A stretch of 64,000 bases of DNA, taken from contig JAFIEK010000006.1 of the NCBI GenBank assembly GCA_020832545.1, positions 62,001 to 126,000 of the forward strand, read 5' to 3'. Below the pieces are notes generated by a model. It was not told the DNA's origin. It worked only from the letters and a program-made list of their open reading frames with translations, and made no database searches. Positions within the stretch are counted from its first letter, which is position 1; each line of letters starts with the position of its first letter. This document shows positions 1 to 64,000 of this stretch, in pieces. This DNA comes from Pararhodobacter sp. (GTDB taxonomy: Bacteria > Pseudomonadota > Alphaproteobacteria > Rhodobacterales > Rhodobacteraceae). A program made the translations under genes and the position numbers.

Positions 1-1
1 T

Positions 2-295
2 GACCCGCCCGCCTTCGCCCCCAACAAACCGGCGCTGGAGGCGGGTTTGCGCGCTTATGAGCGTGTCGCCCGTCTGGCCGCGCCGCTGGTCGCACCGGGT
101 GGCTTTCTGGTGCTTTGTTCCTGCTCACATGCCGTTGATCTGGCCTCATTTCGCAATGCCTGTGGGCGCGGGATCGGGCGCGGGGGGCGGCGCGCGCAGC
201 TTCTGCACACCGGCTTTGCCGGGCCGGACCATCCGCAACTGCCGCAGCTGGCCGAAAGCGGCTACCTGAAAGCGCTGGTCTTCCGGCTGGACTGA
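2..295 (+). CDS. Class I SAM-dependent RNA methyltransferase, RlmI-like (C-terminal part)
   Basis: Open from the left edge, so only the last 97 residues are visible. The fragment begins with Asp-Pro-Pro-Ala-Phe, which fits the DPPxF catalytic-loop motif of RlmI-type 23S rRNA cytosine methyltransferases, and continues with a hydrophobic strand and a VLCSCSH segment typical of the end of that Rossmann fold. These enzymes transfer a methyl group from SAM to an rRNA cytosine in the cytoplasm. The N-terminal PUA domain and the SAM-binding glycine motif would lie outside the window. The stop codon overlaps the next start by one base (TGATG), so the two genes are probably co-translated. The exact rRNA target cannot be assigned. 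Confidence 0.75.
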   Translation, partial: DPPAFAPNKPALEAGLRAYERVARLAAPLVAPGGFLVLCSCSHAVDLASFRNACGRGIGRGGRRAQLLHTGFAGPDHPQLPQLAESGYLKALVFRLD

Positions 296-816
296 TGGCC
301 CAGAAGCGCGTTCTGCTCGATACCTGCGTTCTGTATCCGCCGATCCTGCGCGATTTCCTGCTGGCACTGGCCGCACGTGGGCTGTTTGCCCCGCTGTGGT
401 CAGACGGTATCGCGGCGGAATGGCTGCATCTGGCGGCGCGCGACGGGGCGGTGGATGTGCCAGCGCTTCTGGCGCGGATGGCGGCGCGCTGGCCTGAGGG
501 CAAGGTGGAACCGGGCGATGCGGCGGTGCTGGATCTGCCCGACACCGGGGACCGGCATGTGCTGGCCGCCGCCATCGCGGGCCGGGCCGATCTGATCCTG
601 ACCGCCAATCTGCGTGACTTTCCGCCCCGCGCACTGGGGCCGCACGGGTTGCGCGCCCGCGCGCCCGATGATTTCACCATGGACCTCTGGCTCGCCGCCC
701 CCGCCATCGTCGAGGATGAGGTTTCTGCCCTCTGGCCCGCGCTGACAGGCCGCCCCCTGCGCAATGCGTTGAAAAAGGCCGGGCTGCCGCGTCTGGGCAA
801 GGCGCTGGAGGTCTGA
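295..816 (+). CDS. PIN-domain protein without a visible antitoxin
   Basis: 173 residues. The N-terminal LLDTCVLYP supplies the first metal-binding aspartate (D9) of a PIN fold; E42, D86 (in TGDRH) and the N105/D108 pair in TANLRDF are the remaining expected acidic positions. PIN domains are Mg-dependent ribonucleases, and many are VapC toxins. The usual partner, a small DNA-binding antitoxin just upstream, is absent: the upstream gene is an RNA methyltransferase overlapping by one base, and the downstream gene is a transporter 3 bases away. It may therefore be an RNA-processing nuclease rather than a toxin. The fold is fairly sure; function and target are unknown. Confidence 0.7.
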   Translation: MAQKRVLLDTCVLYPPILRDFLLALAARGLFAPLWSDGIAAEWLHLAARDGAVDVPALLARMAARWPEGKVEPGDAAVLDLPDTGDRHVLAAAIAGRADLILTANLRDFPPRALGPHGLRARAPDDFTMDLWLAAPAIVEDEVSALWPALTGRPLRNALKKAGLPRLGKALEV

Positions 817-819
817 GCA

Positions 820-1716
820 ATGGATATCTGGGTATGGGTGACGATCGCGGCGGCGGCGGTGCAGACTCTGCGTTTTGTGCTGCAAAAGCGGCTCAAGGGG
901 CTGGGCCTGTCCACCGGCGGGGCGACGTTCTCGCGGTTTGTGTTCGCAGCCCCCATCGCCGGGGCCGCGCTGGTGGCGCTGATGGTCGCGCGCGGCGACA
1001 GTCTGCCCGCACTGCCTGCGGCCTTCTGGCTGTGGGCGATGGCCGGGGGGGCCGCGCAGATCATCGCCACCTTCTGCACCGTCGCGCTGTTTTCGGAACG
1101 CTCCTTTGCCGTCGGCATCGCGTTTACCAAGACCGAAGCCATTCTGGTTGCCGGGTTTTCGGCGCTCTTGCTGGCTGAGCCGGTCTCGCTACTGGGGTTG
1201 GTGGCAATCCTGACCGGCACGCTGGGCGTTCTGGTCCTGTCGCGCCCGGCGGGTGGCTGGACGGGGCAGGGCGCCAGCCACCGCGCATTGGTGCTGGGCC
1301 TGCTGGCGGGTGGGTTCTTTGGGCTGTCAGCCATCGGTTACCGCGCCGCAACGCTGGAGGTTGACCACCCGCTGGCGCTGTTTCGCGCACTGGTGGCGCT
1401 GGTCACGGCCACCGCCTTTCAGACGCTGGCCATGGCTTTGTGGCTGCGCTGGCGTGAACCGGGCGAACTGGCACGCGTGATGGTGCGGTGGCGGGCGGTG
1501 CTGCCGGTGGGGGTGACGGGTGTTCTGGGCAGCGCGGGCTGGTTCATCGCCTTTGCCCTGCAAAACGCGGCCTATGTGCGTAGCCTCGGCCAGATCGAGC
1601 TGATCTTTTCGATCCTTGCCTCGGTGGTGTTCTTTCGTGAAAAGGTCCGGCTGGTCGAAGTGCTGGGCATGGCGCTGCTGGCGGTATCGATCATCATGAT
1701 CGTCGCGCTGATCTGA
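820..1716 (+). CDS. EamA/DMT-family transporter
   Basis: 298 residues made almost wholly of about ten hydrophobic helices arranged as two similar halves, as in EamA (RhaT/RarD-like) drug/metabolite transporters of the inner membrane. The C-terminal half ends with the usual QIELIFS helix followed by FFREKV and a final hydrophobic helix. The ATG comes 3 bases after the PIN gene stop, so the first three genes look like one transcript. Members of this family export amino acids, nucleosides or other metabolites. Nothing here fixes the substrate. Confidence 0.8.
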   Translation: MDIWVWVTIAAAAVQTLRFVLQKRLKGLGLSTGGATFSRFVFAAPIAGAALVALMVARGDSLPALPAAFWLWAMAGGAAQIIATFCTVALFSERSFAVGIAFTKTEAILVAGFSALLLAEPVSLLGLVAILTGTLGVLVLSRPAGGWTGQGASHRALVLGLLAGGFFGLSAIGYRAATLEVDHPLALFRALVALVTATAFQTLAMALWLRWREPGELARVMVRWRAVLPVGVTGVLGSAGWFIAFALQNAAYVRSLGQIELIFSILASVVFFREKVRLVEVLGMALLAVSIIMIVALI

Positions 1717-1738
1717 AGCCAGATATGCAAAAGGGGCT

Positions 1739-1767
1739 GGGATTTGGCAGCCATTGCGCTATCGTAA
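1739..1767 (+). promoter_or_regulatory. Candidate ECF-type promoter of the sigma/anti-sigma pair
   Basis: GGGATT at 1739-1744 and TCGTAA at 1762-1767 are 17 bases apart, resembling the GGAAC / CGT spacing of ECF promoters. It lies 36 bases before the preferred GTG start, and ECF genes are often self-regulated. This is a pattern match in a short gap and is weak evidence. Confidence 0.3.
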
Positions 1768-1803
1768 AGCGGGGGAGTGCAACGCGAAGGGAGAGCGCGG
1801 GGC

Positions 1804-2340
1804 GTGTTCAAAGACCAGCATCATGAGTGGCTGCGCGGGTTCCGGCGCAATCTATTCGGTTATGCCTGCGCGCTGACCACAGACACGGCGCGTGCCGAAG
1901 ACCTGTATCAGGATGCGCTGGTGCGCGCGATGGCAGCACGCTCGGTGCCCGCTGAACAGATCAGCTTCCGGGTGTGGATGTTCCGGTTGCTGCGCAACCT
2001 CTGGATCGACAGCCTGCGCGCGCGCAAACGCCGGATTGCGCTTATGGATGAGCAGGCCGGGGTTGATTGCGACGACCGTTTCACCACTGGCGGCGAAGAG
2101 CGGGTGGTGAACCAGATGGCTGTGCGACAGGCCTTCATGCAGCTGTCCAAGGATCACCGCGACGTTCTGGCACTGGTGGACATCGGGGGCTTCAGCTATG
2201 ACGAGGCGGCAACTTTGCTAGACGTGCCCCGGGGAACCATCATGAGCCGTGTCAGCCGCGCCCGTTCCGCTTTGGCCTGCCAGTTGGCAGAAGGGCCGGT
2301 GGTGGGGCTTCCGCTGACGACAAGGCGGCGGGCGCTATGA
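1804..2340 (+). CDS. ECF-family RNA polymerase sigma factor
   Basis: 178 residues from the GTG at 1804. I prefer this start because GGGAG lies about ten bases upstream; a GTG at 1777 would add nine residues but has its purine run directly against it. Region 2 is visible as LYQDALVRAM followed by RVWMFRLLRNLWIDSLRARKR (core binding and -10 recognition). Region 4 is DHRDVLALVDIGGFSYDEAATLLDVPRGTIMSRVSRAR, a helix-turn-helix for the -35 element. There is no extra C-terminal domain. It overlaps the anti-sigma gene by four bases (ATGA), the usual arrangement of a sigma factor with its antagonist. The inducing signal cannot be read from sequence. Confidence 0.88.
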   Translation: MFKDQHHEWLRGFRRNLFGYACALTTDTARAEDLYQDALVRAMAARSVPAEQISFRVWMFRLLRNLWIDSLRARKRRIALMDEQAGVDCDDRFTTGGEERVVNQMAVRQAFMQLSKDHRDVLALVDIGGFSYDEAATLLDVPRGTIMSRVSRARSALACQLAEGPVVGLPLTTRRRAL

Positions 2341-3107
2341 CTGTCGCGCCGGTGCCTGATTCCACCCTCAACGCCTATGTCGATGGCGAGTTGAGCAGCC
2401 ACGAGGCCGCCGCGCTGGCCCACCGTGCGGCGCATGACCCGGGTGTCGCTGCGCGGATTGCCCAGCTGCATCACATCAAGGCCGCCGTGGGTGCGCTGGC
2501 CGATGATCTGGATTTTGCCGACCCGCCAGAGTTTTCACGCCCCTCGCGGGCATTACGCTGGCCGCGCCGCGCGCTTTTTGCCGTGGCCGCGGTGCTGGTG
2601 TTGGCGCTGGGTGTGGCCCGGGTGCTGGTGCCTCAAACCGGCCCCGACACCGCGGTTGAGACTGCCCGCAGCCCGCTGGTGGAGGGTCATGACAGCTGGT
2701 CGGCCGCGTTCGAGCGCAGCCATGACGTGCCGGTCGCCCCGGAATGGCTGGAAGGGCTGATGACGGCCACCGGCCTGACGCTGGTACATGCCGCGCCCAG
2801 TGTAGCGGGAACGGACCGGGTGATGCATTACGCCTTTGTCGGGGCCAACGACTGCCGGCTCAGCCTGTTCGAACACCTGATGCCCGGCGAAGTGGATATG
2901 GCGCTGAGTGTCGAGTTCGAGGGCGCGCTTTCGACCGCGCGGTGGCAGATGCACGGCTTTGGCTACACGATGGTCGCGCGCGACATGGACCGCGCCCGCT
3001 TCACCACCATCGCCGCCGCCGTGCTGGACGTCACCCGCATCCGGGCGCCGGTGGGCGAAGCGATTGTCGCCAGCCTGCGCGCGGCACGCCAGCGCTGCAC
3101 GGTGTGA
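2337..3107 (+). CDS. Membrane-anchored anti-sigma factor
   Basis: 256 residues. The first 50 or so resemble the sigma-binding anti-sigma domain (NAYVDGELSSHEAAALAHRAAHDPGVAARIAQL). A single membrane helix follows at roughly residues 78-98 (LFAVAAVLVLALGVARVLV), leaving a periplasmic domain of about 150 residues that could sense a signal. I see no HxxxCxxC zinc motif, so it is not a ZAS-type (ChrR/RsrA) redox anti-sigma. The ATGA overlap with the sigma gene supports the pairing. It should hold the sigma factor at the inner membrane until the periplasmic part is altered or cut. The periplasmic domain family was not identified. Confidence 0.75.
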   Translation: MTVAPVPDSTLNAYVDGELSSHEAAALAHRAAHDPGVAARIAQLHHIKAAVGALADDLDFADPPEFSRPSRALRWPRRALFAVAAVLVLALGVARVLVPQTGPDTAVETARSPLVEGHDSWSAAFERSHDVPVAPEWLEGLMTATGLTLVHAAPSVAGTDRVMHYAFVGANDCRLSLFEHLMPGEVDMALSVEFEGALSTARWQMHGFGYTMVARDMDRARFTTIAAAVLDVTRIRAPVGEAIVASLRAARQRCTV

Positions 3108-3196
3108 GGTGGGGCTGGAATTGCCGAATTCATTGATCGGCGCCACAGGGCGCGAAGAGCCCGAAGTAGACATCCAGCGGCGGATCCAAATCGCCA

Positions 3197-3769
3197 CTAT
3201 GCTATTGGTAGATCGCTTCGCTCACCAAGTCCAAATCCTTTTAGCATCCAAATCGTGGACTTTGCCGGTAGCAGCGCCTTTCTACCTTTTAGACCTCTTA
3301 AATCACCATATGGATTCTTCTGAGTTTTCTCTTTGACAAAAGCGCCAAGTAATTTCATATATTCTATAGAGTGGTATATTGCTTCTCTGCGCTTTGGATT
3401 GGTCGTGTTCTTGCCGTGAATTATTTTATTTCTAATATCCTGAGCTTTCGAAAGATGATCTTTTGCTTGTATGGGGATACCTGACGAGAATACATTCTTG
3501 AAGATTGTTGCATACTTTTCCGATGTGAAGTGTTGTTTCTCAAGTTCAGTATCAACCTTTTTTGAGTCGCATTCATGGATGCGCACAAGGCCGCATTTGA
3601 GCGCTCGGTGGTGGCCCTCTTCTAACTTCATAAAGCAGTATGCGAGTGCAATTTCATAGTTATTTCCATTGGCGAGCAATGGCTCTAATTTGCTAAGATA
3701 AACTCTTACGTCTTGGTCCATGCCGTCGTAGATATCTTTCAGGCCTTTATAACTTTTGGGTAATGCCAA
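3197..3769 (-). CDS. Orphan HEPN-domain-like protein
   Basis: 190 residues from a TTG at 3769, preceded by GGAG about eight bases upstream; an in-frame stop lies 18 bases before the TTG, and the only nearby alternative is Met17. The centre contains DIRNKIIHGK, with R113-N114 and H118 forming the R-x4-H signature of HEPN RNases, and most of the chain is predicted helical. HEPN domains are typical of toxins, abortive-infection proteins and RNA-cleaving defence factors. The gene is clearly richer in A+T than its neighbours and rich in Lys, Asn and Ile codons, which suggests recent acquisition. No antitoxin-like partner (MNT, HTH) is adjacent. Its activity is unproven. Confidence 0.6.
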   Translation of the reverse strand: MALPKSYKGLKDIYDGMDQDVRVYLSKLEPLLANGNNYEIALAYCFMKLEEGHHRALKCGLVRIHECDSKKVDTELEKQHFTSEKYATIFKNVFSSGIPIQAKDHLSKAQDIRNKIIHGKNTTNPKRREAIYHSIEYMKLLGAFVKEKTQKNPYGDLRGLKGRKALLPAKSTIWMLKGFGLGERSDLPIA

Positions 3770-4009
3770 CGGCGAACTCCATACTAGTTATTTCTATCCA
3801 TCAGGTTCTTTCGTGGCAGCGTATCGATGAATCCCGCAACTTGGAAGAGGAAAAAAGCATTTTGAGACGCAGAGGCACCGCCCCTCCGTCCCGCAAAGCT
3901 GGCATGTTTCTGGACGGTGTTCCTTCACTTTCCCGCTGTGCTTTGTAAGCAGATTATTCGGGCAAGGCCCGGTGTGCATGAATTCTCTCTTCACCTCCCG
4001 CCCCCGCGC
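3770..4009. other. Low-GC gap between the HEPN gene and lysR
   Basis: The gap holds the leader of the HEPN gene and about 200 bases of lower-GC DNA. A short minus-strand open frame (3794-3994) encodes a cysteine-rich 66-residue peptide with CQLCG, but it has no clear ribosome binding site and I recognise no family. It may be a gene remnant carried in with the HEPN gene. No terminal repeats or transposase remnant were recognised. Confidence 0.35.
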
Positions 4010-4912
4010 TCAGACCTGCGGTGCCATGAAGCTGCGGCGGAAGTAGTCATAGAGCAGTTGCTGCTCGGGCGAGAATTCGGTGTTGCGCCGCCATGCCAGC
4101 CCCACATCCATTGACGGCACCGCGTAATCGGTCTGCACGGTATGCAGCCGCTTGCCCTCCAGCGACCATGGCCGGTAGACCATATCCGACAGGATGGTCA
4201 CGCCCTGATGATCCGCCACCATCGAGCGCACAGCCTCGATGGACGAGGTGCGCAACTTGATGCGCGGCTGGGCCTTTTGCAGCGACCAGTATTTCATGGA
4301 ACTGTGCGCCGCCTCATCGACGGTCAGGAGGATGTAATCTTCCTCGGCGATTTCCTCCATCGTCACCTTGCGGCGCTGGGAAAAGCGGTGGCTGTTGCCC
4401 ACCCAGAGCCGCCGGGGCGAGCGAAAGAGGGTTTCGGTATCCAGTTCAGGTGTGGTGATGTTCGAGGTCAGAATGACCGCCATGTCGAAGCGGTTCGACA
4501 TCAGCCCCTCTTCGATCGCCTCGCGGTTCAGTTCATGCAGGTTGATCGTCAGCTCCGGGTGCAGGCGGCGCAACCGGCCCAGATGATAGGGCAGGAAATA
4601 TCCGATCACCGTATAGGTGGCGGCGATTGTCAGCGTGCCGGTCAGCGCTGTGGCCCGGTAGCGCAGGTTGCGCGCCTCTTCGATCTTGGCGAGCACCTCA
4701 TAGGCCACCGCCAGCAACTCGCGCCCCGGCGGCGTCAGCTCCATGCCTTGGGGGCTGCGTTCGAACAGTCGCAGGCCGATATCGCCCTCCAGTTCACGGA
4801 TCGCCGTGGTGATCGAGGATTGTGAGACCGACAGCGATACCGCCGCCCGGCTGACCTGCCCGGATTCGGCGGTGGCCACAAAGTACTTCAGCTGTCGCAC
4901 ACGCATGGCCAA
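4010..4912 (-). CDS. LysR-family regulator of the divergent LamB/carboxylase operon
   Basis: 300 residues, the usual length for LysR. The N-terminal winged helix reads RQLKYFVATAESGQVSRAA and SVSQSSITTAIRELEGDIGLRLFER, followed by the linker helix and an effector-binding domain from about residue 90. It is transcribed away from the 5135-13138 operon. The shared gap carries two perfect copies of a T-N11-A dyad, one 11-13 bases upstream of this gene's start and one in front of the operon, as expected for a LysR protein that represses itself and activates its neighbour. The co-inducer is probably the transported compound or a product. The start could also be the second Met at 4906. Confidence 0.88.
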   Translation of the reverse strand: MAMRVRQLKYFVATAESGQVSRAAVSLSVSQSSITTAIRELEGDIGLRLFERSPQGMELTPPGRELLAVAYEVLAKIEEARNLRYRATALTGTLTIAATYTVIGYFLPYHLGRLRRLHPELTINLHELNREAIEEGLMSNRFDMAVILTSNITTPELDTETLFRSPRRLWVGNSHRFSQRRKVTMEEIAEEDYILLTVDEAAHSSMKYWSLQKAQPRIKLRTSSIEAVRSMVADHQGVTILSDMVYRPWSLEGKRLHTVQTDYAVPSMDVGLAWRRNTEFSPEQQLLYDYFRRSFMAPQV

Positions 4913-4922
4913 GCCCCCGTCT

Positions 4923-4939
4923 GTATCGGAAAATCCGAA
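4923..4939 (-). promoter_or_regulatory. LysR-type operator, copy 1
   Basis: The 17 bases GTATCGGAAAATCCGAA contain the dyad TCGGA-AAA-TCCGA, an exact T-N11-A LysR box. The site begins 11 bases upstream of the lysR start, so binding would block lysR expression. The same 17 bases recur as the reverse complement at 5044-5060. Confidence 0.75.
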
Positions 4940-5043
4940 AATGCATCGTCAAAAAATCAGATAATGGAAGGCATCAGAATTTGCAACTCGCCTGTGAATG
5001 CTTGTTATTATTAGATTTGCAGGGGGTTGGGCGGCCAGGGGCG

Positions 5044-5060
5044 TTCGGATTTTCCGATAC
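5044..5060 (+). promoter_or_regulatory. LysR-type operator, copy 2
   Basis: This is the exact reverse complement of the site at 4923-4939 and contains TCGGATTTTCCGA at 5045-5057. Its centre is about 84 bases upstream of the pxpA start, a suitable place for an activator-binding site. The centres of the two copies are about 120 bases apart, which would allow looping or cooperative binding by a LysR tetramer. Confidence 0.75.
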
Positions 5061-5134
5061 TGAACCAACAGAATTGAGAAATTTACTAATGACGAAGATC
5101 CGGCATACTGTTGATGAAACGAGGGTGGAGCGCA

Positions 5135-5917
5135 ATGAAACGCATCATTGATCTGAACTGCGACATGGGCGAGGGCTTTGGCCACTGGAGCTATGGTGAC
5201 GCCCCTGATGAGGCCCTGATGGCGGTGATCAGCTCGGCCAATGTCGCCACCGGCTTCCACGCGGGCGATCCCAGCCTGATGAACCGGGTTGTGGCGCTGG
5301 CCAAGGATCATGGGGTCAATATCGGCGCACATCCGGCCTACCGCGATCTGCAGGGCTTCGGGCGGCGCTACATGAAGTGTTCCGATGAAGAACTGGTCAA
5401 CGACATCATCTATCAGATTGGTGCGCTGCGTGAATTCTGCCGCCGTCACGGCGTGCGCCTGCAACATGTCAAACCGCACGGCGCGCTTTACATGGAGGCA
5501 GCGACGAACGAGAGCCTGTCGAACCATCTGGTGGAGGTGCTGCGCGCCTGTGCGCCGGAGCTGATGTTGTTTTGCATGGATATATCCGTCACATATACGG
5601 TGGCGCGGTCTTTCGGCCAGCCGGTGATCCGCGAGTTCTACGCGGACCGCGAATATGACAGTTCAGGCTCTATCGTCTTTGCCCGCAAGGTCGCCCAGTT
5701 CGACCCCGACCAGATCGCCCGCAAATGCCTGCGCGCCTGCCGTGAAGGGCGGGTGGAGACGGTGGAGGGCGGCGATATCCCCATCGCGTTTGACTCGATC
5801 TGCTTTCATTCCGACACCCCCGGTGCGCTGGAGATCGGCCGCGCGGTGCGCGCCGCCCTGACTGAAAACGGCATCTCTATCGCCTCGGCGACGACGGTGC
5901 TGGAAACTGCTGCCTGA
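5135..5917 (+). CDS. pxpA: LamB/YcsF family protein, 5-oxoprolinase subunit A-like
   Basis: 260 residues from the ATG at 5135, chosen because GGTGGAG sits just upstream and because the protein then starts with the family's N-terminus ([11 protein letters not shown]). Conserved family blocks follow: [24 protein letters not shown] and HVKPHGALY, with histidines suited to metal or catalysis. PxpA works with PxpB and PxpC to open 5-oxoproline (pyroglutamate) to glutamate using ATP in the cytoplasm. Here, unlike the plain pxpABC operons, a biotin carrier and a biotin carboxylase lie between subunit A and subunits B/C, so the substrate or mechanism may differ. It is the first gene of the operon and follows the second LysR box. 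Confidence 0.85.
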
Positions 5918-5944
5918 AACGCTGCCTGACAGGAGAGACTGACC

Positions 5945-6178
5945 ATGCCCGATATCCTTTCCCCCCTTCCCGGCACTTTCTACCACGCTCCGGACCCCAA
6001 GGCAGAGGCCTTCAAGAAGCCCGGCGACGCGGTCGCCGCCGAGGATACGATCGGACTGGTGGAGGTGATGAAGACCTTTATCGAGGTCAAGGCCGAGGTC
6101 GAGGGCACCTTCGACGGCTATGTGGCCGGCAACGCAGAGCCGGTTCAGGCCGGCGACACGCTGGCAAAGGTGCGCTGA
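5945..6178 (+). CDS. Small biotin carboxyl carrier protein
   Basis: 77 residues, a free-standing biotinyl domain without the long Ala/Pro linker of AccB. The biotinylated lysine should be K43 in EVMKT (AccB elsewhere in this window has EAMKT). The domain opens with LSPLPGTFY, matching the first strand of biotinyl domains, and closes with VQAGDTLAKV. It should be biotinylated by BirA, charged with CO2 by the adjacent biotin carboxylase, and deliver carboxyl groups to the KipI/KipA pair. It lies 27 bases after pxpA and 3 bases before the carboxylase gene, so co-expression is almost certain. Confidence 0.87.
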   Translation: MPDILSPLPGTFYHAPDPKAEAFKKPGDAVAAEDTIGLVEVMKTFIEVKAEVEGTFDGYVAGNAEPVQAGDTLAKVR

Positions 6179-6181
6179 GCC

Positions 6182-7549
6182 ATGGCGATCCGCAAACTTC
6201 TTGTTGCCAACCGCGGCGAGATTGCGGTTCGCATCATCCGCGCCGCAAAGTCGCTGGGTATCGCCACGGTTCAGGTGCATTCCGAGGCGGACACAGAAAT
6301 GCTGGCCGTCCGGCTGGCCGATGAGGCCATTTGCATCGGCCCGGCGGCGGCGGCAAAGTCGTATCTGTCGATCCCGGCGATAATGAAAGCCGCGCAGGAT
6401 ACGGGCGCCGATGCCGTCCATCCGGGCTATGGCTTTCTGTCCGAGAACCCCCGCTTTGCCCGCGCCGTGGCCGATGCCGGGCTGATCTTTGTCGGCCCTG
6501 ATGCCGCGACCATAGAGCGGATGGGTGACAAGGTCGCCGCCCGCATCGCCGCCGAGGCGGCGGGCGTGCCGGTGGTGCCCGGTTCCAAAGGCCGGGTTGA
6601 GGATGAGGCCACCGCGATGGAGGCCGCACTTACTGTGGGCTTTCCGGTGCTGATCAAGGCCGCTGCCGGGGGCGGCGGCAAGGGTATCCGCATCGCCCAT
6701 GACGCGGACGAACTGGCACGCCTTGCCCCGCAGGCCCGCGCAGAGGCCGAGGCGGCCTTTGGCGATGGCGGGCTCTATATCGAAAAGGTCATCGTCAACC
6801 CGCGCCATATCGAAGTGCAGGTTCTGGGTGACGGCAAGAACGCCGTGCATTGCTATGAGCGTGAATGCTCGCTGCAACGCCGCCGCCAGAAGGTCTGGGA
6901 AGAGGCAGGGGCCTTTGGTCTGTCCGACGCCACCCGCGCCTCGCTTTGCGACAGTGCAGTCGCGCTGGCCAAAGCGGTGGGCTACAGCGGCGCGGGCACG
7001 GTTGAATACCTGTATGACGATGCCAGCGGGGACTACTACTTTATCGAGATGAACACCCGCATTCAGGTCGAACACCCGGTCACCGAGATGGTCACCGGCA
7101 TCGATCTGGTGGCCGAGATGCTGAAGATTGCAGGCGGCGCGCCCTTGTCGCTGCGGCAAGACCAGATCGCGGTCACCGGCCATGCGATCGAAGTGCGCAT
7201 CAATGCCGAAGACCCGTTGCGCCAGTTCATGCCCTTTCCCGGCAAGCTGACGTCCCTTCAGGTGCCGCAAGGCGAAGGCATCCGCTTCGATCACTTTCTT
7301 TATGAAGGCTACCAGATCCCGCCATTCTACGATTCGCTTCTGGGCAAGCTGATCGTGCACGCGCCTACACGCGCGGCGGCGATCGACAAGATGGCCGAGG
7401 CCCTGAGCACGCTTGAACTGGGCGGGCTCAAGACAACGATCCCCTTGCACCGGGCGCTTGCCGCATCCCCGGATCTGCGCGCGGGGCAAGTTCATACGCT
7501 GTGGCTGGAGCCATGGCTCGCAGCCGGAAACCTGACTGCACCAGCATAG
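6182..7549 (+). CDS. Biotin carboxylase subunit (accessory, AccC-like)
   Basis: 455 residues with the complete biotin carboxylase layout: N-terminal RKLLVANRGEIAVRIIRAAK, an ATP-grasp glycine loop GGGGKG at 163-168, and the signature [15 protein letters not shown] at 288-302. It uses ATP and bicarbonate to carboxylate biotin on the carrier protein. It is not the housekeeping AccC, which is at 36243. The segment HCYERECSLQRRRQK (223-237) differs from [15 protein letters not shown] in that protein. Placement with a carrier and KipI/KipA suggests a split form of a urea-carboxylase-like enzyme rather than acetyl-CoA carboxylase. Confidence 0.88.
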   Translation: MAIRKLLVANRGEIAVRIIRAAKSLGIATVQVHSEADTEMLAVRLADEAICIGPAAAAKSYLSIPAIMKAAQDTGADAVHPGYGFLSENPRFARAVADAGLIFVGPDAATIERMGDKVAARIAAEAAGVPVVPGSKGRVEDEATAMEAALTVGFPVLIKAAAGGGGKGIRIAHDADELARLAPQARAEAEAAFGDGGLYIEKVIVNPRHIEVQVLGDGKNAVHCYERECSLQRRRQKVWEEAGAFGLSDATRASLCDSAVALAKAVGYSGAGTVEYLYDDASGDYYFIEMNTRIQVEHPVTEMVTGIDLVAEMLKIAGGAPLSLRQDQIAVTGHAIEVRINAEDPLRQFMPFPGKLTSLQVPQGEGIRFDHFLYEGYQIPPFYDSLLGKLIVHAPTRAAAIDKMAEALSTLELGGLKTTIPLHRALAASPDLRAGQVHTLWLEPWLAAGNLTAPA

Positions 7550-7559
7550 GAGGGACGAC

Positions 7560-8435
7560 GTGAAAACCCGCTACACCTTTGGCGGTGATGAGCACATCTT
7601 CGTCGAAATGGATGACGAGATGTCGCTTGAGGCCTTTTTCAAGGCCATCGCCATCGCCCGTGCCGTCGAGGCCGCAAAAATCGAGGGCGTGACCGAGATC
7701 CTGCCCGCAAACGCCTCGTTCGAGGTCCGTTTCAACCCTGACGTCATCCATCCTGATGTGATGATGGCCCGGTTGAAAGAGCTGGAAGGCGCGGCCAACA
7801 ACGCCGAGCCCCGGATGAAAACGCGCATCATCGAGGTTCCGGTCTATTATCAGGACCCCTGGACGCATGAGACGGTAATGCGCTTTCGCGAGCGCCATCA
7901 GGACCCCAACGCCACCGATCTGGAATATGCCGCGCGTATCAACGGCTATGACAGTGTCGAAGCGTTCATCGAGGCGCATCATGCGAACCCGTGGTTCGTG
8001 TCGATGGTCGGTTTTGTGTCAGGCCTGCCGTTCCTTTACCAACTGGTCGAGCGTGAGAAACAGATCGAGGTGCCCAAATATCTGCGACCGCGCACCGACA
8101 CGCCCAAACAGACAGTCGGCTATGGTGGCTGCTTCTCATGCATCTATTCGGTGCGTGGGGCGGGCGGGTACCAGATGTTCGGCATCACGCCGATGACGAT
8201 CTATGACCCCGAACAGAAGGTCTCGTATCTCAAGGACTTTCTGGTGTTCTTCAAGCCCGGCGACATCGTGAAATGGAAGCCGATCGACCGCGCTGAGTAT
8301 GACAGCATTCTCGAACAGGTCGCGGCGGGCACCTATACGCCGCGCATGGCCGAGGTGGAGTTCGATCTCGATGCGTTCAACGCCGATATGTCTGGCACCA
8401 ACGCGAAGCTGATGGAGGCTCTCAATGGCAATTAA
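7560..8435 (+). CDS. pxpB: KipI-type carboxyltransferase subunit, 5-oxoprolinase subunit B-like
   Basis: 291 residues from a GTG with a strong AGGAGGG nine bases upstream. The chain matches the KipI (COG2049, 'allophanate hydrolase subunit 1') family, with the hallmark block NPWFVSMVGFVSGLPFLYQL and then TVGYGGCFSCIYSVRGAGGYQMFG. It is longer than plain PxpB (about 230-240 residues); the extra parts resemble the first half of the carboxyltransferase domain of urea carboxylase. Together with the next gene it should form the catalytic carboxyl-transfer or ATP-using half-enzyme. It overlaps the next gene by 11 bases. Confidence 0.85.
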   Translation: MKTRYTFGGDEHIFVEMDDEMSLEAFFKAIAIARAVEAAKIEGVTEILPANASFEVRFNPDVIHPDVMMARLKELEGAANNAEPRMKTRIIEVPVYYQDPWTHETVMRFRERHQDPNATDLEYAARINGYDSVEAFIEAHHANPWFVSMVGFVSGLPFLYQLVEREKQIEVPKYLRPRTDTPKQTVGYGGCFSCIYSVRGAGGYQMFGITPMTIYDPEQKVSYLKDFLVFFKPGDIVKWKPIDRAEYDSILEQVAAGTYTPRMAEVEFDLDAFNADMSGTNAKLMEALNGN

Positions 8436-9399
8436 GGTCAGAAAGGCCGGGCTTTCCACCACCATTCAGGATATGGGACGCCCCGGATATTTCCATCTTG
8501 GTATCCCCGAGGGCGGTGCGATGGACCGCTTTTCAATGCGGGTGGCCAATATGCTGGTTGGCAATGACGAAGGCGCGGCGGGGCTTGAAGCCGTGTTCAT
8601 GGGGCCTGAGCTGGAATTCACCAAAGACACCTGGGTTGCGGCCACAGGGGCCACCATGCCGATCCTGCTGGACGGCGAGCCGCGTGAGGGCTGGAGCGCG
8701 TTTCCGGTCAAGGCCGGGCAGGTGCTCAGCTTTGGGTTTCTGAAAGAGGGCGCGCGCGTCTATCTGGCCTTTGCCGGCGGGATCGATACGCCGATGCAGC
8801 TTGGCTCACGCTCCACATATCCGATCGGCGCACTGGGCGGTGTGAATGGCCGCGCCATTGCGGTGGGGGATGAGCTGCCGCTGGGCACGCCGGGCAAGAC
8901 GGCGGCGCGCAGTGTCGATGCCGCGCTCTTGCGCCCCAAACAATCGCCGGTGGCGCTGCGGGCCTTGCCGGGGCTCTACTGGCACCGCATCACCGAGGCT
9001 TCGCAAGAGAAGTTCTTTGCCGAAGACTGGACCGTTGCGCCTGAGGCCGACCGCATGGGCTACCGCTTCCGCGGCGGCGCACCGATGGAGTTTGTGCCGC
9101 GCGAACAGCCCTTCGGGGCCGGGTCGGACCCGTCGAATATTGTCGATGGCTGCTATTCCTACGGCTCCATTCAGGTGCCCGGTGGGACCGAGCCGATCGT
9201 TCTACACCGCGATGCGGTGTCAGGCGGGGGGTACTTCACCATCGGCGCGGTGATTTCCGCCGATATGGACCTGATCGGACAGCTGCAACCGAACACGAAA
9301 GTCCGTTTCGTCAAGGTGGATATGGAAACGGCACTGGCTGCGCGCAAGGACCGGCGCGCGCGGCTTCAGAAAATCCGGGAGGCACTGGCGGCGGGCTGA
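8425..9399 (+). CDS. pxpC: KipA-type carboxyltransferase subunit, 5-oxoprolinase subunit C-like
   Basis: 324 residues, typical for KipA/PxpC ('biotin-dependent carboxyltransferase', COG1984). Recognisable blocks are KAGLSTTIQDMGRPGY at the N-terminus, PEGGAMDRFSMRVANMLVGN, and the centre YLAFAGGIDTPMQLGSRSTY with GGVNGRAIAVGDEL. KipI plus KipA correspond to the two halves of the carboxyltransferase domain of urea carboxylase and also to PxpB/PxpC of 5-oxoprolinase. With a biotin carrier and biotin carboxylase just upstream, a complete split biotin-dependent carboxylase is encoded. The likely acceptor is a lactam or ureido nitrogen, which is inference. Confidence 0.87.
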   Translation: MAIKVRKAGLSTTIQDMGRPGYFHLGIPEGGAMDRFSMRVANMLVGNDEGAAGLEAVFMGPELEFTKDTWVAATGATMPILLDGEPREGWSAFPVKAGQVLSFGFLKEGARVYLAFAGGIDTPMQLGSRSTYPIGALGGVNGRAIAVGDELPLGTPGKTAARSVDAALLRPKQSPVALRALPGLYWHRITEASQEKFFAEDWTVAPEADRMGYRFRGGAPMEFVPREQPFGAGSDPSNIVDGCYSYGSIQVPGGTEPIVLHRDAVSGGGYFTIGAVISADMDLIGQLQPNTKVRFVKVDMETALAARKDRRARLQKIREALAAG

Positions 9400-9482
9400 C
9401 CCGCGCCCGCCAGCGCTGCCCTTTCAACGAAAACCGTGGCGTCAACCACGGCCAACGACCCGCAACAGAGGAGATCTGAACG

Positions 9483-10556
9483 ATGACTCATGCCATGAGA
9501 ACACTTGCCCTTTTGGGGGCGACCGCGCTTGTGCCCTTCGCGGCCAGCGCCGATGACGCCTGGTACCCGTTCCCGGCGCAGGCGATTGAGCCCGCCTTTG
9601 CCACCGACGGCGAGTCCGTCGCGGTGGATTATGTGCCGCTTGAAGCGGCCTCGCAGCCTTGGAACATCTGCGTCTCGTTCCCGCATATGAAAGACGCCTA
9701 TTGGCTGGGCGTCAACTACGGCGTGATCGAGGAAGCGCGGCGTCTGGGCGTGCGTATGTCCGTGGTCGAGGCCGATGGCTACACCGAACTGCCCCGCCAG
9801 ATCAGCCAGATCGAAGACTGCGTTTCGGCGGGTGCGGATGCGGTGATCATCGGCGCGATCTCGTTCGACGGGCTGAACAGTCTGGTGCGCGAAGTGGCCG
9901 CTCAGGATATTCCGGTGATCGACGTGATCAACGGCATGTCCTCAACCGATCTGACCGCCAAGTCGCTGGTTTCGTTCCATACCATGGGCTATGAGACTGG
10001 CCGCTATCTTGCCGAGGCCCACCCGGCGGGCAGCGATGAAGTTTCGGTGGGCTGGTTCCCCGGGCCTGCGGGCGCGGGCTGGGTGGAAGCGGCGCATCGC
10101 GGCTTCATGGAGGCGGTCGAAGGCTCGGCCGTGCGCGTGCTGGAACCGCGCTATGGTGACACGGGCCGCGAGGTGCAGCAGCGTCTTGTCGAGGACGTGC
10201 TGACCGCCAACCCCGAGGTGCGCTATGTCGCGGGCACCGCCGTGACCGCCGAGGCCGCGCAAGGCGTGGTGCGCGAGCGCGGGTTGCAAGGCCAGGTCGA
10301 TATTCTGGCCTTCTACATGACGCCGGGTGTCTATACCGGCATCCAGCGCGGCATGATCCTGGGCGCACCTGCGGATTCGATGGTCATTCAGGGCCGGATC
10401 GCTGTCGATCAGGCGGTGCGCGCGCTGGAGGGCGAAGAGCTGATCCGCCATGTCGGGCCGCAGATCTTTGTGGTCGATCAGGATAACATCGCCGAGATTG
10501 CCCGCGATGCGATCCTGCCGCCTGACGGCTTTTCGCCGGTGTTCAGCGTCAACTGA
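9483..10556 (+). CDS. TorT-like periplasmic substrate-binding protein
   Basis: 357 residues with a signal peptide cut near ASA-DDAW (residues 23/24) and a preceding GAGGAG ribosome site. The mature part has the type I periplasmic-binding fold, and its block NICVSFPHMKDAYWLGVNYG (61-80) together with ADAVIIGAISFDGLN and VIDVINGMSS is what I associate with the TorT family. E. coli TorT binds TMAO for the TorS kinase, but no tor genes occur here; instead a ribose-type ABC ATPase and permease follow. I therefore read it as the solute receptor of that transporter, with a small methylated or cyclic nitrogen compound as a plausible ligand. The 83-base gap before it contains a 6-bp hairpin (9434-9451). 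Confidence 0.82.
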   Translation: MTHAMRTLALLGATALVPFAASADDAWYPFPAQAIEPAFATDGESVAVDYVPLEAASQPWNICVSFPHMKDAYWLGVNYGVIEEARRLGVRMSVVEADGYTELPRQISQIEDCVSAGADAVIIGAISFDGLNSLVREVAAQDIPVIDVINGMSSTDLTAKSLVSFHTMGYETGRYLAEAHPAGSDEVSVGWFPGPAGAGWVEAAHRGFMEAVEGSAVRVLEPRYGDTGREVQQRLVEDVLTANPEVRYVAGTAVTAEAAQGVVRERGLQGQVDILAFYMTPGVYTGIQRGMILGAPADSMVIQGRIAVDQAVRALEGEELIRHVGPQIFVVDQDNIAEIARDAILPPDGFSPVFSVN

Positions 10557-10563
10557 TGACAAC

Positions 10564-10591
10564 GCGCAGGCCGGTGTTTCCCGGCCTGCGC
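10564..10591 (+). other. Hairpin after the binding-protein gene
   Basis: GCGCAGGCCGG (10564-10574) and CCGGCCTGCGC (10581-10591) form a perfect 11-bp stem with a six-base loop, starting 7 bases after the binding-protein stop codon. There is no T-run, so it is not a classical terminator. Such stems between binding-protein and transporter genes commonly stabilise the upstream mRNA and lower downstream expression, giving excess binding protein. Confidence 0.65.
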
Positions 10592-10625
10592 CCCTTGCCC
10601 GTATCCCGGGCCGCAAAGGCACGCC

Positions 10626-12128
10626 ATGACGCAGCCCCCATTGATCAGCACGCACGATCTGAGCAAGGCCTATCCCGGCGTCAAGGCGCTGGACAGTGTG
10701 GATTTCGACCTGCGCGCCGGTGAGGTGCATGTGCTTTTCGGCGAGAATGGCGCGGGAAAGTCAACACTGATCTCGCTTCTGGCCGGGGCGAATACCCCCA
10801 CATCGGGCGAGGTCCGCGTGAATGGCCAGCCGGTGAGTATTGCCTCGGTCGCCGAGGCGCAGGCGCTTGGAATTTATACCGTTTTTCAGGAGTTCTCGCT
10901 GATCCCCACAATGAGTGTGGCCGAGAACATCTTTCTGGGGCGTGAGCCAAAGGCCGGCCCCTTCGTCAACCACCGCCTGATGCGGCGCGAGGCGGCGCGG
11001 ATGCTGGCTGAGCGCGGCTTTGAGATCGACCCGGCTGCGATGGTCGCGCAACTGCCGCGCGCCCAGCAGCAGATGGTCGAGATTGCCAAGGCGTTTCACG
11101 GCGATCTGTCGGTGCTGATCCTTGATGAGCCCACCGCCTCGCTCAGCAACCGTGAGGTTGATCATCTGTTCGAGTTTGTCTTGCGGATGAAGGCGGCGGG
11201 GCTGGGGATCATCTATATCTCGCACCGCATCAATGAATTCGCCCGCATCGCCGACCGGGTGACGGTGCTGCGCGACGGCGCGAAAATTGATACCGTGGCG
11301 ATGTCGGACACCAATGATCAGGCGCTCATTGCCATGATGGCCGGGCGCGAGATCACCGATGTCTATCCGCAGATCAACCACGCACCCGGCGAGGTGGTGC
11401 TGAACGTTGAAAACCTGCACGCCTGGGGCGTGGACGGGGTTGATCTGAGCGTGCGCCGGGGCGAGGTGCTGGGCATTGCGGGGCTGGTTGGATCAGGCAA
11501 GTCACGGATGTTTCGCGCCATTGCCGGGGTCAACGCCACCCGCGAAGGCCGTGTGCAGTTCCGGGGCAAGGACATAACCGGCCAGATCACCCGCAAGGTG
11601 ATGGCGGCGGGGCTTTACTACCTGACCTCGGATCGCAAGCACGAGGGGCTGAACATGGCCGCCCCCGCAACCGATAACCTGACCATCGATCTGATGATGG
11701 GAAGCTGCGCCAATGGCCCGTTCCTGCGCCACCGGGCGATCGGACAGGAGATGGCGCGCATCTTTGATCATGTCGAACTGCACGCCCATTACCGCGCCCG
11801 CACCATTGCCCAACTGTCCGGTGGGAACCAGCAGAAGGTTCTGTTTGCAAAGAGTTTTTGTCATGGCAGCGAGCTTTACATCTTTGACGAGCCCACGGTT
11901 GGCGTAGACATGGGCACGCGCGCGGCCCTCTACCGGCTGATCGCCGAACTGGCCGAGGCGGGCAAGGCGGTGGTGGTCATTTCATCCGATCTGCCCGAGG
12001 TGATGAACCTTGCCAACCGGGTGGTGGTGATGGCCCAGGGCCGGGTCAGCGCCGAACTGACGGGCGATGCGATCAACGAAGCCGACATCCTGAAACACTT
12101 CTTCCAAGAGACCGGAGCAGACGCATGA
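10626..12128 (+). CDS. Ribose-type (RbsA/MglA-like) ABC transporter ATPase
   Basis: 500 residues with two tandem ABC domains, as in carbohydrate-uptake CUT2 transporters. The first has Walker A GENGAGKST (39-47) and Walker B VLILDEPTASLS. The second has a modified Walker A GLVGSGKSR, signature LSGGNQQKVLFAK and Walker B LYIFDEPTVGVD. Degeneration of the second site is normal in this family. It overlaps the permease gene by four bases. Although the family is best known for sugars, CUT2 systems also carry other small solutes, and the TorT-like receptor argues against a simple sugar. Confidence 0.9.
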   Translation: MTQPPLISTHDLSKAYPGVKALDSVDFDLRAGEVHVLFGENGAGKSTLISLLAGANTPTSGEVRVNGQPVSIASVAEAQALGIYTVFQEFSLIPTMSVAENIFLGREPKAGPFVNHRLMRREAARMLAERGFEIDPAAMVAQLPRAQQQMVEIAKAFHGDLSVLILDEPTASLSNREVDHLFEFVLRMKAAGLGIIYISHRINEFARIADRVTVLRDGAKIDTVAMSDTNDQALIAMMAGREITDVYPQINHAPGEVVLNVENLHAWGVDGVDLSVRRGEVLGIAGLVGSGKSRMFRAIAGVNATREGRVQFRGKDITGQITRKVMAAGLYYLTSDRKHEGLNMAAPATDNLTIDLMMGSCANGPFLRHRAIGQEMARIFDHVELHAHYRARTIAQLSGGNQQKVLFAKSFCHGSELYIFDEPTVGVDMGTRAALYRLIAELAEAGKAVVVISSDLPEVMNLANRVVVMAQGRVSAELTGDAINEADILKHFFQETGADA

Positions 12129-13138
12129 ACACGGCCACCGAAACCCGCTTTTCGCCGTTGAGGATTGCCAGAACGGTCTTTATCCGGGTGGGGGTGCTGC
12201 CCTTTCTGCTGGCCGCGGCGCTGGTGGTGTTCTCGCTCACTTCGCAGGCCTTTCTGACCACGCAGAACCTGATCAATGTGGGGCGGCAGTCGGTCTATCT
12301 GATTCTGGTGTCGATGGGGCAGATGCTGGTGCTGATATCGGGCGGGTTCGATCTGTCGGTGGGCATGGTGATCGCGCTCAGTTCCGTGGTTTCGGCCATG
12401 ACCATGGTTGCATTGATGCCGATGTTCCCTGATGCCGTCTGGCTGGTGATCGCGCTGGGGGCGCTGGCGGGTTTTGCGGTGGCGGCGGTGGTTGGCGCGC
12501 TCAATGGTGTGGGCGTGGCGGTCTTTGGCGTATCGCCCTTCATCATGACGCTGGGCGTGGCCTCGGCAGGCGCCGGGCTGGCGCTGTTTCTGACCGGGGG
12601 CGTGCCGGTGTCGAACCTGCCGTTCACCTTTGGCGATACCTTCGGTTTTGGCCGGATATGGAACGTGCCGGTGCCGGTTCTGATCGCGATCGTGGTGATC
12701 TTTGTGATGTGGATCTATATGGCGCATATGCGCAACGGCGCGCAGATCTATGCGGTGGGCGGCAATATCAAGGCGGCCAATCTGTCAGGCATCGATACGC
12801 GGCGCACGCTGATCCGGGTCTATGTGATCTGCGCGCTTCTGGCAGGGCTGACAGGGCTTTTGCTGACCGCGCGGGTTGAGACGGGGGACGCCAACATGGG
12901 CAGCAGCATGGCGCTTGAATCGATTGCGGCCTGTGTGATTGCCGGTGTGTCCCTGCGCGGCGGGATCGGCCGGGTGGAGAATGTGGTGCTGGGCGGGTTC
13001 TTCATCATTCTGGTGCAGAACGGGATGAACCTGGCGCAGATCAGCTCGTATATGCAGATGGTGGTGCTGGGCTCGCTTCTGATTCTGGCCGTGGTGTTCG
13101 ATCAGCTGCGCTACCGGATGATCATGGGCCAGCGGTGA
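12125..13138 (+). CDS. Ribose-type (RbsC-like) ABC transporter permease
   Basis: 337 residues with about nine or ten membrane helices. Family blocks include LVSMGQMLVLISGGFDLSVG near the N-terminus, YAVGGNIKAANLSGIDTRRT in the cytoplasmic loop that contacts the ATPase, and a C-terminal GGIGRVENVVLGGFFI. A homodimer with the ATPase and TorT-like protein would make a complete importer. It is the last gene of the operon and converges on a PLP-lyase gene about 60 bases downstream. I see no strong terminator in that gap. Confidence 0.9.
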   Translation: MNTATETRFSPLRIARTVFIRVGVLPFLLAAALVVFSLTSQAFLTTQNLINVGRQSVYLILVSMGQMLVLISGGFDLSVGMVIALSSVVSAMTMVALMPMFPDAVWLVIALGALAGFAVAAVVGALNGVGVAVFGVSPFIMTLGVASAGAGLALFLTGGVPVSNLPFTFGDTFGFGRIWNVPVPVLIAIVVIFVMWIYMAHMRNGAQIYAVGGNIKAANLSGIDTRRTLIRVYVICALLAGLTGLLLTARVETGDANMGSSMALESIAACVIAGVSLRGGIGRVENVVLGGFFIILVQNGMNLAQISSYMQMVVLGSLLILAVVFDQLRYRMIMGQR

Positions 13139-13198
13139 GCCATAAGCGATAGATGCGGGTGCGGCGCGAGGGTGAATGTGTGGCGTCGCGCGCCTACC

Positions 13199-14230
13199 TT
13201 ACTCGGTCAGAAAGGCAAGCACGCGCGCCTTTGCGCCAAGCTCCAGCCCGTTGAGCAAGGCTGCCATACCCGCCCCGCCCGAGGGGGTAGTCACCAGTCC
13301 TTGTGCGGCCAGCAGCGCCACGCCGCGTGCGGCCTCTTCCTCGGTGATGGTCACGAACAGGTCGGCATCGCGCGACAAGCCGTGCAGGGCGATCATCGAG
13401 GGCGTCTTGCAATCCAGCCGTCCCATGCTTGAGACCGGACCCTTTGCCTCGGACAACTGACCGGCGAGAATGCTGTCCATCAGGGCGGGCGCGGCCATCG
13501 GCTCCACCACGATGATCTGCGGCTTGTCTGCCCAAAGCCTGCGGGCATGGGCCGCCACCGCCGCCGCAAGCCCGCCAACCCCGGCTTGTATGATGATATG
13601 CGTGGGCGGATTGGCGATCTGTGCGGCGGCCTCGGCGATGAGTTGCAGATAGCCCTCCATCACCAGAAGCGGCAGCGCCGTGTAACCGCGCCATGAGCTG
13701 TCCGACAAAAGCGTCCAGCCCTGCACTTTCGCGGCGGCTTCGGCGGCTTTCATGGCGGCCTCATAGGTGGCCCCCTCGCGGACAACCTCGGCCCCTTTGG
13801 CCTTGAGCCGCGCGACAAAGGCCTCGGGCACCGTTTCGGCCAAATAGATCACCGCGCGCGCGCCGAAAGCCCGCGCTCCGGCGGCCACCGACAGCCCGTG
13901 ATTGCCTGCGCTGGCGGTGACATAGCAGCGCCCGGCAAGTGCCTGCGCCCAGTTGTCGCCCTGCACGGCCGTTTCGGCCTCGCGGGCAATGGCATGGGCC
14001 GCCCCCAATGCCTTGAAGCTGCCCAGCCCCATGCGCGCGCGCTCATCCTTCAGATGCACCTGCGCCACCTTGGCCAACCGGGCCAGCGCGGGCAGATCAA
14101 GCAACGGCGTCGGCGCGTGGGCGGGGCATTGCGCGATCAGCCGGGCCACACCCGATGCGTCACTGCGCGGCCATGGGGTATCGACGGCGAAACCCCGACC
14201 GCGCCACGGGTTTTGCAGGGTTACTGGCAT
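13199..14230 (-). CDS. PLP-dependent lyase, diaminopropionate ammonia-lyase-like
   Basis: 343 residues from the ATG at 14230; an in-frame ATG 78 bases further upstream would add a Arg/His-rich tail unlike the family. The fold-type II PLP lysine is K73 in GLGSFKALGAAHA, the substrate-binding loop is TASAGNHG (105-112), the phosphate loop is AGVGGLAAAV, and TPSGGAG lies near the C-terminus. The KALG and AGVG patterns resemble diaminopropionate ammonia-lyase, which makes pyruvate and ammonia; that enzyme is near 400 residues, so this one is short and could be a general threonine/serine dehydratase relative. It is co-directional with rsmA but 113 bases downstream. Confidence 0.75.
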   Translation of the reverse strand: MPVTLQNPWRGRGFAVDTPWPRSDASGVARLIAQCPAHAPTPLLDLPALARLAKVAQVHLKDERARMGLGSFKALGAAHAIAREAETAVQGDNWAQALAGRCYVTASAGNHGLSVAAGARAFGARAVIYLAETVPEAFVARLKAKGAEVVREGATYEAAMKAAEAAAKVQGWTLLSDSSWRGYTALPLLVMEGYLQLIAEAAAQIANPPTHIIIQAGVGGLAAAVAAHARRLWADKPQIIVVEPMAAPALMDSILAGQLSEAKGPVSSMGRLDCKTPSMIALHGLSRDADLFVTITEEEAARGVALLAAQGLVTTPSGGAGMAALLNGLELGAKARVLAFLTE

Positions 14231-14343
14231 GGATCGGCCATGGGGTGTCCCTCTTTGGCGGGTTTTGCCGCAAGCTAGCATCCTGCGGTGTGCATGTCCC
14301 GGACGCATATTTCAACAGGCTGTCGAAAACTCATTGCGCAGTG

Positions 14344-15186
14344 CTATGGGCGCTGATGCTCGATGTCGCGGGCAAGGGCGCAGAAGGCCTCCAGCGCGAT
14401 CTCTTCGGCGCGGGCGGTCGGGGCAATGCCCAGCCGGGTCAGCCGGGCTTCGATCTGCGGGTCAAGGCCGCGCAGGCTGGCGCGCAACATCTTGCGGCGC
14501 TGGTTGAAAGCGGCAGCGATCACGCGCGACAGGATCGCGGGATCGGCGGGGAAGCGCGGGGCAGGCAGGGCGGTCAGATGCACCACCGCCGAGCTGACCT
14601 TGGGCGGCGGCGAAAAGGCCTCGGGCGGCAGGGTCAGCACAATCCGCGCCTCGCAACGCCACTGCGCCAGCAGCGCGAGCCGCCCATAGGCCTTGCCACC
14701 GGGCTGCGCCACAATCCGTTCGGCCACCTCGCGCTGGAACATCAGCGTCAGGCTGTCCCAGTAGGGTGGCCATTGCGCGGGCGTCAGCCAACGTACCAGC
14801 AGTTCGGTTCCCACATTATAGGGCAGATTGGCGACCACCCGGATCGGCGGCGTCAGATGCGCCAGAGGATCAATCGCCAGCGCGTCGCCGTGGATCACCT
14901 GCAACCGCCCGGGATATGCCGCGCCGATCTCTTCCAGCGCGGGCAGGCAGCGGGCGTCCTTCTCGATGGCCAGCACCTTTCGTGCCCCTTGCGCCAGCAA
15001 CCCGCGCGTCAGTCCGCCGGGCCCGGGGCCAACCTCAAGCACATCGGCGCTCGACAGATCACCCGCTGCCCGCGCAATCCGGGCCGTGAGATTGAGATCA
15101 AGCAAAAAGTTCTGCCCCAGCGCCTTTTTCGCGCGCAGGTCGTGGCGCGCGATCACATCGCGCAGGGGCGGCAAATTGTCGATCAT
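14344..15186 (-). CDS. rsmA: 16S rRNA (adenine1518/1519-N6)-dimethyltransferase
   Basis: 280 residues. [19 protein letters not shown] opens the protein, the SAM-binding motif I is [12 protein letters not shown] (49-60), and the catalytic motif IV is NLPYNVGT starting at N120. KsgA/RsmA dimethylates two adjacent adenines in helix 45 late in 30S subunit assembly; loss gives kasugamycin resistance. Its start overlaps the end of pdxA by four bases, a pairing common across proteobacteria. Confidence 0.95.
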
Positions 15187-16154
15187 GCGCGCCGCCTTGC
15201 CATCTGGTCGGCCATCACCAACGCCGCGCGCAGGCTTGCCGGGTCAGCCAGCCCTTTGCCCGCGATGTCATAGGCGGTGCCGTGATCGGGCGAGGTGCGC
15301 ACGAAGGGCAGGCCCAGCGTGACATTTACCCCGCCCGCGAAATCGATGGTCTTGATGGGGATCAGTGCCTGATCATGATACATGCAGATCGCCGCGTCAT
15401 AGCGCGCGCGCGCGGCGGGGTGGAACATGGTGTCGGCGGGCAAAGGGCCAGTGAGGTGAAACCCCTCAGCGCGCAACCGATCCAGCACCGGGGTGATCAG
15501 CGTGATCTCGTCATCGCCCATCTTGCCGCCTTCGCCCGCATGCGGGTTCAGCCCGGCCACGGCAAGGCGCGGCGTGGGCAGGCCGAAATCACGGATCAGC
15601 CCGGCATGGGTCAGGCGGATCACGCTTTCCAGCAGCTCAGCGGTGAGGGTGCGCGGCACATCGCGCAGCGGAATATGGATGGTGGCGGGCACCACGCGCA
15701 AAGCCTCGCAGGCCAGCATCATCACCACCTCACACCCTCCCGCGAGATGGGCCAGAAACTCGGTATGGCCGGGAAAGGCAAAGCCCGCGCCATCCTGCAA
15801 CGCCTTCTTGTTGATCGGACAGGTGACCAGCGCCGAGGCTTGCCCGGCCCGCACCAGTTCCACCGCCGTTTCAATCGCTGTGATGATCCCCGACGCATTC
15901 GCCGGGTCCGGCTGGCCGGGGCGGGCAGGGGCGGCGAAGGGGATGGGCAGCACCGCCAGCACATCGCCGGGCAGTGACGCTGCGGCAGCGGGCGTATCGA
16001 TGGCCGCCCATGGGGTGCCCGCTGGCAGATGCGCGGGGTCGCCCAGCCAGATGAAGCGCGGCACATCCGCGCCGATGAGTCGCGCCACGGTCTCGGGGCC
16101 GATGCCCGCAGGATCGCCGCAACTGACGGCCAGAGGCGCGAGGCCGGGCGGCAT
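15183..16154 (-). CDS. pdxA: 4-hydroxythreonine-4-phosphate dehydrogenase
   Basis: 323 residues. Conserved PdxA blocks: [11 protein letters not shown] at the N-terminus, CPINKKALQ and FPGHTEFLA in the middle, [13 protein letters not shown], and the metal/substrate region [11 protein letters not shown] with [19 protein letters not shown] at the end. It oxidises 4-phosphohydroxy-L-threonine with NAD in the DXP-dependent route to pyridoxal phosphate. It sits between surA (41 bases upstream) and rsmA (overlapping), as in many gammaproteobacteria and alphaproteobacteria. Confidence 0.95.
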
Positions 16155-16195
16155 CGTTCAGTGCCTGGTGCGGCGGGCAGGGAACGGGCGGGACA

Positions 16196-17599
16196 TCAGC
16201 GGGTGCGGATTTCGGCTTCAGCGAGCAGGGTCTGCATATAGACCTCGGAGATGCCTTCAAGCGCGCGGTTGTAAAGCGACATCTCGATCTCGCTGCGGCG
16301 CGGGCGCGGGTCCGGCACGACAATGCGGTGACACAGCATCAGGACCACCAGTTCGCCGTTTTCGACCATGTTGCTCGAAAACTGCCCGGGGTTGAGCCTG
16401 CTCAGTTCCGTGGCCACCCCGGTGGGCAGTTCGGTCTGGCGCAGGGTTGTCGTGCGTACTGCACTTTCCGGCAGTTCAGGCGCGACCCGGCCCACCACGC
16501 GGCCCAGATCGGCGCAACTGTCGGCCAGTGCGCGGATTTCGGACAGACGCTGCAGATTGCTCTCGCTGCGCCCGCCGGGAAGGTTAAGGCTGCGGTATTC
16601 AATTTCGACATCGCCCGCAGGCACATCGCGCGTGTCCCGCCGACCACGCAGCTGAAAGATGGCATAGGCGCCGGGCACTTCCACCGGGCCGATAATAGTG
16701 CCGACCGATACGGTCGAGGCTGGCATGGCGATGGGTTCGGGCAGCGCGTTCAGTTCGATCCAGCGGTCAATCCGTCCCCCATCGGGCGCGGAGGGCGCGG
16801 CCGAGATCTGGCGGGCGGCGTTGGAGAATTCCTCCATCGAGTCGATGGCAAGGACCTGCGGAATCAGTTCGTTCACGGCTTCGGCGAATTCGGGGTCCGA
16901 GGGCAGAAATATCTCGGACAGCAGAACCTCGGTGACGGGGCGCACCGCCGCGACCGACTGGGCCGTATCAACCTGTGACGAGGTGACACGAACGCCCGCG
17001 CTATACCGGGCATTGACCAGTTCACGCCAAACCACACCGGCGCGGATGAATTCTTCAAAAGTCCCTGCCTCCACGCCGATCTCTGCCAGCCGGGCGATCA
17101 GCTCTTCGCGCGTGAGTTCGGCGCGCGCGGCAAATTCGGACATCCCCGAGGCGATATCCTCGGGCGTGACACGCACGCCAAGGCGCCGGGCCTCTTGAAT
17201 GCGCAGCCGGTCCTCGATCAGGCGTTCACGCGCCTCTTCGCGCGGGTTCTGTCCGCCGACGCCCAGAAAGTCCAGAAACTGGGCATACTGGTTGATCTCA
17301 TAGTTGGTGATGGCTTGTTCGTTGACATACACCGCCGCCGCGAAGGGCGATTGTGCCGAGGCGGGTGTCGGCGCGGACATCCCCGCCATCGCCAGAACCA
17401 GCACCGCCAGCCCCTGCGCTGCCGATCGCCGCAAGCCCGATGCCGCCGGGCAGGAACTGCGTGACCGGTCCAATGCGTATCGGAACAAAGCGCTGGGGGC
17501 CATCGTCAGACGGGCCGGGACATGGCAGGCGGCTTGAAGGGCGGAGCGAGAAAAATTCGGCAGCATGCAAAGCGTTCCGTTCATCTGTGTTCGGTTCAC
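16196..17599 (-). CDS. surA: SurA-like periplasmic peptidyl-prolyl isomerase/chaperone
   Basis: Up to 467 residues. A hydrophobic stretch ending SAPTPASA-QSPFAAAVYVNEQAITNYEI gives a signal peptide cleavage site followed by the canonical SurA N-terminal segment. LIEDRLRIQEARRLGVRVTPEDI is the chaperone helix region; the later part resembles a divergent parvulin domain. SurA guards unfolded outer-membrane proteins, including LptD, which is encoded just upstream. The start is uncertain: the longest frame puts over 70 residues before the hydrophobic segment ends, and Met codons at 17566 and 17503 are alternatives. Confidence 0.82.
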   Translation of the reverse strand: MNRTQMNGTLCMLPNFSRSALQAACHVPARLTMAPSALFRYALDRSRSSCPAASGLRRSAAQGLAVLVLAMAGMSAPTPASAQSPFAAAVYVNEQAITNYEINQYAQFLDFLGVGGQNPREEARERLIEDRLRIQEARRLGVRVTPEDIASGMSEFAARAELTREELIARLAEIGVEAGTFEEFIRAGVVWRELVNARYSAGVRVTSSQVDTAQSVAAVRPVTEVLLSEIFLPSDPEFAEAVNELIPQVLAIDSMEEFSNAARQISAAPSAPDGGRIDRWIELNALPEPIAMPASTVSVGTIIGPVEVPGAYAIFQLRGRRDTRDVPAGDVEIEYRSLNLPGGRSESNLQRLSEIRALADSCADLGRVVGRVAPELPESAVRTTTLRQTELPTGVATELSRLNPGQFSSNMVENGELVVLMLCHRIVVPDPRPRRSEIEMSLYNRALEGISEVYMQTLLAEAEIRTR

Positions 17600-17637
17600 C
17601 GCAAGCGCGCAGGCGCTCGGGCGTCGTATTTCTGGTC

Positions 17638-19842
17638 TCAGGTCCGGCAGGCGCGGCCTGTCGGGGTGGCGCGTGCCCCGCCGATGCCCAGAAGTTCGAC
17701 CTGCAGGCCGAACGAGGTTGACCGGGTCACATTAGTAGAGGTTGCGAAGCGATGCGAGAGGGAAACATCGACCGATACACAATCGGCCCGATATTCGATC
17801 CCGGTGCGGGCGGTGCGGAACTCGCGTTCGGTGACGTCGAATTCCCATCCGAAGCGTGCAGACAAGCCATTGTTGAACTGATGGCTGACATTCATATACC
17901 ACTCCGCGCGGTTGCGGTTGCGGCCTTCAAAGGGGTTGGCGGGCAGATAGACATAGACCGCTGACAGCCCCGTGGCGCGCCCGTACCAGTTCAGACCGGC
18001 CTCGCCGCGGGTAGGGCTGCGCGCGTCGTCCAGCAACAGGCGCAGGCTCAGCGACAGCCCGCTTTGCGCCCACATCCGGCCCGCCAGCAACCAGTTGGAC
18101 CGGCGCTGACCCAGCGGCTGCGGGTTGACCGGGTCAAAGCCGTCATAACCGTCACGCCGCCAGATGCGCCCGGCCAGTGCTTCGAACGACAGGCCCTCGG
18201 CGCTCAGCCGGGCCCAGCGAAACCCCAGATTGGCGCGGGTGCCGTCATCGGGGGCATCATGGCCGGAAAAGCGGGTCATCGAGAACAGGTTGCCCGGGTC
18301 CAGTTCTGGCATCACATGGTCTTCGTTGGGCAGGTTGACCCTGTTGCGATGGCTGGCAATCACCTGCGCGATCGGCTCGATCACATAAGACGTGCCCTGA
18401 GCGCCGGTTGCGGCCAGCGGCCAGCGCAGATCAACCATGCCCTGCACCGCGCGCCGGGTGACCGGGTCTGGAAAGGCGCTGTCATTGCCCACGCGCACAT
18501 GGTCGATGCGCCCCTGCACCGCGCCGGTGGCAACCAGCCCGGCAGGCAGGATCATCTGGCGGCGCCATTCGGCGGCGACGTTGAAGCGCGCCAGATCGCG
18601 CCCGTCCGGCCCGTCGATGCGGGCGCGGCGCTGATGAGCATGGGCGCCAAAGCGCAACCGCACCTCGCCCCCCATACCGACAGGGGCCAGCCCGATGCGC
18701 TGCTCCCATTCGGCCTGCGCCACGCGGTTGGGCAGGACGCTGTTGTCGACGCCGGGCTCCAGCGTGTGGAACTGCACCAGCCGCGCGCGCACCGCCTGAT
18801 CGCGGCGATACCGCTCCAGCGTCACATGGCTGCGGATGCGCGTGGCCGAGGTGATGCCATAGGTGTTCAGATACCGCCGGTCGCTGGGCACCAGCAGATC
18901 GGCTTCAAGGCTGAAATCATTGTGCAGATGAAAGAGCGCGCGCAGATAGGCATGCCCGCGTGTGCGTGTCGAGATCCGGTTGTCGCGCGCGATCTGGCCG
19001 CCGAATTCCAGCCCGCCATTGCTGAACGCCTGCCGGTAGCGCAAGGCCAGCGCGTAAGACCCGGTGGTATACACGCTGGGGGTGATGGTCAGGTCACGGT
19101 CCTGACCGAAGGGCAGGAAATAGGGCAGCGAGGTGCCAAACCCCAGCCCGCTGCGCACCGAAAAGCGCGGGGTCAGAAAGCCGCGCGACCGACGCAGCGT
19201 GGGGTCGGGCAGGCGCAGATAGGGGCTGTAGAACACCGGCACCCCGGCGATGCGGAACTGCGCGTGGTCAAAGTAAAGCTGTTGCGCGTCCTGATCATGA
19301 GTGACGCGGGCGGCGCGGATTTCCCAGAGCGGCGTTGGGTTTTGCGCGCAGACCGGGCAACTGGAGGCCACCACCGCATTCATCCGCGTGAGATTGCCAT
19401 CCGCGCGCTCGACCGAGGCGGCGGCGATCTGCAACTGCTGGTCCAGCACCACCCGGGCCGAGCGAATCAGCCCGGTGCGCAGGTCATCGGCCAGATCGGC
19501 CGAATCGGCCAGAAACATCCGGTCGGGGCCGTCATGAAGCACGATCGGTCCGTCAATCGTCAGGTGGTTGCGTGACTGGTCATAGACCACCCGCGAGGCC
19601 GTCAGCCGCACCGACCCATGCCAGACCTCGACCGAGCCGCTGGCGACAAGGCGCTGCGCGCGGTCCACAAAGACCTGATCGGCCATCAGCATGGCCTGAT
19701 TACGGGCAGATGTCTGGCCCGGAAACTGGCCCGGCAGCTGGACCTGTGCTTGGCTGGGCTGGGCGCTGATGACAAGCACGGCAAGACAGGCCGCAGAAGC
19801 GGCCCCCTTTGCCCAATGCCCCATCATCTTGCGTATGCGCAC
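17638..19842 (-). CDS. lptD: LPS-assembly outer membrane protein LptD
   Basis: 734 residues from a GTG immediately after the lptG stop; an ATG 15 bases in is an alternative. A signal peptide ends near QPSQA-QVQLP. Next comes an OstA/LptA-like jellyroll domain (MLMADQVFVDRAQRLVASGSVEVWHGSVRLTASRVVYD), then a long beta-barrel region with the family's SPYLRLPDPTLRRSRGFLTPRFSVRSGLGFG block. With LptE it inserts lipopolysaccharide into the outer leaflet. It is flanked by its partners lptG/lptF upstream and surA downstream. Confidence 0.92.
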   Translation of the reverse strand: MRIRKMMGHWAKGAASAACLAVLVISAQPSQAQVQLPGQFPGQTSARNQAMLMADQVFVDRAQRLVASGSVEVWHGSVRLTASRVVYDQSRNHLTIDGPIVLHDGPDRMFLADSADLADDLRTGLIRSARVVLDQQLQIAAASVERADGNLTRMNAVVASSCPVCAQNPTPLWEIRAARVTHDQDAQQLYFDHAQFRIAGVPVFYSPYLRLPDPTLRRSRGFLTPRFSVRSGLGFGTSLPYFLPFGQDRDLTITPSVYTTGSYALALRYRQAFSNGGLEFGGQIARDNRISTRTRGHAYLRALFHLHNDFSLEADLLVPSDRRYLNTYGITSATRIRSHVTLERYRRDQAVRARLVQFHTLEPGVDNSVLPNRVAQAEWEQRIGLAPVGMGGEVRLRFGAHAHQRRARIDGPDGRDLARFNVAAEWRRQMILPAGLVATGAVQGRIDHVRVGNDSAFPDPVTRRAVQGMVDLRWPLAATGAQGTSYVIEPIAQVIASHRNRVNLPNEDHVMPELDPGNLFSMTRFSGHDAPDDGTRANLGFRWARLSAEGLSFEALAGRIWRRDGYDGFDPVNPQPLGQRRSNWLLAGRMWAQSGLSLSLRLLLDDARSPTRGEAGLNWYGRATGLSAVYVYLPANPFEGRNRNRAEWYMNVSHQFNNGLSARFGWEFDVTEREFRTARTGIEYRADCVSVDVSLSHRFATSTNVTRSTSFGLQVELLGIGGARATPTGRACRT

Positions 19843-20940
19843 TCAGCCATCCTCCAGATGCAGTAATACCCCAACGGCCAGCAGCATGGAAGCAACCGGC
19901 GGCGTCCAGATTGCCAGCGCGATGGGAATCTGCCCATTCTCTCCCAGAACTTGCGCGAAGTTACGAAAAAAGAACAGAGCGAATCCGGCCAGAACGGTGA
20001 TCAGCACCCGGCGCGAAGCTGATCCGGCACGGCTGTGTTGCAGGCACAGAACCGCCCCGATCAGCATCATCGCCGCCATCAGAAGCGGCAACGCCAGCTC
20101 GGCCTGAAACCGCGCCCGGTGATCGCGCGTGGCCAGCCCCGCCCGCTCCATCGCCTGAATGAAGGCAGGCATTGCCCAGACCGAGATGGAGCCTGATCGC
20201 GCCAGACTGTCGCGGATGCGCTCGGGCGTGAGGTCGGTCTGAAGCGCCACCTCGGGGTAGCTGCGGGCGCTGGCCTCTGGGTTGGGGTCGTTGAGGTCCC
20301 ATTGCTTGGCATTGAGCAACAGCCACCGCCCCGGTTCCAGCCGCCCTGAATCGGCCTCGATCCGGATCATCGGCGCACCGGTCTCGCGGTCAAAGACCAG
20401 AAATGTGATCGGCTCAAAGCTCAACCCATCCGCCACCACCGATTCGGCGCGGATCACCGTCTGGCCCAGCGTGTCACCCTGCCGCAGCCATAGCGCCGAA
20501 TCGCTGATCGAGATTTCGGCGACCAGATCGGGGTTCTGAAGCGCTTGAAGGCGTTGCTGATAAAGCCGGTTTGAAGCCGAGGCCATCGGGTTGAGCAGCG
20601 CCACCACCAGAATGCCGAACACCAGAACCGCCAGCACCGGCTCTACCAGCCAGCGTTTGGCAGAGCGGCCTGCACTGCGCATCACCACCAGTTCGGATGA
20701 GCGCGCCATCGACAGAAACAGCGCCATGGACGACAGGATCATCAGAAGCGGCATGATCTGGTAGAAGGTGCGCGGCACCCGCAGCACCGAAAGCGTCAGC
20801 AGTTCCGGCAACCCGGCCTCATTGCCGAAGCGGCGCACCACCTCGAACACTTCAAACAATACCAGCATGCCGAAAAACACCGCCGCGATCATCGCGAAGG
20901 TTCCGGCCAGCCGCCGCACGATATACAACCCCAGCGTCAT
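19843..20940 (-). CDS. lptG: LPS export ABC transporter permease LptG
   Basis: 365 residues from the ATG at 20940, which overlaps the lptF stop (ATGA). TLGLYIVRRLAGTFAMIAAVFFGMLVLFE is the first helix, and PRTFYQIMPLLMILSSMALFLSMARSSELVVMRSAGRS is the family's coupling block. A periplasmic jellyroll domain follows and three C-terminal helices end the protein, six helices in all. With LptF and two LptB subunits it extracts LPS from the inner membrane. Upstream in-frame codons are open but lie inside lptF. Confidence 0.92.
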   Translation of the reverse strand: MTLGLYIVRRLAGTFAMIAAVFFGMLVLFEVFEVVRRFGNEAGLPELLTLSVLRVPRTFYQIMPLLMILSSMALFLSMARSSELVVMRSAGRSAKRWLVEPVLAVLVFGILVVALLNPMASASNRLYQQRLQALQNPDLVAEISISDSALWLRQGDTLGQTVIRAESVVADGLSFEPITFLVFDRETGAPMIRIEADSGRLEPGRWLLLNAKQWDLNDPNPEASARSYPEVALQTDLTPERIRDSLARSGSISVWAMPAFIQAMERAGLATRDHRARFQAELALPLLMAAMMLIGAVLCLQHSRAGSASRRVLITVLAGFALFFFRNFAQVLGENGQIPIALAIWTPPVASMLLAVGVLLHLEDG

Positions 20941-22067
20941 GGTGCGCCACTTCCGCTCAGCGGGACCGGGCGCACTCGTCGCATCCGCGCCGCATGGCGG
21001 ATCAAGAGCCACGCCACCGCAAATGACGCCGCCAGTGGCACCAGACCCAGCCAGGACAGCGCGACCGAGCGCATGGCCTCACCCGCCAGCACATTGGCGA
21101 AGGTCTGCATCAGGGCCAGCAGCGCCACCGCCAGAACCACTTCGCGCCACACGCCCAGACGGCTGAACCCGCCCGCGATCAGGGCCGCATAGCCAATCAG
21201 CGCGGTGGCCACCGCCGCGAAGGCATCGACAAAACGCGACACCAGTTCAAAGCGCATCTGCGCGTCCGAAGAGCGGGTTTCAAGGATCAGCGCGGGGTCC
21301 GGGCGCAGCAGTTCAAGCGTTGACAGCTCCTGCACCGAGCGCCCGCGCCCGATCGGGCCGATCAGCGCGCCCAGATCATAGGTGAAATCGGCAAATGTCG
21401 TCGTCGAAAGCCGCCCGGTGCGGTTGTCGTAGATCTGGGCGAAGCCGTCGATCATCACCAGCTTTGGCCCAGAGGCCTCGGGGACAATCAGGGCGCTGCT
21501 GGCGGTGTAGTCGATACGCTGCGACAATGAGCGGGTGTCGGACAGATAGATACCGCGCAGCACGCCGTCTTGCGTGATCTCGGAAATGAAGAAGGTCAGC
21601 CCGCCGCCGGGGTGCTGAAACACGCCCTGCTGCAACAACCCGGTGGTGATGTTCTGGGCGATCTCGTTCTGGCGCTGCGACAACTGGGCATAGGCCGCCG
21701 GGACCAGAAAATGCATCAGCACCAGCAAGAACCCCGCCACGATCAGCCCGAACAGAATCACCGGGCGCGCCAGCCGGTAGGGCGACAGGCCCGCCGCCTG
21801 CAGGACCGTGATCTCGTTCGAGCGCAGCAGGCTTTGCGTGACATAGACCGTGGCCACAAAGGCCGCCACCGGAAGCACCGTGCGGATCAGCATGGGCAGG
21901 CTGAGTGCGGTGAACTCCAGAAACACCAGAAGCGGCTGGCCGTCGCTGATCAGCTGATCGAACAGCCGGGCGGCGCGATTCACCCAGTAGACCGAAATCA
22001 GGACGAGCGAAAAGAAGGCAAAGACCCGCAACAGCTGCGACAGAATATATCGATCCAGCCGCGCCAC
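20937..22067 (-). CDS. lptF: LPS export ABC transporter permease LptF
   Basis: 376 residues from a GTG at 22067, chosen because GGAAGGA is about seven bases upstream and because the protein then starts ARLDRYILSQLLRVFAFFSLVLISVYW, as LptF proteins do. The paired block is PMLIRTVLPVAAFVATVYVTQSLLRSNEITVLQAAGLSPYRL. It is the first gene of the lptF-lptG-lptD-surA-pdxA-rsmA run and diverges from pepA across a 185-base gap that must hold both promoters. Confidence 0.92.
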   Translation of the reverse strand: MARLDRYILSQLLRVFAFFSLVLISVYWVNRAARLFDQLISDGQPLLVFLEFTALSLPMLIRTVLPVAAFVATVYVTQSLLRSNEITVLQAAGLSPYRLARPVILFGLIVAGFLLVLMHFLVPAAYAQLSQRQNEIAQNITTGLLQQGVFQHPGGGLTFFISEITQDGVLRGIYLSDTRSLSQRIDYTASSALIVPEASGPKLVMIDGFAQIYDNRTGRLSTTTFADFTYDLGALIGPIGRGRSVQELSTLELLRPDPALILETRSSDAQMRFELVSRFVDAFAAVATALIGYAALIAGGFSRLGVWREVVLAVALLALMQTFANVLAGEAMRSVALSWLGLVPLAASFAVAWLLIRHAARMRRVRPVPLSGSGAP

Positions 22068-22252
22068 GCGACATTCCTTCCTTGCAGACTTCCCCGCGCG
22101 GCACCCTAAACGCTTTTCGCTGGCGGGAAAACTGCCAATTCTGTGCCTTGGTTTCAACTCGATGGCGGGCACTGGCCAAAGACGTGGCGTGGGGCTACCT
22201 TGGCCGCAAATGCGCCCGCTTTCGGCGCCGAAACACAAGAACGGAGACCGCC

Positions 22253-23707
22253 ATGACCCTTGTTCCGATCGAATTTGCCCCGGCCGATGCCGACGCCCTT
22301 GCCACGCATGAAGGCCGGGTGGTGGGGTTTGCCGATACCGAACTGGACAGCTGGGCGAAGCGGCTGGACCGGCTGACGCGCGGCGCGCTCCAACGTGCGA
22401 TTGCCAGCGAGGGCTGGGAAAAGCTCAAACCCGGCGAGTCGATGGATCTGGCCTTTCCCGCCGGCATGGCCGCGCAGGCCGTGCAACTGATCCGCCTGCC
22501 GAGAAAGGCCAAACCGGCGGATCTGCGTAAGGCAGGGGTGAGCATCGCCAAGGGGCTGGGCGAGGCCGGGGCACTGGTCGCCGGGGCCTCGGTGCGCAAG
22601 GCCGAGTATCTGGCCGAGGGGCTGGCACTGCGCGCCTATACCTTCGCACGCCGGGCCGAGGCACCTAAGGCCCCCGGCACCGTGACGCTGGCCAGCAATG
22701 ACCCCGAGGGTGCGAAAGCCGCCGCCAGTGCGCTGCTGGCACGCGCCGAGGCCGTGCATTTCACCCGCGATCTGGTCAACGAGCCCGCCAATATTCTGAC
22801 CACCACCGAGTTTGCCAGCCGTATCGAGGACATGCGCGCCTTCGGTCTTGAGGTTGAGGTGCTGGAAGAGGCCGATCTGGAAAAGCTGGGCATGCGCGCG
22901 CTTCTGGCGGTGGGCCAGGGCTCGGACAGTCCGACCAAGGTGGTGGTGATGCACTGGAAGGGCGGCGGCGATGAGAAGCCGCTGGCGCTGGTCGGCAAGG
23001 GTGTCATGTTCGACACTGGTGGCATTTCCATCAAGCCTTCTGCCGGCATGGAAGACATGGTGATGGATATGGGCGGCTCGGCCGTGGTTGCCGGGGTGAT
23101 GCGCGCGCTGGCAGCCCGCAAGGCACCTGCAAATGTCGTGGGGTTGGTCGGGCTGGTCGAGAACATGCCCGACGGGCGCGCGCAGCGACCGGGCGATGTG
23201 GTCACCTCGATGAAGGGCGACACGATCGAGGTGATCAACACCGATGCCGAGGGGCGTTTGGTGCTGGCTGATGTGATGTGGTACGCGCAGGAACGCTTTG
23301 AGCCTGTCGCCATGATCGATCTGGCCACGCTGACCGGGGCGGTGATTGTCGGGCTGGGGCATGAAAAGGCCGGGGTTTTTGCCAGCGATGACGAGCTTTG
23401 CGCCGATTTCCTCAAAGCCGCTGCCGAGACTGATGAGGGCGCCTGGCGTCTGCCGCTGGACCCGGCCTATGATGAGCTGATCAAGTCGCGCGTGGCGGAT
23501 GTGAAGAATGTCGGCGGGCGCACCGCAGGTTCGATCACCGCGGCGCAATTCCTTCAACGCTTCGTCAAGCCGGATGTGCCGTGGATCCATCTGGACATCG
23601 CGGGCGTCGCGCTGGTTGCCAAGGACACCGCCTTTGCCCCCAAGGGGGCCACAGGCTGGGGGGTGCGCGCGCTTGATACGCTGGTGCGCAACCGCTTCGG
23701 CGGCTGA
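22253..23707 (+). CDS. pepA: Leucyl aminopeptidase (M17 family)
   Basis: 484 residues from the ATG at 22253 with GGAGA upstream. The two-metal active site is visible: K249 in KGVMFDTGGISIKPS, the DMGGSA segment and NTDAEGRLVLAD (329-340). The C-terminal part contains GGRTAGSITAAQFL. M17 peptidases release N-terminal residues from peptides in the cytoplasm as hexamers, and some also bind DNA. It precedes holC by nine bases, the gene order found in many proteobacteria. Confidence 0.95.
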   Translation: MTLVPIEFAPADADALATHEGRVVGFADTELDSWAKRLDRLTRGALQRAIASEGWEKLKPGESMDLAFPAGMAAQAVQLIRLPRKAKPADLRKAGVSIAKGLGEAGALVAGASVRKAEYLAEGLALRAYTFARRAEAPKAPGTVTLASNDPEGAKAAASALLARAEAVHFTRDLVNEPANILTTTEFASRIEDMRAFGLEVEVLEEADLEKLGMRALLAVGQGSDSPTKVVVMHWKGGGDEKPLALVGKGVMFDTGGISIKPSAGMEDMVMDMGGSAVVAGVMRALAARKAPANVVGLVGLVENMPDGRAQRPGDVVTSMKGDTIEVINTDAEGRLVLADVMWYAQERFEPVAMIDLATLTGAVIVGLGHEKAGVFASDDELCADFLKAAAETDEGAWRLPLDPAYDELIKSRVADVKNVGGRTAGSITAAQFLQRFVKPDVPWIHLDIAGVALVAKDTAFAPKGATGWGVRALDTLVRNRFGG

Positions 23708-23716
23708 GGCAGGGCG

Positions 23717-24190
23717 ATGGCGGTCGCGCGCTTCTATCATCTGACGCAGGACCCTTTGGAAGGGCTGTTGCCGGTGCTGATCGGCAAGGCGTTCGAGGGT
23801 GGGTTGCGCGTGGCCCTGCGCGGCAGTGACCCTGCGCGGATGACGGCGCTGGACAGCCAACTCTGGCGCGGCGACGGGTTCTTGCCGCACGGGCTTGCGG
23901 GCGGGCCGCATGACGCCGATCAGCCCGCGCTTTTGTGCAGCGATGACCGCCCTGCACCTGATCTGCCCAACCAGCCCGGCTGCCTGATCACGCTGGATGC
24001 CGCGCCGGTGGGCGCTGACGAGGCGCAGGCGCTGGAGCGGTTGTGCATCGTCTTTGACGGGCTGGACCCACAGGCGGTAGAGGCCGCGCGCGGCCAGTGG
24101 CGCGCGCTGACCCAGGCCGGGGTGGCCGCCGAATACTGGAGCCGCGCCAGCGGTCGCTGGACCTGCGAGGCCCGGCACCCCAAGGAATAG
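23717..24190 (+). CDS. holC: DNA polymerase III subunit chi
   Basis: 157 residues. ARFYHLTQDPLEGLLPVLIGKAFEGGLRVAL at the N-terminus and the later LPHGLAGGPHDADQPALL and ERLCIVFDGLDPQAVEAARGQWR blocks match HolC. Chi links the clamp loader to SSB through psi or directly. It lies nine bases after pepA and ends before the putative metal-regulated operator of the next operon. Confidence 0.9.
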   Translation: MAVARFYHLTQDPLEGLLPVLIGKAFEGGLRVALRGSDPARMTALDSQLWRGDGFLPHGLAGGPHDADQPALLCSDDRPAPDLPNQPGCLITLDAAPVGADEAQALERLCIVFDGLDPQAVEAARGQWRALTQAGVAAEYWSRASGRWTCEARHPKE

Positions 24191-24207
24191 GGGCAGGGGG
24201 CTTTTAC

Positions 24208-24224
24208 TTGCGAACGAATCGCAA
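24208..24224 (+). promoter_or_regulatory. Candidate metal-regulator (Fur/Mur-like) operator
   Basis: TTGCGAACGAATCGCAA is a perfect 6-5-6 inverted repeat 37 bases upstream of the metal ABC ATPase start. Its TGC...GCA ends resemble Mur/Fur sites of alphaproteobacteria, which repress manganese uptake genes. The sequence and position are seen; the regulator is inferred. Confidence 0.5.
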
Positions 24225-24261
24225 TAAGACAGGGTGAACGGCACCTCCTGAAGGAACCCAA

Positions 24262-25035
24262 ATGGCTGCGCTGCATGAACCGCATATCGCCTGCCACATC
24301 GAAGACCTGACCGTCAGCTATCAGGAACGCCCGGTCCTGTGGGACATTGACCTTGATATCCCGCCCGGCGTCATGGCGGCCATCGTGGGGCCGAACGGGG
24401 CAGGGAAATCAACGCTGATCAAGGCGGTTCTGGGGCTGGTGCGCCCGGTGGCCGGGCATGTGCGGCTGTTTGGCCTGCCCATTGCTGCTGCGCGGCGGCG
24501 GGTGGGCTATGTGCCGCAGCGCCAGTCGGTTGACTGGGATTTTCCGGCCACTGTTCTGGATGTGGTGTTGATGGGGCTGTATGGCCAGTTGGGCTGGCTG
24601 CGTCGCCCGGGCCGCACTGAGCGTGCGCGCGCCATGGCCGCGCTGGCGCAGGTGGGGCTGGAAGATTACGCGCGCCGCCAGATCAGCCAGCTTTCGGGCG
24701 GGCAGCAGCAACGCACCTTCATCGCCCGCGCGCTGGTGCAGGAGGCGGATCTTTACTTTCTTGACGAGCCGATGGCCGGGGTCGATGCCGTGACCGAGGC
24801 CGCGATTGTGGCGCTTCTTAAGGCGCAGCGCGATGCGGGCAAGACGGTTGTGGTGGTCCATCATGACCTGCAAACCGTGGCGCGGTATTTTGACTGGCTG
24901 GTGATGCTCAACCAACGGATTATCGCGCAGGGGCCGGTCTCACAGGTCTATACGCCCGAGAACCTGCGCGCCGCCTATGGCGGGCAACTGGCGCTGATCG
25001 GCACTCTGGACGCTCAGGCGGACAAGGCCCCATGA
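24262..25035 (+). CDS. Manganese/zinc/iron ABC transporter ATPase
   Basis: 257 residues with Walker A GPNGAGKST, the GYVPQR Q-loop followed by the family-typical SVDWDFPATVLDVVLMGLYG, signature LSGGQQQR, Walker B LYFLDEPMAGVD and switch histidine VVVHHDL. The block after the Q-loop is typical of the Mn/Zn/Fe group (MntB/SitB/TroB). It overlaps the first permease gene by four bases. A candidate metal-responsive palindrome lies upstream. No binding-protein gene is in the operon. Confidence 0.9.
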   Translation: MAALHEPHIACHIEDLTVSYQERPVLWDIDLDIPPGVMAAIVGPNGAGKSTLIKAVLGLVRPVAGHVRLFGLPIAAARRRVGYVPQRQSVDWDFPATVLDVVLMGLYGQLGWLRRPGRTERARAMAALAQVGLEDYARRQISQLSGGQQQRTFIARALVQEADLYFLDEPMAGVDAVTEAAIVALLKAQRDAGKTVVVVHHDLQTVARYFDWLVMLNQRIIAQGPVSQVYTPENLRAAYGGQLALIGTLDAQADKAP

Positions 25036-26123
25036 GCTTTGAGGTCAGCCATACGCTGATGACGGTGGCGCTTGCCGCCCTGCTGATCGGTGGGCTGGCG
25101 GGGGTACTGGGCTCGTTTCTGGTGCTGCGCGGGCAAAGCCTGCTGGGCGACGTGATCTCGCATGCCGCACTTCCGGGTGTGGTGGCCGGGTTCCTCATGT
25201 CCGGCAGCCGCAGCTTTGTGGCGATCTTGCTGGGCGCACTGGTCGCAGGGGCGCTGGCGGGGCTGTCGGTGCAGCTGTTGCGCCGGGGGGCAGGCCTGAA
25301 ATCCGATGCCGCGCTGGGGGTGGTGCTGAGCCTCTTTTTCGCAGCCGGCGTGGTGCTCTACAGTGTCGCGCAGGGGCGGCCCGGGGCGGCGGGGTTGCAG
25401 GTGTTCCTGTTCGGTCAGGCGGCCTCGGTCCTGCGCAGTGATGTGGTGGCGATGGCCGTGGTGGCGGCGCTGGTGCTGGGCGTGATTGTGGCCCTGTGGA
25501 AGGAATTCCAGCTGATCAGCTTTGACCCCGAGGGCGCGCGCGCGGCGGGCCTGCCGGTGGAGCGGCTGGAAACCCTGTTAAGCGTGCTGGTGGCGGTGGC
25601 GATCGTTCTGGGGCTGGCACTGGCCGGGGTGGTGCTGATGGTGGCGATGTTGATCGCGCCTGCCGTGGCCGCACGGCAATGGGTGAATCGGCTGGGGCCA
25701 ATGGTGGTGCTGGCGGCGGTTTTCGGGGCCGGGTCCGGCATGGCGGGCGCGGTGCTGTCGGCGCTGGGCACCGGGGTCGCCACCGGGCCGGTGATGGTGC
25801 TGGTGGCCAGTTCTGTTGTCGCCGTGTCGCTGGTGCTGGCCCCGGGGCGCGGTGTACTGGCGCGCCTTGCCATGGACCGGCGCGCGCGGCGCAGCCTGCA
25901 TCGGCGGCAGGTGCTGGAGGTGATGGCCGGCCTCAGCGCGGAACATGCCAACCCGGCCTATCGCAGCGAAGAGACGATGCTCGATGCCTATCTCGGCACC
26001 CCGGCGCGGCCCGTTCTGCAACGGCTGGAGCGCGAAGGGCTGATCCGTCAGGTTCCGCACGGCCCCGAGGGGCGGGCGCATTGGGAACTGACGGATGAGG
26101 GGCAGGCGGGGGACAGGGCATGA
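25032..26123 (+). CDS. Metal ABC transporter permease with C-terminal winged helix (1)
   Basis: 363 residues. The first 285 or so form the ABC-3 permease (TroC/ZnuB-like) with about eight helices, including GSFLVLRGQSLLGDVISHAALPGVV and KEFQLISFDPEGARAAGLP. The last 75 residues (from about RRSLHRRQVLEVMAG) are hydrophilic, with RPVLQRLEREGLIRQVPHGPEGRAHWELTDEG, a winged-helix pattern like the DtxR/MntR DNA-binding domain. A cytoplasmic winged helix fused to a permease may sense metal or gate transport. It overlaps both neighbours by four bases. Confidence 0.85.
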   Translation: MSFEVSHTLMTVALAALLIGGLAGVLGSFLVLRGQSLLGDVISHAALPGVVAGFLMSGSRSFVAILLGALVAGALAGLSVQLLRRGAGLKSDAALGVVLSLFFAAGVVLYSVAQGRPGAAGLQVFLFGQAASVLRSDVVAMAVVAALVLGVIVALWKEFQLISFDPEGARAAGLPVERLETLLSVLVAVAIVLGLALAGVVLMVAMLIAPAVAARQWVNRLGPMVVLAAVFGAGSGMAGAVLSALGTGVATGPVMVLVASSVVAVSLVLAPGRGVLARLAMDRRARRSLHRRQVLEVMAGLSAEHANPAYRSEETMLDAYLGTPARPVLQRLEREGLIRQVPHGPEGRAHWELTDEGQAGDRA

Positions 26124-27271
26124 GTGCCGCGCTGCAGACCATCCCGGCGATGATCCTGATGACCGGGGCGCTGGTGGCCCTGTCAGGTGCGCTTCTGGGC
26201 ACGTTTCTGGTGCTGCGCGGTCAATCGATGGCCAGCGACGCCATTGCCCATGCCATCGTGCTGGGGATCGTGCTGGCATGGATGCTGACCGGCGCACGCA
26301 CCGGCCCGCTGTCTGTGGCAGGGGCGGCGCTGGCGGGGCTGGCCAGCGTGCTGGCGGCGCAGGCGCTGGCGCGCAGCCGCCTGATGGCGCATGACGCCGC
26401 GCTGGGGCTGGTGTTTCCGGCGATGTTTGCACTGGGGGTGCTGCTGATCAACCTCAACGCGCGCAACCTGCATCTGGATGCAGATACCGTGCTTTTGGGC
26501 GAGATCGGTTTTGTCTGGCTGCATACGGTTATGATACTGGGGTTTGAGATGCCGGTGGCGGCGGCCACGCTGGCGGTGGTGGCGCTGCTGAACATGGGCT
26601 TTGTGGTGCTGTTCTGGAAAGAACTGAAACTGGCCTCGTTCGACCCCGGACTGGCCAGCGCGCTGGGGTTCCGGCCTGAACTGCTGGGCGCGGTGCTGCT
26701 GGCGCTGACCTCGGTGACGGCAGTGGCGGCGTTTGATGCCGTGGGGGTGGTGTTGTTCATGGCCTTCCTGATCGTCCCAGCCGTCACCGGGCTTTTGCTC
26801 AGCCGCCGGTTGTGGGCGATGCTGGGGATTGCGCTGGTGTCGGGGCTGGTGTCTGTGGGGGCTGGCTACGGGCTGGCGCTGCGCTGGGATGTGTCGATCG
26901 GCGGCATGATGGCGCTGGCCACCGGGGGCGGGCTGGTGCTGGCGCTGATGGTGGCGCCCAGAAGCGGGCTGGTTGCGGCGCTGATCCGGCGCAGGCTGAT
27001 GCGCGACGAGGCGCGGCTGAACACCCTCCTGATCCATCTCTCCAGCCACAGCGGGACCCCCGCGCAGGCCGAGGAATGCACGGAAGTGGCGTTTATCGAC
27101 CATCTCCACTGGTCGCCCGACACCGTGCGTCAGGTGATCCTTGCCGGGCTGGACCGTGGGCTGATGCGGCGCGAGGGGCGGCTTTTTGCGCTGACGTCAG
27201 CCGGTGCGGCCCGTGCGGTAATGCTGATACGCGCCCATGACCGCCGCCGCGCCTTGCCGCCAGAGGAGTGA
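26120..27271 (+). CDS. Metal ABC transporter permease with C-terminal winged helix (2)
   Basis: 383 residues, paralogous to the preceding permease. GTFLVLRGQSMASDAIAHAIVLGIVLAW and KELKLASFDPGLASALGFRPELL mark the ABC-3 fold. The last ~85 residues carry TVRQVILAGLDRGLMRREGRLFALTSAGAARA, again a winged-helix pattern. A heterodimer of the two permeases would place two winged helices on the cytoplasmic face. The hairpin at 27277-27298 follows the stop. Confidence 0.85.
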   Translation: MSAALQTIPAMILMTGALVALSGALLGTFLVLRGQSMASDAIAHAIVLGIVLAWMLTGARTGPLSVAGAALAGLASVLAAQALARSRLMAHDAALGLVFPAMFALGVLLINLNARNLHLDADTVLLGEIGFVWLHTVMILGFEMPVAAATLAVVALLNMGFVVLFWKELKLASFDPGLASALGFRPELLGAVLLALTSVTAVAAFDAVGVVLFMAFLIVPAVTGLLLSRRLWAMLGIALVSGLVSVGAGYGLALRWDVSIGGMMALATGGGLVLALMVAPRSGLVAALIRRRLMRDEARLNTLLIHLSSHSGTPAQAEECTEVAFIDHLHWSPDTVRQVILAGLDRGLMRREGRLFALTSAGAARAVMLIRAHDRRRALPPEE

Positions 27272-27276
27272 CGGGA

Positions 27277-27298
27277 AACGCGATCAAACAATCGCGTT
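27277..27298 (+). terminator. Hairpin after the metal transporter operon
   Basis: AACGCGAT (27277-27284) and ATCGCGTT (27291-27298) form a perfect 8-bp stem with a six-base loop, five bases after the last stop codon. Only a short distal TTTT follows, so it may be a weak or Rho-assisted terminator. It also lies between convergent operons. Confidence 0.5.
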
Positions 27299-27379
27299 GC
27301 AAGCGTCTTTTCAAGGCACGTCGGTCGCCGGTGGCGCCCTGGTGCCCCGGCCTTGGCGCGGCCCGTTGATCCACCCAAT

Positions 27380-28264
27380 CTATCCTTGTGCGGTCAGCGC
27401 CAGGTGCAGTCGTCCGCCGCTTGCTGCCAGTCGCTGCGCCGCCCCCTCCCGGTCCAGCCCGCATGTCAGCATGACGATCGCAATCTTGATGGTTCCGCCC
27501 TCATCAAGTGCAAGCTCGGCGGCGTCTGGGGCGACGTCGGCCAGTTCGGCCACCATATCGATGGCGCGGGCGCGCAGCTTGGCGTTGGTCGGTGCCATAT
27601 CCACCATCCGGCCCCGCCAGACATGGCCCAGCCGCAGGAATATCCCGGTTGACAGGATATTCAGCGCCGCCTTCTGCGCCGTGCCCGCCTTCATCCGGGT
27701 AGAGCCCGCGATGATCTCGGCCCCCGTCGCCAGCAAAAGCGGGTGCTCGCACACCGCCCCCAGCGCGCCGCCTGCATTGTTGAACACCGCAATCGTCAGC
27801 GCCCCTTGTGCGCGGGCATGCGCAACCCCTTCCACAGTGAACGGCGTGCGGCCCGAGGCGGCGATGCCGATGACCACGTCGAGCGCTGACACCCCTGCGT
27901 CGTTCAGGGCAGTAATGGCGGCGGGCCCGTCATCCTCGGCGCCCTCGACCGCGCGCAACAGCGCATCCGCGCCTCCTGCCATCAGGGCCCGCGCACGCGC
28001 GGGCGGCCAGCCGAAGGTCGGCAACAGCTCTGCCGCGTCCTGCACCGCGATCCGGCCCGAGGTGCCCGCACCAAGGTAGATCAGCCGTCCGCCCGCGTTC
28101 AGCCGGGCCACGGCCGCGTCAATCGCTGCCGCCATCGCGTCACCCGCACCTGCAAGCGCGGCAACGGCGGCCAGTTGCCCCTCGATCATCGCACTGACCA
28201 TATCGGCGGTGGGCCAGGCCTCGACATTGGCAAAACGCGTGGCGGCGGATTCGGTGGTGCTCAT
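27380..28264 (-). CDS. murQ: N-acetylmuramic acid 6-phosphate etherase
   Basis: 294 residues. The SIS-domain sugar-phosphate site LIYLGAGTSGRIAVQDAAELLPTF and the C-terminal family block SRMKAGTAQKAALNILSTG identify MurQ. It cleaves the D-lactyl ether of MurNAc-6-phosphate to give GlcNAc-6-phosphate in cell-wall recycling. Its start overlaps the upstream kinase gene by four bases, and nagA, the next enzyme in the route, is divergently encoded 1 kb away. Confidence 0.95.
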   Translation of the reverse strand: MSTTESAATRFANVEAWPTADMVSAMIEGQLAAVAALAGAGDAMAAAIDAAVARLNAGGRLIYLGAGTSGRIAVQDAAELLPTFGWPPARARALMAGGADALLRAVEGAEDDGPAAITALNDAGVSALDVVIGIAASGRTPFTVEGVAHARAQGALTIAVFNNAGGALGAVCEHPLLLATGAEIIAGSTRMKAGTAQKAALNILSTGIFLRLGHVWRGRMVDMAPTNAKLRARAIDMVAELADVAPDAAELALDEGGTIKIAIVMLTCGLDREGAAQRLAASGGRLHLALTAQG

Positions 28265-29139
28265 GTTCTCTCCAATGCGTGTTGGGCGGCGGCCAGAGCG
28301 GCGTCAAGCTGGCGAAGCTCGGGGCGATGTGCAGCCAGCAGGCCGGACAGCCGCGCGGGGATCGCCGGGTGCAAGGCCAGAACCCCGCCGGTGAACACCA
28401 GCGGCGCCGGGCCGCAGCGGTCAATCAGAATGTGCGCCAGCCGCGCGAGGTCATCGGCGGCGGCGTCAAGGATCGCCAGCGCGGCTGCGTCGCCCGCTGT
28501 TGCGGCACCGGCCACGGCGCGCGCCAGTAGTCCGATGCGCCCGCGCTCACCGGCATAGACATGGCGGCGCACGGCCTCCCATCCGGTGCCGCCGATGGCC
28601 GTGAACAGATGCTGCGCAAGTGGGGTCTCGGATTGCCCGGTCTCATCAATCCGGCGCAGCACCTGCCGCAGCGCGTTGAGCGCAATCCAACTGGCCGAGC
28701 CCGCATCGTCGATCAGCGCGCCATGTCCACCAACAACCAGCGTTTCGCCGCCCGGCAGGCGCGACATGCCGACCGATCCGGTGCCCGCCAGTACCAGATG
28801 CCCCGGCCCCGCACCAAAGGCTGCGCGCCAGGCCAGCGCCATATCGTTTTCATGGCTGACCTGTGCCACCGGCAAGTGCAGGGTATCAGCGCAAAGCGCG
28901 CTCACCGCCGGGTCATTGGTGAACCCCACGCCGGTCAGGCCGAGATGGGCGCGTGCAGCGGGCCGGGGCAGGGCGGCGCGCACCGCCTCCAGCGCCGCAA
29001 CAAACGCGGCACGGTGGCCGGGATCGGCCAGCAGCCCGGTGGCGCCGGGTGCTTCGCCGCGCGCCTGCACGTGGCCAGTGTCGCCCAGCAGCACCCAGCG
29101 CGTCGCCGTTCCGCCCATATCGATGCCCAGATACGCCAT
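28261..29139 (-). CDS. BadF/BadG-type N-acetylglucosamine (amino-sugar) kinase
   Basis: 292 residues from the ATG at 29139, preceded by GGGGG. ASKHA-fold motifs are clear: phosphate-1 loop LGIDMGGTATRWVLL, phosphate-2 region LVLAGTGSVGMSR, and GHGALIDDAGSASWIALNALR, typical of the eukaryotic-like GlcNAc kinase/BadF group. It likely makes the 6-phosphate of GlcNAc or MurNAc for MurQ and NagA. It is in one operon with murQ. The precise sugar is inferred from neighbours. Confidence 0.85.
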   Translation of the reverse strand: MAYLGIDMGGTATRWVLLGDTGHVQARGEAPGATGLLADPGHRAAFVAALEAVRAALPRPAARAHLGLTGVGFTNDPAVSALCADTLHLPVAQVSHENDMALAWRAAFGAGPGHLVLAGTGSVGMSRLPGGETLVVGGHGALIDDAGSASWIALNALRQVLRRIDETGQSETPLAQHLFTAIGGTGWEAVRRHVYAGERGRIGLLARAVAGAATAGDAAALAILDAAADDLARLAHILIDRCGPAPLVFTGGVLALHPAIPARLSGLLAAHRPELRQLDAALAAAQHALERT

Positions 29140-29241
29140 GCCGCCCCCTTTGCCCCAGCGATAGCGCCTGACTTGCGCGAATGCCACCGCTTTGCGCCGC
29201 GCGCGCGTTGCGCTATGCCGGTGGCAGGAACGGAGGGTGGG

Positions 29242-30378
29242 ATGCAAACCGAGATCTATCGCGCCGCATGGCTGCATGACGGCACGCAATTGCATCACGG
29301 CGCGGCGCTGGTGGTGCAGGGCGGGCAAGTGGCAGGGGTGCTGGGCGCGGATGATCCTTTGCCCGGAGGGGCACGGCTGCATGATCTGGGCGCGGGCGGG
29401 ATCGCGCCCGGGATGGTGGATTTGCAGGTCAACGGCGGCGGCGGGGTAATGCTGACGCCCGCACCCGGCGCGATTGCACGGATCTGCGCGGCCCATGCCC
29501 GGCTGGGTGCGACGTCAATCCTGCCGACGCTGATCACCGACACGCCCGAGGCCACGGCGGGCGTGATCGAGGCCGCGATTTTGGCCCACAGCGCCCGCGT
29601 GCCGGGCTTTCTGGGCCTGCATCTGGAAGGCCCGCATCTGGACCCGCGCCGCCACGGCGCGCATGATCCGGCGCTGATCCGGGCGATGACAGCGGATGAT
29701 CTGGCGCTCTATCTGCGTGCGGCCCGCGCCTTGCCGGGGCTGATGATCACCCTCGCGCCCGAAAGCGCCAGCCCGGCGCAGATATCAGAGCTGGCGCGCG
29801 CCGGGGTTGTGGTCAGCCTTGGCCACAGCGCATGCAGCTTTGAGGCCGCGCAGGCGGCGATCAGCGCCGGGGCACGCTGCGTGACGCATCTTTACAACGC
29901 CATGAGCCCGCTAAACCATCGCGCGCCGGGGCTGGTGGGGGCGGCGCTGGATGGTGACGTGGCGGTGGGCGTGATCTCGGATGGGGTGCATGTGGCCGCG
30001 CCTGCGTTGCGGCTGGCGCTGAAGGCCAAGCCGACGGCGCAGCTGTTTCTGGTCAGCGATTCGATGGCGGTTGCCGGGACAGATCAGGCTGAATTCACAC
30101 TGGGTGGGCGGCAGATCCTGCGCTGTGACGGGCGGCTTACCCTGACTGACGGCACGCTGGCCGGGGCCGATATCAGCCTGCCGCAATCAGTGGCGCATCT
30201 GGTGGCGGTGGGGTGTGGGCTGGAGCGTGCGCTGGCCATGACAAGCGCGGTGCCCGCCGACGTGATCAATGCGCCGGTGGGGCGGCTGGTGGCCGGTCGG
30301 GCGGCGGATTTCGTGCATCTGGACGCGGCCTTGGCGCTGTCTGGCGTCTGGCAGGCAGGACGGCGGCTGGAGGGTTGA
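29242..30378 (+). CDS. nagA: N-acetylglucosamine-6-phosphate deacetylase
   Basis: 378 residues from the ATG at 29242, with GGAGGGTGG just upstream. PGMVDLQVNGGGGV, HLEGPHLDPRRHGAHDP and SLGHSACSFEAAQAAISAGARCVTHLYNAMSP are the metal- and substrate-binding blocks of NagA. It removes acetate from GlcNAc-6-phosphate to give glucosamine-6-phosphate. The gene diverges from the kinase-murQ operon across 102 bases, so a shared regulator site is possible, though no clear palindrome was seen. Confidence 0.93.
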   Translation: MQTEIYRAAWLHDGTQLHHGAALVVQGGQVAGVLGADDPLPGGARLHDLGAGGIAPGMVDLQVNGGGGVMLTPAPGAIARICAAHARLGATSILPTLITDTPEATAGVIEAAILAHSARVPGFLGLHLEGPHLDPRRHGAHDPALIRAMTADDLALYLRAARALPGLMITLAPESASPAQISELARAGVVVSLGHSACSFEAAQAAISAGARCVTHLYNAMSPLNHRAPGLVGAALDGDVAVGVISDGVHVAAPALRLALKAKPTAQLFLVSDSMAVAGTDQAEFTLGGRQILRCDGRLTLTDGTLAGADISLPQSVAHLVAVGCGLERALAMTSAVPADVINAPVGRLVAGRAADFVHLDAALALSGVWQAGRRLEG

Positions 30379-30406
30379 GCCCCGCTATTTCATGAAATCG
30401 CAAAAT

Positions 30407-31399
30407 TCAGCGCAACCCGGCGCGCTGCCGCGCCCGCTCAATCGCCGCGACCACAATATCGGGGTGACTGTGGTGCGGCATGTGCCCGCCGCCTTCGATC
30501 CGCGTCAGATGCGCTGACGCAACAGCTTGCGCCAGCCGTTCGCTGTGAATGGCGATCCCCACGATCGTATCAGCATCGCCGTGCACCATCTCGATCGGCA
30601 GGGTGAGCGCACCGTAGCCGGGCTGCATCTGCGCCAGATAGTCGTTGAGTGCATTGACCTGCCGGGTATTCGCCGCTTGTGAGGCGCGCCGCATCGACAG
30701 CCCCGCGCCGAAATGTGCGACATAACCCTCGGGCACCGGATGGGGCGCGAAGACTGCTTCAAAGCTGCGCCGCGCTGCGCTTTCAGGGGCCAGTGCGGTC
30801 AGCATGTGGCGGGCGGTATTGCCCAGCGGGCCGTCATTGATGCGATACCACAAACCGAGGCCACCCTCCCAGGGCCAGGTCGCGCCCGCCAGAAGGACCA
30901 GTGCGGCGGTGCCCTCGGGGTCCTCAAGCGCCCAGGCCATCGCCACCGCCCCGCCATAGGAATGACCCAGAACGATGGGCCGTTGCACGCCCATCTCCGC
31001 CACGACGCGGCGCAGGATGCGCGCCTGAACCCTGGGATCGCCCTCATCCTCGCCCCAACTGTCGGACCAGCCGAGGCCGGGACGATCAAGGGCGATGATG
31101 CGGTAGTCGGCTGCCAACCGAGCGGTCAGATCAAAGGTAAAGTCGCGCAGATTGCCGTTTGCTCCGTGGATCAGCACCAGATCGGGGGCCGTGCCCGCCG
31201 GGCGGCCCAATTCGCGCAGATGCACCTGCCGCCCGTCCAGTGTGATCATGCGGCCCACCGGTGGATTCGCGGCTTCCCACTCGTTTTCGCGGGCGGTGGC
31301 GCGGGCATCCAGCGCGACCGCGCAGCCGGTCAGCAGCGCGACAACAGCCGCGAGGGCAAGAAAAAGGGTGAGTGGTGAGGCAGTCAGACCGGCGGACAT
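30407..31399 (-). CDS. Alpha/beta hydrolase, probable lipoprotein
   Basis: 330 residues. A hydrophobic N-terminus ends in LLTGC, a good lipobox, so the protein is probably lipid-anchored in the envelope. The hydrolase core has the oxyanion block LVLIHGANGN, the nucleophile elbow GHSYGGAVA, a late aspartate in EMVHGDADTIVG and the histidine in EGGGHMPHH. The substrate is unknown; relatives are annotated as esterases or haloperoxidase-like hydrolases. Its stop is about 60 bases from the 95-residue gene downstream of pgk in the same direction. Confidence 0.8.
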   Translation of the reverse strand: MSAGLTASPLTLFLALAAVVALLTGCAVALDARATARENEWEAANPPVGRMITLDGRQVHLRELGRPAGTAPDLVLIHGANGNLRDFTFDLTARLAADYRIIALDRPGLGWSDSWGEDEGDPRVQARILRRVVAEMGVQRPIVLGHSYGGAVAMAWALEDPEGTAALVLLAGATWPWEGGLGLWYRINDGPLGNTARHMLTALAPESAARRSFEAVFAPHPVPEGYVAHFGAGLSMRRASQAANTRQVNALNDYLAQMQPGYGALTLPIEMVHGDADTIVGIAIHSERLAQAVASAHLTRIEGGGHMPHHSHPDIVVAAIERARQRAGLR

Positions 31400-31459
31400 T
31401 GCGAGCTTTCATCAAGGACAGCGGGCAATCTAGCGCCTTGCCTCGCGGCGTCCAGCCGG

Positions 31460-31747
31460 TCAGCCCCGTGCGAAACGCCCGGCACGCCCGCCGCGCCGCG
31501 TGGGCTGGGGGCCGGGGCGGGCCGCAGCGGCCTCATTCAAAAGGTGCGACATCGGATGATCGGGCGCGGGCACACCGTAATGCTGGCGCAACCGTTCCAG
31601 CGCCGCCGCCTGATCCAGCGTGCCGTCAAGGCTCAGTGCCCAATCGACAAGGACCGAGCGGCACTCGGCATCGCTTATCCCGTCGATCCGGTAGCTCTCG
31701 CGGATCAGGCCCTTGGGGTCATCGCGGTCAGGTCCGGTCATGATCAT
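31460..31747 (-). CDS. Small conserved hypothetical protein downstream of pgk
   Basis: 95 residues beginning directly after the pgk stop codon; Met3 is an alternative start. The first ~75 residues are acidic and probably helical (GLIRESYRIDGISDAECRSVLVDWALSL); the tail is Arg/Gly-rich. I recognise no named domain. The tight spacing suggests translation coupled to pgk. Confidence 0.55.
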   Translation of the reverse strand: MIMTGPDRDDPKGLIRESYRIDGISDAECRSVLVDWALSLDGTLDQAAALERLRQHYGVPAPDHPMSHLLNEAAAARPGPQPTRRGGRAGRFARG

Positions 31748-32932
31748 TCAACCTTCGAGCGCTGCGACACCGGGCAGAACCTTGCCCTCCATCCATTCCA
31801 GAAAAGCACCGCCCGCGGTGGAAATATAGGTGAAATCCTGCGCAATCCCCGCCCGGTTCAGCGCGGCAACCGTATCGCCACCCCCGGCGACCGAGATCAG
31901 ACCGCCCGCCCGTGTGCGTTCAGCGGCATGGCGGGCCACGGCATTGGTGGCGGCGTCAAAGGGCGCGATTTCAAATGCACCCAGCGGGCCGTTCCAGATC
32001 AGGGTGCGCGCGGTATCAAAGACCAGCTTGATCGCCGCCACGCTTTGTGGCCCGGCGTCAAGGATCATCGCATCCGCGGGGCAGTCAGTTACCACCTGAT
32101 GGGGTGCGTTCTCACGGAACTCATGCGCCACAACCAGATCAACGGGCAGATGGATCTGGCAGCCGGTTTCCTGCGCGCGGGCAAGAATGGTGCGGGCAGT
32201 CTCGGCCAGATCATGCTCGCACAGCGATGTGCCCACCGGCTTGCCTTGCGCGGCCAGAAAGGTGTTGGCCATACCACCACCGATCACCAGATGATCGACA
32301 CGGCCCACCAGATTGCCCAGCAATTCCAGCTTGGTCGACACCTTGGCCCCACCAACGATGGCCACCACCGGGCGCTCAGGCTGGCCGAGTGCGGCCTCCA
32401 GCGCCTTCAGCTCAGCCTCCATCAGACGACCGGCGCAGGCTGGCAGCAGATGCGCGATGGCCTCGGTGGAAGCATGGGCGCGATGGGCGGCGGAAAAGGC
32501 GTCATTGACATAGACCTCCCCCAGCGCGGCGAGGGCGGCAGCCAGTTCGGGGTCGTTCTTTTCCTCACCGGGGTGAAAGCGGGTGTTTTCCAGCAGCGTC
32601 ACATCGCCCGGCATCATGGCCGCGATCACCCGTTTGGCGGGCAGGCCGATGCAATCCTCGGCAAAGCCCACCGGGTGTCCCAGTGCAGCCTCCAGCGCGG
32701 GGCGGACCTGCGCCAGCGACATCTCCGGCACCACCTTGCCCTTGGGGCGGCCGAAATGGGCCAGCAGCACAACCTTGCCGCCTGCCGCCGCGATATGGCG
32801 GATGGTCGGCAGAACGGCCTTGATTCGCGTGGCGTCGCTTACCCGACCGTTCTCGATGGGCACATTGATATCCACGCGCACCAGCGCGGTCTTGCCCGCG
32901 AAATCCATCGCGTCGAGCGATTTCCAGCCCAT
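31748..32932 (-). CDS. pgk: Phosphoglycerate kinase
   Basis: 394 residues, normal length. The N-terminal substrate domain has [21 protein letters not shown] and [10 protein letters not shown]; the C-terminal nucleotide domain has [14 protein letters not shown] and the end block [18 protein letters not shown] with [16 protein letters not shown]. It makes 3-phosphoglycerate and ATP from 1,3-bisphosphoglycerate. The gene diverges from the cyclophilin genes. Confidence 0.97.
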
Positions 32933-33104
32933 CTGCGGCTCCTGTGGTGATCTCGTCCTGAACTGGTGATGCCCGCTGCGCAGGCAGGCGTCAACACCCG
33001 TGCGCCCCGTGCGGTAAACTCGGCGCGACGGCGCGCATGCGGGGCTTCCCCTTGGCGGCCAAGATCGCTACGGTCGCGCGCAAATGAAACCTGAGGAGTG
33101 CGGC

Positions 33105-33611
33105 ATGGCCGAAATCAAGGACCCCGAAAACACCATCGTGATGGAGCTGAAGACCGGCACTGTGATGATCGAGCTGCTGCCCGACGTCGCCCCCAAACAT
33201 TGCGAGCGCATGAAGGAACTGGCGCGGGCAGGGGCCTATGACAATGTGGTTTTTCACCGGGTGATCGAGGGCTTCATGGCCCAGACCGGCGATGTGGCCA
33301 ACGGCAACGCTGAAAAAGATTTCAACCTGCGCCGTGCGGGTACCGGCAGCTCTGATCTGCCCGACCTGCCCGCCGAATTTTCCGGCGTGCCGCATGACCG
33401 GGGCACCCTGGGCGCGGCGCGTTCGCAAAGCCCCAATTCGGCCAACAGCCAATTTTTCATCAATTTCGGCGACAACCATTTTCTGAACCGGCAATACACG
33501 GTCTATGGCCGTGTGATCGCGGGCATGGAACATGTCGATAAGATCGTGCGCGGCGAGCCGCCCGCAGAGCCGGACCGGATGATCTCAGTCAAGGTGGCCG
33601 CCGATGCATAA
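33105..33611 (+). CDS. ppiB: Cytoplasmic cyclophilin-type peptidyl-prolyl isomerase
   Basis: 168 residues from the ATG at 33105 with GAGGAG upstream. VVFHRVIEGFMAQTGD and SQSPNSANSQFFINFGDN are the cyclophilin active-site blocks (including the catalytic Arg of FHR). There is no signal peptide, so it acts in the cytoplasm. It overlaps a secreted paralogue by eight bases, a tandem pair common in Rhodobacterales. Confidence 0.93.
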   Translation: MAEIKDPENTIVMELKTGTVMIELLPDVAPKHCERMKELARAGAYDNVVFHRVIEGFMAQTGDVANGNAEKDFNLRRAGTGSSDLPDLPAEFSGVPHDRGTLGAARSQSPNSANSQFFINFGDNHFLNRQYTVYGRVIAGMEHVDKIVRGEPPAEPDRMISVKVAADA

Positions 33612-34188
33612 GCGCTTTTTCCTCGCAGCCAGCCTTGCGCTGGGTTTTGGCGCGCTCAGCGCCACCGCACAGACCGCCGCGCCCGCCGATGCGCCGGTGC
33701 TGGAAATCACCGTCGCGGGCGAGGCCAGCGGCGTGATTCGCATCGCCCTGCGCCCGGACCTTGCGCCGCAGCATGTAGAGCGGATCGTCACGCTGGCCGA
33801 AGCGGGCAGCTATGACGGTGTGGTCTTTCACCGCGTGATCGACGGGTTCATGGCACAGACCGGTGATGTGCAGTACGGCCGCGTCGGGGGCGACATGTCG
33901 CGCGCCGGAACCGGGGGGTCAGACATGCCCAACCTGCCGGCCGAGTTCACCGCCGAGCCTTTCGCGCGCGGCGCGATGGGCATGGCGCGCTCGCAAAGCC
34001 CCGACAGCGCGAACAGCCAGTTCTTTCTGATGTTCGCCCCGGCCACGCATCTGAACGGCCAATATACAGTTCTGGGTCATATCACCGAGGGGCTGGACGT
34101 GCTGGACGCAATCAAGCTGGGGCGTGGGCCCAACGGCGCGGTTGTGGGCGAGCCCGACCGCATGGAAAGTGTGCGCGTCATCCGCTGA
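33604..34188 (+). CDS. Periplasmic cyclophilin-type peptidyl-prolyl isomerase
   Basis: 194 residues. The N-terminus is a signal peptide ending near ALSATA-QTAA. The mature part repeats the cyclophilin blocks VVFHRVIDGFMAQTGD and RSQSPDSANSQFFLMF, closely matching the upstream paralogue. It probably assists envelope protein folding. The eight-base overlap shows co-translation with ppiB. Confidence 0.93.
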   Translation: MHKRFFLAASLALGFGALSATAQTAAPADAPVLEITVAGEASGVIRIALRPDLAPQHVERIVTLAEAGSYDGVVFHRVIDGFMAQTGDVQYGRVGGDMSRAGTGGSDMPNLPAEFTAEPFARGAMGMARSQSPDSANSQFFLMFAPATHLNGQYTVLGHITEGLDVLDAIKLGRGPNGAVVGEPDRMESVRVIR

Positions 34189-34195
34189 GCGCTTT

Positions 34196-34229
34196 TGCCC
34201 CCGGCACCGCCCATAGTGGGCCGGGGGCA
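34196..34229 (+). terminator. GC-rich hairpin after the cyclophilin pair
   Basis: TGCCCCCGGC (34196-34205) pairs perfectly with GCCGGGGGCA (34220-34229) across a 14-base loop, starting seven bases after the stop. No T-run follows on either strand, so it may be a Rho-assisted terminator or an mRNA-stabilising stem. Confidence 0.45.
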
Positions 34230-34313
34230 GACCGACAGGGCTTTATTTCCGCACTGATCTGCGCCATATGAAAGCCAGCACGGAACACCAGCTCGGAACA
34301 GGGAAAACCGGCC

Positions 34314-34688
34314 ATGAAATTCCTTCTTCGCTTTCTCACCTGGTGGAACGGCCAGACCTTTGGCACCCAGTTTCACACCTGGCGCAAAGGGGTCCGGGTG
34401 GGCGAGGATGATCAGGGCAACATCTACTATCAGACCGCCGACGGCAAACGCCGCTGGGTGATCTTCAATGGTGAGATGGAGGCAAGTCGCGTCAGCCCCG
34501 TCTGGCACGGCTGGCTGCACCACACCTGGGATGAGCCGCCGACAGAAATGCCTGTCACGCCCCATGCCTGGGAAAAGCCGCATGTCGAGAACCTGACCGG
34601 CACGCCGCGGGCCTATGCGCCCGCCGGTTCGCTGCGCCATGTGCGCCCGGTGGAACGGCGCGATTACGAGGCGTGGCAGCCAGAATGA
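34314..34688 (+). CDS. Complex I accessory subunit, NDUFA12 (17.2 kDa) family
   Basis: 124 residues. The N-terminal [38 protein letters not shown] and [13 protein letters not shown] are hallmark segments of the NDUFA12/B17.2 family, an accessory subunit of NADH:ubiquinone oxidoreductase found in mitochondria and alphaproteobacteria. It lies on the peripheral arm near the iron-sulfur subunits. Its presence is one of the arguments for an alphaproteobacterial origin. It precedes mlaD by 41 bases. Confidence 0.93.
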
Positions 34689-34729
34689 CCTCACGTCCCG
34701 CCACCTGCCTGTACCGGAGCCGTTGACCC

Positions 34730-35182
34730 ATGGCCTATCGCAGCTGGGAAATCGCGCTCGGTGGGGTGGTGCTGGCGGTGGCATTGGCATTTGCCGCATT
34801 CGCCGTGCAAAGCACCGGCACCCGGCTCAGCGCCCCGTCGGGGTATGAACTGAGCGCCTCGTTCCGTTCAGCCGAGGGGGTGCGCGCAGGCACCGAGGTG
34901 CGGATCGGCGGAGTGCGGGTGGGTACGGTCAGTCGCATGGCGCTGGACCCTGAGAGCTTTCGCGCAACGGTATCGGTGCTGATCGACCAAAGCCTCAGCC
35001 TGCCCGATGACAGCACCATTCAGGTGGCCTCGGAAGGGTTGCTGGGCGGCACCTTCATCGAAATCCTGCCCGGCGGCTCGCCCTTTGATCTGGAGCCGGG
35101 GGCGATGTTTCAAGATACCCAAAGCTCGATCAGCCTTGTGCAACTGATGATGCGGTTCGTCACCGGATCGGGGGACGAATGA
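34730..35182 (+). CDS. mlaD: Phospholipid-transport MCE protein MlaD
   Basis: 150 residues. One N-terminal membrane helix (WEIALGGVVLAVALAFAAFAV) is followed by a single MCE domain with YELSASFRSAEGVRAGTEVRIGGVRVGTV and the later VASEGLLGGTFIEILPGG. MlaD forms a hexameric ring with the MlaFEB ABC transporter and moves phospholipids between membranes. The rest of the mla genes are not here. It overlaps the DUF2155 gene by four bases. Confidence 0.9.
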   Translation: MAYRSWEIALGGVVLAVALAFAAFAVQSTGTRLSAPSGYELSASFRSAEGVRAGTEVRIGGVRVGTVSRMALDPESFRATVSVLIDQSLSLPDDSTIQVASEGLLGGTFIEILPGGSPFDLEPGAMFQDTQSSISLVQLMMRFVTGSGDE

Positions 35183-35568
35183 CCTTGCGAATGACCTTCT
35201 GCGCCACCCTTGTCGCCAGCCTTCTGGCGGTCACCGCGCTGTCGCAGCCCGGTGTCGCCCAGTCCGAGGGGCCGACCATCGCATCAAGCGATGGGGTCAA
35301 TCTGCGCGGGCTCGACAAGTTATCGGGCACGTCCACCGATCTGCCGGTGTCGGTGGGTGAGACGGTCAGCTATGGCCGTATGGAAATTGCGCTGCTGGCG
35401 TGCCGCTACCCTGCCGAGAACCCCGAGGCCGAGGCCTTTGCCTTTCTGGAAATCACCAGTGAGGTGAACGGCGAGCGGCTGTTTTACGGCTGGATGATCG
35501 CCTCAAGCCCGGCGCTGAACGCGCTCGATCATGCGCGCTATGATGTCTGGGTGATGGGCTGCCAGTAG
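35179..35568 (+). CDS. Secreted DUF2155-family protein
   Basis: 129 residues with a signal peptide (cleavage near GVAQ-SEGP). The mature part has LRGLDKLSGTSTDLPVSVGETVSYGRMEIALLACRYPAENPEAEAFAFLEI and ends WVMGCQ; the conserved cysteines may form a disulfide. DUF2155 proteins accompany mlaD and complex I accessory genes in this order across Rhodobacterales; function is unknown. Its last 31 bases overlap the end of aat on the other strand. Confidence 0.85.
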   Translation: MTLRMTFCATLVASLLAVTALSQPGVAQSEGPTIASSDGVNLRGLDKLSGTSTDLPVSVGETVSYGRMEIALLACRYPAENPEAEAFAFLEITSEVNGERLFYGWMIASSPALNALDHARYDVWVMGCQ

Positions 35569-36188
35569 GCACCGTTCGAGGCCTGCGGGTTTGACGGGGC
35601 AAAGGCGCAGGCGTGATCCGCATGAATCTCCAGCGCACCCTCCAATTGGCGCATATAGCGCGCGCCGCTGATCTCGATCCCGCCGAGGCTGGCCAGATGC
35701 GGGGTCAGATACTGGGTGTCCAGCAGCACAAAACCGCCCCGCCGCAGCCGTGCTACCAGCTCAGCCAGCGCCAGTTTTGACCCGTCAGTGCGGCGCGATA
35801 CCATGCTCTCGGCGAAAAACACGCCGCGCAGGGCCAGCCCGTAGACTCCGCCCGCCAGCGCCCCGTCGCTGCTGCGCACCTCAACCGAATGCGCCAGCCC
35901 CAGCGCGTGCAGTTCGGTGAAGACCCGCGCGATATCGGGGTTGATCCAGGTCTCGGCCCGGTCGGCGCAAGCGGCCAGAACCTCGGCAAACCCGGTATCG
36001 CAGGAAAAGACCCAGTCACAGCGCCGCAGGCTGCGCCGCAACGAGCGTGACACATGAAACCGATCCAACGGAAGAATACCGCGCTGGCGGGGCTGAAACC
36101 AGTGCAGTTGCGCGGCCTCGGCGGATTCGGCCATGGGGAACAGCCCTGAGGCATAGGCCCGCACGATCAGCGATGGGGTCAGTTCCAC
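35538..36188 (-). CDS. aat: Leucyl/phenylalanyl-tRNA-protein transferase
   Basis: 216 residues. ELTPSLIVRAYASGLFPMAES and WFQPRQRGILPLDRFHVSRSLRR at the N-terminus, with GGVYGLALRGVFFAESMVSR and LLDTQYLTPHLASLGGIEI in the GNAT-like core, identify Aat. It adds Leu or Phe to proteins with N-terminal Lys/Arg, creating N-degrons read by ClpS and degraded by ClpAP (clpP itself lies at 54571). The 3' end overlaps the DUF2155 gene by 31 bases. Confidence 0.95.
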   Translation of the reverse strand: MELTPSLIVRAYASGLFPMAESAEAAQLHWFQPRQRGILPLDRFHVSRSLRRSLRRCDWVFSCDTGFAEVLAACADRAETWINPDIARVFTELHALGLAHSVEVRSSDGALAGGVYGLALRGVFFAESMVSRRTDGSKLALAELVARLRRGGFVLLDTQYLTPHLASLGGIEISGARYMRQLEGALEIHADHACAFAPSNPQASNGAYWQPITQTS

Positions 36189-36242
36189 GCCTGCCTCCTG
36201 CCCAACCTGTTCAGGACCAGCCTTCTCTGCGCCGGACCCGGG

Positions 36243-37586
36243 TCAGAGGGATTCAGCCAGAAAGTTCTCCAGCCAGTGGATATTGTATGAACCCTCGCGG
36301 ATCGCCTCTTGTTCCAGCAGCGCGAAGAACAGCGGCACTGTGGTGTCGATCCCGTCGATGATCAACTCGCCCAACGCGCGGCGCAGACGCGCCAGCGCCT
36401 CGGGGCGGTCGCGGCCATGGACGATCAGCTTGGCCACCAGACTGTCGTAATAGGGCGGGATACGGTAGCCGCCATAAAGCGCCGAATCCATCCGCACCCC
36501 CAACCCGCCGGGGGCGTGAAAGGTTTTCACCACGCCGGGGCAGGGCGAAAAGTTGGGCAACTTCTCGGCGTTGATCCGCACCTCGATGGCGTGGCCGTTG
36601 ATCACCAGATCATCCTGCGTGAACGACAAAGGCAGCCCGGCGGCAACGCGGATCTGTTCGCGCACCAGATCGACGCCGAAAATGGCCTCGGTCACCGGGT
36701 GTTCGACCTGAAGGCGGGTGTTCATCTCGATGAAATAGAACTCGCCATCCTCATACAGAAATTCGACAGTTCCCGCGCCCGAATAGCCGATCTCGGCCAT
36801 CGCACGTGCGCAGATGTCGCCAATGCGCGCGCGTTCCTCGGGGCTGATCGAGGGGCCCGGGGCCTCTTCCAGCACTTTCTGGTGGCGGCGTTGCAGTGAA
36901 CAGTCACGCTCGCCCAGATGCACGGCATTGCCTTTACCGTCGCCAAAAATCTGGATCTCGATATGGCGCGGCTTTTGCAGATATTTCTCGATATAGACCT
37001 CATCGTTGCCGAAGGCCGATTTGGCCTCGGCCCGTGCGGTGCGGAAAGCCACTTCCAGTTCGGTCTCGGATTTGGCGACTTTCATGCCGCGCCCGCCGCC
37101 GCCCGCCGTCGCCTTGATGATCACCGGATAGCCCATGTCCCCGGCCACCGTCCTGGCGGTTTCAAAATCGGCCACGCCACCCTCGGACCCCGGGACCACC
37201 GGAATCCCCAGCGCCTTGGCGGTTTCCTTGGCGGTGATCTTGTCGCCCATCAGCCGGATATGCGCAGCCGAGGGGCCGATGAAGGTCAGGTCATGGTCTT
37301 CGACGATCTGAACGAAACTGGCATTCTCCGACATGAATCCATAGCCCGGATGGATCGCCTCGGCCCCCGAAATCTCGCAGGCCGAGATGATGGCGGGAAC
37401 GCTGAGGTAGCTTTCGACCGAGGGCGCGGGGCCGATGCAGATTGCCTCGTCGGCCATGCGTACATGCATCGCGTCGCTGTCGGCGGTGGAATGCACAGCG
37501 ACCGATGCGATATCCATCTCGCGGCAGGCGCGGATGACGCGCAGGGCAATCTCGCCCCGGTTCGCGATAAGGATCTTCTTGAACAT
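36243..37586 (-). CDS. accC: Acetyl-CoA carboxylase, biotin carboxylase subunit
   Basis: 447 residues. [20 protein letters not shown] opens it; the glycine-rich loop is GGGGRG (162-167), followed by [23 protein letters not shown] (from 223) and [16 protein letters not shown]. This is the housekeeping enzyme of fatty-acid synthesis, adjacent to accB, in contrast to the accessory biotin carboxylase at 6182. It lies 10 bases downstream of accB. Confidence 0.96.
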
Positions 37587-37596
37587 GCGCCCTGCC

Positions 37597-38091
37597 TTAT
37601 TCGATGATCATCAAGGGCGCGCCGTATTCGACCGCCGTGCCATCGCTGACGAGTATACGCTTGACCACACCCGAATGCGGGGCGGGAATGTGGTTCATGG
37701 TTTTCATCGCCTCGATGATCATCAGCGTCTGACCGGCAGTCACCTGAGTGCCCACGCTGACAAACGGGTCTGCCCCGGGTTCGGCTGCCAGATAGGCGGT
37801 GCCCACCATCGGCGAGGCGACCGCGCCGGGGTGATCTGCCGGATCGGACGGAGCCGCTGTGGCGGCGGGCGCGGGGGCCGCGGCTGCGGGCGCGGGGGCT
37901 GCACCTGACGGGGCTGAGGCGGCGTGATGGACATTGGTCACTGCGGCGGGTTGTTTGCACACCCGCACGCTCAGCGTGTCGTTTTCGCCATATTCGCGGT
38001 CTACCGCGATCTCGGTAAGGTCATTTGCATTGAGCAGTTCGGCGAGGGCCTGGATAAAGGCCACATCGGCCGACGCGTGATCTTTGGTCAT
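37597..38091 (-). CDS. accB: Acetyl-CoA carboxylase, biotin carboxyl carrier protein
   Basis: 164 residues. An N-terminal helical segment ([20 protein letters not shown]) leads to a long Ala/Pro-rich linker and a C-terminal biotinyl domain with K130 in [16 protein letters not shown]. It carries the carboxyl group between AccC and the AccAD transferase. A good sigma-70-like promoter lies 54 bases or so before the start, and the gene diverges from a ScfR-like regulator. Confidence 0.95.
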
Positions 38092-38151
38092 TGCCGTCCT
38101 CGTTTGGGCTGGGCCGCGTCAGATGCGCGCGCTCCGTTTTTTGTTCGCGCG

Positions 38152-38180
38152 GTTATACGTCAGCCAACCCTACGTGAAAA
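38152..38180 (-). promoter_or_regulatory. Candidate sigma-70 promoter of accBC
   Basis: On the minus strand TTTTCA (38180-38175) and TATAAC (38157-38152) are separated by 17 bases; the -10 matches consensus at five of six positions. Transcription would start near 38145, giving a leader of about 50 bases before accB. Confidence 0.5.
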
Positions 38181-38271
38181 GCGCCAAATCTTCCATATGG
38201 TGCGCGCCCAGACGGGCTGGCCTTGCCGGTTGCGCCGCTGCATGCTGTAAACGAGGTGTCAGGAGGGGCCG

Positions 38272-39627
38272 ATGCCCAGAACCACGCTTTACGGCACACG
38301 CATCCGGGCGATGCGGCTGGCGCGCGACCTGTCGCAGGCCGATCTGGCGCGCGGCGCAGGGGTTTCGCCGTCGTATCTGAACCTGATCGAACACAATCGC
38401 CGCCGTGTTCCGGGCCCGCTTTTGGCGGCGATTGCGGGTGCGCTTGGCATCGCACCTGAGATACTGACCGAGGATGGCGGCGATTCCCTGCTGGAGGCAT
38501 TGCGCGCCACCGCCGCCATGACCAGCGCCGACCCGCCGCCTGAACTGGACCGGGTTGAGGAATTCGCGGGCCGCTTTCCGGGCTGGGCAGCGCATCTGGC
38601 CGCCTTGCAGACCCGCGCAGAAGCGCAAGAGCGCATCATCGAGCGGCTGAGCGACCGGATGGCGCATGATCCCAACCTGTCCGAAGCCTTGCATGAGATT
38701 GTGTCAGCGGTGACGGCGGTGCAGTCCACGGCGGCCATTCTGGCGGAAACTGATGATCTTGAGCGTGTCTGGCTGGACCGGTTTCACCACAATATCCACA
38801 GCGATTCCGTGCGTCTGGCCACGGCCGCCGAGGCGCTGGTGGCCTATCTTGATGTCGCCGCCGAGGAAACCGGCCTCGCCGCCCCACAGGAAGAGTTGGA
38901 AAGCTGGCTTGCGCGACAGGCATTTCATGTGGCTGCGCTGGAGGGGGGGGAAAAGGCACCGGGCGAGACAGCGGCACTGGCGGGACTGACCGAGGACCAG
39001 CCGGAACTGGCCTCGCACGCTGCGCGGGCACTGGCGCGGGGCTGGCTGGAGCGCGCGCAGGACGATGCGCGCGCGTTGCCGCTGGAACGGCTGGTCCCGG
39101 CCCTGAGCGCGATGGTGGCCAGTGGCGCGGGGTTCCGCCCTGAGGATCTGGCGCGCCAATTCGAGGTTGCTCTGCCGCGCCTTTTTCGCCGTCTGGCCAG
39201 CCTGCCGCCGGTGCCCGGTGTGCCGCGCTTTGGCCTGGTGGTCTGTGACGGGTCCGGCACGCTGACCTTTCGCCGCCCGGTCGAGGGGTTTGCCCTGCCG
39301 CGATTTGGCGGGGCCTGCCCGGTCTGGCCGCTGTTTCCTGCGCTGATGCAGCCGGGCCGCCCGATCCGCGCCGTGCTGGAAACCGCCAGCCGCCCGGTGC
39401 ATCGCTTTCTCGCCCATGCCGTGGCCGAGCCGGTGGGTGCGGCGCGGTTTGACCCGCCGCTGGCATGGGAGGCCAGCATGCTTCTGACACCGGCCACCCC
39501 GCAGATGCTGCCCGCAGCTGACGACGCATCAATGCGGCCGGGCGCGCTGCCCGTGGGGTCAAGTTGTCGGGTGTGTTTCCGCGCCGACTGTGTGGCCCGG
39601 CGAGAGCCCTCTATCCTGGCCAGTTGA
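38272..39627 (+). CDS. XRE-family short-chain fatty acyl regulator, ScfR-like
   Basis: 451 residues with AGGAGGGG before the ATG. The N-terminal helix-turn-helix is YGTRIRAMRLARDLSQADLARGAGVSPSYLNLIEHNRR. The central region is mostly helical, and the C-terminus ends GSSCRVCFRADCVARREPSIL, a cysteine cluster typical of the DUF2083 domain of ScfR/RamB regulators, which sense short-chain acyl-CoAs and control acetate, propionate or glyoxylate metabolism. Its position opposite accBC suggests a link to acyl-CoA metabolism, but control of accBC is only inference. Confidence 0.82.
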   Translation: MPRTTLYGTRIRAMRLARDLSQADLARGAGVSPSYLNLIEHNRRRVPGPLLAAIAGALGIAPEILTEDGGDSLLEALRATAAMTSADPPPELDRVEEFAGRFPGWAAHLAALQTRAEAQERIIERLSDRMAHDPNLSEALHEIVSAVTAVQSTAAILAETDDLERVWLDRFHHNIHSDSVRLATAAEALVAYLDVAAEETGLAAPQEELESWLARQAFHVAALEGGEKAPGETAALAGLTEDQPELASHAARALARGWLERAQDDARALPLERLVPALSAMVASGAGFRPEDLARQFEVALPRLFRRLASLPPVPGVPRFGLVVCDGSGTLTFRRPVEGFALPRFGGACPVWPLFPALMQPGRPIRAVLETASRPVHRFLAHAVAEPVGAARFDPPLAWEASMLLTPATPQMLPAADDASMRPGALPVGSSCRVCFRADCVARREPSILAS

Positions 39628-39684
39628 CACCCCCGGCGCGGTGTTACGGGCCGGGGCCCATTAACTGTCATTCTGACTGTGGCT

Positions 39685-39713
39685 TTGACAGCGCGGCGAA
39701 ATCCCGCGATAGT
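39685..39713 (+). promoter_or_regulatory. Sigma-70 promoter of the receiver/kinase operon
   Basis: A perfect TTGACA (39685-39690) lies 17 bases from GATAGT (39708-39713). It is placed about 40 bases before the receiver gene start and just after the ScfR-like gene. This is the best promoter match I saw in the window. Confidence 0.62.
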
Positions 39714-39759
39714 CCATGCCAGAGGGTCATCGCGATCTTCGCCGGGGGAGGGCGATCGC

Positions 39760-40230
39760 ATGGATCAGGAGAGTGGCGGTCCGCCGGACGTGTCGCGACC
39801 CGCCGGAAACGGTGCGGTGACAGAATCGGGGGCGGCAGTGTCCGGGCCGCGTGGGCAGGGCGGCGGCCGCGCCGTGCTTGTGATTGAAGATGAGCCCAAC
39901 ATTTCTGAAGCGATCCGCTTTATCCTGCGCCGTGATGGCTGGATGGTGATGACCCATGCCGACGGGCACGACGCGCTTGACAAGATCGAGGCTGTGCGGC
40001 CGGCTTTGGTGATCCTGGATGTCATGCTGCCCGGGCGCAGCGGGTTCGAGATCTTGCGGGCGATGCGCGAACTTGCGGCCCTGCGTTTGGTGCCGGTGCT
40101 GATGCTGACTGCCAAGGGCCAGAGCGCTGACCGCGATCTGGCCATGCAGGCAGGGGCGTCGCTGTTCATGGCCAAACCGTTTTCCAACACTGAACTGCTG
40201 GCCTCGGTGCGCCAGCTTGTGGGCGCATGA
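39760..40230 (+). CDS. Receiver-only response regulator
   Basis: 156 residues from the ATG at 39760, preceded by GGGGGAGGG. After a ~35-residue Gly/Pro-rich leader comes a full receiver domain: acidic pocket VIEDEP, phospho-acceptor D87 in LVILDVMLPGRSGFE, the LMLTAKGQ threonine and the FMAKPFS lysine. It ends right after the receiver, so there is no DNA-binding or enzyme output. It probably acts by protein contact or as a phosphate relay. It overlaps the next gene by four bases and is in one unit with the kinase at 40583. Confidence 0.88.
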   Translation: MDQESGGPPDVSRPAGNGAVTESGAAVSGPRGQGGGRAVLVIEDEPNISEAIRFILRRDGWMVMTHADGHDALDKIEAVRPALVILDVMLPGRSGFEILRAMRELAALRLVPVLMLTAKGQSADRDLAMQAGASLFMAKPFSNTELLASVRQLVGA

Positions 40231-40586
40231 CGCTGCCGCGCGGCCCGATGTTTGTCGAGCGCGCGTCCTATCGCCGCCGCCGTCTTATGGATGGTGCGCG
40301 CATTCTGCCGATGGCGGGCTTTGCGCTGTGCATGCTGCCGGTCCTCTGGACCGATGCAGCCGGGGCGAATGTCGCGGCCGAGGCGGTCTATCTGTTCGTT
40401 TTGTGGTGCGGGTTGATTGTGGTGGCCGCCGTTCTGGCGCGCCCGCTGCGCAGCGGGCTTCAGCGTGATGCGCCTCTTGATGCGGTCACGGGCGCGACGC
40501 CCCCTGCACAAGAACCAACCGGCGCCACACCGCAGGAACGCGGTACACAATGGCCAGAGGAAAGGCCGGCGGAGCCACCGCGATGA
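40227..40586 (+). CDS. Small membrane protein of the signalling operon
   Basis: 119 residues with two hydrophobic helices (around ARILPMAGFALCMLPVLWT and AVYLFVLWCGLIVVAAVLA) and a hydrophilic Pro/Glu-rich tail of about 40 residues. I recognise no family. Four-base overlaps with both the receiver and the kinase genes make it an obligate part of the operon, perhaps a kinase partner or assembly factor. Confidence 0.65.
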   Translation: MTLPRGPMFVERASYRRRRLMDGARILPMAGFALCMLPVLWTDAAGANVAAEAVYLFVLWCGLIVVAAVLARPLRSGLQRDAPLDAVTGATPPAQEPTGATPQERGTQWPEERPAEPPR

Positions 40587-43351
40587 TGTTCAATCTGCTC
40601 ATCTTCGCCTCGCTTGCCTATGTGATCTTTCTCTTTGCCATCGCCTTTTTCGCCGAGCGCCGCGCCGAGACATTGCGCGCCTCCGGGCGGAGCCCGCGCT
40701 TTCTGCGCTCGCCGCTGGTCTATACGCTGTCGCTGTCGGTCTATTGTACCGCCTGGACCTTTTATGGCGCGGTCGGCTATGCGGCGCGCTCAGGGCTTGA
40801 GTTCATGACGATCTACCTGGGGCCGACGCTGGTATTCGTCGGCTGGTGGTGGCTCTTGCGCAAGCTGGTGCGGGTGGCCAAGGCGCAGCGTGTGACATCG
40901 ATCGCCGACCTGATCGCCTCGCGCTATGGCAAGTCCAATGCGGTGGGGGTGATTGTCACGCTCTTGGCCGTGGCGGCGGCCACGCCCTATATTGCGCTGC
41001 AACTGCAATCCATCTCATTGTCGTTCAACGCCTTTACCGAGGATCAGCCGGTCGCACCGCGGCAGTTGGCGCTGTACGTGGCGGCGGGGCTGGCGCTGTT
41101 CACCATCCTTTTCGGCACCCGCAATCTGGATGCCAATGAGCAGCACCACGGCGTGGTGACAGCGATTGCCGTCGAGGCGGTGGTCAAGCTGGTGGCGCTG
41201 CTGGCAGTTGGGGCTTTCGTGGTCTGGGGGCTGGCCGATGGCCCGGCCGATATCATCGCCCGCATCTCCGCCGCTGCCCGACCGGAATGGGAGATCCAGC
41301 CAAACCGCTGGGTGGGGCTGACACTTTTGTCGGCCATCGCCATCGTGACGCTGCCGCGCATGTTTCAGGTGCTGGTGGTCGAAAATTCCGACGAATCGCA
41401 TCTGGCGGCGGCGTCTTGGGCGTTTCCGCTCTATCTGATGCTGATGAGCCTTTTTGTGCTGCCGATCGCAGTCATGGGGCTGGAGATTTTGCCCGAGGGC
41501 ACCAACCCTGACCTGTTCGTGCTGACCCTGCCCAAGGCGCTGGGGCAGGAGGGGCTGGCGATGCTGGCATTTCTGGGCGGGTTCTCGGCGGCGACGTCGA
41601 TGGTGATCATTGCCTCTATCGCGCTGGCCACGATGATTTCCAACCACATTGTCGTGCCACTCTGGCTGGCCTCGCGTGCCGGACAGGGGCAGGGGCAGGG
41701 CGATATGCGCGCGCTGGTGCTGAATGCGCGGCGGCTGTCCATCGGGCTGATCCTGGGGCTGGGGTATCTGTACTTCGCGGTCAGCGGCGGCTCGCGGGCG
41801 CTGGCGGCGATTGGGTTGATTGCCTTTGTCGGCATGGCGCAGGTATTGCCGGCGCTGGTCGGCGCGCTTTACTGGCGCGGGGCCAGCCGGATGGGCGCGG
41901 GGGCCGGGCTGCTGCTAGGCAGCTTTGTGTGGCTTTATGCGCTGTTTCTGCCCTCATTCGGGCCGGATGTGGTGATCAGTGCCACGGTGATGGAGGCAGG
42001 GCCCTTCGGCATCTCATGGCTGCGGCCCTATGCGCTGTTTGGCGTGCTGGGGCTGGACCCGTTGCTGCATGCGCTGTTCTGGTCGCTGGCAATCAACTCC
42101 GTGGCCTTCATTCTGGTGTCACTCTTCAGCTTTCCCAGCCCGGTGGAGCGGGTGCAGGCGGCGCAGTTTGTCAATGTCTTTGATCTGGGCGGGCGGGGCG
42201 ACGTGGCGCTGGCGCCGGGCTGGGTACGCGGCGGCGCACATTCGGAGACCGAGGTCGAAGACCTGCTGATCACCGCGCAACGCCTGATGGGCGCGACCGA
42301 GGCGCAGGCTTTCTTTCAGGCCGAGGCACTGACCCAGGGCAAGGGCGGCTATCTGCCGGATCCCACGCCTGAATTTCTGGACCGGCTGGAGCGTGAACTG
42401 GCGGGGTCGGTGGGCACGGCCACGGCGCATGCGATGATCGTGCAGATATCGGGTGCCAGCCATGTATCGGTTGCCGACCTGATGGCGGTTGCGTCAGAAG
42501 CGGCGCAGATCATGGAGCATTCGGCGCAGCTTGAGGCCAAATCCGAGGAACTGGCCCGCACCGCGCGCCAGTTGCGCGAGGCCAATGAGATGCTGCAGAA
42601 GCTGAGCGTGCAAAAGGACAGCTTTCTGTCGCAGATCAGCCATGAACTGCGCACGCCCATGACCTCGATCCGCGCGTTCTCGGAAATCCTGATGGACGAG
42701 GAGGGGGTAGAGCGCGATGAGCGGATCAAATACGCCGGGATCATCCATGATGAAAGCATACGCCTGACCCGGCTGCTGGATGATCTGCTGGATCTGAGTG
42801 TGCTGGAGAACGGGCAGGTCAATCTGGATATTCAGACGGCCACGCTGTCGGTGCTTCTGGATCGCGCCTTGCAGGCCTCCAACTCGGTTCAGCCGGGGCG
42901 CAAGTTCACCATCCTGCGGCAGGTTGCGGATGAACAGATCGTGCTGAAAACCGATATCGGGCGGTTGACGCAGGTTTTCATCAATGTGCTGTCGAATTCG
43001 CGCAAGTACTGCGATGCTAGGGATCCGGTGATGCGGATCTCCGCGCGGCGGCGCGCGGGCCGGGTGGTTGTCGATTTCATCGACAATGGTGCGGGCATTC
43101 CGAAGATCAGTCAGGCGCTGATCTTCGAGAAATTCGCGCGGCTGACCGATACCCATCAGGCGGGCGGGGCCGGGCTGGGTCTGGCGATCTGCCGTGAGAT
43201 CATGCACAACCTTGGCGGCGATATTTCCTATGTGCCGGGGCAGGGCGGGGCGGCGTTCCGCGTCAGTTTTCCGGCGGATGTCAGCCGCGTACAGGGCAGG
43301 CGCACGTCCCCCGGCGCGCCGGGCAATCCGGTCGAGCGTGCGGCGCAGTAG
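40583..43351 (+). CDS. Sodium/solute-symporter-like sensor histidine kinase
   Basis: 922 residues starting at the overlapping ATG. The first ~540 form an SLC5-type (sodium:solute symporter) domain with about 13 helices, including LYVAAGLALFTILFGTRN and GGFSAATSMVIIASIALATMISNH. A coiled coil (residues ~650-680) leads to the kinase core: phospho-histidine H687 in ISHELRTPMTSIRAFSEIL, N box FINVLSNSRKY and G boxes DNGAGIP and GGAGLGLAI. CrbS-type kinases have this layout and control acetate use. Here the partner is a receiver-only protein rather than a CrbR-like DNA-binding regulator. The ligand is unknown. Confidence 0.9.
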   Translation: MMFNLLIFASLAYVIFLFAIAFFAERRAETLRASGRSPRFLRSPLVYTLSLSVYCTAWTFYGAVGYAARSGLEFMTIYLGPTLVFVGWWWLLRKLVRVAKAQRVTSIADLIASRYGKSNAVGVIVTLLAVAAATPYIALQLQSISLSFNAFTEDQPVAPRQLALYVAAGLALFTILFGTRNLDANEQHHGVVTAIAVEAVVKLVALLAVGAFVVWGLADGPADIIARISAAARPEWEIQPNRWVGLTLLSAIAIVTLPRMFQVLVVENSDESHLAAASWAFPLYLMLMSLFVLPIAVMGLEILPEGTNPDLFVLTLPKALGQEGLAMLAFLGGFSAATSMVIIASIALATMISNHIVVPLWLASRAGQGQGQGDMRALVLNARRLSIGLILGLGYLYFAVSGGSRALAAIGLIAFVGMAQVLPALVGALYWRGASRMGAGAGLLLGSFVWLYALFLPSFGPDVVISATVMEAGPFGISWLRPYALFGVLGLDPLLHALFWSLAINSVAFILVSLFSFPSPVERVQAAQFVNVFDLGGRGDVALAPGWVRGGAHSETEVEDLLITAQRLMGATEAQAFFQAEALTQGKGGYLPDPTPEFLDRLERELAGSVGTATAHAMIVQISGASHVSVADLMAVASEAAQIMEHSAQLEAKSEELARTARQLREANEMLQKLSVQKDSFLSQISHELRTPMTSIRAFSEILMDEEGVERDERIKYAGIIHDESIRLTRLLDDLLDLSVLENGQVNLDIQTATLSVLLDRALQASNSVQPGRKFTILRQVADEQIVLKTDIGRLTQVFINVLSNSRKYCDARDPVMRISARRRAGRVVVDFIDNGAGIPKISQALIFEKFARLTDTHQAGGAGLGLAICREIMHNLGGDISYVPGQGGAAFRVSFPADVSRVQGRRTSPGAPGNPVERAAQ

Positions 43352-43360
43352 GTCGCACCC

Positions 43361-45187
43361 TCAGCTTTCTGTCGTCCCCTGAAACTGCAACCCGTGCAGA
43401 TGGGCATAGACCCCGCCGCGCGCGATCAGCGTGGCATGATCGCCCTCTTCGACCAGTTGCCCCTTGTCCATCACCACGATCTTGGCAGCCCGGCGCACCG
43501 TGGACAGCCGGTGCGCAATCACCAGCGTCGTGCGTCCGGTGCTCAGCCGGTCAAGTGCTGCCTGCACCAGCGCCTCTGAGCGGGCATCAAGCGCCGAAGT
43601 GGCCTCGTCCAGCAAAAGGATCGGCGCATCTCGCAACAGCGCGCGCGCGATCGCCACCCGCTGGCGCTGCCCGCCTGACAGCGCCGAGCCGCGCGGGCCG
43701 ACGCGGGTGTCCAGACCGTGCGGCAGAAGCGGCAAGAACTCATCAACATGCGCGGCATCGAGCGCTTCACGCAGCCGGGCGTCGCTGACCCCCTCGGCGC
43801 CCAGCAGGATATTGTCGCGCAGCGTTTCATCAAAAAGCGCGCTGTCCTGCGCCACAACGGAAAACAAGCCGCGCAGCCCGGCCAGATCCATCTGGCGTAT
43901 GTCATGCCCGCCGATGGTGATGCCGCCACTTTGCGGGTCAGCGAGCCGGGTGAGAAGGGTAAAGACAGTCGATTTGCCCGCGCCCGACGGCCCGACAAGC
44001 GCGGTGGTCTGCCCCTCGGGCGCAATGAAGGAAAAGTCGCGCAACACCGGGTCGCGTTCATAGGCGAAATTCACGGCGTCAAAGCGGATATCGCTGCGCC
44101 CCGGCTCTGGTAGTGGCGCATGAGGCGGCGCGGGCTGAAGAATGGCGACCGGCACCTGCAACAGCGCGTGCACCCGTTCCAGACTGGCCAGCACCGCCTG
44201 CCAGCTTCCGGTCAGCCCGCTGAGGCGGCGCAGCGGTTCAAACATCAGGGCGAAGGCGGTGAAAAAGCTCATGAACTCGCCCACCGAGCGGGAGCCGTCG
44301 ATGATCTGCCCGCCGCCATAGATCAGCACCAGCGAAAACCCCAGCGCGCCCACCAGATCGGCCAGCGCATTCATGCCCGATTGCCCCAGCTTGGTGCGCA
44401 CGCTGGCGGCAATGAACCGTGCGACCGAGGCATGAAAGCGCGTGCCCTCAAGCTGTTCCAGACCGTTGCGCTGGATCGTGTATACGCCGTGGAAAATCTC
44501 ATCCAGCCGGTTTGACGCCTCGGCCGAGGCTTCGCGCGCGCGGGTGCCGACGCGGCGCACCACCCGTTGCAGCGCCAGAATCGGCAGCACCAGAAGCGGT
44601 GTGCCGATCACCGCGATCAGCGTCCACACCCAGTCAATCCACAGCGCGACGCCCAGAAGGGCAATCACCGAGATCAGATCACGCGCCAGCGCAGGCAGAA
44701 TGCCGGTAAAGATCATCCCCAGCCCCTGCGTGTCGCCGCGCACCCGGTCGATCAATACGCCTGGCGCATGGCGGTGAAAGAACCCCTGATCCAGCCGCAT
44801 CAGATGGGCCAGCAGCCGTTCCTGCATCCGCCCGATCACGCTTTCCGACAAGTAGGTCATCAGCGGCTTGTGGGTCAGCGCCGTCAGCGCGCGCACCACG
44901 AAGACCCCGGCCACGGCCAGCGCCACCCAGACAAGGGCATCGGCATTACCCTGCACCAGCACATCGTCGAACATGGGCTGCACCAGCAGGCTGAACAGGC
45001 CCATCATCGCCCCGTCCACGGCCATCAGGATGATTGCCAGCACCAGAAGCGGCAGGTAGCGCCGGACATACCCGTGCCAGAGCCAGGCCGCCAGCATACG
45101 GTCGCGCGCGCGGCTGGGGGCCGGAGGCGCGCCGGGGGGGGCGTTCGTATCCTGCGCGGAGGTGCGGGGCGTCGGATCGGCCTGCAT
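43361..45187 (-). CDS. MsbA-like ABC exporter (fused membrane and ATPase domains)
   Basis: 608 residues. About six helices occupy residues 30-330; the ATPase has Walker A GPSGAGKST, the signature ALSGGQRQRVAIARAL and Walker B ILLLDEATSALD, then the H-loop IAHRLST. This is a homodimeric type IV exporter, similar to MsbA and multidrug exporters. An N-terminal Pro/Ala-rich segment precedes the first helix. The substrate could be lipid A or drugs. The stop is nine bases from the kinase stop (convergent). Confidence 0.87.
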   Translation of the reverse strand: MQADPTPRTSAQDTNAPPGAPPAPSRARDRMLAAWLWHGYVRRYLPLLVLAIILMAVDGAMMGLFSLLVQPMFDDVLVQGNADALVWVALAVAGVFVVRALTALTHKPLMTYLSESVIGRMQERLLAHLMRLDQGFFHRHAPGVLIDRVRGDTQGLGMIFTGILPALARDLISVIALLGVALWIDWVWTLIAVIGTPLLVLPILALQRVVRRVGTRAREASAEASNRLDEIFHGVYTIQRNGLEQLEGTRFHASVARFIAASVRTKLGQSGMNALADLVGALGFSLVLIYGGGQIIDGSRSVGEFMSFFTAFALMFEPLRRLSGLTGSWQAVLASLERVHALLQVPVAILQPAPPHAPLPEPGRSDIRFDAVNFAYERDPVLRDFSFIAPEGQTTALVGPSGAGKSTVFTLLTRLADPQSGGITIGGHDIRQMDLAGLRGLFSVVAQDSALFDETLRDNILLGAEGVSDARLREALDAAHVDEFLPLLPHGLDTRVGPRGSALSGGQRQRVAIARALLRDAPILLLDEATSALDARSEALVQAALDRLSTGRTTLVIAHRLSTVRRAAKIVVMDKGQLVEEGDHATLIARGGVYAHLHGLQFQGTTES

Positions 45188-45219
45188 GCGGCGTGCCTTG
45201 GTTCAGGACAGTCCAGGCG

Positions 45220-45248
45220 GCTATAGCGCGATTCGCAGGCAGTGAGAA
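45220..45248 (-). promoter_or_regulatory. Candidate promoter of the ABC exporter gene
   Basis: On the minus strand TTCTCA (45248-45243) and TATAGC (45225-45220) are 17 bases apart, about 35 bases before the exporter start. The match is moderate. Confidence 0.33.
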
Positions 45249-45381
45249 CAGTTCGGGCGCGTGCAGAGCGTGCCCGATGACAAGATCGTTGCGGAACCCG
45301 CTGCCGTTTTATGCGCTGTGTTGCATCGCCCATGCCCTCATGCCAGTTCTGGTGGCGCAATGATGAACCGAAGGTGCGCCG

Positions 45382-47238
45382 ATGTTTTTGCCTCAAACCC
45401 TGATCCTGGGCATTCTGGCGCTGACGATGGCGCTGTTCCTCTGGGGGCGGTTTCGCCATGACGTGGTGGCACTGGCGGCCCTTCTGGCCTGTGTTCTGGT
45501 TGGTCTGGTGCCCGCCGAGGCCGCGTTTGCCGGGTTCGGCCATCCGGCTGTGATCACGGTGGCCTGTGTGCTGGTGCTCAGCGCCGGGCTGCAAAGCTCG
45601 GGCGCGGTGGATGTGCTGGCGCGCACCGTGCTGCCGCGTGAGGCCGGGCGCGTGGGGTCGATGGCTGCTCTGATGGGGCTGGGGGCGCTGCTGTCGGGGT
45701 TCATGAACAATGTCGGCGCCATGGCGCTTCTGATGCCAATTGGGGTGCAGCTTTCAGGGCGACTGGGGTTGGCACCGGGGCAGGTACTGATGCCTCTGGC
45801 CTTCGGCACCATTCTGGGCGGGATGACCACGCTGGTGGGCACACCGCCGAACCTGATCGTCTCGGGCTTTCGCGCCGATGCCGGGCTGGGTGCGTTCGGT
45901 ATGTTCGATTTCGCACCGATCGGGGTTGCGGTGGCGGTGGTAGGGGTGGCCTTTGTGGTGCTGATCGGCTGGCTGCTGGTGCCGGTGCGCAAGGCCAGTT
46001 CGGGCGAGGGGTTTGAGACCGGTGCCTATCTGACCGAAGTGCGCGTGCCGGAAAAAAGCAAGGCCGTAGGCATGACGCTGCGCCAGTTCGAGAATGATAT
46101 CGAGGGGGCGGTGGCGCAGATTGTGGGGCTGGTGCGCAATGAAGTGCGCATGAATGCCCCGCATGGCGGGCGGCGGGTGCGCGCCGATGACATTCTGGTG
46201 CTGGAGGCCGATGTCGACAGTCTGGCCGAGGCACTGGCGGCCTTTGACATCAAACTTGAAGAACAGGTGAAACCCGAAAAGCCCGCCGAAAAGGACAAAG
46301 ACGAGGCCGATGATGCCGACACCCCGGACGAGAACGCGGCAGAGGATGAGGCGACGAAGGCCAAGGACAGCCTGCGTGATGACGATGTTGTGCTGCGCGA
46401 ACTGGCGGTGTTGCCCGGCTCGGCGATTGTCGGGCGCTCGGCCAGCGATCTGCTGCTGCGCACGCGCTACGGCCTGAACCTGCTGGCCGTCTCGCGCGGG
46501 GGGCAGCGACCGCGCGCAAGGCTGCGCATGCTTAGGCTGAATTCGGGCGATCTGCTCTTGATGCAGGGCCCGGCCGATGTGCTGAGCGATTTCGCCAATG
46601 AAACCGGCTGCGTGCCCCTGGGCGAGCGCGAGTTGCGGATACCTGACAAGCGCATGGCCATCCTTTCGGCGGCGATCATGGCGGTGGCGGTGCTGGTGGT
46701 CACGCTGGGGCTGTTGCCCGCAGCGGCGGCCTTTGCGCTGGGGGTTCTGGCCTCGATGTTGTTGCGCACCGTGCCGCCGCGCAAGGTCTATACGGTCATC
46801 GACTGGCCGGTGGTGGTGCTGCTGGGCGCGCTGATCCCGGTGGCGGGCGCGATGCAGGAGACCGGGACGGCGGCACTGCTTGCGGGTTTTCTGGTCGAAA
46901 CGGTGGCGCAGGGCCATGCGGTTGTGGCGCTTGCCGTGATCTTGATCACCACAATGTTTCTGTCTGATGTGATGAACAACGCAGCCACGGCGGCGGTGAT
47001 GTGCCCTATCGCGCTGGGAACGGCGGCGGCTCTGGGGGTCAGCCCCGACGGGTTTCTGATGGGCGTGGCGATCGGCGCGTCCTGTGCGTTCCTGACGCCG
47101 ATCGGGCATCAGAACAACACGCTCATTCTGGGCCCGGGCGGGTTTCGTTTTGGCGACTACTGGCGGCTGGGCCTGCCCTTGCAGGTGCTGATCATCGCGG
47201 TTTCGCTGCCGCTTCTTTTGGTGGTCTGGCCGCTCTGA
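45382..47238 (+). CDS. SLC13-family anion permease with two RCK-C domains
   Basis: 618 residues. N-terminal helices include SGFMNNVGAMALLMPIGVQ and the substrate-site hairpin GGMTTLVGTPPNLIVSGF; the C-terminal half repeats this as SDVMNNAATAAVMCPIALG and ASCAFLTPIGHQNNTLILGPGG, the DASS two-fold signature. The cytoplasmic centre carries two TrkA-C (RCK-C) domains at about 215-290 and 340-415, joined by a very acidic linker. Such proteins carry sulfate, dicarboxylates or citrate; sulfate is plausible but unproven. Confidence 0.88.
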   Translation: MFLPQTLILGILALTMALFLWGRFRHDVVALAALLACVLVGLVPAEAAFAGFGHPAVITVACVLVLSAGLQSSGAVDVLARTVLPREAGRVGSMAALMGLGALLSGFMNNVGAMALLMPIGVQLSGRLGLAPGQVLMPLAFGTILGGMTTLVGTPPNLIVSGFRADAGLGAFGMFDFAPIGVAVAVVGVAFVVLIGWLLVPVRKASSGEGFETGAYLTEVRVPEKSKAVGMTLRQFENDIEGAVAQIVGLVRNEVRMNAPHGGRRVRADDILVLEADVDSLAEALAAFDIKLEEQVKPEKPAEKDKDEADDADTPDENAAEDEATKAKDSLRDDDVVLRELAVLPGSAIVGRSASDLLLRTRYGLNLLAVSRGGQRPRARLRMLRLNSGDLLLMQGPADVLSDFANETGCVPLGERELRIPDKRMAILSAAIMAVAVLVVTLGLLPAAAAFALGVLASMLLRTVPPRKVYTVIDWPVVVLLGALIPVAGAMQETGTAALLAGFLVETVAQGHAVVALAVILITTMFLSDVMNNAATAAVMCPIALGTAAALGVSPDGFLMGVAIGASCAFLTPIGHQNNTLILGPGGFRFGDYWRLGLPLQVLIIAVSLPLLLVVWPL

Positions 47239-47261
47239 TGTGGCGATATCACGATGGCAGG

Positions 47262-47290
47262 TTGCAAGCGGGGCTGCGAAGACCTACATT
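47262..47290 (+). promoter_or_regulatory. Candidate promoter of the patatin-GntP pair
   Basis: TTGCAA (47262-47267) and TACATT (47285-47290) are 17 bases apart, 28 bases before the patatin start, with AAGGAATT as ribosome site. Each box matches the consensus at four of six positions. Confidence 0.33.
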
Positions 47291-47317
47291 TGCTGCAGCG
47301 CAGCATAAGGAATTCCC

Positions 47318-48370
47318 ATGACCGACTCACCCGCATCAAAGACCATCAACCTCGCTTTACAAGGCGGCGGATCGCATGGTGCACTGACCTGGGGTGTGCT
47401 GGACCGGTTGCTTGAGGATGAACGCCTGACCATCGCCGAGATCAGCGGCACCAGCGCAGGTGCGATGAATGCGGTGGTACTGGCCGACGGCTATGAACGC
47501 GGCGGCCGCGACGGCGCCCGCGCGGCGCTGGAGGCCTTCTGGCGCGCGGTCAGCGCCAAGGCCCTGTTTTCGCCGATGCAGCGCAGCCCGCTGGACCGGG
47601 CAATGGGCAACTTCAGCCTGGATCAGTCGCCCGCCTATCTGTTCGCCGAATCCCTCACCCGGGTATTCTCGCCCTATCAGCTGAATCCGCTGGGCCTGAA
47701 CCCGTTGCAGGACGTGCTGGAGGCGCAGGTGGATTTCGACAACGTGAACCGCTGCAAGGAGATCGCGGTGCATGTCACTGCCACGCATGTCGGTACCGGG
47801 CGCGCGCGGATATTCTCGCGCGGTGAAGTGACGCTGGATGCGGTCATGGCCTCGGCCTGCCTGCCGCAGATGTTTCCTGCCGTCGAGATTGACGGCGAGG
47901 CGTATTGGGACGGCGGCTTCAGCGCCAATCCCGCGCTCATGCCGCTGGTCGCCAGTACCGCCAGCCCCGATATCGTCATCGTTCAGATCAACCCGATTGT
48001 GCGCCATGAGACCCCCACCACCGCGCGCGACATCATCAACCGCGTGAACGAGATCAGCTTCAACACCGCGCTGATCAAGGAATTGCGCGCCATCGCCATG
48101 ATGCAGCGGTTTGTCACCGCCAAGGGGATCGACCTCGGCGCGGCGGGCCAGACCTATATCCACCTGATCCACACCGATACCGAGGTGCAGGATCTGGCGG
48201 CCTCCAGCAAGCTCAATGCCGAATGGGCCTATCTGCAACTGCTGTTCAAGCGCGGGCGCAACTGGGCCGAAGTCTGGCTGGATGCGCATTTTGAGGCGTT
48301 GGGGCAGAACTCGTCGTTCGATCTGGACGCCTTCTTCGACGACCCCGCCCTGCAAGCCGCGCGGAACTGA
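47318..48370 (+). CDS. Patatin-like phospholipase
   Basis: 350 residues. The oxyanion block LALQGGGSHGALTWGVLDRLL, nucleophile elbow ISGTSAGAMNAVVLADG and catalytic aspartate in YWDGGFSANPAL define a patatin-fold serine hydrolase. These proteins act on phospholipids or, in polyhydroxybutyrate producers, occur beside hydroxybutyrate genes. A GntP permease follows five bases later, consistent with such a link, but no PHB gene lies in the window. Confidence 0.88.
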   Translation: MTDSPASKTINLALQGGGSHGALTWGVLDRLLEDERLTIAEISGTSAGAMNAVVLADGYERGGRDGARAALEAFWRAVSAKALFSPMQRSPLDRAMGNFSLDQSPAYLFAESLTRVFSPYQLNPLGLNPLQDVLEAQVDFDNVNRCKEIAVHVTATHVGTGRARIFSRGEVTLDAVMASACLPQMFPAVEIDGEAYWDGGFSANPALMPLVASTASPDIVIVQINPIVRHETPTTARDIINRVNEISFNTALIKELRAIAMMQRFVTAKGIDLGAAGQTYIHLIHTDTEVQDLAASSKLNAEWAYLQLLFKRGRNWAEVWLDAHFEALGQNSSFDLDAFFDDPALQAARN

Positions 48371-48374
48371 GCGC

Positions 48375-49754
48375 GTGTCAGGTATCGTCGTCATCATCGC
48401 TGCGCTCGCGGCGCTGATGTTTCTGGCGTATCGCGGCCTCAGCCTGCTGCTCTTGACCCCTGCGCTGGCGCTCCTGGCGGTGCTGATCGCCGATGGCGGG
48501 CCGGTTCTGGCCAGCTATACGCAAGTGTTCATGCAGGCGATGGGCGGGTTTGTGATTCAGTATTTCCCGCTTTTTCTGCTGGGGGCGGTGTTCGGCAAGC
48601 TGATGGAGGTCTCGGGCGCGGCGCGGGTACTGGCTGATGCGATCATCCGCTGGCTTGGGCCTGCGCGCGCCATTCTGGCGGTGATCCTGTCGGGCGCAGT
48701 GATGACCTATGGCGGCGTATCGCTCTTTGTGGTGGCTTTTGCCATCTGGCCCATTGCCTCGGCCCTGTTTCAGGAAGCTGATCTGCCCAAGCGGCTGATC
48801 CCGGCCACCATCGCGTTGGGCGCGTTCACCTTCACCATGACCGCATTGCCCGGCACGCCCGCCATCCAGAACGCCATCCCCATGCCCTATTTCGGCACCA
48901 CGCCTTTTGCCGCGCCCGGTCTGGGGGTGATCACGGCACTGATCATGCTGGGGCTGGGCTGGGCCTGGCTGGAGCGGCGGGCACGCACGCTGGGGCCGGG
49001 CTATGGCGAGGCGGGTGAAGAGCGCGCTGCCCCCATCCCCGGCGAGGCCCCGTCAGTCCCGGTCGCCGGGGCACCGCTGGTGCTGGTTCTGGCGCTGAAC
49101 CTGCTGTTCACCTTTGTGCTGATCCCGCGCATGGACACCGGTTATCTGGCGCTGCCCGAGTTCGGTGCCACCGATGTCGGCGCGGTGCGCGGCGTCTGGT
49201 CGATCATTGCGGCTTTGACCGTGGCCTCGGTGGTGCTGGTGATAATCAATCGCGCGCGGCTGGCGGACACACTGGGCAAGACGCTGGATGCCGGGGCAAA
49301 GGATTCTCTGAAACCGATCTTCAACACCGCCAGTCTTGTGGGCTTCGGTGCAGTGATTGCCTCGCTCACCGCCTTCGGCACGATCCGCGACTGGGTGGTG
49401 ACGGTCGGCGGTGACAACCCGCTGATATCGCTCGCAATCGGCACCAGCTTGCTGGCGGGGATGACCGGCTCGGCATCCGGCGGGATGTCGATTGCGCTGT
49501 CGACCCTGGGCGAGACCTATCTGGCGATGGGACAGGCCGCGGGGATCGCACCCGATCTGCTGCACCGGGTGACGGCGGTGGCGACGGGCGGGCTTGATGC
49601 GCTGCCGCACAATGGCGCGGTGATCACGCTTCTGACCATCTGCGGGCTGACCCACAAAGAGGCCTATAAGGATATCGCCGTGGTCGCCGTGATCATCCCG
49701 ATCATCGCGCTGGTGGTGCTGGTGACGCTGGGCAGTCTGTTCGGCAGCTTCTGA
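48375..49754 (+). CDS. GntP-family permease
   Basis: 459 residues from the GTG four bases after the patatin stop. About 12 helices are visible, with YGGVSLFVVAFAIWPIASALF, FTMTALPGTPAIQNAIPMPYFGT and the C-terminal LLAGMTGSASGGMSIAL and GGLDALPHNGAVITLL. GntP carriers take up gluconate and other hydroxy acids; relatives next to patatin/hydroxybutyrate genes may carry 3-hydroxybutyrate. It ends six bases from the convergent molybdoenzyme anchor gene. Confidence 0.88.
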   Translation: MSGIVVIIAALAALMFLAYRGLSLLLLTPALALLAVLIADGGPVLASYTQVFMQAMGGFVIQYFPLFLLGAVFGKLMEVSGAARVLADAIIRWLGPARAILAVILSGAVMTYGGVSLFVVAFAIWPIASALFQEADLPKRLIPATIALGAFTFTMTALPGTPAIQNAIPMPYFGTTPFAAPGLGVITALIMLGLGWAWLERRARTLGPGYGEAGEERAAPIPGEAPSVPVAGAPLVLVLALNLLFTFVLIPRMDTGYLALPEFGATDVGAVRGVWSIIAALTVASVVLVIINRARLADTLGKTLDAGAKDSLKPIFNTASLVGFGAVIASLTAFGTIRDWVVTVGGDNPLISLAIGTSLLAGMTGSASGGMSIALSTLGETYLAMGQAAGIAPDLLHRVTAVATGGLDALPHNGAVITLLTICGLTHKEAYKDIAVVAVIIPIIALVVLVTLGSLFGSF

Positions 49755-49760
49755 ACCCGC

Positions 49761-50642
49761 TCAGACCGCGCGCTTGCCATAGTAAAGGCCCACTACATGC
49801 TCTGCCTCGGCAAAGAACAGCCAGCGGGCCGTCAGCATGCCCAGAAGATGCGCCAGCACCGCCAGCACCTTTGCCACCAGCGCATCGGGCGCGGCCCAGA
49901 GCGCAAGTGACGGCACGATAACCGCCAGCACCAGCGCGATGACCCGCAGCTTTAGCGCGTGTTTGCGCCCCACCACATAAACCATCTCACGCAGCAGGTA
50001 GTTGGGGCCGGTATGCGGCGGCTCCAACTGGCGCACTGTGCCGCGCGCACCAAGGCCCGTGGCGCTGCCGATCGTGCTGCCGGATGCCCGCAACCGCGTA
50101 TCGCCAACCAGCCAGTATGCCACCATCACCAGCGCCAGAACCGCCAGCAGCACCTGCGCCAGACGCGGAGCGCCGATCAAAAGCGCGCCCCCGGTCAGCG
50201 CGGCGGTCAGGAACAACAGCGGGGTCAGCCAGTGATCCCAGCGCGGCACAGTCTTCAGCTGCGCATAGATCATCGCCGTGGCCAGCACGGTTTGCAGACA
50301 CAAAAACGCCCCGACAATCCCGAATCCGGTGAGCGGCGTGGCAAAGAACACTAGCCCGGCGGCATGCGGGGCCATGAACAAAAGCGCCGCCACCGCCAGC
50401 ACCGCCTCGCGCGACAGCCAACTGGTGCGCCACTGGGTAAAGGCCTTGAGCGCGCGTTCCGGGCGGCCCAGATGCAGGGCCGACAGGCTGAGACCTGCGA
50501 CCGACAAGCCGTAGCCAAGGCCAAACCACCAGAAGGCCGCCCAGCCGGTGGCTTGCACCAGCCCCAGCCCCAGAAAGCTGAGCAGACCAAGGCCGAGGCC
50601 CGACAACACGGTAAAGGCGATGATCGAGGGGGCAGGGTGCAT
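49761..50642 (-). CDS. soeC: Molybdoenzyme membrane anchor, SoeC/DmsC-like
   Basis: 293 residues with about eight membrane helices, matching the DmsC family (start APSIIAFTVLSGLGLGLLSFLGLG, then LSLSALHLGRPERALKAFTQWRTSWLSREAV). It anchors the cytoplasmic catalytic and iron-sulfur subunits and passes electrons to quinone. Its start overlaps the iron-sulfur subunit stop by one base. The SoeC name rests on the operon's overall character. Confidence 0.75.
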   Translation of the reverse strand: MHPAPSIIAFTVLSGLGLGLLSFLGLGLVQATGWAAFWWFGLGYGLSVAGLSLSALHLGRPERALKAFTQWRTSWLSREAVLAVAALLFMAPHAAGLVFFATPLTGFGIVGAFLCLQTVLATAMIYAQLKTVPRWDHWLTPLLFLTAALTGGALLIGAPRLAQVLLAVLALVMVAYWLVGDTRLRASGSTIGSATGLGARGTVRQLEPPHTGPNYLLREMVYVVGRKHALKLRVIALVLAVIVPSLALWAAPDALVAKVLAVLAHLLGMLTARWLFFAEAEHVVGLYYGKRAV

Positions 50643-51391
50643 CAGATCTTTCCAAGTGTGCGGTCGATCCAGCCCAGAAAGCCGGGCAGGCCATCGGTTG
50701 CGGGTTCACAAAGCTCGGCCAGTTGCGCGGGCGGCTCCATCAACTGGTCGCGCGGGCGCGGTGGCAGGTATTTGTTGACCGGTTTTGTGCCCTGTTCCGG
50801 CATCAGGTCAAACCCGCCGCGCGTGGCCACCAGTTGGCTGACCGCACTTTGCGGGTCGCCCAGATCGCCGAAATGGCGTGCGCCTGCCGGGCAGGTGCGC
50901 ACGCAGGCGGGCTCGCGGTCAACCTCGGGCAGGTTCTCGTTATAGATGCGATCTACACACAGCGTGCATTTCTTCATCACACCCGCCTGCGCATCCATCT
51001 CGCGCGCGCCATACGGGCAGGCCCAGGCGCAGAGCCCGCAGCCGATGCAATCGCTCTCATTGACCAGCACGATCCCGTCTTCGGTGCGCTTGTAGCTGGC
51101 GCCGGTGGGGCAGACGGTGACGCAGGGCGCATCCTCGCAATGCAGGCAGGATTTTGGGAAATGCACCACCATCGGCGCGCCGGTTTCCGGCGTGACCTCA
51201 TAGCTGTGCACGCGGTTGAGGAAGCTGCCCTCGGGGGCGGCGCCATAGGCGTCATTGTCGGAAAGGGGCGCACCGTAGTTCTCGGTGTTCCACCCTTTGC
51301 AGGCGATGACGCAGGCATGACAGCCGACACAGGTGTCCAGGTCGATGACAAGGCCCAGCTTGCGCGCGGTGGTGGCGGGCAGGGCGGTCAT
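50642..51391 (-). CDS. soeB: Four-cluster iron-sulfur subunit, SoeB/DmsB-like
   Basis: 249 residues from the ATG at 51391, after which the ferredoxin domain begins at once (LGLVIDLDTCVGCHACVIAC). Four cysteine groups are visible: CVGCHACVIAC, CLHCEDAPCVTVC, CIGCGLCAWAC, and CTLC with later CVRTC, enough for four [4Fe-4S] clusters. It wires the molybdenum subunit to the membrane anchor. There is no signal peptide. A 71-base gap containing a REP-like element separates it from soeA. Confidence 0.8.
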   Translation of the reverse strand: MTALPATTARKLGLVIDLDTCVGCHACVIACKGWNTENYGAPLSDNDAYGAAPEGSFLNRVHSYEVTPETGAPMVVHFPKSCLHCEDAPCVTVCPTGASYKRTEDGIVLVNESDCIGCGLCAWACPYGAREMDAQAGVMKKCTLCVDRIYNENLPEVDREPACVRTCPAGARHFGDLGDPQSAVSQLVATRGGFDLMPEQGTKPVNKYLPPRPRDQLMEPPAQLAELCEPATDGLPGFLGWIDRTLGKI

Positions 51392-51399
51392 GGGTGCGC

Positions 51400-51455
51400 C
51401 TGCCCGGCGGGGGTGCCTGTGGCGGGCAGAAAGTGCGTATTTTTGGCAAGATGAA
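51400..51455 (+). repeat. REP-like element, copy 1
   Basis: A stem CTGCCCG (51400-51406) / CGGGCAG (51423-51429) is followed by GCGTATTTTTGGCAAGATGAA (51435-51455). The tail is shared, with two changes, with the copies at 56699 and 61783. This copy lies between soeA and soeB inside a probable transcript. Confidence 0.6.
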
Positions 51456-51462
51456 ACATGGC

Positions 51463-54282
51463 TCAGTTCCCGGTTTTCTGCGCGACGCTGGCCGGGCCGC
51501 GCCCGACGGGCGAGGTTTGCGCCGGGTGGGCGGGTTGCGAAGGGCCGCCGGGCGGGGCTTTTTCGATACAGACGCGCAGGTCGAACCATGCGGCCTGCCC
51601 GGTGACCGGGTCCGAATTGTTCCAGCGCAGCCCGTCGCCTTTTGGCGGCAGCAACTCATGGATCAGGTGATTGAGTAGGAAGCCTTTTTCGGCCTCGGGC
51701 GCATCGTCCGAGAGCGCCCATGCGCCGCGCCGCTTGCCGATGGCGTTCCATGTCCAGACCGTGTGATCGTTGAGCGCATCCATCCGCGCCACCGGGGCTT
51801 TGATGCGGCCATGTGCCGAGGTGAGGAAGGCCCAGTCACCCTCGGTAAACCCATGCTGTTCCCAGATGCGGCGCGAGACAAAGAGCGGGTTCACGCCGTG
51901 GATCTGGCGCAGCCACGCGTTTTGCGTGCCCCATGAGTGATACATTGCCGCCGGTCGCTGGGTCAGCGCGTGCAGCGGGAAGAGGGTGGTATCAACGCTG
52001 TCATCCTCGAACGGCGGATACCAGAGCGGCAGGGGATCCAGCGTTTCCATGATGCGGGCGCGCAGGTGGTCAGGCGGCTGGCGGTGACCAAAGCCTTCGG
52101 CGGCGAGCTGGAATTTGCGCATCGGCTCGGAGTAGAGGTTGAAGAGATAGGGCGCGGGTTTGTCATAGATGCCGCGCGCGACCGCCCAATCCTGATAGGC
52201 GGCGTTCCAGGGTTTATAGAACAACGCCTCTTCGGGGATATGGTCGATATGGAAGCCGCCGTTGTCGATATAGCGCTGCAATTGCGCGGGGTTCGGCGCG
52301 CCGCGCCCGGTCTGGTCGCCGTTTTCACCACGCCAGCCGGTCAGCGGCCCCACGCCGGGGCGGCGTTCGTGCATGACCATATACTCGGCATAGTCGCGGA
52401 ACTTGGCGCTGCCGTCGGGGTTGACCATGCCGGGCAGGCCAAGGCGGTGGCCGAGGTCCAGCAGCACCGACTGAAAGCCGCGCACGCCGGCATGGCCCGG
52501 GCGCTCAGGTTCGACCACCGGCCAGCGGATGGAATCTGCCATCGCCTCGGCCTCGCAGATCGGGCGGTCCAGCAGGCTGATGCAGTCATGGCGTTCCAGA
52601 TAGGTGGTGTCAGGCAGGATCAGGTCGGCATAGGCCACCATCTCGGACGAGTAGCTGTCGGAATATATGATGCGCGGGATGACATAATCGCCGTTCTCGT
52701 CGCGGTCGGTGAGCATCTGCATCACCGCCGAGGTGTTCATCGACGAATTCCACGCCATGTTGGCCATATAAAGAAACAGCGTGTCGATGCGGTAGGGATC
52801 TCCGGCATGGGCGTTGGAGATCACCATATGCATCAGCCCGTGGGCCGACATCGGGTTTTCCCAGGTGAACGCCTTGTCAATGCGCAGGGCCTGCCCGTCA
52901 TCATTGATCAGCAGGTGCTCAGGCCCCAGCGGATAGCCCAGATGCGGGCCGTCGAGCGGTTGGCCGGGTGTGGTGCGGGCATGCGGGCGGGGGTGGGCCT
53001 CGGGTGGTTTGGGGTAGGGAGGCTTGAAGCGAAAGCCGCCCGGCACCTCGACCGAGCCAAGGATGATCTGCAGCATATGCAGGGCGCGGGCGGTCTGGAA
53101 GCCGTTGGAATGCGCCGAGATGCCGCGCATGGCGTGGAAGCTGACGGGGCGGCCCACCATGTTCTCATGCTTCTGGCCGCGAAAATCAGTCCAGGGCTGG
53201 TTGACGGTGATCTCTTCGTCAAACGCCACACGCGCCAGCTCTGCCGCCACGGCACGGATGCGCGCCGCAGGGATGCCGCAACGCTCTGCCACGGCGTCAG
53301 GTGCGTGGTCAGGCGACAGGTAGCGTTCGGCCATCAGATGCAGGACGGTGTGATGTCCCTGCCATGTGGCACCCGGGTCCGGCTGCACGCCGGGTGCATC
53401 CCACGGGGCGGGCTGGCCGGTGCGGCGGTCGATCACCAGCGGTGTGCCGTTGTCATCGCGCAGGAACAGGCCTTTGGTTTCGCCCTCGGCCCCGTTCACC
53501 AGATAGGGCGCGTTGGTGTAGCGGATCAGATAATCCAGATCGATCCGGCCCATGCGGAACAGCTCATGCACCAGGGCGAGGATCAGGAGGCCATCGGTGC
53601 CCGGCGTCACCGCCAGCCAGTCATCGGCGATGGCGTTGTAGCCAGTGCGCACCGGGTTGACGGCAATCACCCGCGCGCCGCGCTCCTTCAGCTTGCCCAG
53701 ACCCATCTTGATCGGGTTCGAATCATGGTCTTCGGCCACACCAAAGATCATGAACAGTTTGGTGCGGTCCCAGTCCGGCTGGCCGAATTCCCAGAACGCG
53801 CCGCCCATGGTGTAGATGCCCGCCGCTGCCATGTTGACGCTGCAAAAGCCGCCGTGAGCGGCATAATTGGGCGTGCCATAGGCCTGCGCCCACCAGCCGG
53901 TGAAACTTTGTGACTGATCGCGCCCGGTGAAAAACGCCAGCTTTTCGGGCGCGGTTTCGCGGATCGGTGCCAGCCAGGACGTGGCCAGTTGCAGCGCCTC
54001 TTCCCAACTGATTTCCTCAAATTCGCCGGACCCGCGCGGCCCCACCCGTTTGAGGGGCGCGCGCAGGCGGGCGGGCGACAGGTGCTGCATGATCCCTGCC
54101 GAACCCTTGGCGCAGAGCACGCCCTTGTTTACCGGATGGTCGCGGTTGCCCTCAATATAGGCAACCTTGCCGTCCTTGAGATGCACATCGATGCCGCAAC
54201 GGCAGGCGCACATATAGCAGGTTGTCTTGCGCACCTCATCGGAAACCGCGGGCGACAATTCAAGCGCGGGTTGGCGTGACAT
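51463..54282 (-). CDS. soeA: Molybdopterin catalytic subunit, SoeA-like sulfite dehydrogenase
   Basis: 939 residues from the ATG at 54282, after GGGAGAG. The N-terminus has a [4Fe-4S] site (CYMCACRCGIDVHLKDGKVAYIEGN followed by GVLCAKG), and the protein shows the molybdopterin guanine dinucleotide-binding pattern of the DMSO reductase family. No twin-arginine signal is present, so it is cytoplasmic, as SoeA is; DmsA and most relatives are exported. SoeABC oxidises sulfite to sulfate at the cytoplasmic face and feeds electrons to quinone. Size and layout fit SoeA, but polysulfide- or other sulfur-substrate enzymes remain possible. Confidence 0.72.
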   Translation of the reverse strand: MSRQPALELSPAVSDEVRKTTCYMCACRCGIDVHLKDGKVAYIEGNRDHPVNKGVLCAKGSAGIMQHLSPARLRAPLKRVGPRGSGEFEEISWEEALQLATSWLAPIRETAPEKLAFFTGRDQSQSFTGWWAQAYGTPNYAAHGGFCSVNMAAAGIYTMGGAFWEFGQPDWDRTKLFMIFGVAEDHDSNPIKMGLGKLKERGARVIAVNPVRTGYNAIADDWLAVTPGTDGLLILALVHELFRMGRIDLDYLIRYTNAPYLVNGAEGETKGLFLRDDNGTPLVIDRRTGQPAPWDAPGVQPDPGATWQGHHTVLHLMAERYLSPDHAPDAVAERCGIPAARIRAVAAELARVAFDEEITVNQPWTDFRGQKHENMVGRPVSFHAMRGISAHSNGFQTARALHMLQIILGSVEVPGGFRFKPPYPKPPEAHPRPHARTTPGQPLDGPHLGYPLGPEHLLINDDGQALRIDKAFTWENPMSAHGLMHMVISNAHAGDPYRIDTLFLYMANMAWNSSMNTSAVMQMLTDRDENGDYVIPRIIYSDSYSSEMVAYADLILPDTTYLERHDCISLLDRPICEAEAMADSIRWPVVEPERPGHAGVRGFQSVLLDLGHRLGLPGMVNPDGSAKFRDYAEYMVMHERRPGVGPLTGWRGENGDQTGRGAPNPAQLQRYIDNGGFHIDHIPEEALFYKPWNAAYQDWAVARGIYDKPAPYLFNLYSEPMRKFQLAAEGFGHRQPPDHLRARIMETLDPLPLWYPPFEDDSVDTTLFPLHALTQRPAAMYHSWGTQNAWLRQIHGVNPLFVSRRIWEQHGFTEGDWAFLTSAHGRIKAPVARMDALNDHTVWTWNAIGKRRGAWALSDDAPEAEKGFLLNHLIHELLPPKGDGLRWNNSDPVTGQAAWFDLRVCIEKAPPGGPSQPAHPAQTSPVGRGPASVAQKTGN

Positions 54283-54570
54283 CCAGTTCTCTCCCGTGGC
54301 CCTTCTCAAAGGGGCTTTTCCCATCCAACACCCCGGGCGGGGGTTTGTCTATGCGCAAACTCGCATGTTTGCCGAGGGGTCTTTAGGTCCAGATCAAGGT
54401 GATTGATAGGTCCAGAAAGGGTGAGAGTGACTGTCGCATCCTTGCTGAGACCGATCCAGGGAAAAATCGCTGGCTGCGCACCTCTTGCGGGGGGGTGGTC
54501 GGCGGGCTAAGTCTTGGTCAAGGTTTGGCCCCTAAGGTCGGACCATCCAGTTATACGAAGGCCCGAGAAC
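54283..54570. other. Divergent promoter region, soeA / clpP
   Basis: This 288-base gap contains the leaders of soeA (left) and clpP (right). A candidate heat-shock promoter for clpP is listed separately. I see no additional gene or strong terminator here. Confidence 0.6.
54513..54534 (+). promoter_or_regulatory. Candidate heat-shock (RpoH) promoter of clpP
   Basis: CTTG (54513-54516) and CCCCTA (54529-54534) are 12 bases apart, resembling the CTTG / CCCCAT boxes of RpoH promoters, 37 bases before clpP. clpP is a known heat-shock gene in many bacteria. The match is partial. Confidence 0.3.
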
Positions 54571-55200
54571 ATGCGTGATCCGATCGAAACCTATATGAAC
54601 CTCGTTCCCATGGTCGTAGAGCAGACCAGCCGGGGCGAACGCGCCTATGATATTTTCTCGCGCCTGCTGAAGGAGCGGATTATCTTTGTCACCGGCCCGG
54701 TGCATGACGGGATGGCCAGCCTGATCGTGGCCCAGCTCTTGCATCTGGAGGCTGAGAATCCGTCGAAAGAGATTTCGATGTATATCAACTCGCCCGGTGG
54801 TGTGGTGACCTCGGGGCTGTCGATCTATGACACGATGCTTTACATCCGCCCCAAGATCAGCACGCTTGTGGTGGGGCAAGCGGCCTCGATGGGGTCACTG
54901 CTTCTGTGCGCGGGTGAAAAGGGCATGCGCTTCTCGCTGCCCAATTCGCGCATCATGGTTCACCAGCCCTCTGGCGGGTTCCAGGGCCAGGCCTCGGACA
55001 TCTCGATCCATGCGCGCGAGATTCTGGAACTGCGCGAGCGGCTCAACCACATTTACTCCAAGCATACCGGCCAGACCATGAAGAAGGTCGAGGCCGCGCT
55101 GGAGCGCGACAACTTCATGACCCCGGAAACGGCCAAGGACTGGGGTCTGATCGACGAGATTGTCGAGAACCGCGGCAAGGCCGAACCGGAGGCCAAGTGA
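54571..55200 (+). CDS. clpP: ATP-dependent Clp protease proteolytic subunit
   Basis: 209 residues from the ATG at 54571; an upstream in-frame start is less likely because the family begins near here. The catalytic serine is S106 in [11 protein letters not shown] and the histidine is H131 in MVHQPSGG; the aspartate lies further on. ClpP forms a 14-mer barrel with ClpX, ClpA or ClpC caps. It is followed by clpX after 114 bases. Confidence 0.97.
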
Positions 55201-55314
55201 TGACGATGGCGGGAAATGCGCATATTTTGCATTGTTCCTGCCGCCACACTGGCCTAACCTTTACGTTCAAGGCCCGTGAGAAGGTCAGAACCGAACACGA
55301 GCACGAGGTGTCGA

Positions 55315-56592
<1,278 letters not shown>

Positions 56593-56615
56593 TCCACCGG
56601 CCAGACGAATTTCAG

Positions 56616-56644
56616 ACCCCGCCCCTCACCGGGCGGGGTTTTTT
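56616..56644 (+). terminator. Rho-independent terminator after clpX
   Basis: ACCCCGCCC (56616-56624) and GGGCGGGGT (56631-56639) form a 9-bp stem with loop CTCACC, followed by T-rich TTTTT. It is a classical intrinsic terminator. Confidence 0.85.
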
Positions 56645-56658
56645 GCTTTGTGCGGGGC

Positions 56659-56718
56659 AGGGGGCGTTGCCCCCTCTTGGCTGCGCCAATTCACCCCCGC
56701 GTATTTCCGGCAAGATGA
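56659..56718 (+). repeat. REP-like element, copy 2
   Basis: A 7-bp stem AGGGGGC/GCCCCCT (56659-56675, loop GTT) is followed by the tail GCGTATTTCCGGCAAGATGA (56699-56718). The last 18 bases match the third copy exactly. It lies between the clpX terminator and the MFS gene. Confidence 0.65.
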
Positions 56719-56818
56719 CACGGCACAGGCCGTGCAGAGTGCCCTCGTGGTGTGGAATCGGGCTTGCGAGCGCATGTCCGGCATGGTTTGTCGGGTGCCT
56801 GACCGGGACGGATTTCCG

Positions 56819-58087
56819 ATGCCATTGCTTCTTGCCCAGATCGCGGCCTCGCGCGGGCCGATGGCCGCCTTTGTGGCGATGGGCGTTGTCTGGGGGGCGT
56901 TCATGGCTTCGATGCCCGATTTGCAGGCGCGGATGGGCGTGGGCGACGGGCAGTTGGGGCAGATCCTGCTTTTTGGCTCGGTCACCGCAATCGCCATGAT
57001 GGCACTGGCACCGCGGCTGGGCGGCTGGCTGGGGCGTTGGGCGGTGCCGCTGGGCACGGTATTGATGGGGCTGGGCGTGACCTTGCCGGGGCAGGCGGCG
57101 GCGCCTGCGGTGTTTGTCGGAGCGCTGATGGTGATGGGGGGCGCGACCGGGGCGCTGGACGTGTGGATGAACGCACGCCTGAGCACCATCGAGGCCGCGC
57201 GCGGCATGGCGCTGATGAACCTTAATCATGCGATCTATTCCTTTGCCTATGCCGGGGCGGCGGGGCTGACCGGGCTGGCGCGGGCAGCGGGTTTTGCGCC
57301 CGTGGAGATACTGGGGGCGGCGGGGCTGGTGGTTCTGGTGTTGGCCGCATTCTGTATCGAGCGCGAAGGGCGCATTGACGGGTTTGGCCGGGGTGCGGGC
57401 CGGGGCGGCCCCCCCCCGCCGGGGAGTTTGGACCCGGGGGGGGGGGGGGTGGTGGTGTGGGCCGGTTTGTGTCGCGCGGGCGTTGGGGGCTGGGGGGGGG
57501 GGGGCGGGGGGGCGGGCGGGCGCGCGCCCGGCCGGCTGGGAATGGTGCCCTGGCTGGCGGGGCTGCTGATTCTGGTGGCCTTTCTGACCGAGAACGCCGC
57601 CGAGGCCTGGTCGGCGCTGTACATCGAGCGTGATCTGGGCGGCGGCACGGGGGCAGGGTCTGCAGGGCCGGCGCTTCTGGGGCTGACCATGGGTCTGGGC
57701 CGGTTGGCGGGGCAGGTGGTGGCGATGCGGGTCTCTGATCAGGTGCTCTTGCGTGGCGGGCTGGTGGTCGCGGCCCTTGGGGCCATTGTGGTGGTGGCGG
57801 CGAATGGCGTGGCGATGGCCTACGCAGGTTTCATGGTGCTGGGTTTTGGCGCATCGGTGGTGGTGCCGACCGCGCTGGCGGTGGCCGGGCGTTTGTCGGC
57901 ACCGGGGATGCGCAGCCATGCCATCGCCCGGGCCACCATGCTGGGATATATGGGGTTTTTCCTGGGCCCGCCGGTTCTGGGCCTGACGGCTGAACTGGTT
58001 GGGCTGCGGGCGTCCTACGGGCTGGTGGCGCTGGCGCTGGTCCTAGGGCTTTTTCTGCGCGCGCGGCTGGCGCGACACGAGCGCTGA
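56819..58087 (+). CDS. MFS transporter with a corrupted central stretch
   Basis: 422 residues as read from the ATG at 56819 (MPLLLAQIAASRGPMAAFVAMG); earlier in-frame ATGs exist at 56774 and 56783. Helices before and after the middle are ordinary MFS (GALDVWMNARLSTIEAARGMALMNLNHAIYSFAY; AEAWSALYIERDLGG). Between them, roughly residues 195-240 read as a Gly/Pro/Trp-rich run that does not look like this family, coinciding with long G-runs. The frame stays open, but true length and sequence there are doubtful. Substrate unknown; relatives include YbjJ-type exporters. Confidence 0.72.
   Translation: MPLLLAQIAASRGPMAAFVAMGVVWGAFMASMPDLQARMGVGDGQLGQILLFGSVTAIAMMALAPRLGGWLGRWAVPLGTVLMGLGVTLPGQAAAPAVFVGALMVMGGATGALDVWMNARLSTIEAARGMALMNLNHAIYSFAYAGAAGLTGLARAAGFAPVEILGAAGLVVLVLAAFCIEREGRIDGFGRGAGRGGPPPPGSLDPGGGGVVVWAGLCRAGVGGWGGGGGGAGGRAPGRLGMVPWLAGLLILVAFLTENAAEAWSALYIERDLGGGTGAGSAGPALLGLTMGLGRLAGQVVAMRVSDQVLLRGGLVVAALGAIVVVAANGVAMAYAGFMVLGFGASVVVPTALAVAGRLSAPGMRSHAIARATMLGYMGFFLGPPVLGLTAELVGLRASYGLVALALVLGLFLRARLARHER
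57401..57535. other. Implausible G-rich stretch inside the MFS gene
   Basis: The stretch includes runs of 14 G (57436-57449) and 13 G (57492-57504), with other G and C runs. It interrupts the coding character of the MFS gene in the loop between the sixth and seventh helices. It is most simply a sequencing or assembly artefact; a real phase-variable tract is the alternative. Confidence 0.7.
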
Positions 58088-58181
58088 TGTCCGCGCGGGG
58101 CACCCCAAGTCTTGCGTCGCCGCGCTGCGGATGGTCTATTGCTGGGCCTGACCGCCCCCTTTTTCGAGAATCGAGCAGCGC

Positions 58182-60137
58182 ATGGCGAACGACCTACTTT
58201 CCGGCACCCCTGAGATCTATGATGCCTCCTCTATCGAGGTGCTGGAAGGGTTGGAGCCGGTTCGCAAGCGCCCGGGCATGTATATCGGCGGCACCGATGA
58301 GCGCGCGCTGCACCATCTGGTGGCCGAGGTGCTGGACAATTCGATGGATGAGGCCGTAGCGGGCCATGCCAGCCGCATCGAGGTCGAGCTGCACGCCGAT
58401 TATTCCATCACCATCCGCGACAACGGGCGCGGCATTCCCATCGATCCGCACCCCAAGTTCCCCGAGAAATCGGCACTTGAGGTGATCTTGTGCACGCTGC
58501 ATTCGGGCGGCAAGTTCAGCGGCAAGGCTTATCAGACCTCGGGCGGGTTGCACGGGGTCGGGGCCTCGGTGGTGAATGCGCTGTCGGACCATCTGCGGGT
58601 AGAGGTGGCCCGCAACCGCGAACTTTATGTGCAGGAATTCTCACGCGGGGTGCCGCAGGGCCCGGTGCAGAAGATCGGCCCCGCCCCCAACCGGCGCGGC
58701 ACCACCTTTACCTTTCACGCTGATGAGCTGATTTTCGGCAGCCACCGCTTCAGGCCCGCGCGACTGCTGAAAATGGTGCGCTCGAAAGCCTATTTGTTCT
58801 CAGGTGTAGAAATCCGCTGGAAAAGCGCCATTGCCGAGGGCGACACCCCCACCGAGGCCGTCTTTCACTTTCCCGGCGGTCTGGCCGATTATCTGGGCGA
58901 ACAACTGGGCAAGGATGTCACCTATTCCGACAGGCCCTTCGCGGGCAAGGTCTCGTTTGAGGAGAAATTCAAGGTTCCCGGCTCTGTCGAATGGGCGATC
59001 AACTGGACCCCGGCGCGCGATGGTTTCGTGCAAAGCTATTGCAACACCGTCCCCACGCCCGAGGGCGGCACGCATGAGGCAGGCTTCTGGTCTGCGGTCC
59101 TGAAGGGTATCCGCGCTTACGGCGAACTGGCCAGCAACCGCAAGGCGCAGCAGATCACCCGCGAGGACATGGTGGCGGGGGGCTGCGCGCTGGTGTCGTG
59201 TTTCATTCGTGACCCTGAATTCGTGGGCCAGACCAAGGACCGGCTGGCCACGGCCGAGGCCGCGCGGCTGGTCGAAGGGGCGGTGCGCGATCATTTCGAC
59301 AACTGGCTGGCCGCCGATACCAAGGCTGCGGGCGCCATTCTGGATTTTCTGGTGCTGCGCTCAGAGGAGCGGCTGAAGCGCCGTCAGGAAAAGGAAACCG
59401 CGCGCAAGACGGCCACCAAGAAGCTGCGCCTGCCCGGCAAGCTGGTCGATTGCTCGGCCAGCAACCGCGAGGGGACGGAGCTGTTCATCGTCGAGGGCGA
59501 CTCGGCGGGCGGTTCGGCCAAGATGGCGCGGGACCGCAAGACACAGGCGCTCTTGCCCCTGCGCGGGAAAATCCTGAACGTGCTGGGCGCGGCCTCGGGG
59601 AAGCTGGGGCAGAATCAGGAAATCAACGATCTGTGCCAGGCGCTTGGCGTGGGGATGGGCAACAAGTTCCGGCTTGATGATCTGCGCTATGACAAGATCA
59701 TCATCATGACCGATGCCGATGTCGATGGCGCGCATATCGCGGCCCTTCTGATGACGTTTTTCTACAGCCAGATGCGCCCGCTGATCGATCACGGGCACCT
59801 GTATCTGGCCTGCCCGCCGCTCTTTCGGCTGACGCAGGGCGCGCACCGGGTCTACACGCTGAGCGAGGCCGAGAAGGAGGAATGGCAGGTCAAGGGCCTT
59901 GGCGGACGCGGCAAGATCGATGTGTCGCGCTTCAAGGGGCTGGGCGAGATGGACGCCAAGGACCTGAAGGACACCACCATGAACCCGGCCACGCGCAAGC
60001 TGATCCGGGTGTCGATTGACGATGACATTCCGGGCGAAACCGGCGATCTGGTGGAACGGCTGATGGGCAAGAAGCCCGAACTGCGCTTCCAGTATATTCA
60101 GGAGAACGCGCGGTTTGTGGAGGATGTGGATGTTTGA
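58182..60137 (+). CDS. parE: DNA topoisomerase IV subunit B
   Basis: 651 residues. GHKL ATPase motifs: EVLDNSMDEA, IRDNGRGIPIDPHP and GGLHGVGASVVNALS. The TOPRIM metal sites are EGDSAGGSAK (from E438) and MTDADVDGAH (from 509). KLRLPGKLVDCS and the 651-residue length without the GyrB insert support ParE over GyrB. With ParC it unlinks replicated chromosomes. The end overlaps the next gene by eight bases. Confidence 0.94.
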   Translation: MANDLLSGTPEIYDASSIEVLEGLEPVRKRPGMYIGGTDERALHHLVAEVLDNSMDEAVAGHASRIEVELHADYSITIRDNGRGIPIDPHPKFPEKSALEVILCTLHSGGKFSGKAYQTSGGLHGVGASVVNALSDHLRVEVARNRELYVQEFSRGVPQGPVQKIGPAPNRRGTTFTFHADELIFGSHRFRPARLLKMVRSKAYLFSGVEIRWKSAIAEGDTPTEAVFHFPGGLADYLGEQLGKDVTYSDRPFAGKVSFEEKFKVPGSVEWAINWTPARDGFVQSYCNTVPTPEGGTHEAGFWSAVLKGIRAYGELASNRKAQQITREDMVAGGCALVSCFIRDPEFVGQTKDRLATAEAARLVEGAVRDHFDNWLAADTKAAGAILDFLVLRSEERLKRRQEKETARKTATKKLRLPGKLVDCSASNREGTELFIVEGDSAGGSAKMARDRKTQALLPLRGKILNVLGAASGKLGQNQEINDLCQALGVGMGNKFRLDDLRYDKIIIMTDADVDGAHIAALLMTFFYSQMRPLIDHGHLYLACPPLFRLTQGAHRVYTLSEAEKEEWQVKGLGGRGKIDVSRFKGLGEMDAKDLKDTTMNPATRKLIRVSIDDDIPGETGDLVERLMGKKPELRFQYIQENARFVEDVDV

Positions 60138-61266
60138 GTTTCGCCGCAGGTCGCGAAGGCCGGGGCAGCTCTATGATGCATCGCTCGACAAGCAGTTGAT
60201 GATGCTGCGTTTTCAGTCTTATCTTGCGGCAACACCCCGGCGCTGGAGCGACAGTTTGCCCGGCGGGCAGGACCGGTTCTGGCACCGTCTGCTGTCGCAG
60301 GTGGCGTCCTTCGGCCATCCGCGCACCGCTGCCGCGCTTGAGGCCCATGCCAGCGGCGCGGCGCTTGATCTGGAGGCGCTGAAACTGGTGAGCGTGATCC
60401 TTGCAAGAACCGGCGATCACCAGCAGTACGAAGATACCTTGCGCCGTTTCGATCCGGGCGTCGCGTTTCCGTTTCAGGGGGAAAAGGTGTTCATGGGGCG
60501 CGGTGGCGGCGGGGGCTCGCTCAATGTCTTTCGCAAGCTCGGGGTTGGCGCGGATGCGCGCTTTGAAAAAATATATGTCAGAAAACACGCGGGCCATGCC
60601 CGCATGCGCTTTGCGCTGGAGACCGTGCTGGCGCGCTATCCGGTCGTTCCTGTTCCAAAGCTGCTGGACTGGCGCGAGGGAAAGAAGCTGATCGTCACCG
60701 AAAGCGAATTCGTGGACTTCAAACCTCTGGCGGTGGGTGAGGCCGAAAAATCGGCTTCTGTCGTGCGCGCTCTGGCCGAGATCGGGGCCAGCGATTTCGA
60801 CGAGGCTGCAAAGTTCACCAAGGCCCCTAACTTCAAGGATACGCAGGCGACCATCAGCCAGCGGCTCGCCGCGCGCGATGCGGCGCTGGCGGAGGCCTTC
60901 CGCAAGGATCACGCACGCTGGGCTGCACATATTGACACCCATCCGCTGGTGTTCTGCCACGGCGATCTGAACAAGGACAACGTTTCTGAAACGCGGATGA
61001 CCCTGGATTGGGACGGCGCGGGGTTCTGTCAGTATGGCTATGATGCCGCGTATACCTGTCGACGACGGCGGTTTGACGATGCCGGGGCGCTTCTGGCGTT
61101 CTGCGCCAACCATTTCGAACGCCCGAGAACCGAGGCCCGCGATCGCTTTGCCTTTGCCTATTTCTTCCTGATGCTGATGCCGAAAAGAAAGATTCAGTGG
61201 AATAATCTGACACTGTTTGACAGCCTTCTCGGCCAGATGAACGCCCTTGCCGACGCTGCGGGGTAG
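60130..61266 (+). CDS. APH-like kinase translationally coupled to parE
   Basis: 378 residues from the ATG at 60130, inside the parE stop region. A first ~110 residues of unknown type precede a kinase-like core: glycine-rich loop MGRGGGGGS (122-130), a candidate catalytic lysine in KIYVRK, the Brenner motif HGDLNKDN (277-284) and the metal aspartates LDWDGAGF (D293/D295). This pattern fits aminoglycoside phosphotransferase/choline kinase-like enzymes. The substrate is unknown; sugars of cell-surface polymers are possible given glycosyl genes downstream. The overlap with parE may only reflect gene packing. Confidence 0.7.
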   Translation: MFEFRRRSRRPGQLYDASLDKQLMMLRFQSYLAATPRRWSDSLPGGQDRFWHRLLSQVASFGHPRTAAALEAHASGAALDLEALKLVSVILARTGDHQQYEDTLRRFDPGVAFPFQGEKVFMGRGGGGGSLNVFRKLGVGADARFEKIYVRKHAGHARMRFALETVLARYPVVPVPKLLDWREGKKLIVTESEFVDFKPLAVGEAEKSASVVRALAEIGASDFDEAAKFTKAPNFKDTQATISQRLAARDAALAEAFRKDHARWAAHIDTHPLVFCHGDLNKDNVSETRMTLDWDGAGFCQYGYDAAYTCRRRRFDDAGALLAFCANHFERPRTEARDRFAFAYFFLMLMPKRKIQWNNLTLFDSLLGQMNALADAAG

Positions 61267-61311
61267 TTGCAGGCCAAGGGGCAAGCCGCGTGCAACCATC
61301 CGGGTCCGGCG

Positions 61312-61707
61312 CTAGCGCGGCACGATCGTGCGCCCCACCGGCCACAGCGCAAAGCTAGCCAGCTTCAGATGCGCCCAGGCAAAGGGCAGGCCGATGATGG
61401 TCAGCGCCAGCAGCACCGCGCTGATCAGATGCCCCAGCGCCAGCCACCAGCCCGCCACAATCAGCCAGATCAGGTTGCCCAGCGTGCCCAGCGGCCCGGT
61501 GCCGATATCGGGCAGGCCAAAGGCGGCTTCCCGGTTCATCGCCTGAAAGCCGAAAGGCAACAGCGCAAAGCCTGCCATGGTGACAGCGGCGCGCGCCCAG
61601 GGCAGGCCGATGATCGACAGTGCCATGATCAGTGCGGCAATCAGCCAGCCCACCGCCATCCATGCGCCACCCAGCAATATCCACAGAATATTCAGAATAA
61701 GCGTCAT
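61312..61707 (-). CDS. YccF-family inner membrane protein
   Basis: 131 residues from the ATG at 61707, with AAGGA upstream. It is composed of two similar halves, each with the helix pair ILLGGAWMAVGWLIAALIMALSIIGLPWA and the repeat NLIWLIVAGWWLALGHLISAVLLALTIIGLPFA, the YccF (DUF307) signature. Function is unknown. It is convergent with the kinase gene (45 bases apart). Confidence 0.85.
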   Translation of the reverse strand: MTLILNILWILLGGAWMAVGWLIAALIMALSIIGLPWARAAVTMAGFALLPFGFQAMNREAAFGLPDIGTGPLGTLGNLIWLIVAGWWLALGHLISAVLLALTIIGLPFAWAHLKLASFALWPVGRTIVPR

Positions 61708-61782
61708 GCCCTGTCCTTTCAGTGTCGGTTTCCAGATGGGGCGGTTCAGGCCCAGACGCAAGGCAGGTGCAGCGCGTATCTT

Positions 61783-61856
61783 TCATCTTGCCGGAAATAC
61801 ACACTTCTTTTTGCTGTCCGGGGGCGGCCGAAGGCCGGCGGGGGCGGGCAGCCCCC
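61783..61856 (-). repeat. REP-like element, copy 3
   Basis: On the minus strand the tail GTATTTCCGGCAAGATGA (61800-61783) matches copy 2 exactly over 18 bases. The adjacent GC-rich part contains possible stems, including GGCC-gaa-GGCC and the pair CCGGGGGC/GCCCCCGG. Its outer end runs into the poly-G stretch. Confidence 0.6.
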
Positions 61857-61925
<69 letters not shown>

Positions 61926-62006
61926 CCGCGGCCCCTCGATGGGGGCGCGGCCCGCACCCTCCCTGACCCCTCTTTCTTTCCCGCCAGCTTGCGCTACTCT
62001 GCCCCC

Positions 62007-62678
62007 ATGCGCGTGCTCATCCTTGCCCTCGTGATCCTCGCTGCCTGTGGTCGTCCGCTGGCTGAGGGGGAACTGGCGCTGGCCGAGGGGCTCTTTGGCG
62101 ACAGCCTTGATCCGGCCCCGGTCCGGGTGGTCGAGAACAGTGTGATCGGCCTGCGCTCATGGGAATACCCCGCGCGCCCGCGCACCACCTGCCGCGAACG
62201 CATCATGCCGCCCAGCGACGCCCCCACCATCACCGCCAGCGCCGCCGGGATGGTGTTCTGGAACCATATCCACATCCGCCGCGACCTCATGCGCCCGGAT
62301 TATGCCCTCCGCCCTGACGGCGCGATGGATCTGGGGGCGGCGATGTTCATCGCGCATGAATTGACCCATGTCTGGCAGTGGCAGAACCGCGCGCTGACCG
62401 GTTATTCACCGATCCGCGGCGGGCTTGAGCATTTTTCCGGGGCCGACCCCTATCTGTTCGACCCCGCCAGCGATGCGCGTTTTCTGGATTACGGCTACGA
62501 GCAGCAGGCCAGCCTGGTCGAGGAGTATATCTGCTGTCAGGCGCTGGACCCCGAGGGTGCGCGCACCGGGCGGCTTCTGGCGATGCTGTCCGAGGTGATG
62601 CCCGCCGCAGCGCTCAGCCTGCCCGATGACATCCGACTGCCCTGGCCGGACGCCCCGCAGCGCGGGATCTGCAGCTGA
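62007..62678 (+). CDS. Zincin-like lipoprotein
   Basis: 223 residues. The start MRVLILALVILAACG has a lipobox (LAAC, C14), so it is a lipoprotein. A zinc-peptidase motif HELTHVWQ places H117, E118 and H121, and EEYICC at 172-177 could give the third ligand. It may be a metallopeptidase or an inactive relative; I do not recognise the family by name. It converges on the glycosyltransferase gene with a two-base gap. Confidence 0.7.
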   Translation: MRVLILALVILAACGRPLAEGELALAEGLFGDSLDPAPVRVVENSVIGLRSWEYPARPRTTCRERIMPPSDAPTITASAAGMVFWNHIHIRRDLMRPDYALRPDGAMDLGAAMFIAHELTHVWQWQNRALTGYSPIRGGLEHFSGADPYLFDPASDARFLDYGYEQQASLVEEYICCQALDPEGARTGRLLAMLSEVMPAAALSLPDDIRLPWPDAPQRGICS

Positions 62679-62680
62679 GT

Positions 62681-64000
62681 TCAGCGCCAGTGCAGCAGGC
62701 TGCGCTTGTGCGGAAATGCCAGATTGGTGCTGATGCGCTGGCAATATTCAGCCTGATCCAGCAGGCGCAGCCCCGGCATGGGATCAGACCCGTAAAGCAA
62801 TTCAATAACCGTGGCCGTCAGCGGGGCCGGGCCGCTATCCCACCACGGATAGGGGGCCTCGGTCTCGGCAAGCTGCGCCTGAACCCGCTCCAGCAGGCGT
62901 TTGAACAAGGGCAATCCGGGCCGGGCGGCCAGAAAGTTGTTGGCCACCGTTCCATAGCCGCACTCCTGACAAAGGACCGTCTGCGCATCCTCCAGCCACT
63001 CGTCGATAGCGGCGCGGGGGTATTCATCGACATCGGCGTATAGCCCGCCTTCGCTCACCATGAGCGCGATGCGGAACAGATCGGCGCGGGTGGCGGGCAG
63101 GGCTTGGCGGTTGAACAATGCCACCAGATCCGGATGGTGGCGCGCCAGCCAGTCGGCGGCCAGCGCGGGGTCATAAAGGGTAATTTCCAGCGCCGGATGC
63201 AGGCGCTGCCAGGCGCTGATGCTGCGCGCGACGGCGCTTGAGGGCGGGCCTTCCCAGTAAAAGGCCATCCGGGCGGGGATAGCGGGGCCAGCATGCGGCG
63301 CGAAGGCGGGGCGCGCGCGCGCCAGCAGGCAGGCCGACAGCCCGGGCGAGCGGGCGATGCGGCCCACGCCCGCCTGCGCCACCACAGCGTCCACCGGCTG
63401 TGTCATCAGCCCCGGCGGCAGCGTGGCGCTGGCTTCTGCGGCATCGGCGATGATCCGGTCGCGCAGATCGGTGGGGGCGGGGGCGCCGCTCTGTTCCGCT
63501 TTGAGCACGCGGAACCGGGCCAACGCGGCATCTGCCTGTGTGAAGTCGCCGCGCAGAAACGCCATCCGTGACAGCGCCATCCACAGGCCCATGCGCTGCG
63601 GCCACTGGTCCTGCAAAGGCGCAAGCGCCTTTCCGGCGGCCTTGGGTTGAAGGCGCCAAAGGGCGATCTCGGCGCGTTGAAGTGCGATATCGGCGCGGGT
63701 GGGGGCCGGAGGTGCGAGCGCCCCGGCAGCATCCAGCCGGGCCTCAGCGGCCTCGATCCGGCCTTGCAGCAGCAGCGTATCCGCCAGTGCCAGAAACCGC
63801 CGTGCGCGCGGGTTGGCACCCTTGATGGCTGACAATTCGGCCTCAAGCTGCGTCTGTGCCGCAGAATGCAGGCCCAGCCGGTTAAGGGTCGCCACTGCGG
63901 GCTGGTTCGTTGCCAGCAGATCATGCTCCAGCATTTCCCAGTCGTCACTGAGCGCGCGACAGGTCAGCCAAAGATCTCTGAGCGGTGTGCTGCGGGCAAA
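62681..64000 (-). CDS. GT32-type glycosyltransferase with N-terminal repeat region (partial)
   Basis: At least 440 residues; the frame runs off the right edge without a start. The first part is an Ala-rich, TPR-like helical array (LADTLLLQGRIEAAEARLDAAGALA; ADIALQRAEIALWRL). The C-terminal part has MAFYWEGPPSSAVARSISAWQRLHPALE and the DXD site in RADLFRIALMVSEGGLYADVDEYP, matching the OCH1/GT32 sugar-binding region. It probably adds sugars from nucleotide-sugars to a surface polysaccharide or protein. The N-terminus lies outside the window. Confidence 0.78.
   Translation of the reverse strand, partial: FARSTPLRDLWLTCRALSDDWEMLEHDLLATNQPAVATLNRLGLHSAAQTQLEAELSAIKGANPRARRFLALADTLLLQGRIEAAEARLDAAGALAPPAPTRADIALQRAEIALWRLQPKAAGKALAPLQDQWPQRMGLWMALSRMAFLRGDFTQADAALARFRVLKAEQSGAPAPTDLRDRIIADAAEASATLPPGLMTQPVDAVVAQAGVGRIARSPGLSACLLARARPAFAPHAGPAIPARMAFYWEGPPSSAVARSISAWQRLHPALEITLYDPALAADWLARHHPDLVALFNRQALPATRADLFRIALMVSEGGLYADVDEYPRAAIDEWLEDAQTVLCQECGYGTVANNFLAARPGLPLFKRLLERVQAQLAETEAPYPWWDSGPAPLTATVIELLYGSDPMPGLRLLDQAEYCQRISTNLAFPHKRSLLHWR

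Follow-up and report, generated by a model that had tools for sequence, protein, structure and literature searches.

Genes and features of the locus

In the window, i.e., the whole 64-kb stretch of DNA that was analyzed, a LysR-type regulator gene and a pxpA-type gene were found in divergent orientation across a long spacer, and four further genes follow pxpA (Table 1). The lysR product showed the Pfam domains HTH_1 (6.4e-20) and LysR_substrate (2.2e-40), i.e., the domain content of a LysR-type regulator. Its start could instead be a TTG at 4912, which would add two residues. The pxpA product, searched over 5138-5917, i.e., without the first Met, matched Pfam PF03746 (1.1e-90) and the PxpA subfamily model NCBIfam NF003814 (297 bits, cut-off 226).

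The genes after pxpA were named by family searches, and tblastn matches to all four (5945..9399) were found in most of the relatives' loci described below. The biotin carrier and biotin carboxylase genes are placed within the pxpA/B/C-like operon (region 5135-12128). In the equivalog test for the 5-oxoprolinase PxpABC, the PxpB-like protein scored 74.6 against a cut-off of 145.55 (TIGR00370) and the PxpC-like protein 230 against 500 (NF045499); the domain model TIGR00724 exceeded its cut-off (268 against 230). Because the PxpB- and PxpC-like proteins are below the 5-oxoprolinase cut-offs, the enzyme of the operon may be a relative that depends on biotin and uses a different substrate. Downstream of the operon, genes of a TorT-like binding protein and then an ABC ATPase, the latter named from sequence, were observed. 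At 1777-3107, two overlapping ORFs resemble, by eye, an ECF sigma factor and an anti-sigma factor.

Table 1. Genes and predicted regulatory features of the lysR-pxpA locus, in positions of the window.
Feature	Position	Strand	Description
lysR	4010..4906	-	LysR-type regulator, 298 aa from ATG 4906
Box 1 (site A)	4923..4941		palindromic predicted operator adjoining lysR; dyad 4926-4938, centre 4932; 23.4 bits
Site B	4946..4964		degenerate third dyad, intact TCAGATAA half, centre 4955; 12.0 bits
Box 2 (site C)	5042..5060		palindromic predicted pxpA-promoter operator; dyad 5045-5057, centre 5051; 19.1 bits
Conserved block GAAATTTACT	5078..5087	+	+27 to +36 from box 2 centre
Predicted pxpA -10, CATACT	5104..5109	+	spacing of 16 bp to TTTACT; start predicted near 5116
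pxpA-type gene	5135..5917	+	LamB/YcsF family, ATG at 5135
Biotin carrier gene	5945-6178	+	family searches
Biotin carboxylase gene	6182-7549	+	family searches
CT_C_D/pxpB-like gene	7560-8435	+	family searches
CT_A_B/pxpC-like gene	8425-9399	+	family searches

Paired dyads in the spacer

Two exact copies of a 17-mer were confirmed at 4923-4939 and, as the reverse complement, at 5044-5060, one before lysR and the other before pxpA, as the preliminary description had placed them. Each contains the 13-bp dyad TCGGA-N3-TCCGA, which fits T-N11-A as had been claimed. The separation of 121 bases given there is correct for the starts of the 17-mers, and the dyad centres are 119 bp apart. The inverted orientation is real in that the copies are exact reverse complements, but the dyad itself is palindromic, so the orientation is informative only through a few flanking bases. 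Box 1 is located 17-33 bp upstream of the lysR ATG and box 2 75-91 bp upstream of the pxpA ATG, i.e., the T-N11-A dyad by which an LTTR operator is recognized is present beside a divergently encoded target gene. The centre of the degenerate site B is 23 bp from that of box 1 and 96 bp from that of box 2.

Even when up to 3 mismatches are allowed, the 17-mer matches nowhere else in the window. In dinucleotide shuffles, two or more matches were obtained in 1 of 100, with a mean of 0.06.

Conservation among LysR relatives

The relatives were the best 80 of 99 LysR matches from a scan of genome contigs. Among these 80, a pxpA-type neighbor is divergent from and faces lysR in 76. The exceptions are L045, L091 and L095, in whose loci pxpA was not found, and L089, in which pxpA does not face lysR; the contig of L091 ends 574 bases before lysR, so the absence is uninformative there. 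When the spacers were analyzed by expectation-maximisation, two seeds led to one and the same palindrome,.tATCggAAATTccGATa. in printed form and written here as TATCKGAWWWTCMGATA.

The search of related genomes for the sites beside orthologous operons, proposed in the preliminary description, was run, and the lack of conservation that would have spoken against that description was not observed. The dyad reached at least 11.0 bits in 73 of 76 spacers of these best 80 of 99 relatives, this score being the 99th percentile for best sites when spacers are base-shuffled. The count is partly in-sample, because 29 alphaproteobacterial spacers, that of the window among them, served to train the matrix. 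No dyad of 11.0 bits was found in the spacers of L062, L072 and L096. Removal of near-copies thins 77 spacers to 68. The nearest relatives, L017, L018 and L019, carry both boxes.

A second matrix was built from 21 loci outside the clade of the window, by using pxpA-side sites only, whose positions had first been located with a matrix that included this clade. By this matrix, box 1 (23.4 bits) ranks first in the 64 kb, box 2 (19.1) second and site B (12.0) third, and the next match has 8.0 bits. The spacers were shuffled by single bases, and since the shuffles rarely give any match with the 21-locus matrix, they show the rarity of a chance match and not the significance of clustering given a match. 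The recurrence of the motif in relatives supports reading the boxes as LysR operators.

The exactness of the two copies, stressed in the preliminary description, is not conserved. Because the copies differ in L017, the identity in the window reflects two near-consensus sites. A recent duplication of the box was also considered and set aside as not needed, since the L017 copies differ.

Association of the motif with the regulator

Among 149 family genomes, a pxpA homologue (E 1e-30) is present in 99 and the LysR (E 1e-80) in 10. As a control, 30 loci from among the pxpA matches listed were fetched and sites were scored within 300 bp upstream. Nine of these loci have a LysR of at least 58% identity, and their sites scored 14.5-23.4 bits; these nine include the window, and three of them also belong to the relatives' set. 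Two loci with a diverged LysR (45-47%) scored 22.2 and 11.2 bits. In the remaining 19, without such a LysR in the fetched locus, no site exceeded 10.1 bits within 300 bp upstream. By this difference between loci, the motif accompanies the regulator rather than the enzyme gene. A degenerate 15-mer was also searched over the 149 genomes and was rejected as too loose, with matches in 73 against 10 genomes with the LysR.

The locus (4010-9399) is patchy in its own genus, where a LysR of E 1e-80 or better was found in 3 of 18 genomes, that of the window included. Together with the 10 of 149 family genomes, this suggests that the lysR-pxp locus is an accessory or horizontally moved module.

Layout of the sites in Alpha- and Betaproteobacteria

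For comparison of the layout, 39 alphaproteobacterial loci were aligned, i.e., 28, among them the window, with long spacers (206-264 bp) and 11 with short ones (122-131 bp); lengths count the three bases of the pxpA ATG. Five of the 28 come from the family-genome search, and the set does not include L025 (a near-copy of L024), L043, L044, L049, L061, L068, L087 and 36 betaproteobacterial loci. A pxpA-side site, the counterpart of box 2, was found in all 39 loci with best scores of 10.1-25.6 bits. The dyad lies 84-92 bp from the pxpA ATG in 36 of the 39, a distance bounded by construction, since the alignment was anchored on a site sought within a preset range.

A short block follows the pxpA-side site at a fixed distance, spanning about +27 to +37 across the 39 loci. 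In long loci, A at +29 and T at +31 are present in 28/28, and in short loci G at +27 and T at +31 in 11/11. The sequence is mostly GAAWTTTAC in long loci, while most short loci have GAAATAYCAA and not TTTAC.

Of the 28 long spacers, 27 hold a second, lysR-side site of at least 9 bits; in that of L104, no second site of 9 bits was detected. The distance from the best upstream site to the box 2 counterpart is near-fixed, at 94-96 bp in 16 loci and 118-119 bp in seven of the 28, in two classes that were named after the data were seen. Distances of 88, 105, 111 and 128 bp occur in one locus each. The window, with its spacing of 119 bp, falls in the second class and in addition has the degenerate site B at 96 bp; in L019, the sites at both distances are strong. 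In the 16 loci of 94-96 bp, the intervening DNA has a median identity of 0.32 against 0.29 when shuffled, and the distance varies by 2 bp, in a group defined by the distance itself.

A quick tree was built with betaproteobacterial rows thinned to 15 and without L097, L098, L099 and L101, which are repeats. In this tree, the 16 loci of the 95-bp class all fell in a single supported group, which has 21 rows. The 119-bp loci adjoin three short-spacer loci with weaker support (94). Because the spacing classes follow the tree, their counts are not independent, and the classes are probably inherited settings under constraint rather than independent inventions.

Each of the 11 short spacers holds a single box, located at 25-42 bp from lysR and at 85-100 bp from the pxpA ATG, and this box could serve both genes. 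These loci (L022, L026, L032, L046, L047, L052, L053, L054, L059, L064 and L090) have roughly the distances to lysR and to pxpA that are seen on the two sides of a two-box spacer. They look as if a deletion had merged the two boxes into one, and they stand at three places in the quick tree.

In seven further alphaproteobacterial spacers, a second site of at least 9 bits, at least 60 bp from the best one, was found in six. In L043, the site near lysR is strong, and nearer pxpA the score is 6.7 bits. In betaproteobacterial spacers, a second site of at least 9 bits is present in 6 of 36 and none in 30, and the best site lies 119-146 bp from the pxpA ATG in 34 of 36. This position and the scarce second sites mean that the geometry is not universal. 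The single dyad is the feature in common, and the twin layout is chiefly alphaproteobacterial. The putative dual operator of the preliminary description is thus supported as far as the sites are conserved and their pairing is usual in Alphaproteobacteria, but it does not extend to the short alphaproteobacterial spacers or to most betaproteobacterial ones.

Predicted promoter and control

The conserved block overlaps a candidate -35 hexamer, TTTACT (5082-5087), and is possibly an activation site. It matches the dyad matrix poorly in the window (-1.4 bits). With the predicted -10, the element TTTACT-N16-CATACT has 8 of 12 consensus matches, counted by hand, and is under the promoter-scan threshold; the scan of 4880-5160 gave no sigma-70 promoter that passes it. 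The CATACT is also seen in L017, and A at +56 is found in 23 of 28 long loci. With a start near 5116, as predicted from this 8-of-12 promoter, box 2 would be near -65 and is most likely the recognition site for pxpA. On the other side, the candidate hexamers for lysR in the window are not conserved among relatives, as judged by eye, and the lysR promoter could not be placed.

Both boxes are very probably operators of the divergent LysR, with box 2 activating the pxpA operon and box 1 serving autoregulation of lysR. A LysR tetramer would bind box 2 and make a second contact at the conserved -35 block. In the presence of an inducer derived from the substrate, the tetramer would activate the operon pxpA-accB-accC-pxpB-pxpC. 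At box 1, with site B 23 bp behind it, LysR would be held over the lysR leader or promoter and limit its own synthesis. We infer binding, the tetramer, the promoter positions, both regulatory effects and the inducer from the DNA sequence.

Alternative readings

The two operators could instead form one looped unit, in which LysR at box 1 or site B touches LysR at box 2 and the spacing is functional, as in ThnR. We consider this possible but doubtful. The two prevailing distances in long spacers agree with it, as does the near-random DNA between the sites where the distance is kept. A distance of 95-96 bp corresponds to about nine helical turns of 10.5 bp (about 9.1 for the 96 bp to site B), and ThnR is reported to loop between sites 55 bp apart, for which the same helix face is needed (PMC4834489). 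However, 119 bp is about 11.3 turns, which is not integral, and only one box is present in the short loci and in most betaproteobacterial spacers. In addition, common descent makes the counts for these loci non-independent, and the classes are post hoc. In its fullest form, which is rather unlikely, sites A, B and C and the -35 block would together make up a single looped LysR complex that is co-operative, has two evolved spacings (about 95 and about 119 bp) and can collapse to a single shared box. If true, the loci would be a natural series for how operator spacing sets LTTR autoregulation.

That another regulator binds the boxes, with LysR as a bystander, is very unlikely. The dyad fits an LTTR box, it recurs beside LysR relatives in both Alpha- and Betaproteobacteria, it is present with the two diverged LysRs of the control, and it falls to 10.1 bits or less upstream of the 19 fetched pxpA homologues that have no LysR in the locus. 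An action of the inverted repeat as an RNA or DNA structure, i.e., a hairpin or terminator, is hardly to be expected at all. The arms do reach 20 nt at 95% (4920-4939 and 5044-5063), but they are 104 nt apart, a terminator-like site was looked for and none was found, some spacers have only one box, and each box, being palindromic, is conserved individually.

Comparison with known systems

In LTTR practice, a T-N11-A box is often near -65, with an activation site at -35 (PMC8407307, PMC11602165). The locus has in common with the divergent control described for AccR-accS (PMC11602165) and BsrA (PMC8407307) the divergent LTTR gene, the T-N11-A dyad, the predicted recognition site near -65 and the block at a possible -35. 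It differs from these accounts in its long spacer, a second full palindrome beside the regulator gene and a degenerate third. AccR is reported not to autoregulate (PMC11602165), unlike the autoregulation proposed here.

ThnR at thnB/thnC is similar in that a single divergent intergenic region holds two distinct primary sites for one LTTR (PMC4834489). As described there, the sites are 55 bp apart, whereas those in the window are 119 bp apart (96 bp to site B). The ThnR sites serve thnB and thnC, and thnRY has its own constitutive promoter, whereas one side here is the regulator's gene. The loop is reported by that source for ThnR and is hypothetical here.

PxpR of Corynebacterium glutamicum is likewise a dedicated divergent pxp regulator with a palindromic operator (PMC13274462). 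It is described as a GntR-type repressor with another operator that binds 5-oxoproline, whereas the regulator here is LysR-type and did not qualify as GntR. The operon here additionally holds the biotin carboxylase and carrier genes. The authors of that report state that, to their knowledge, the regulation of bacterial 5-oxoproline metabolism had previously been unstudied (PMC13274462). In the literature searched, which did not extend to RegPrecise and subscription journals, no LysR regulator of such a pxp-type operon was found.

The control would be of an ordinary kind, well supported by comparison, and the twin operators leave the understanding of LysR regulation unchanged. The analysis yields a sharp operator motif and a predicted promoter map for a LysR regulon not found described in the literature searched, i.e., the alpha- and betaproteobacterial regulon of a pxp-type operon that includes biotin genes. 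The layouts with one box and those with two also form a natural series at near-fixed spacing.

Further dyads in the genome

The exact 13-mer occurs at one other place in the genome of the window, within an ORF of 279 codons. With up to one mismatch, it was found at 16 places, 14 of them besides the pair, and 13 of the 14 were reported inside a mechanical ORF of at least 90 codons, by a weak test in that a neighboring place was scored for L009 and L016 and box 2 itself is within such an ORF. A wider regulon was set aside, since these dyads, including that of L011, are possibly due to chance. The site fetched from the nearest relative as most similar to that of L011 is in unrelated sequence. The L011 site (1498-1516; G000:C48:2708-2722), the only extra dyad outside an ORF, is a perfect ATCGGATATTCCGAT of 19.4 bits, located 96 bp before an ORF that resembles, by eye, a metal-type ABC binding protein.
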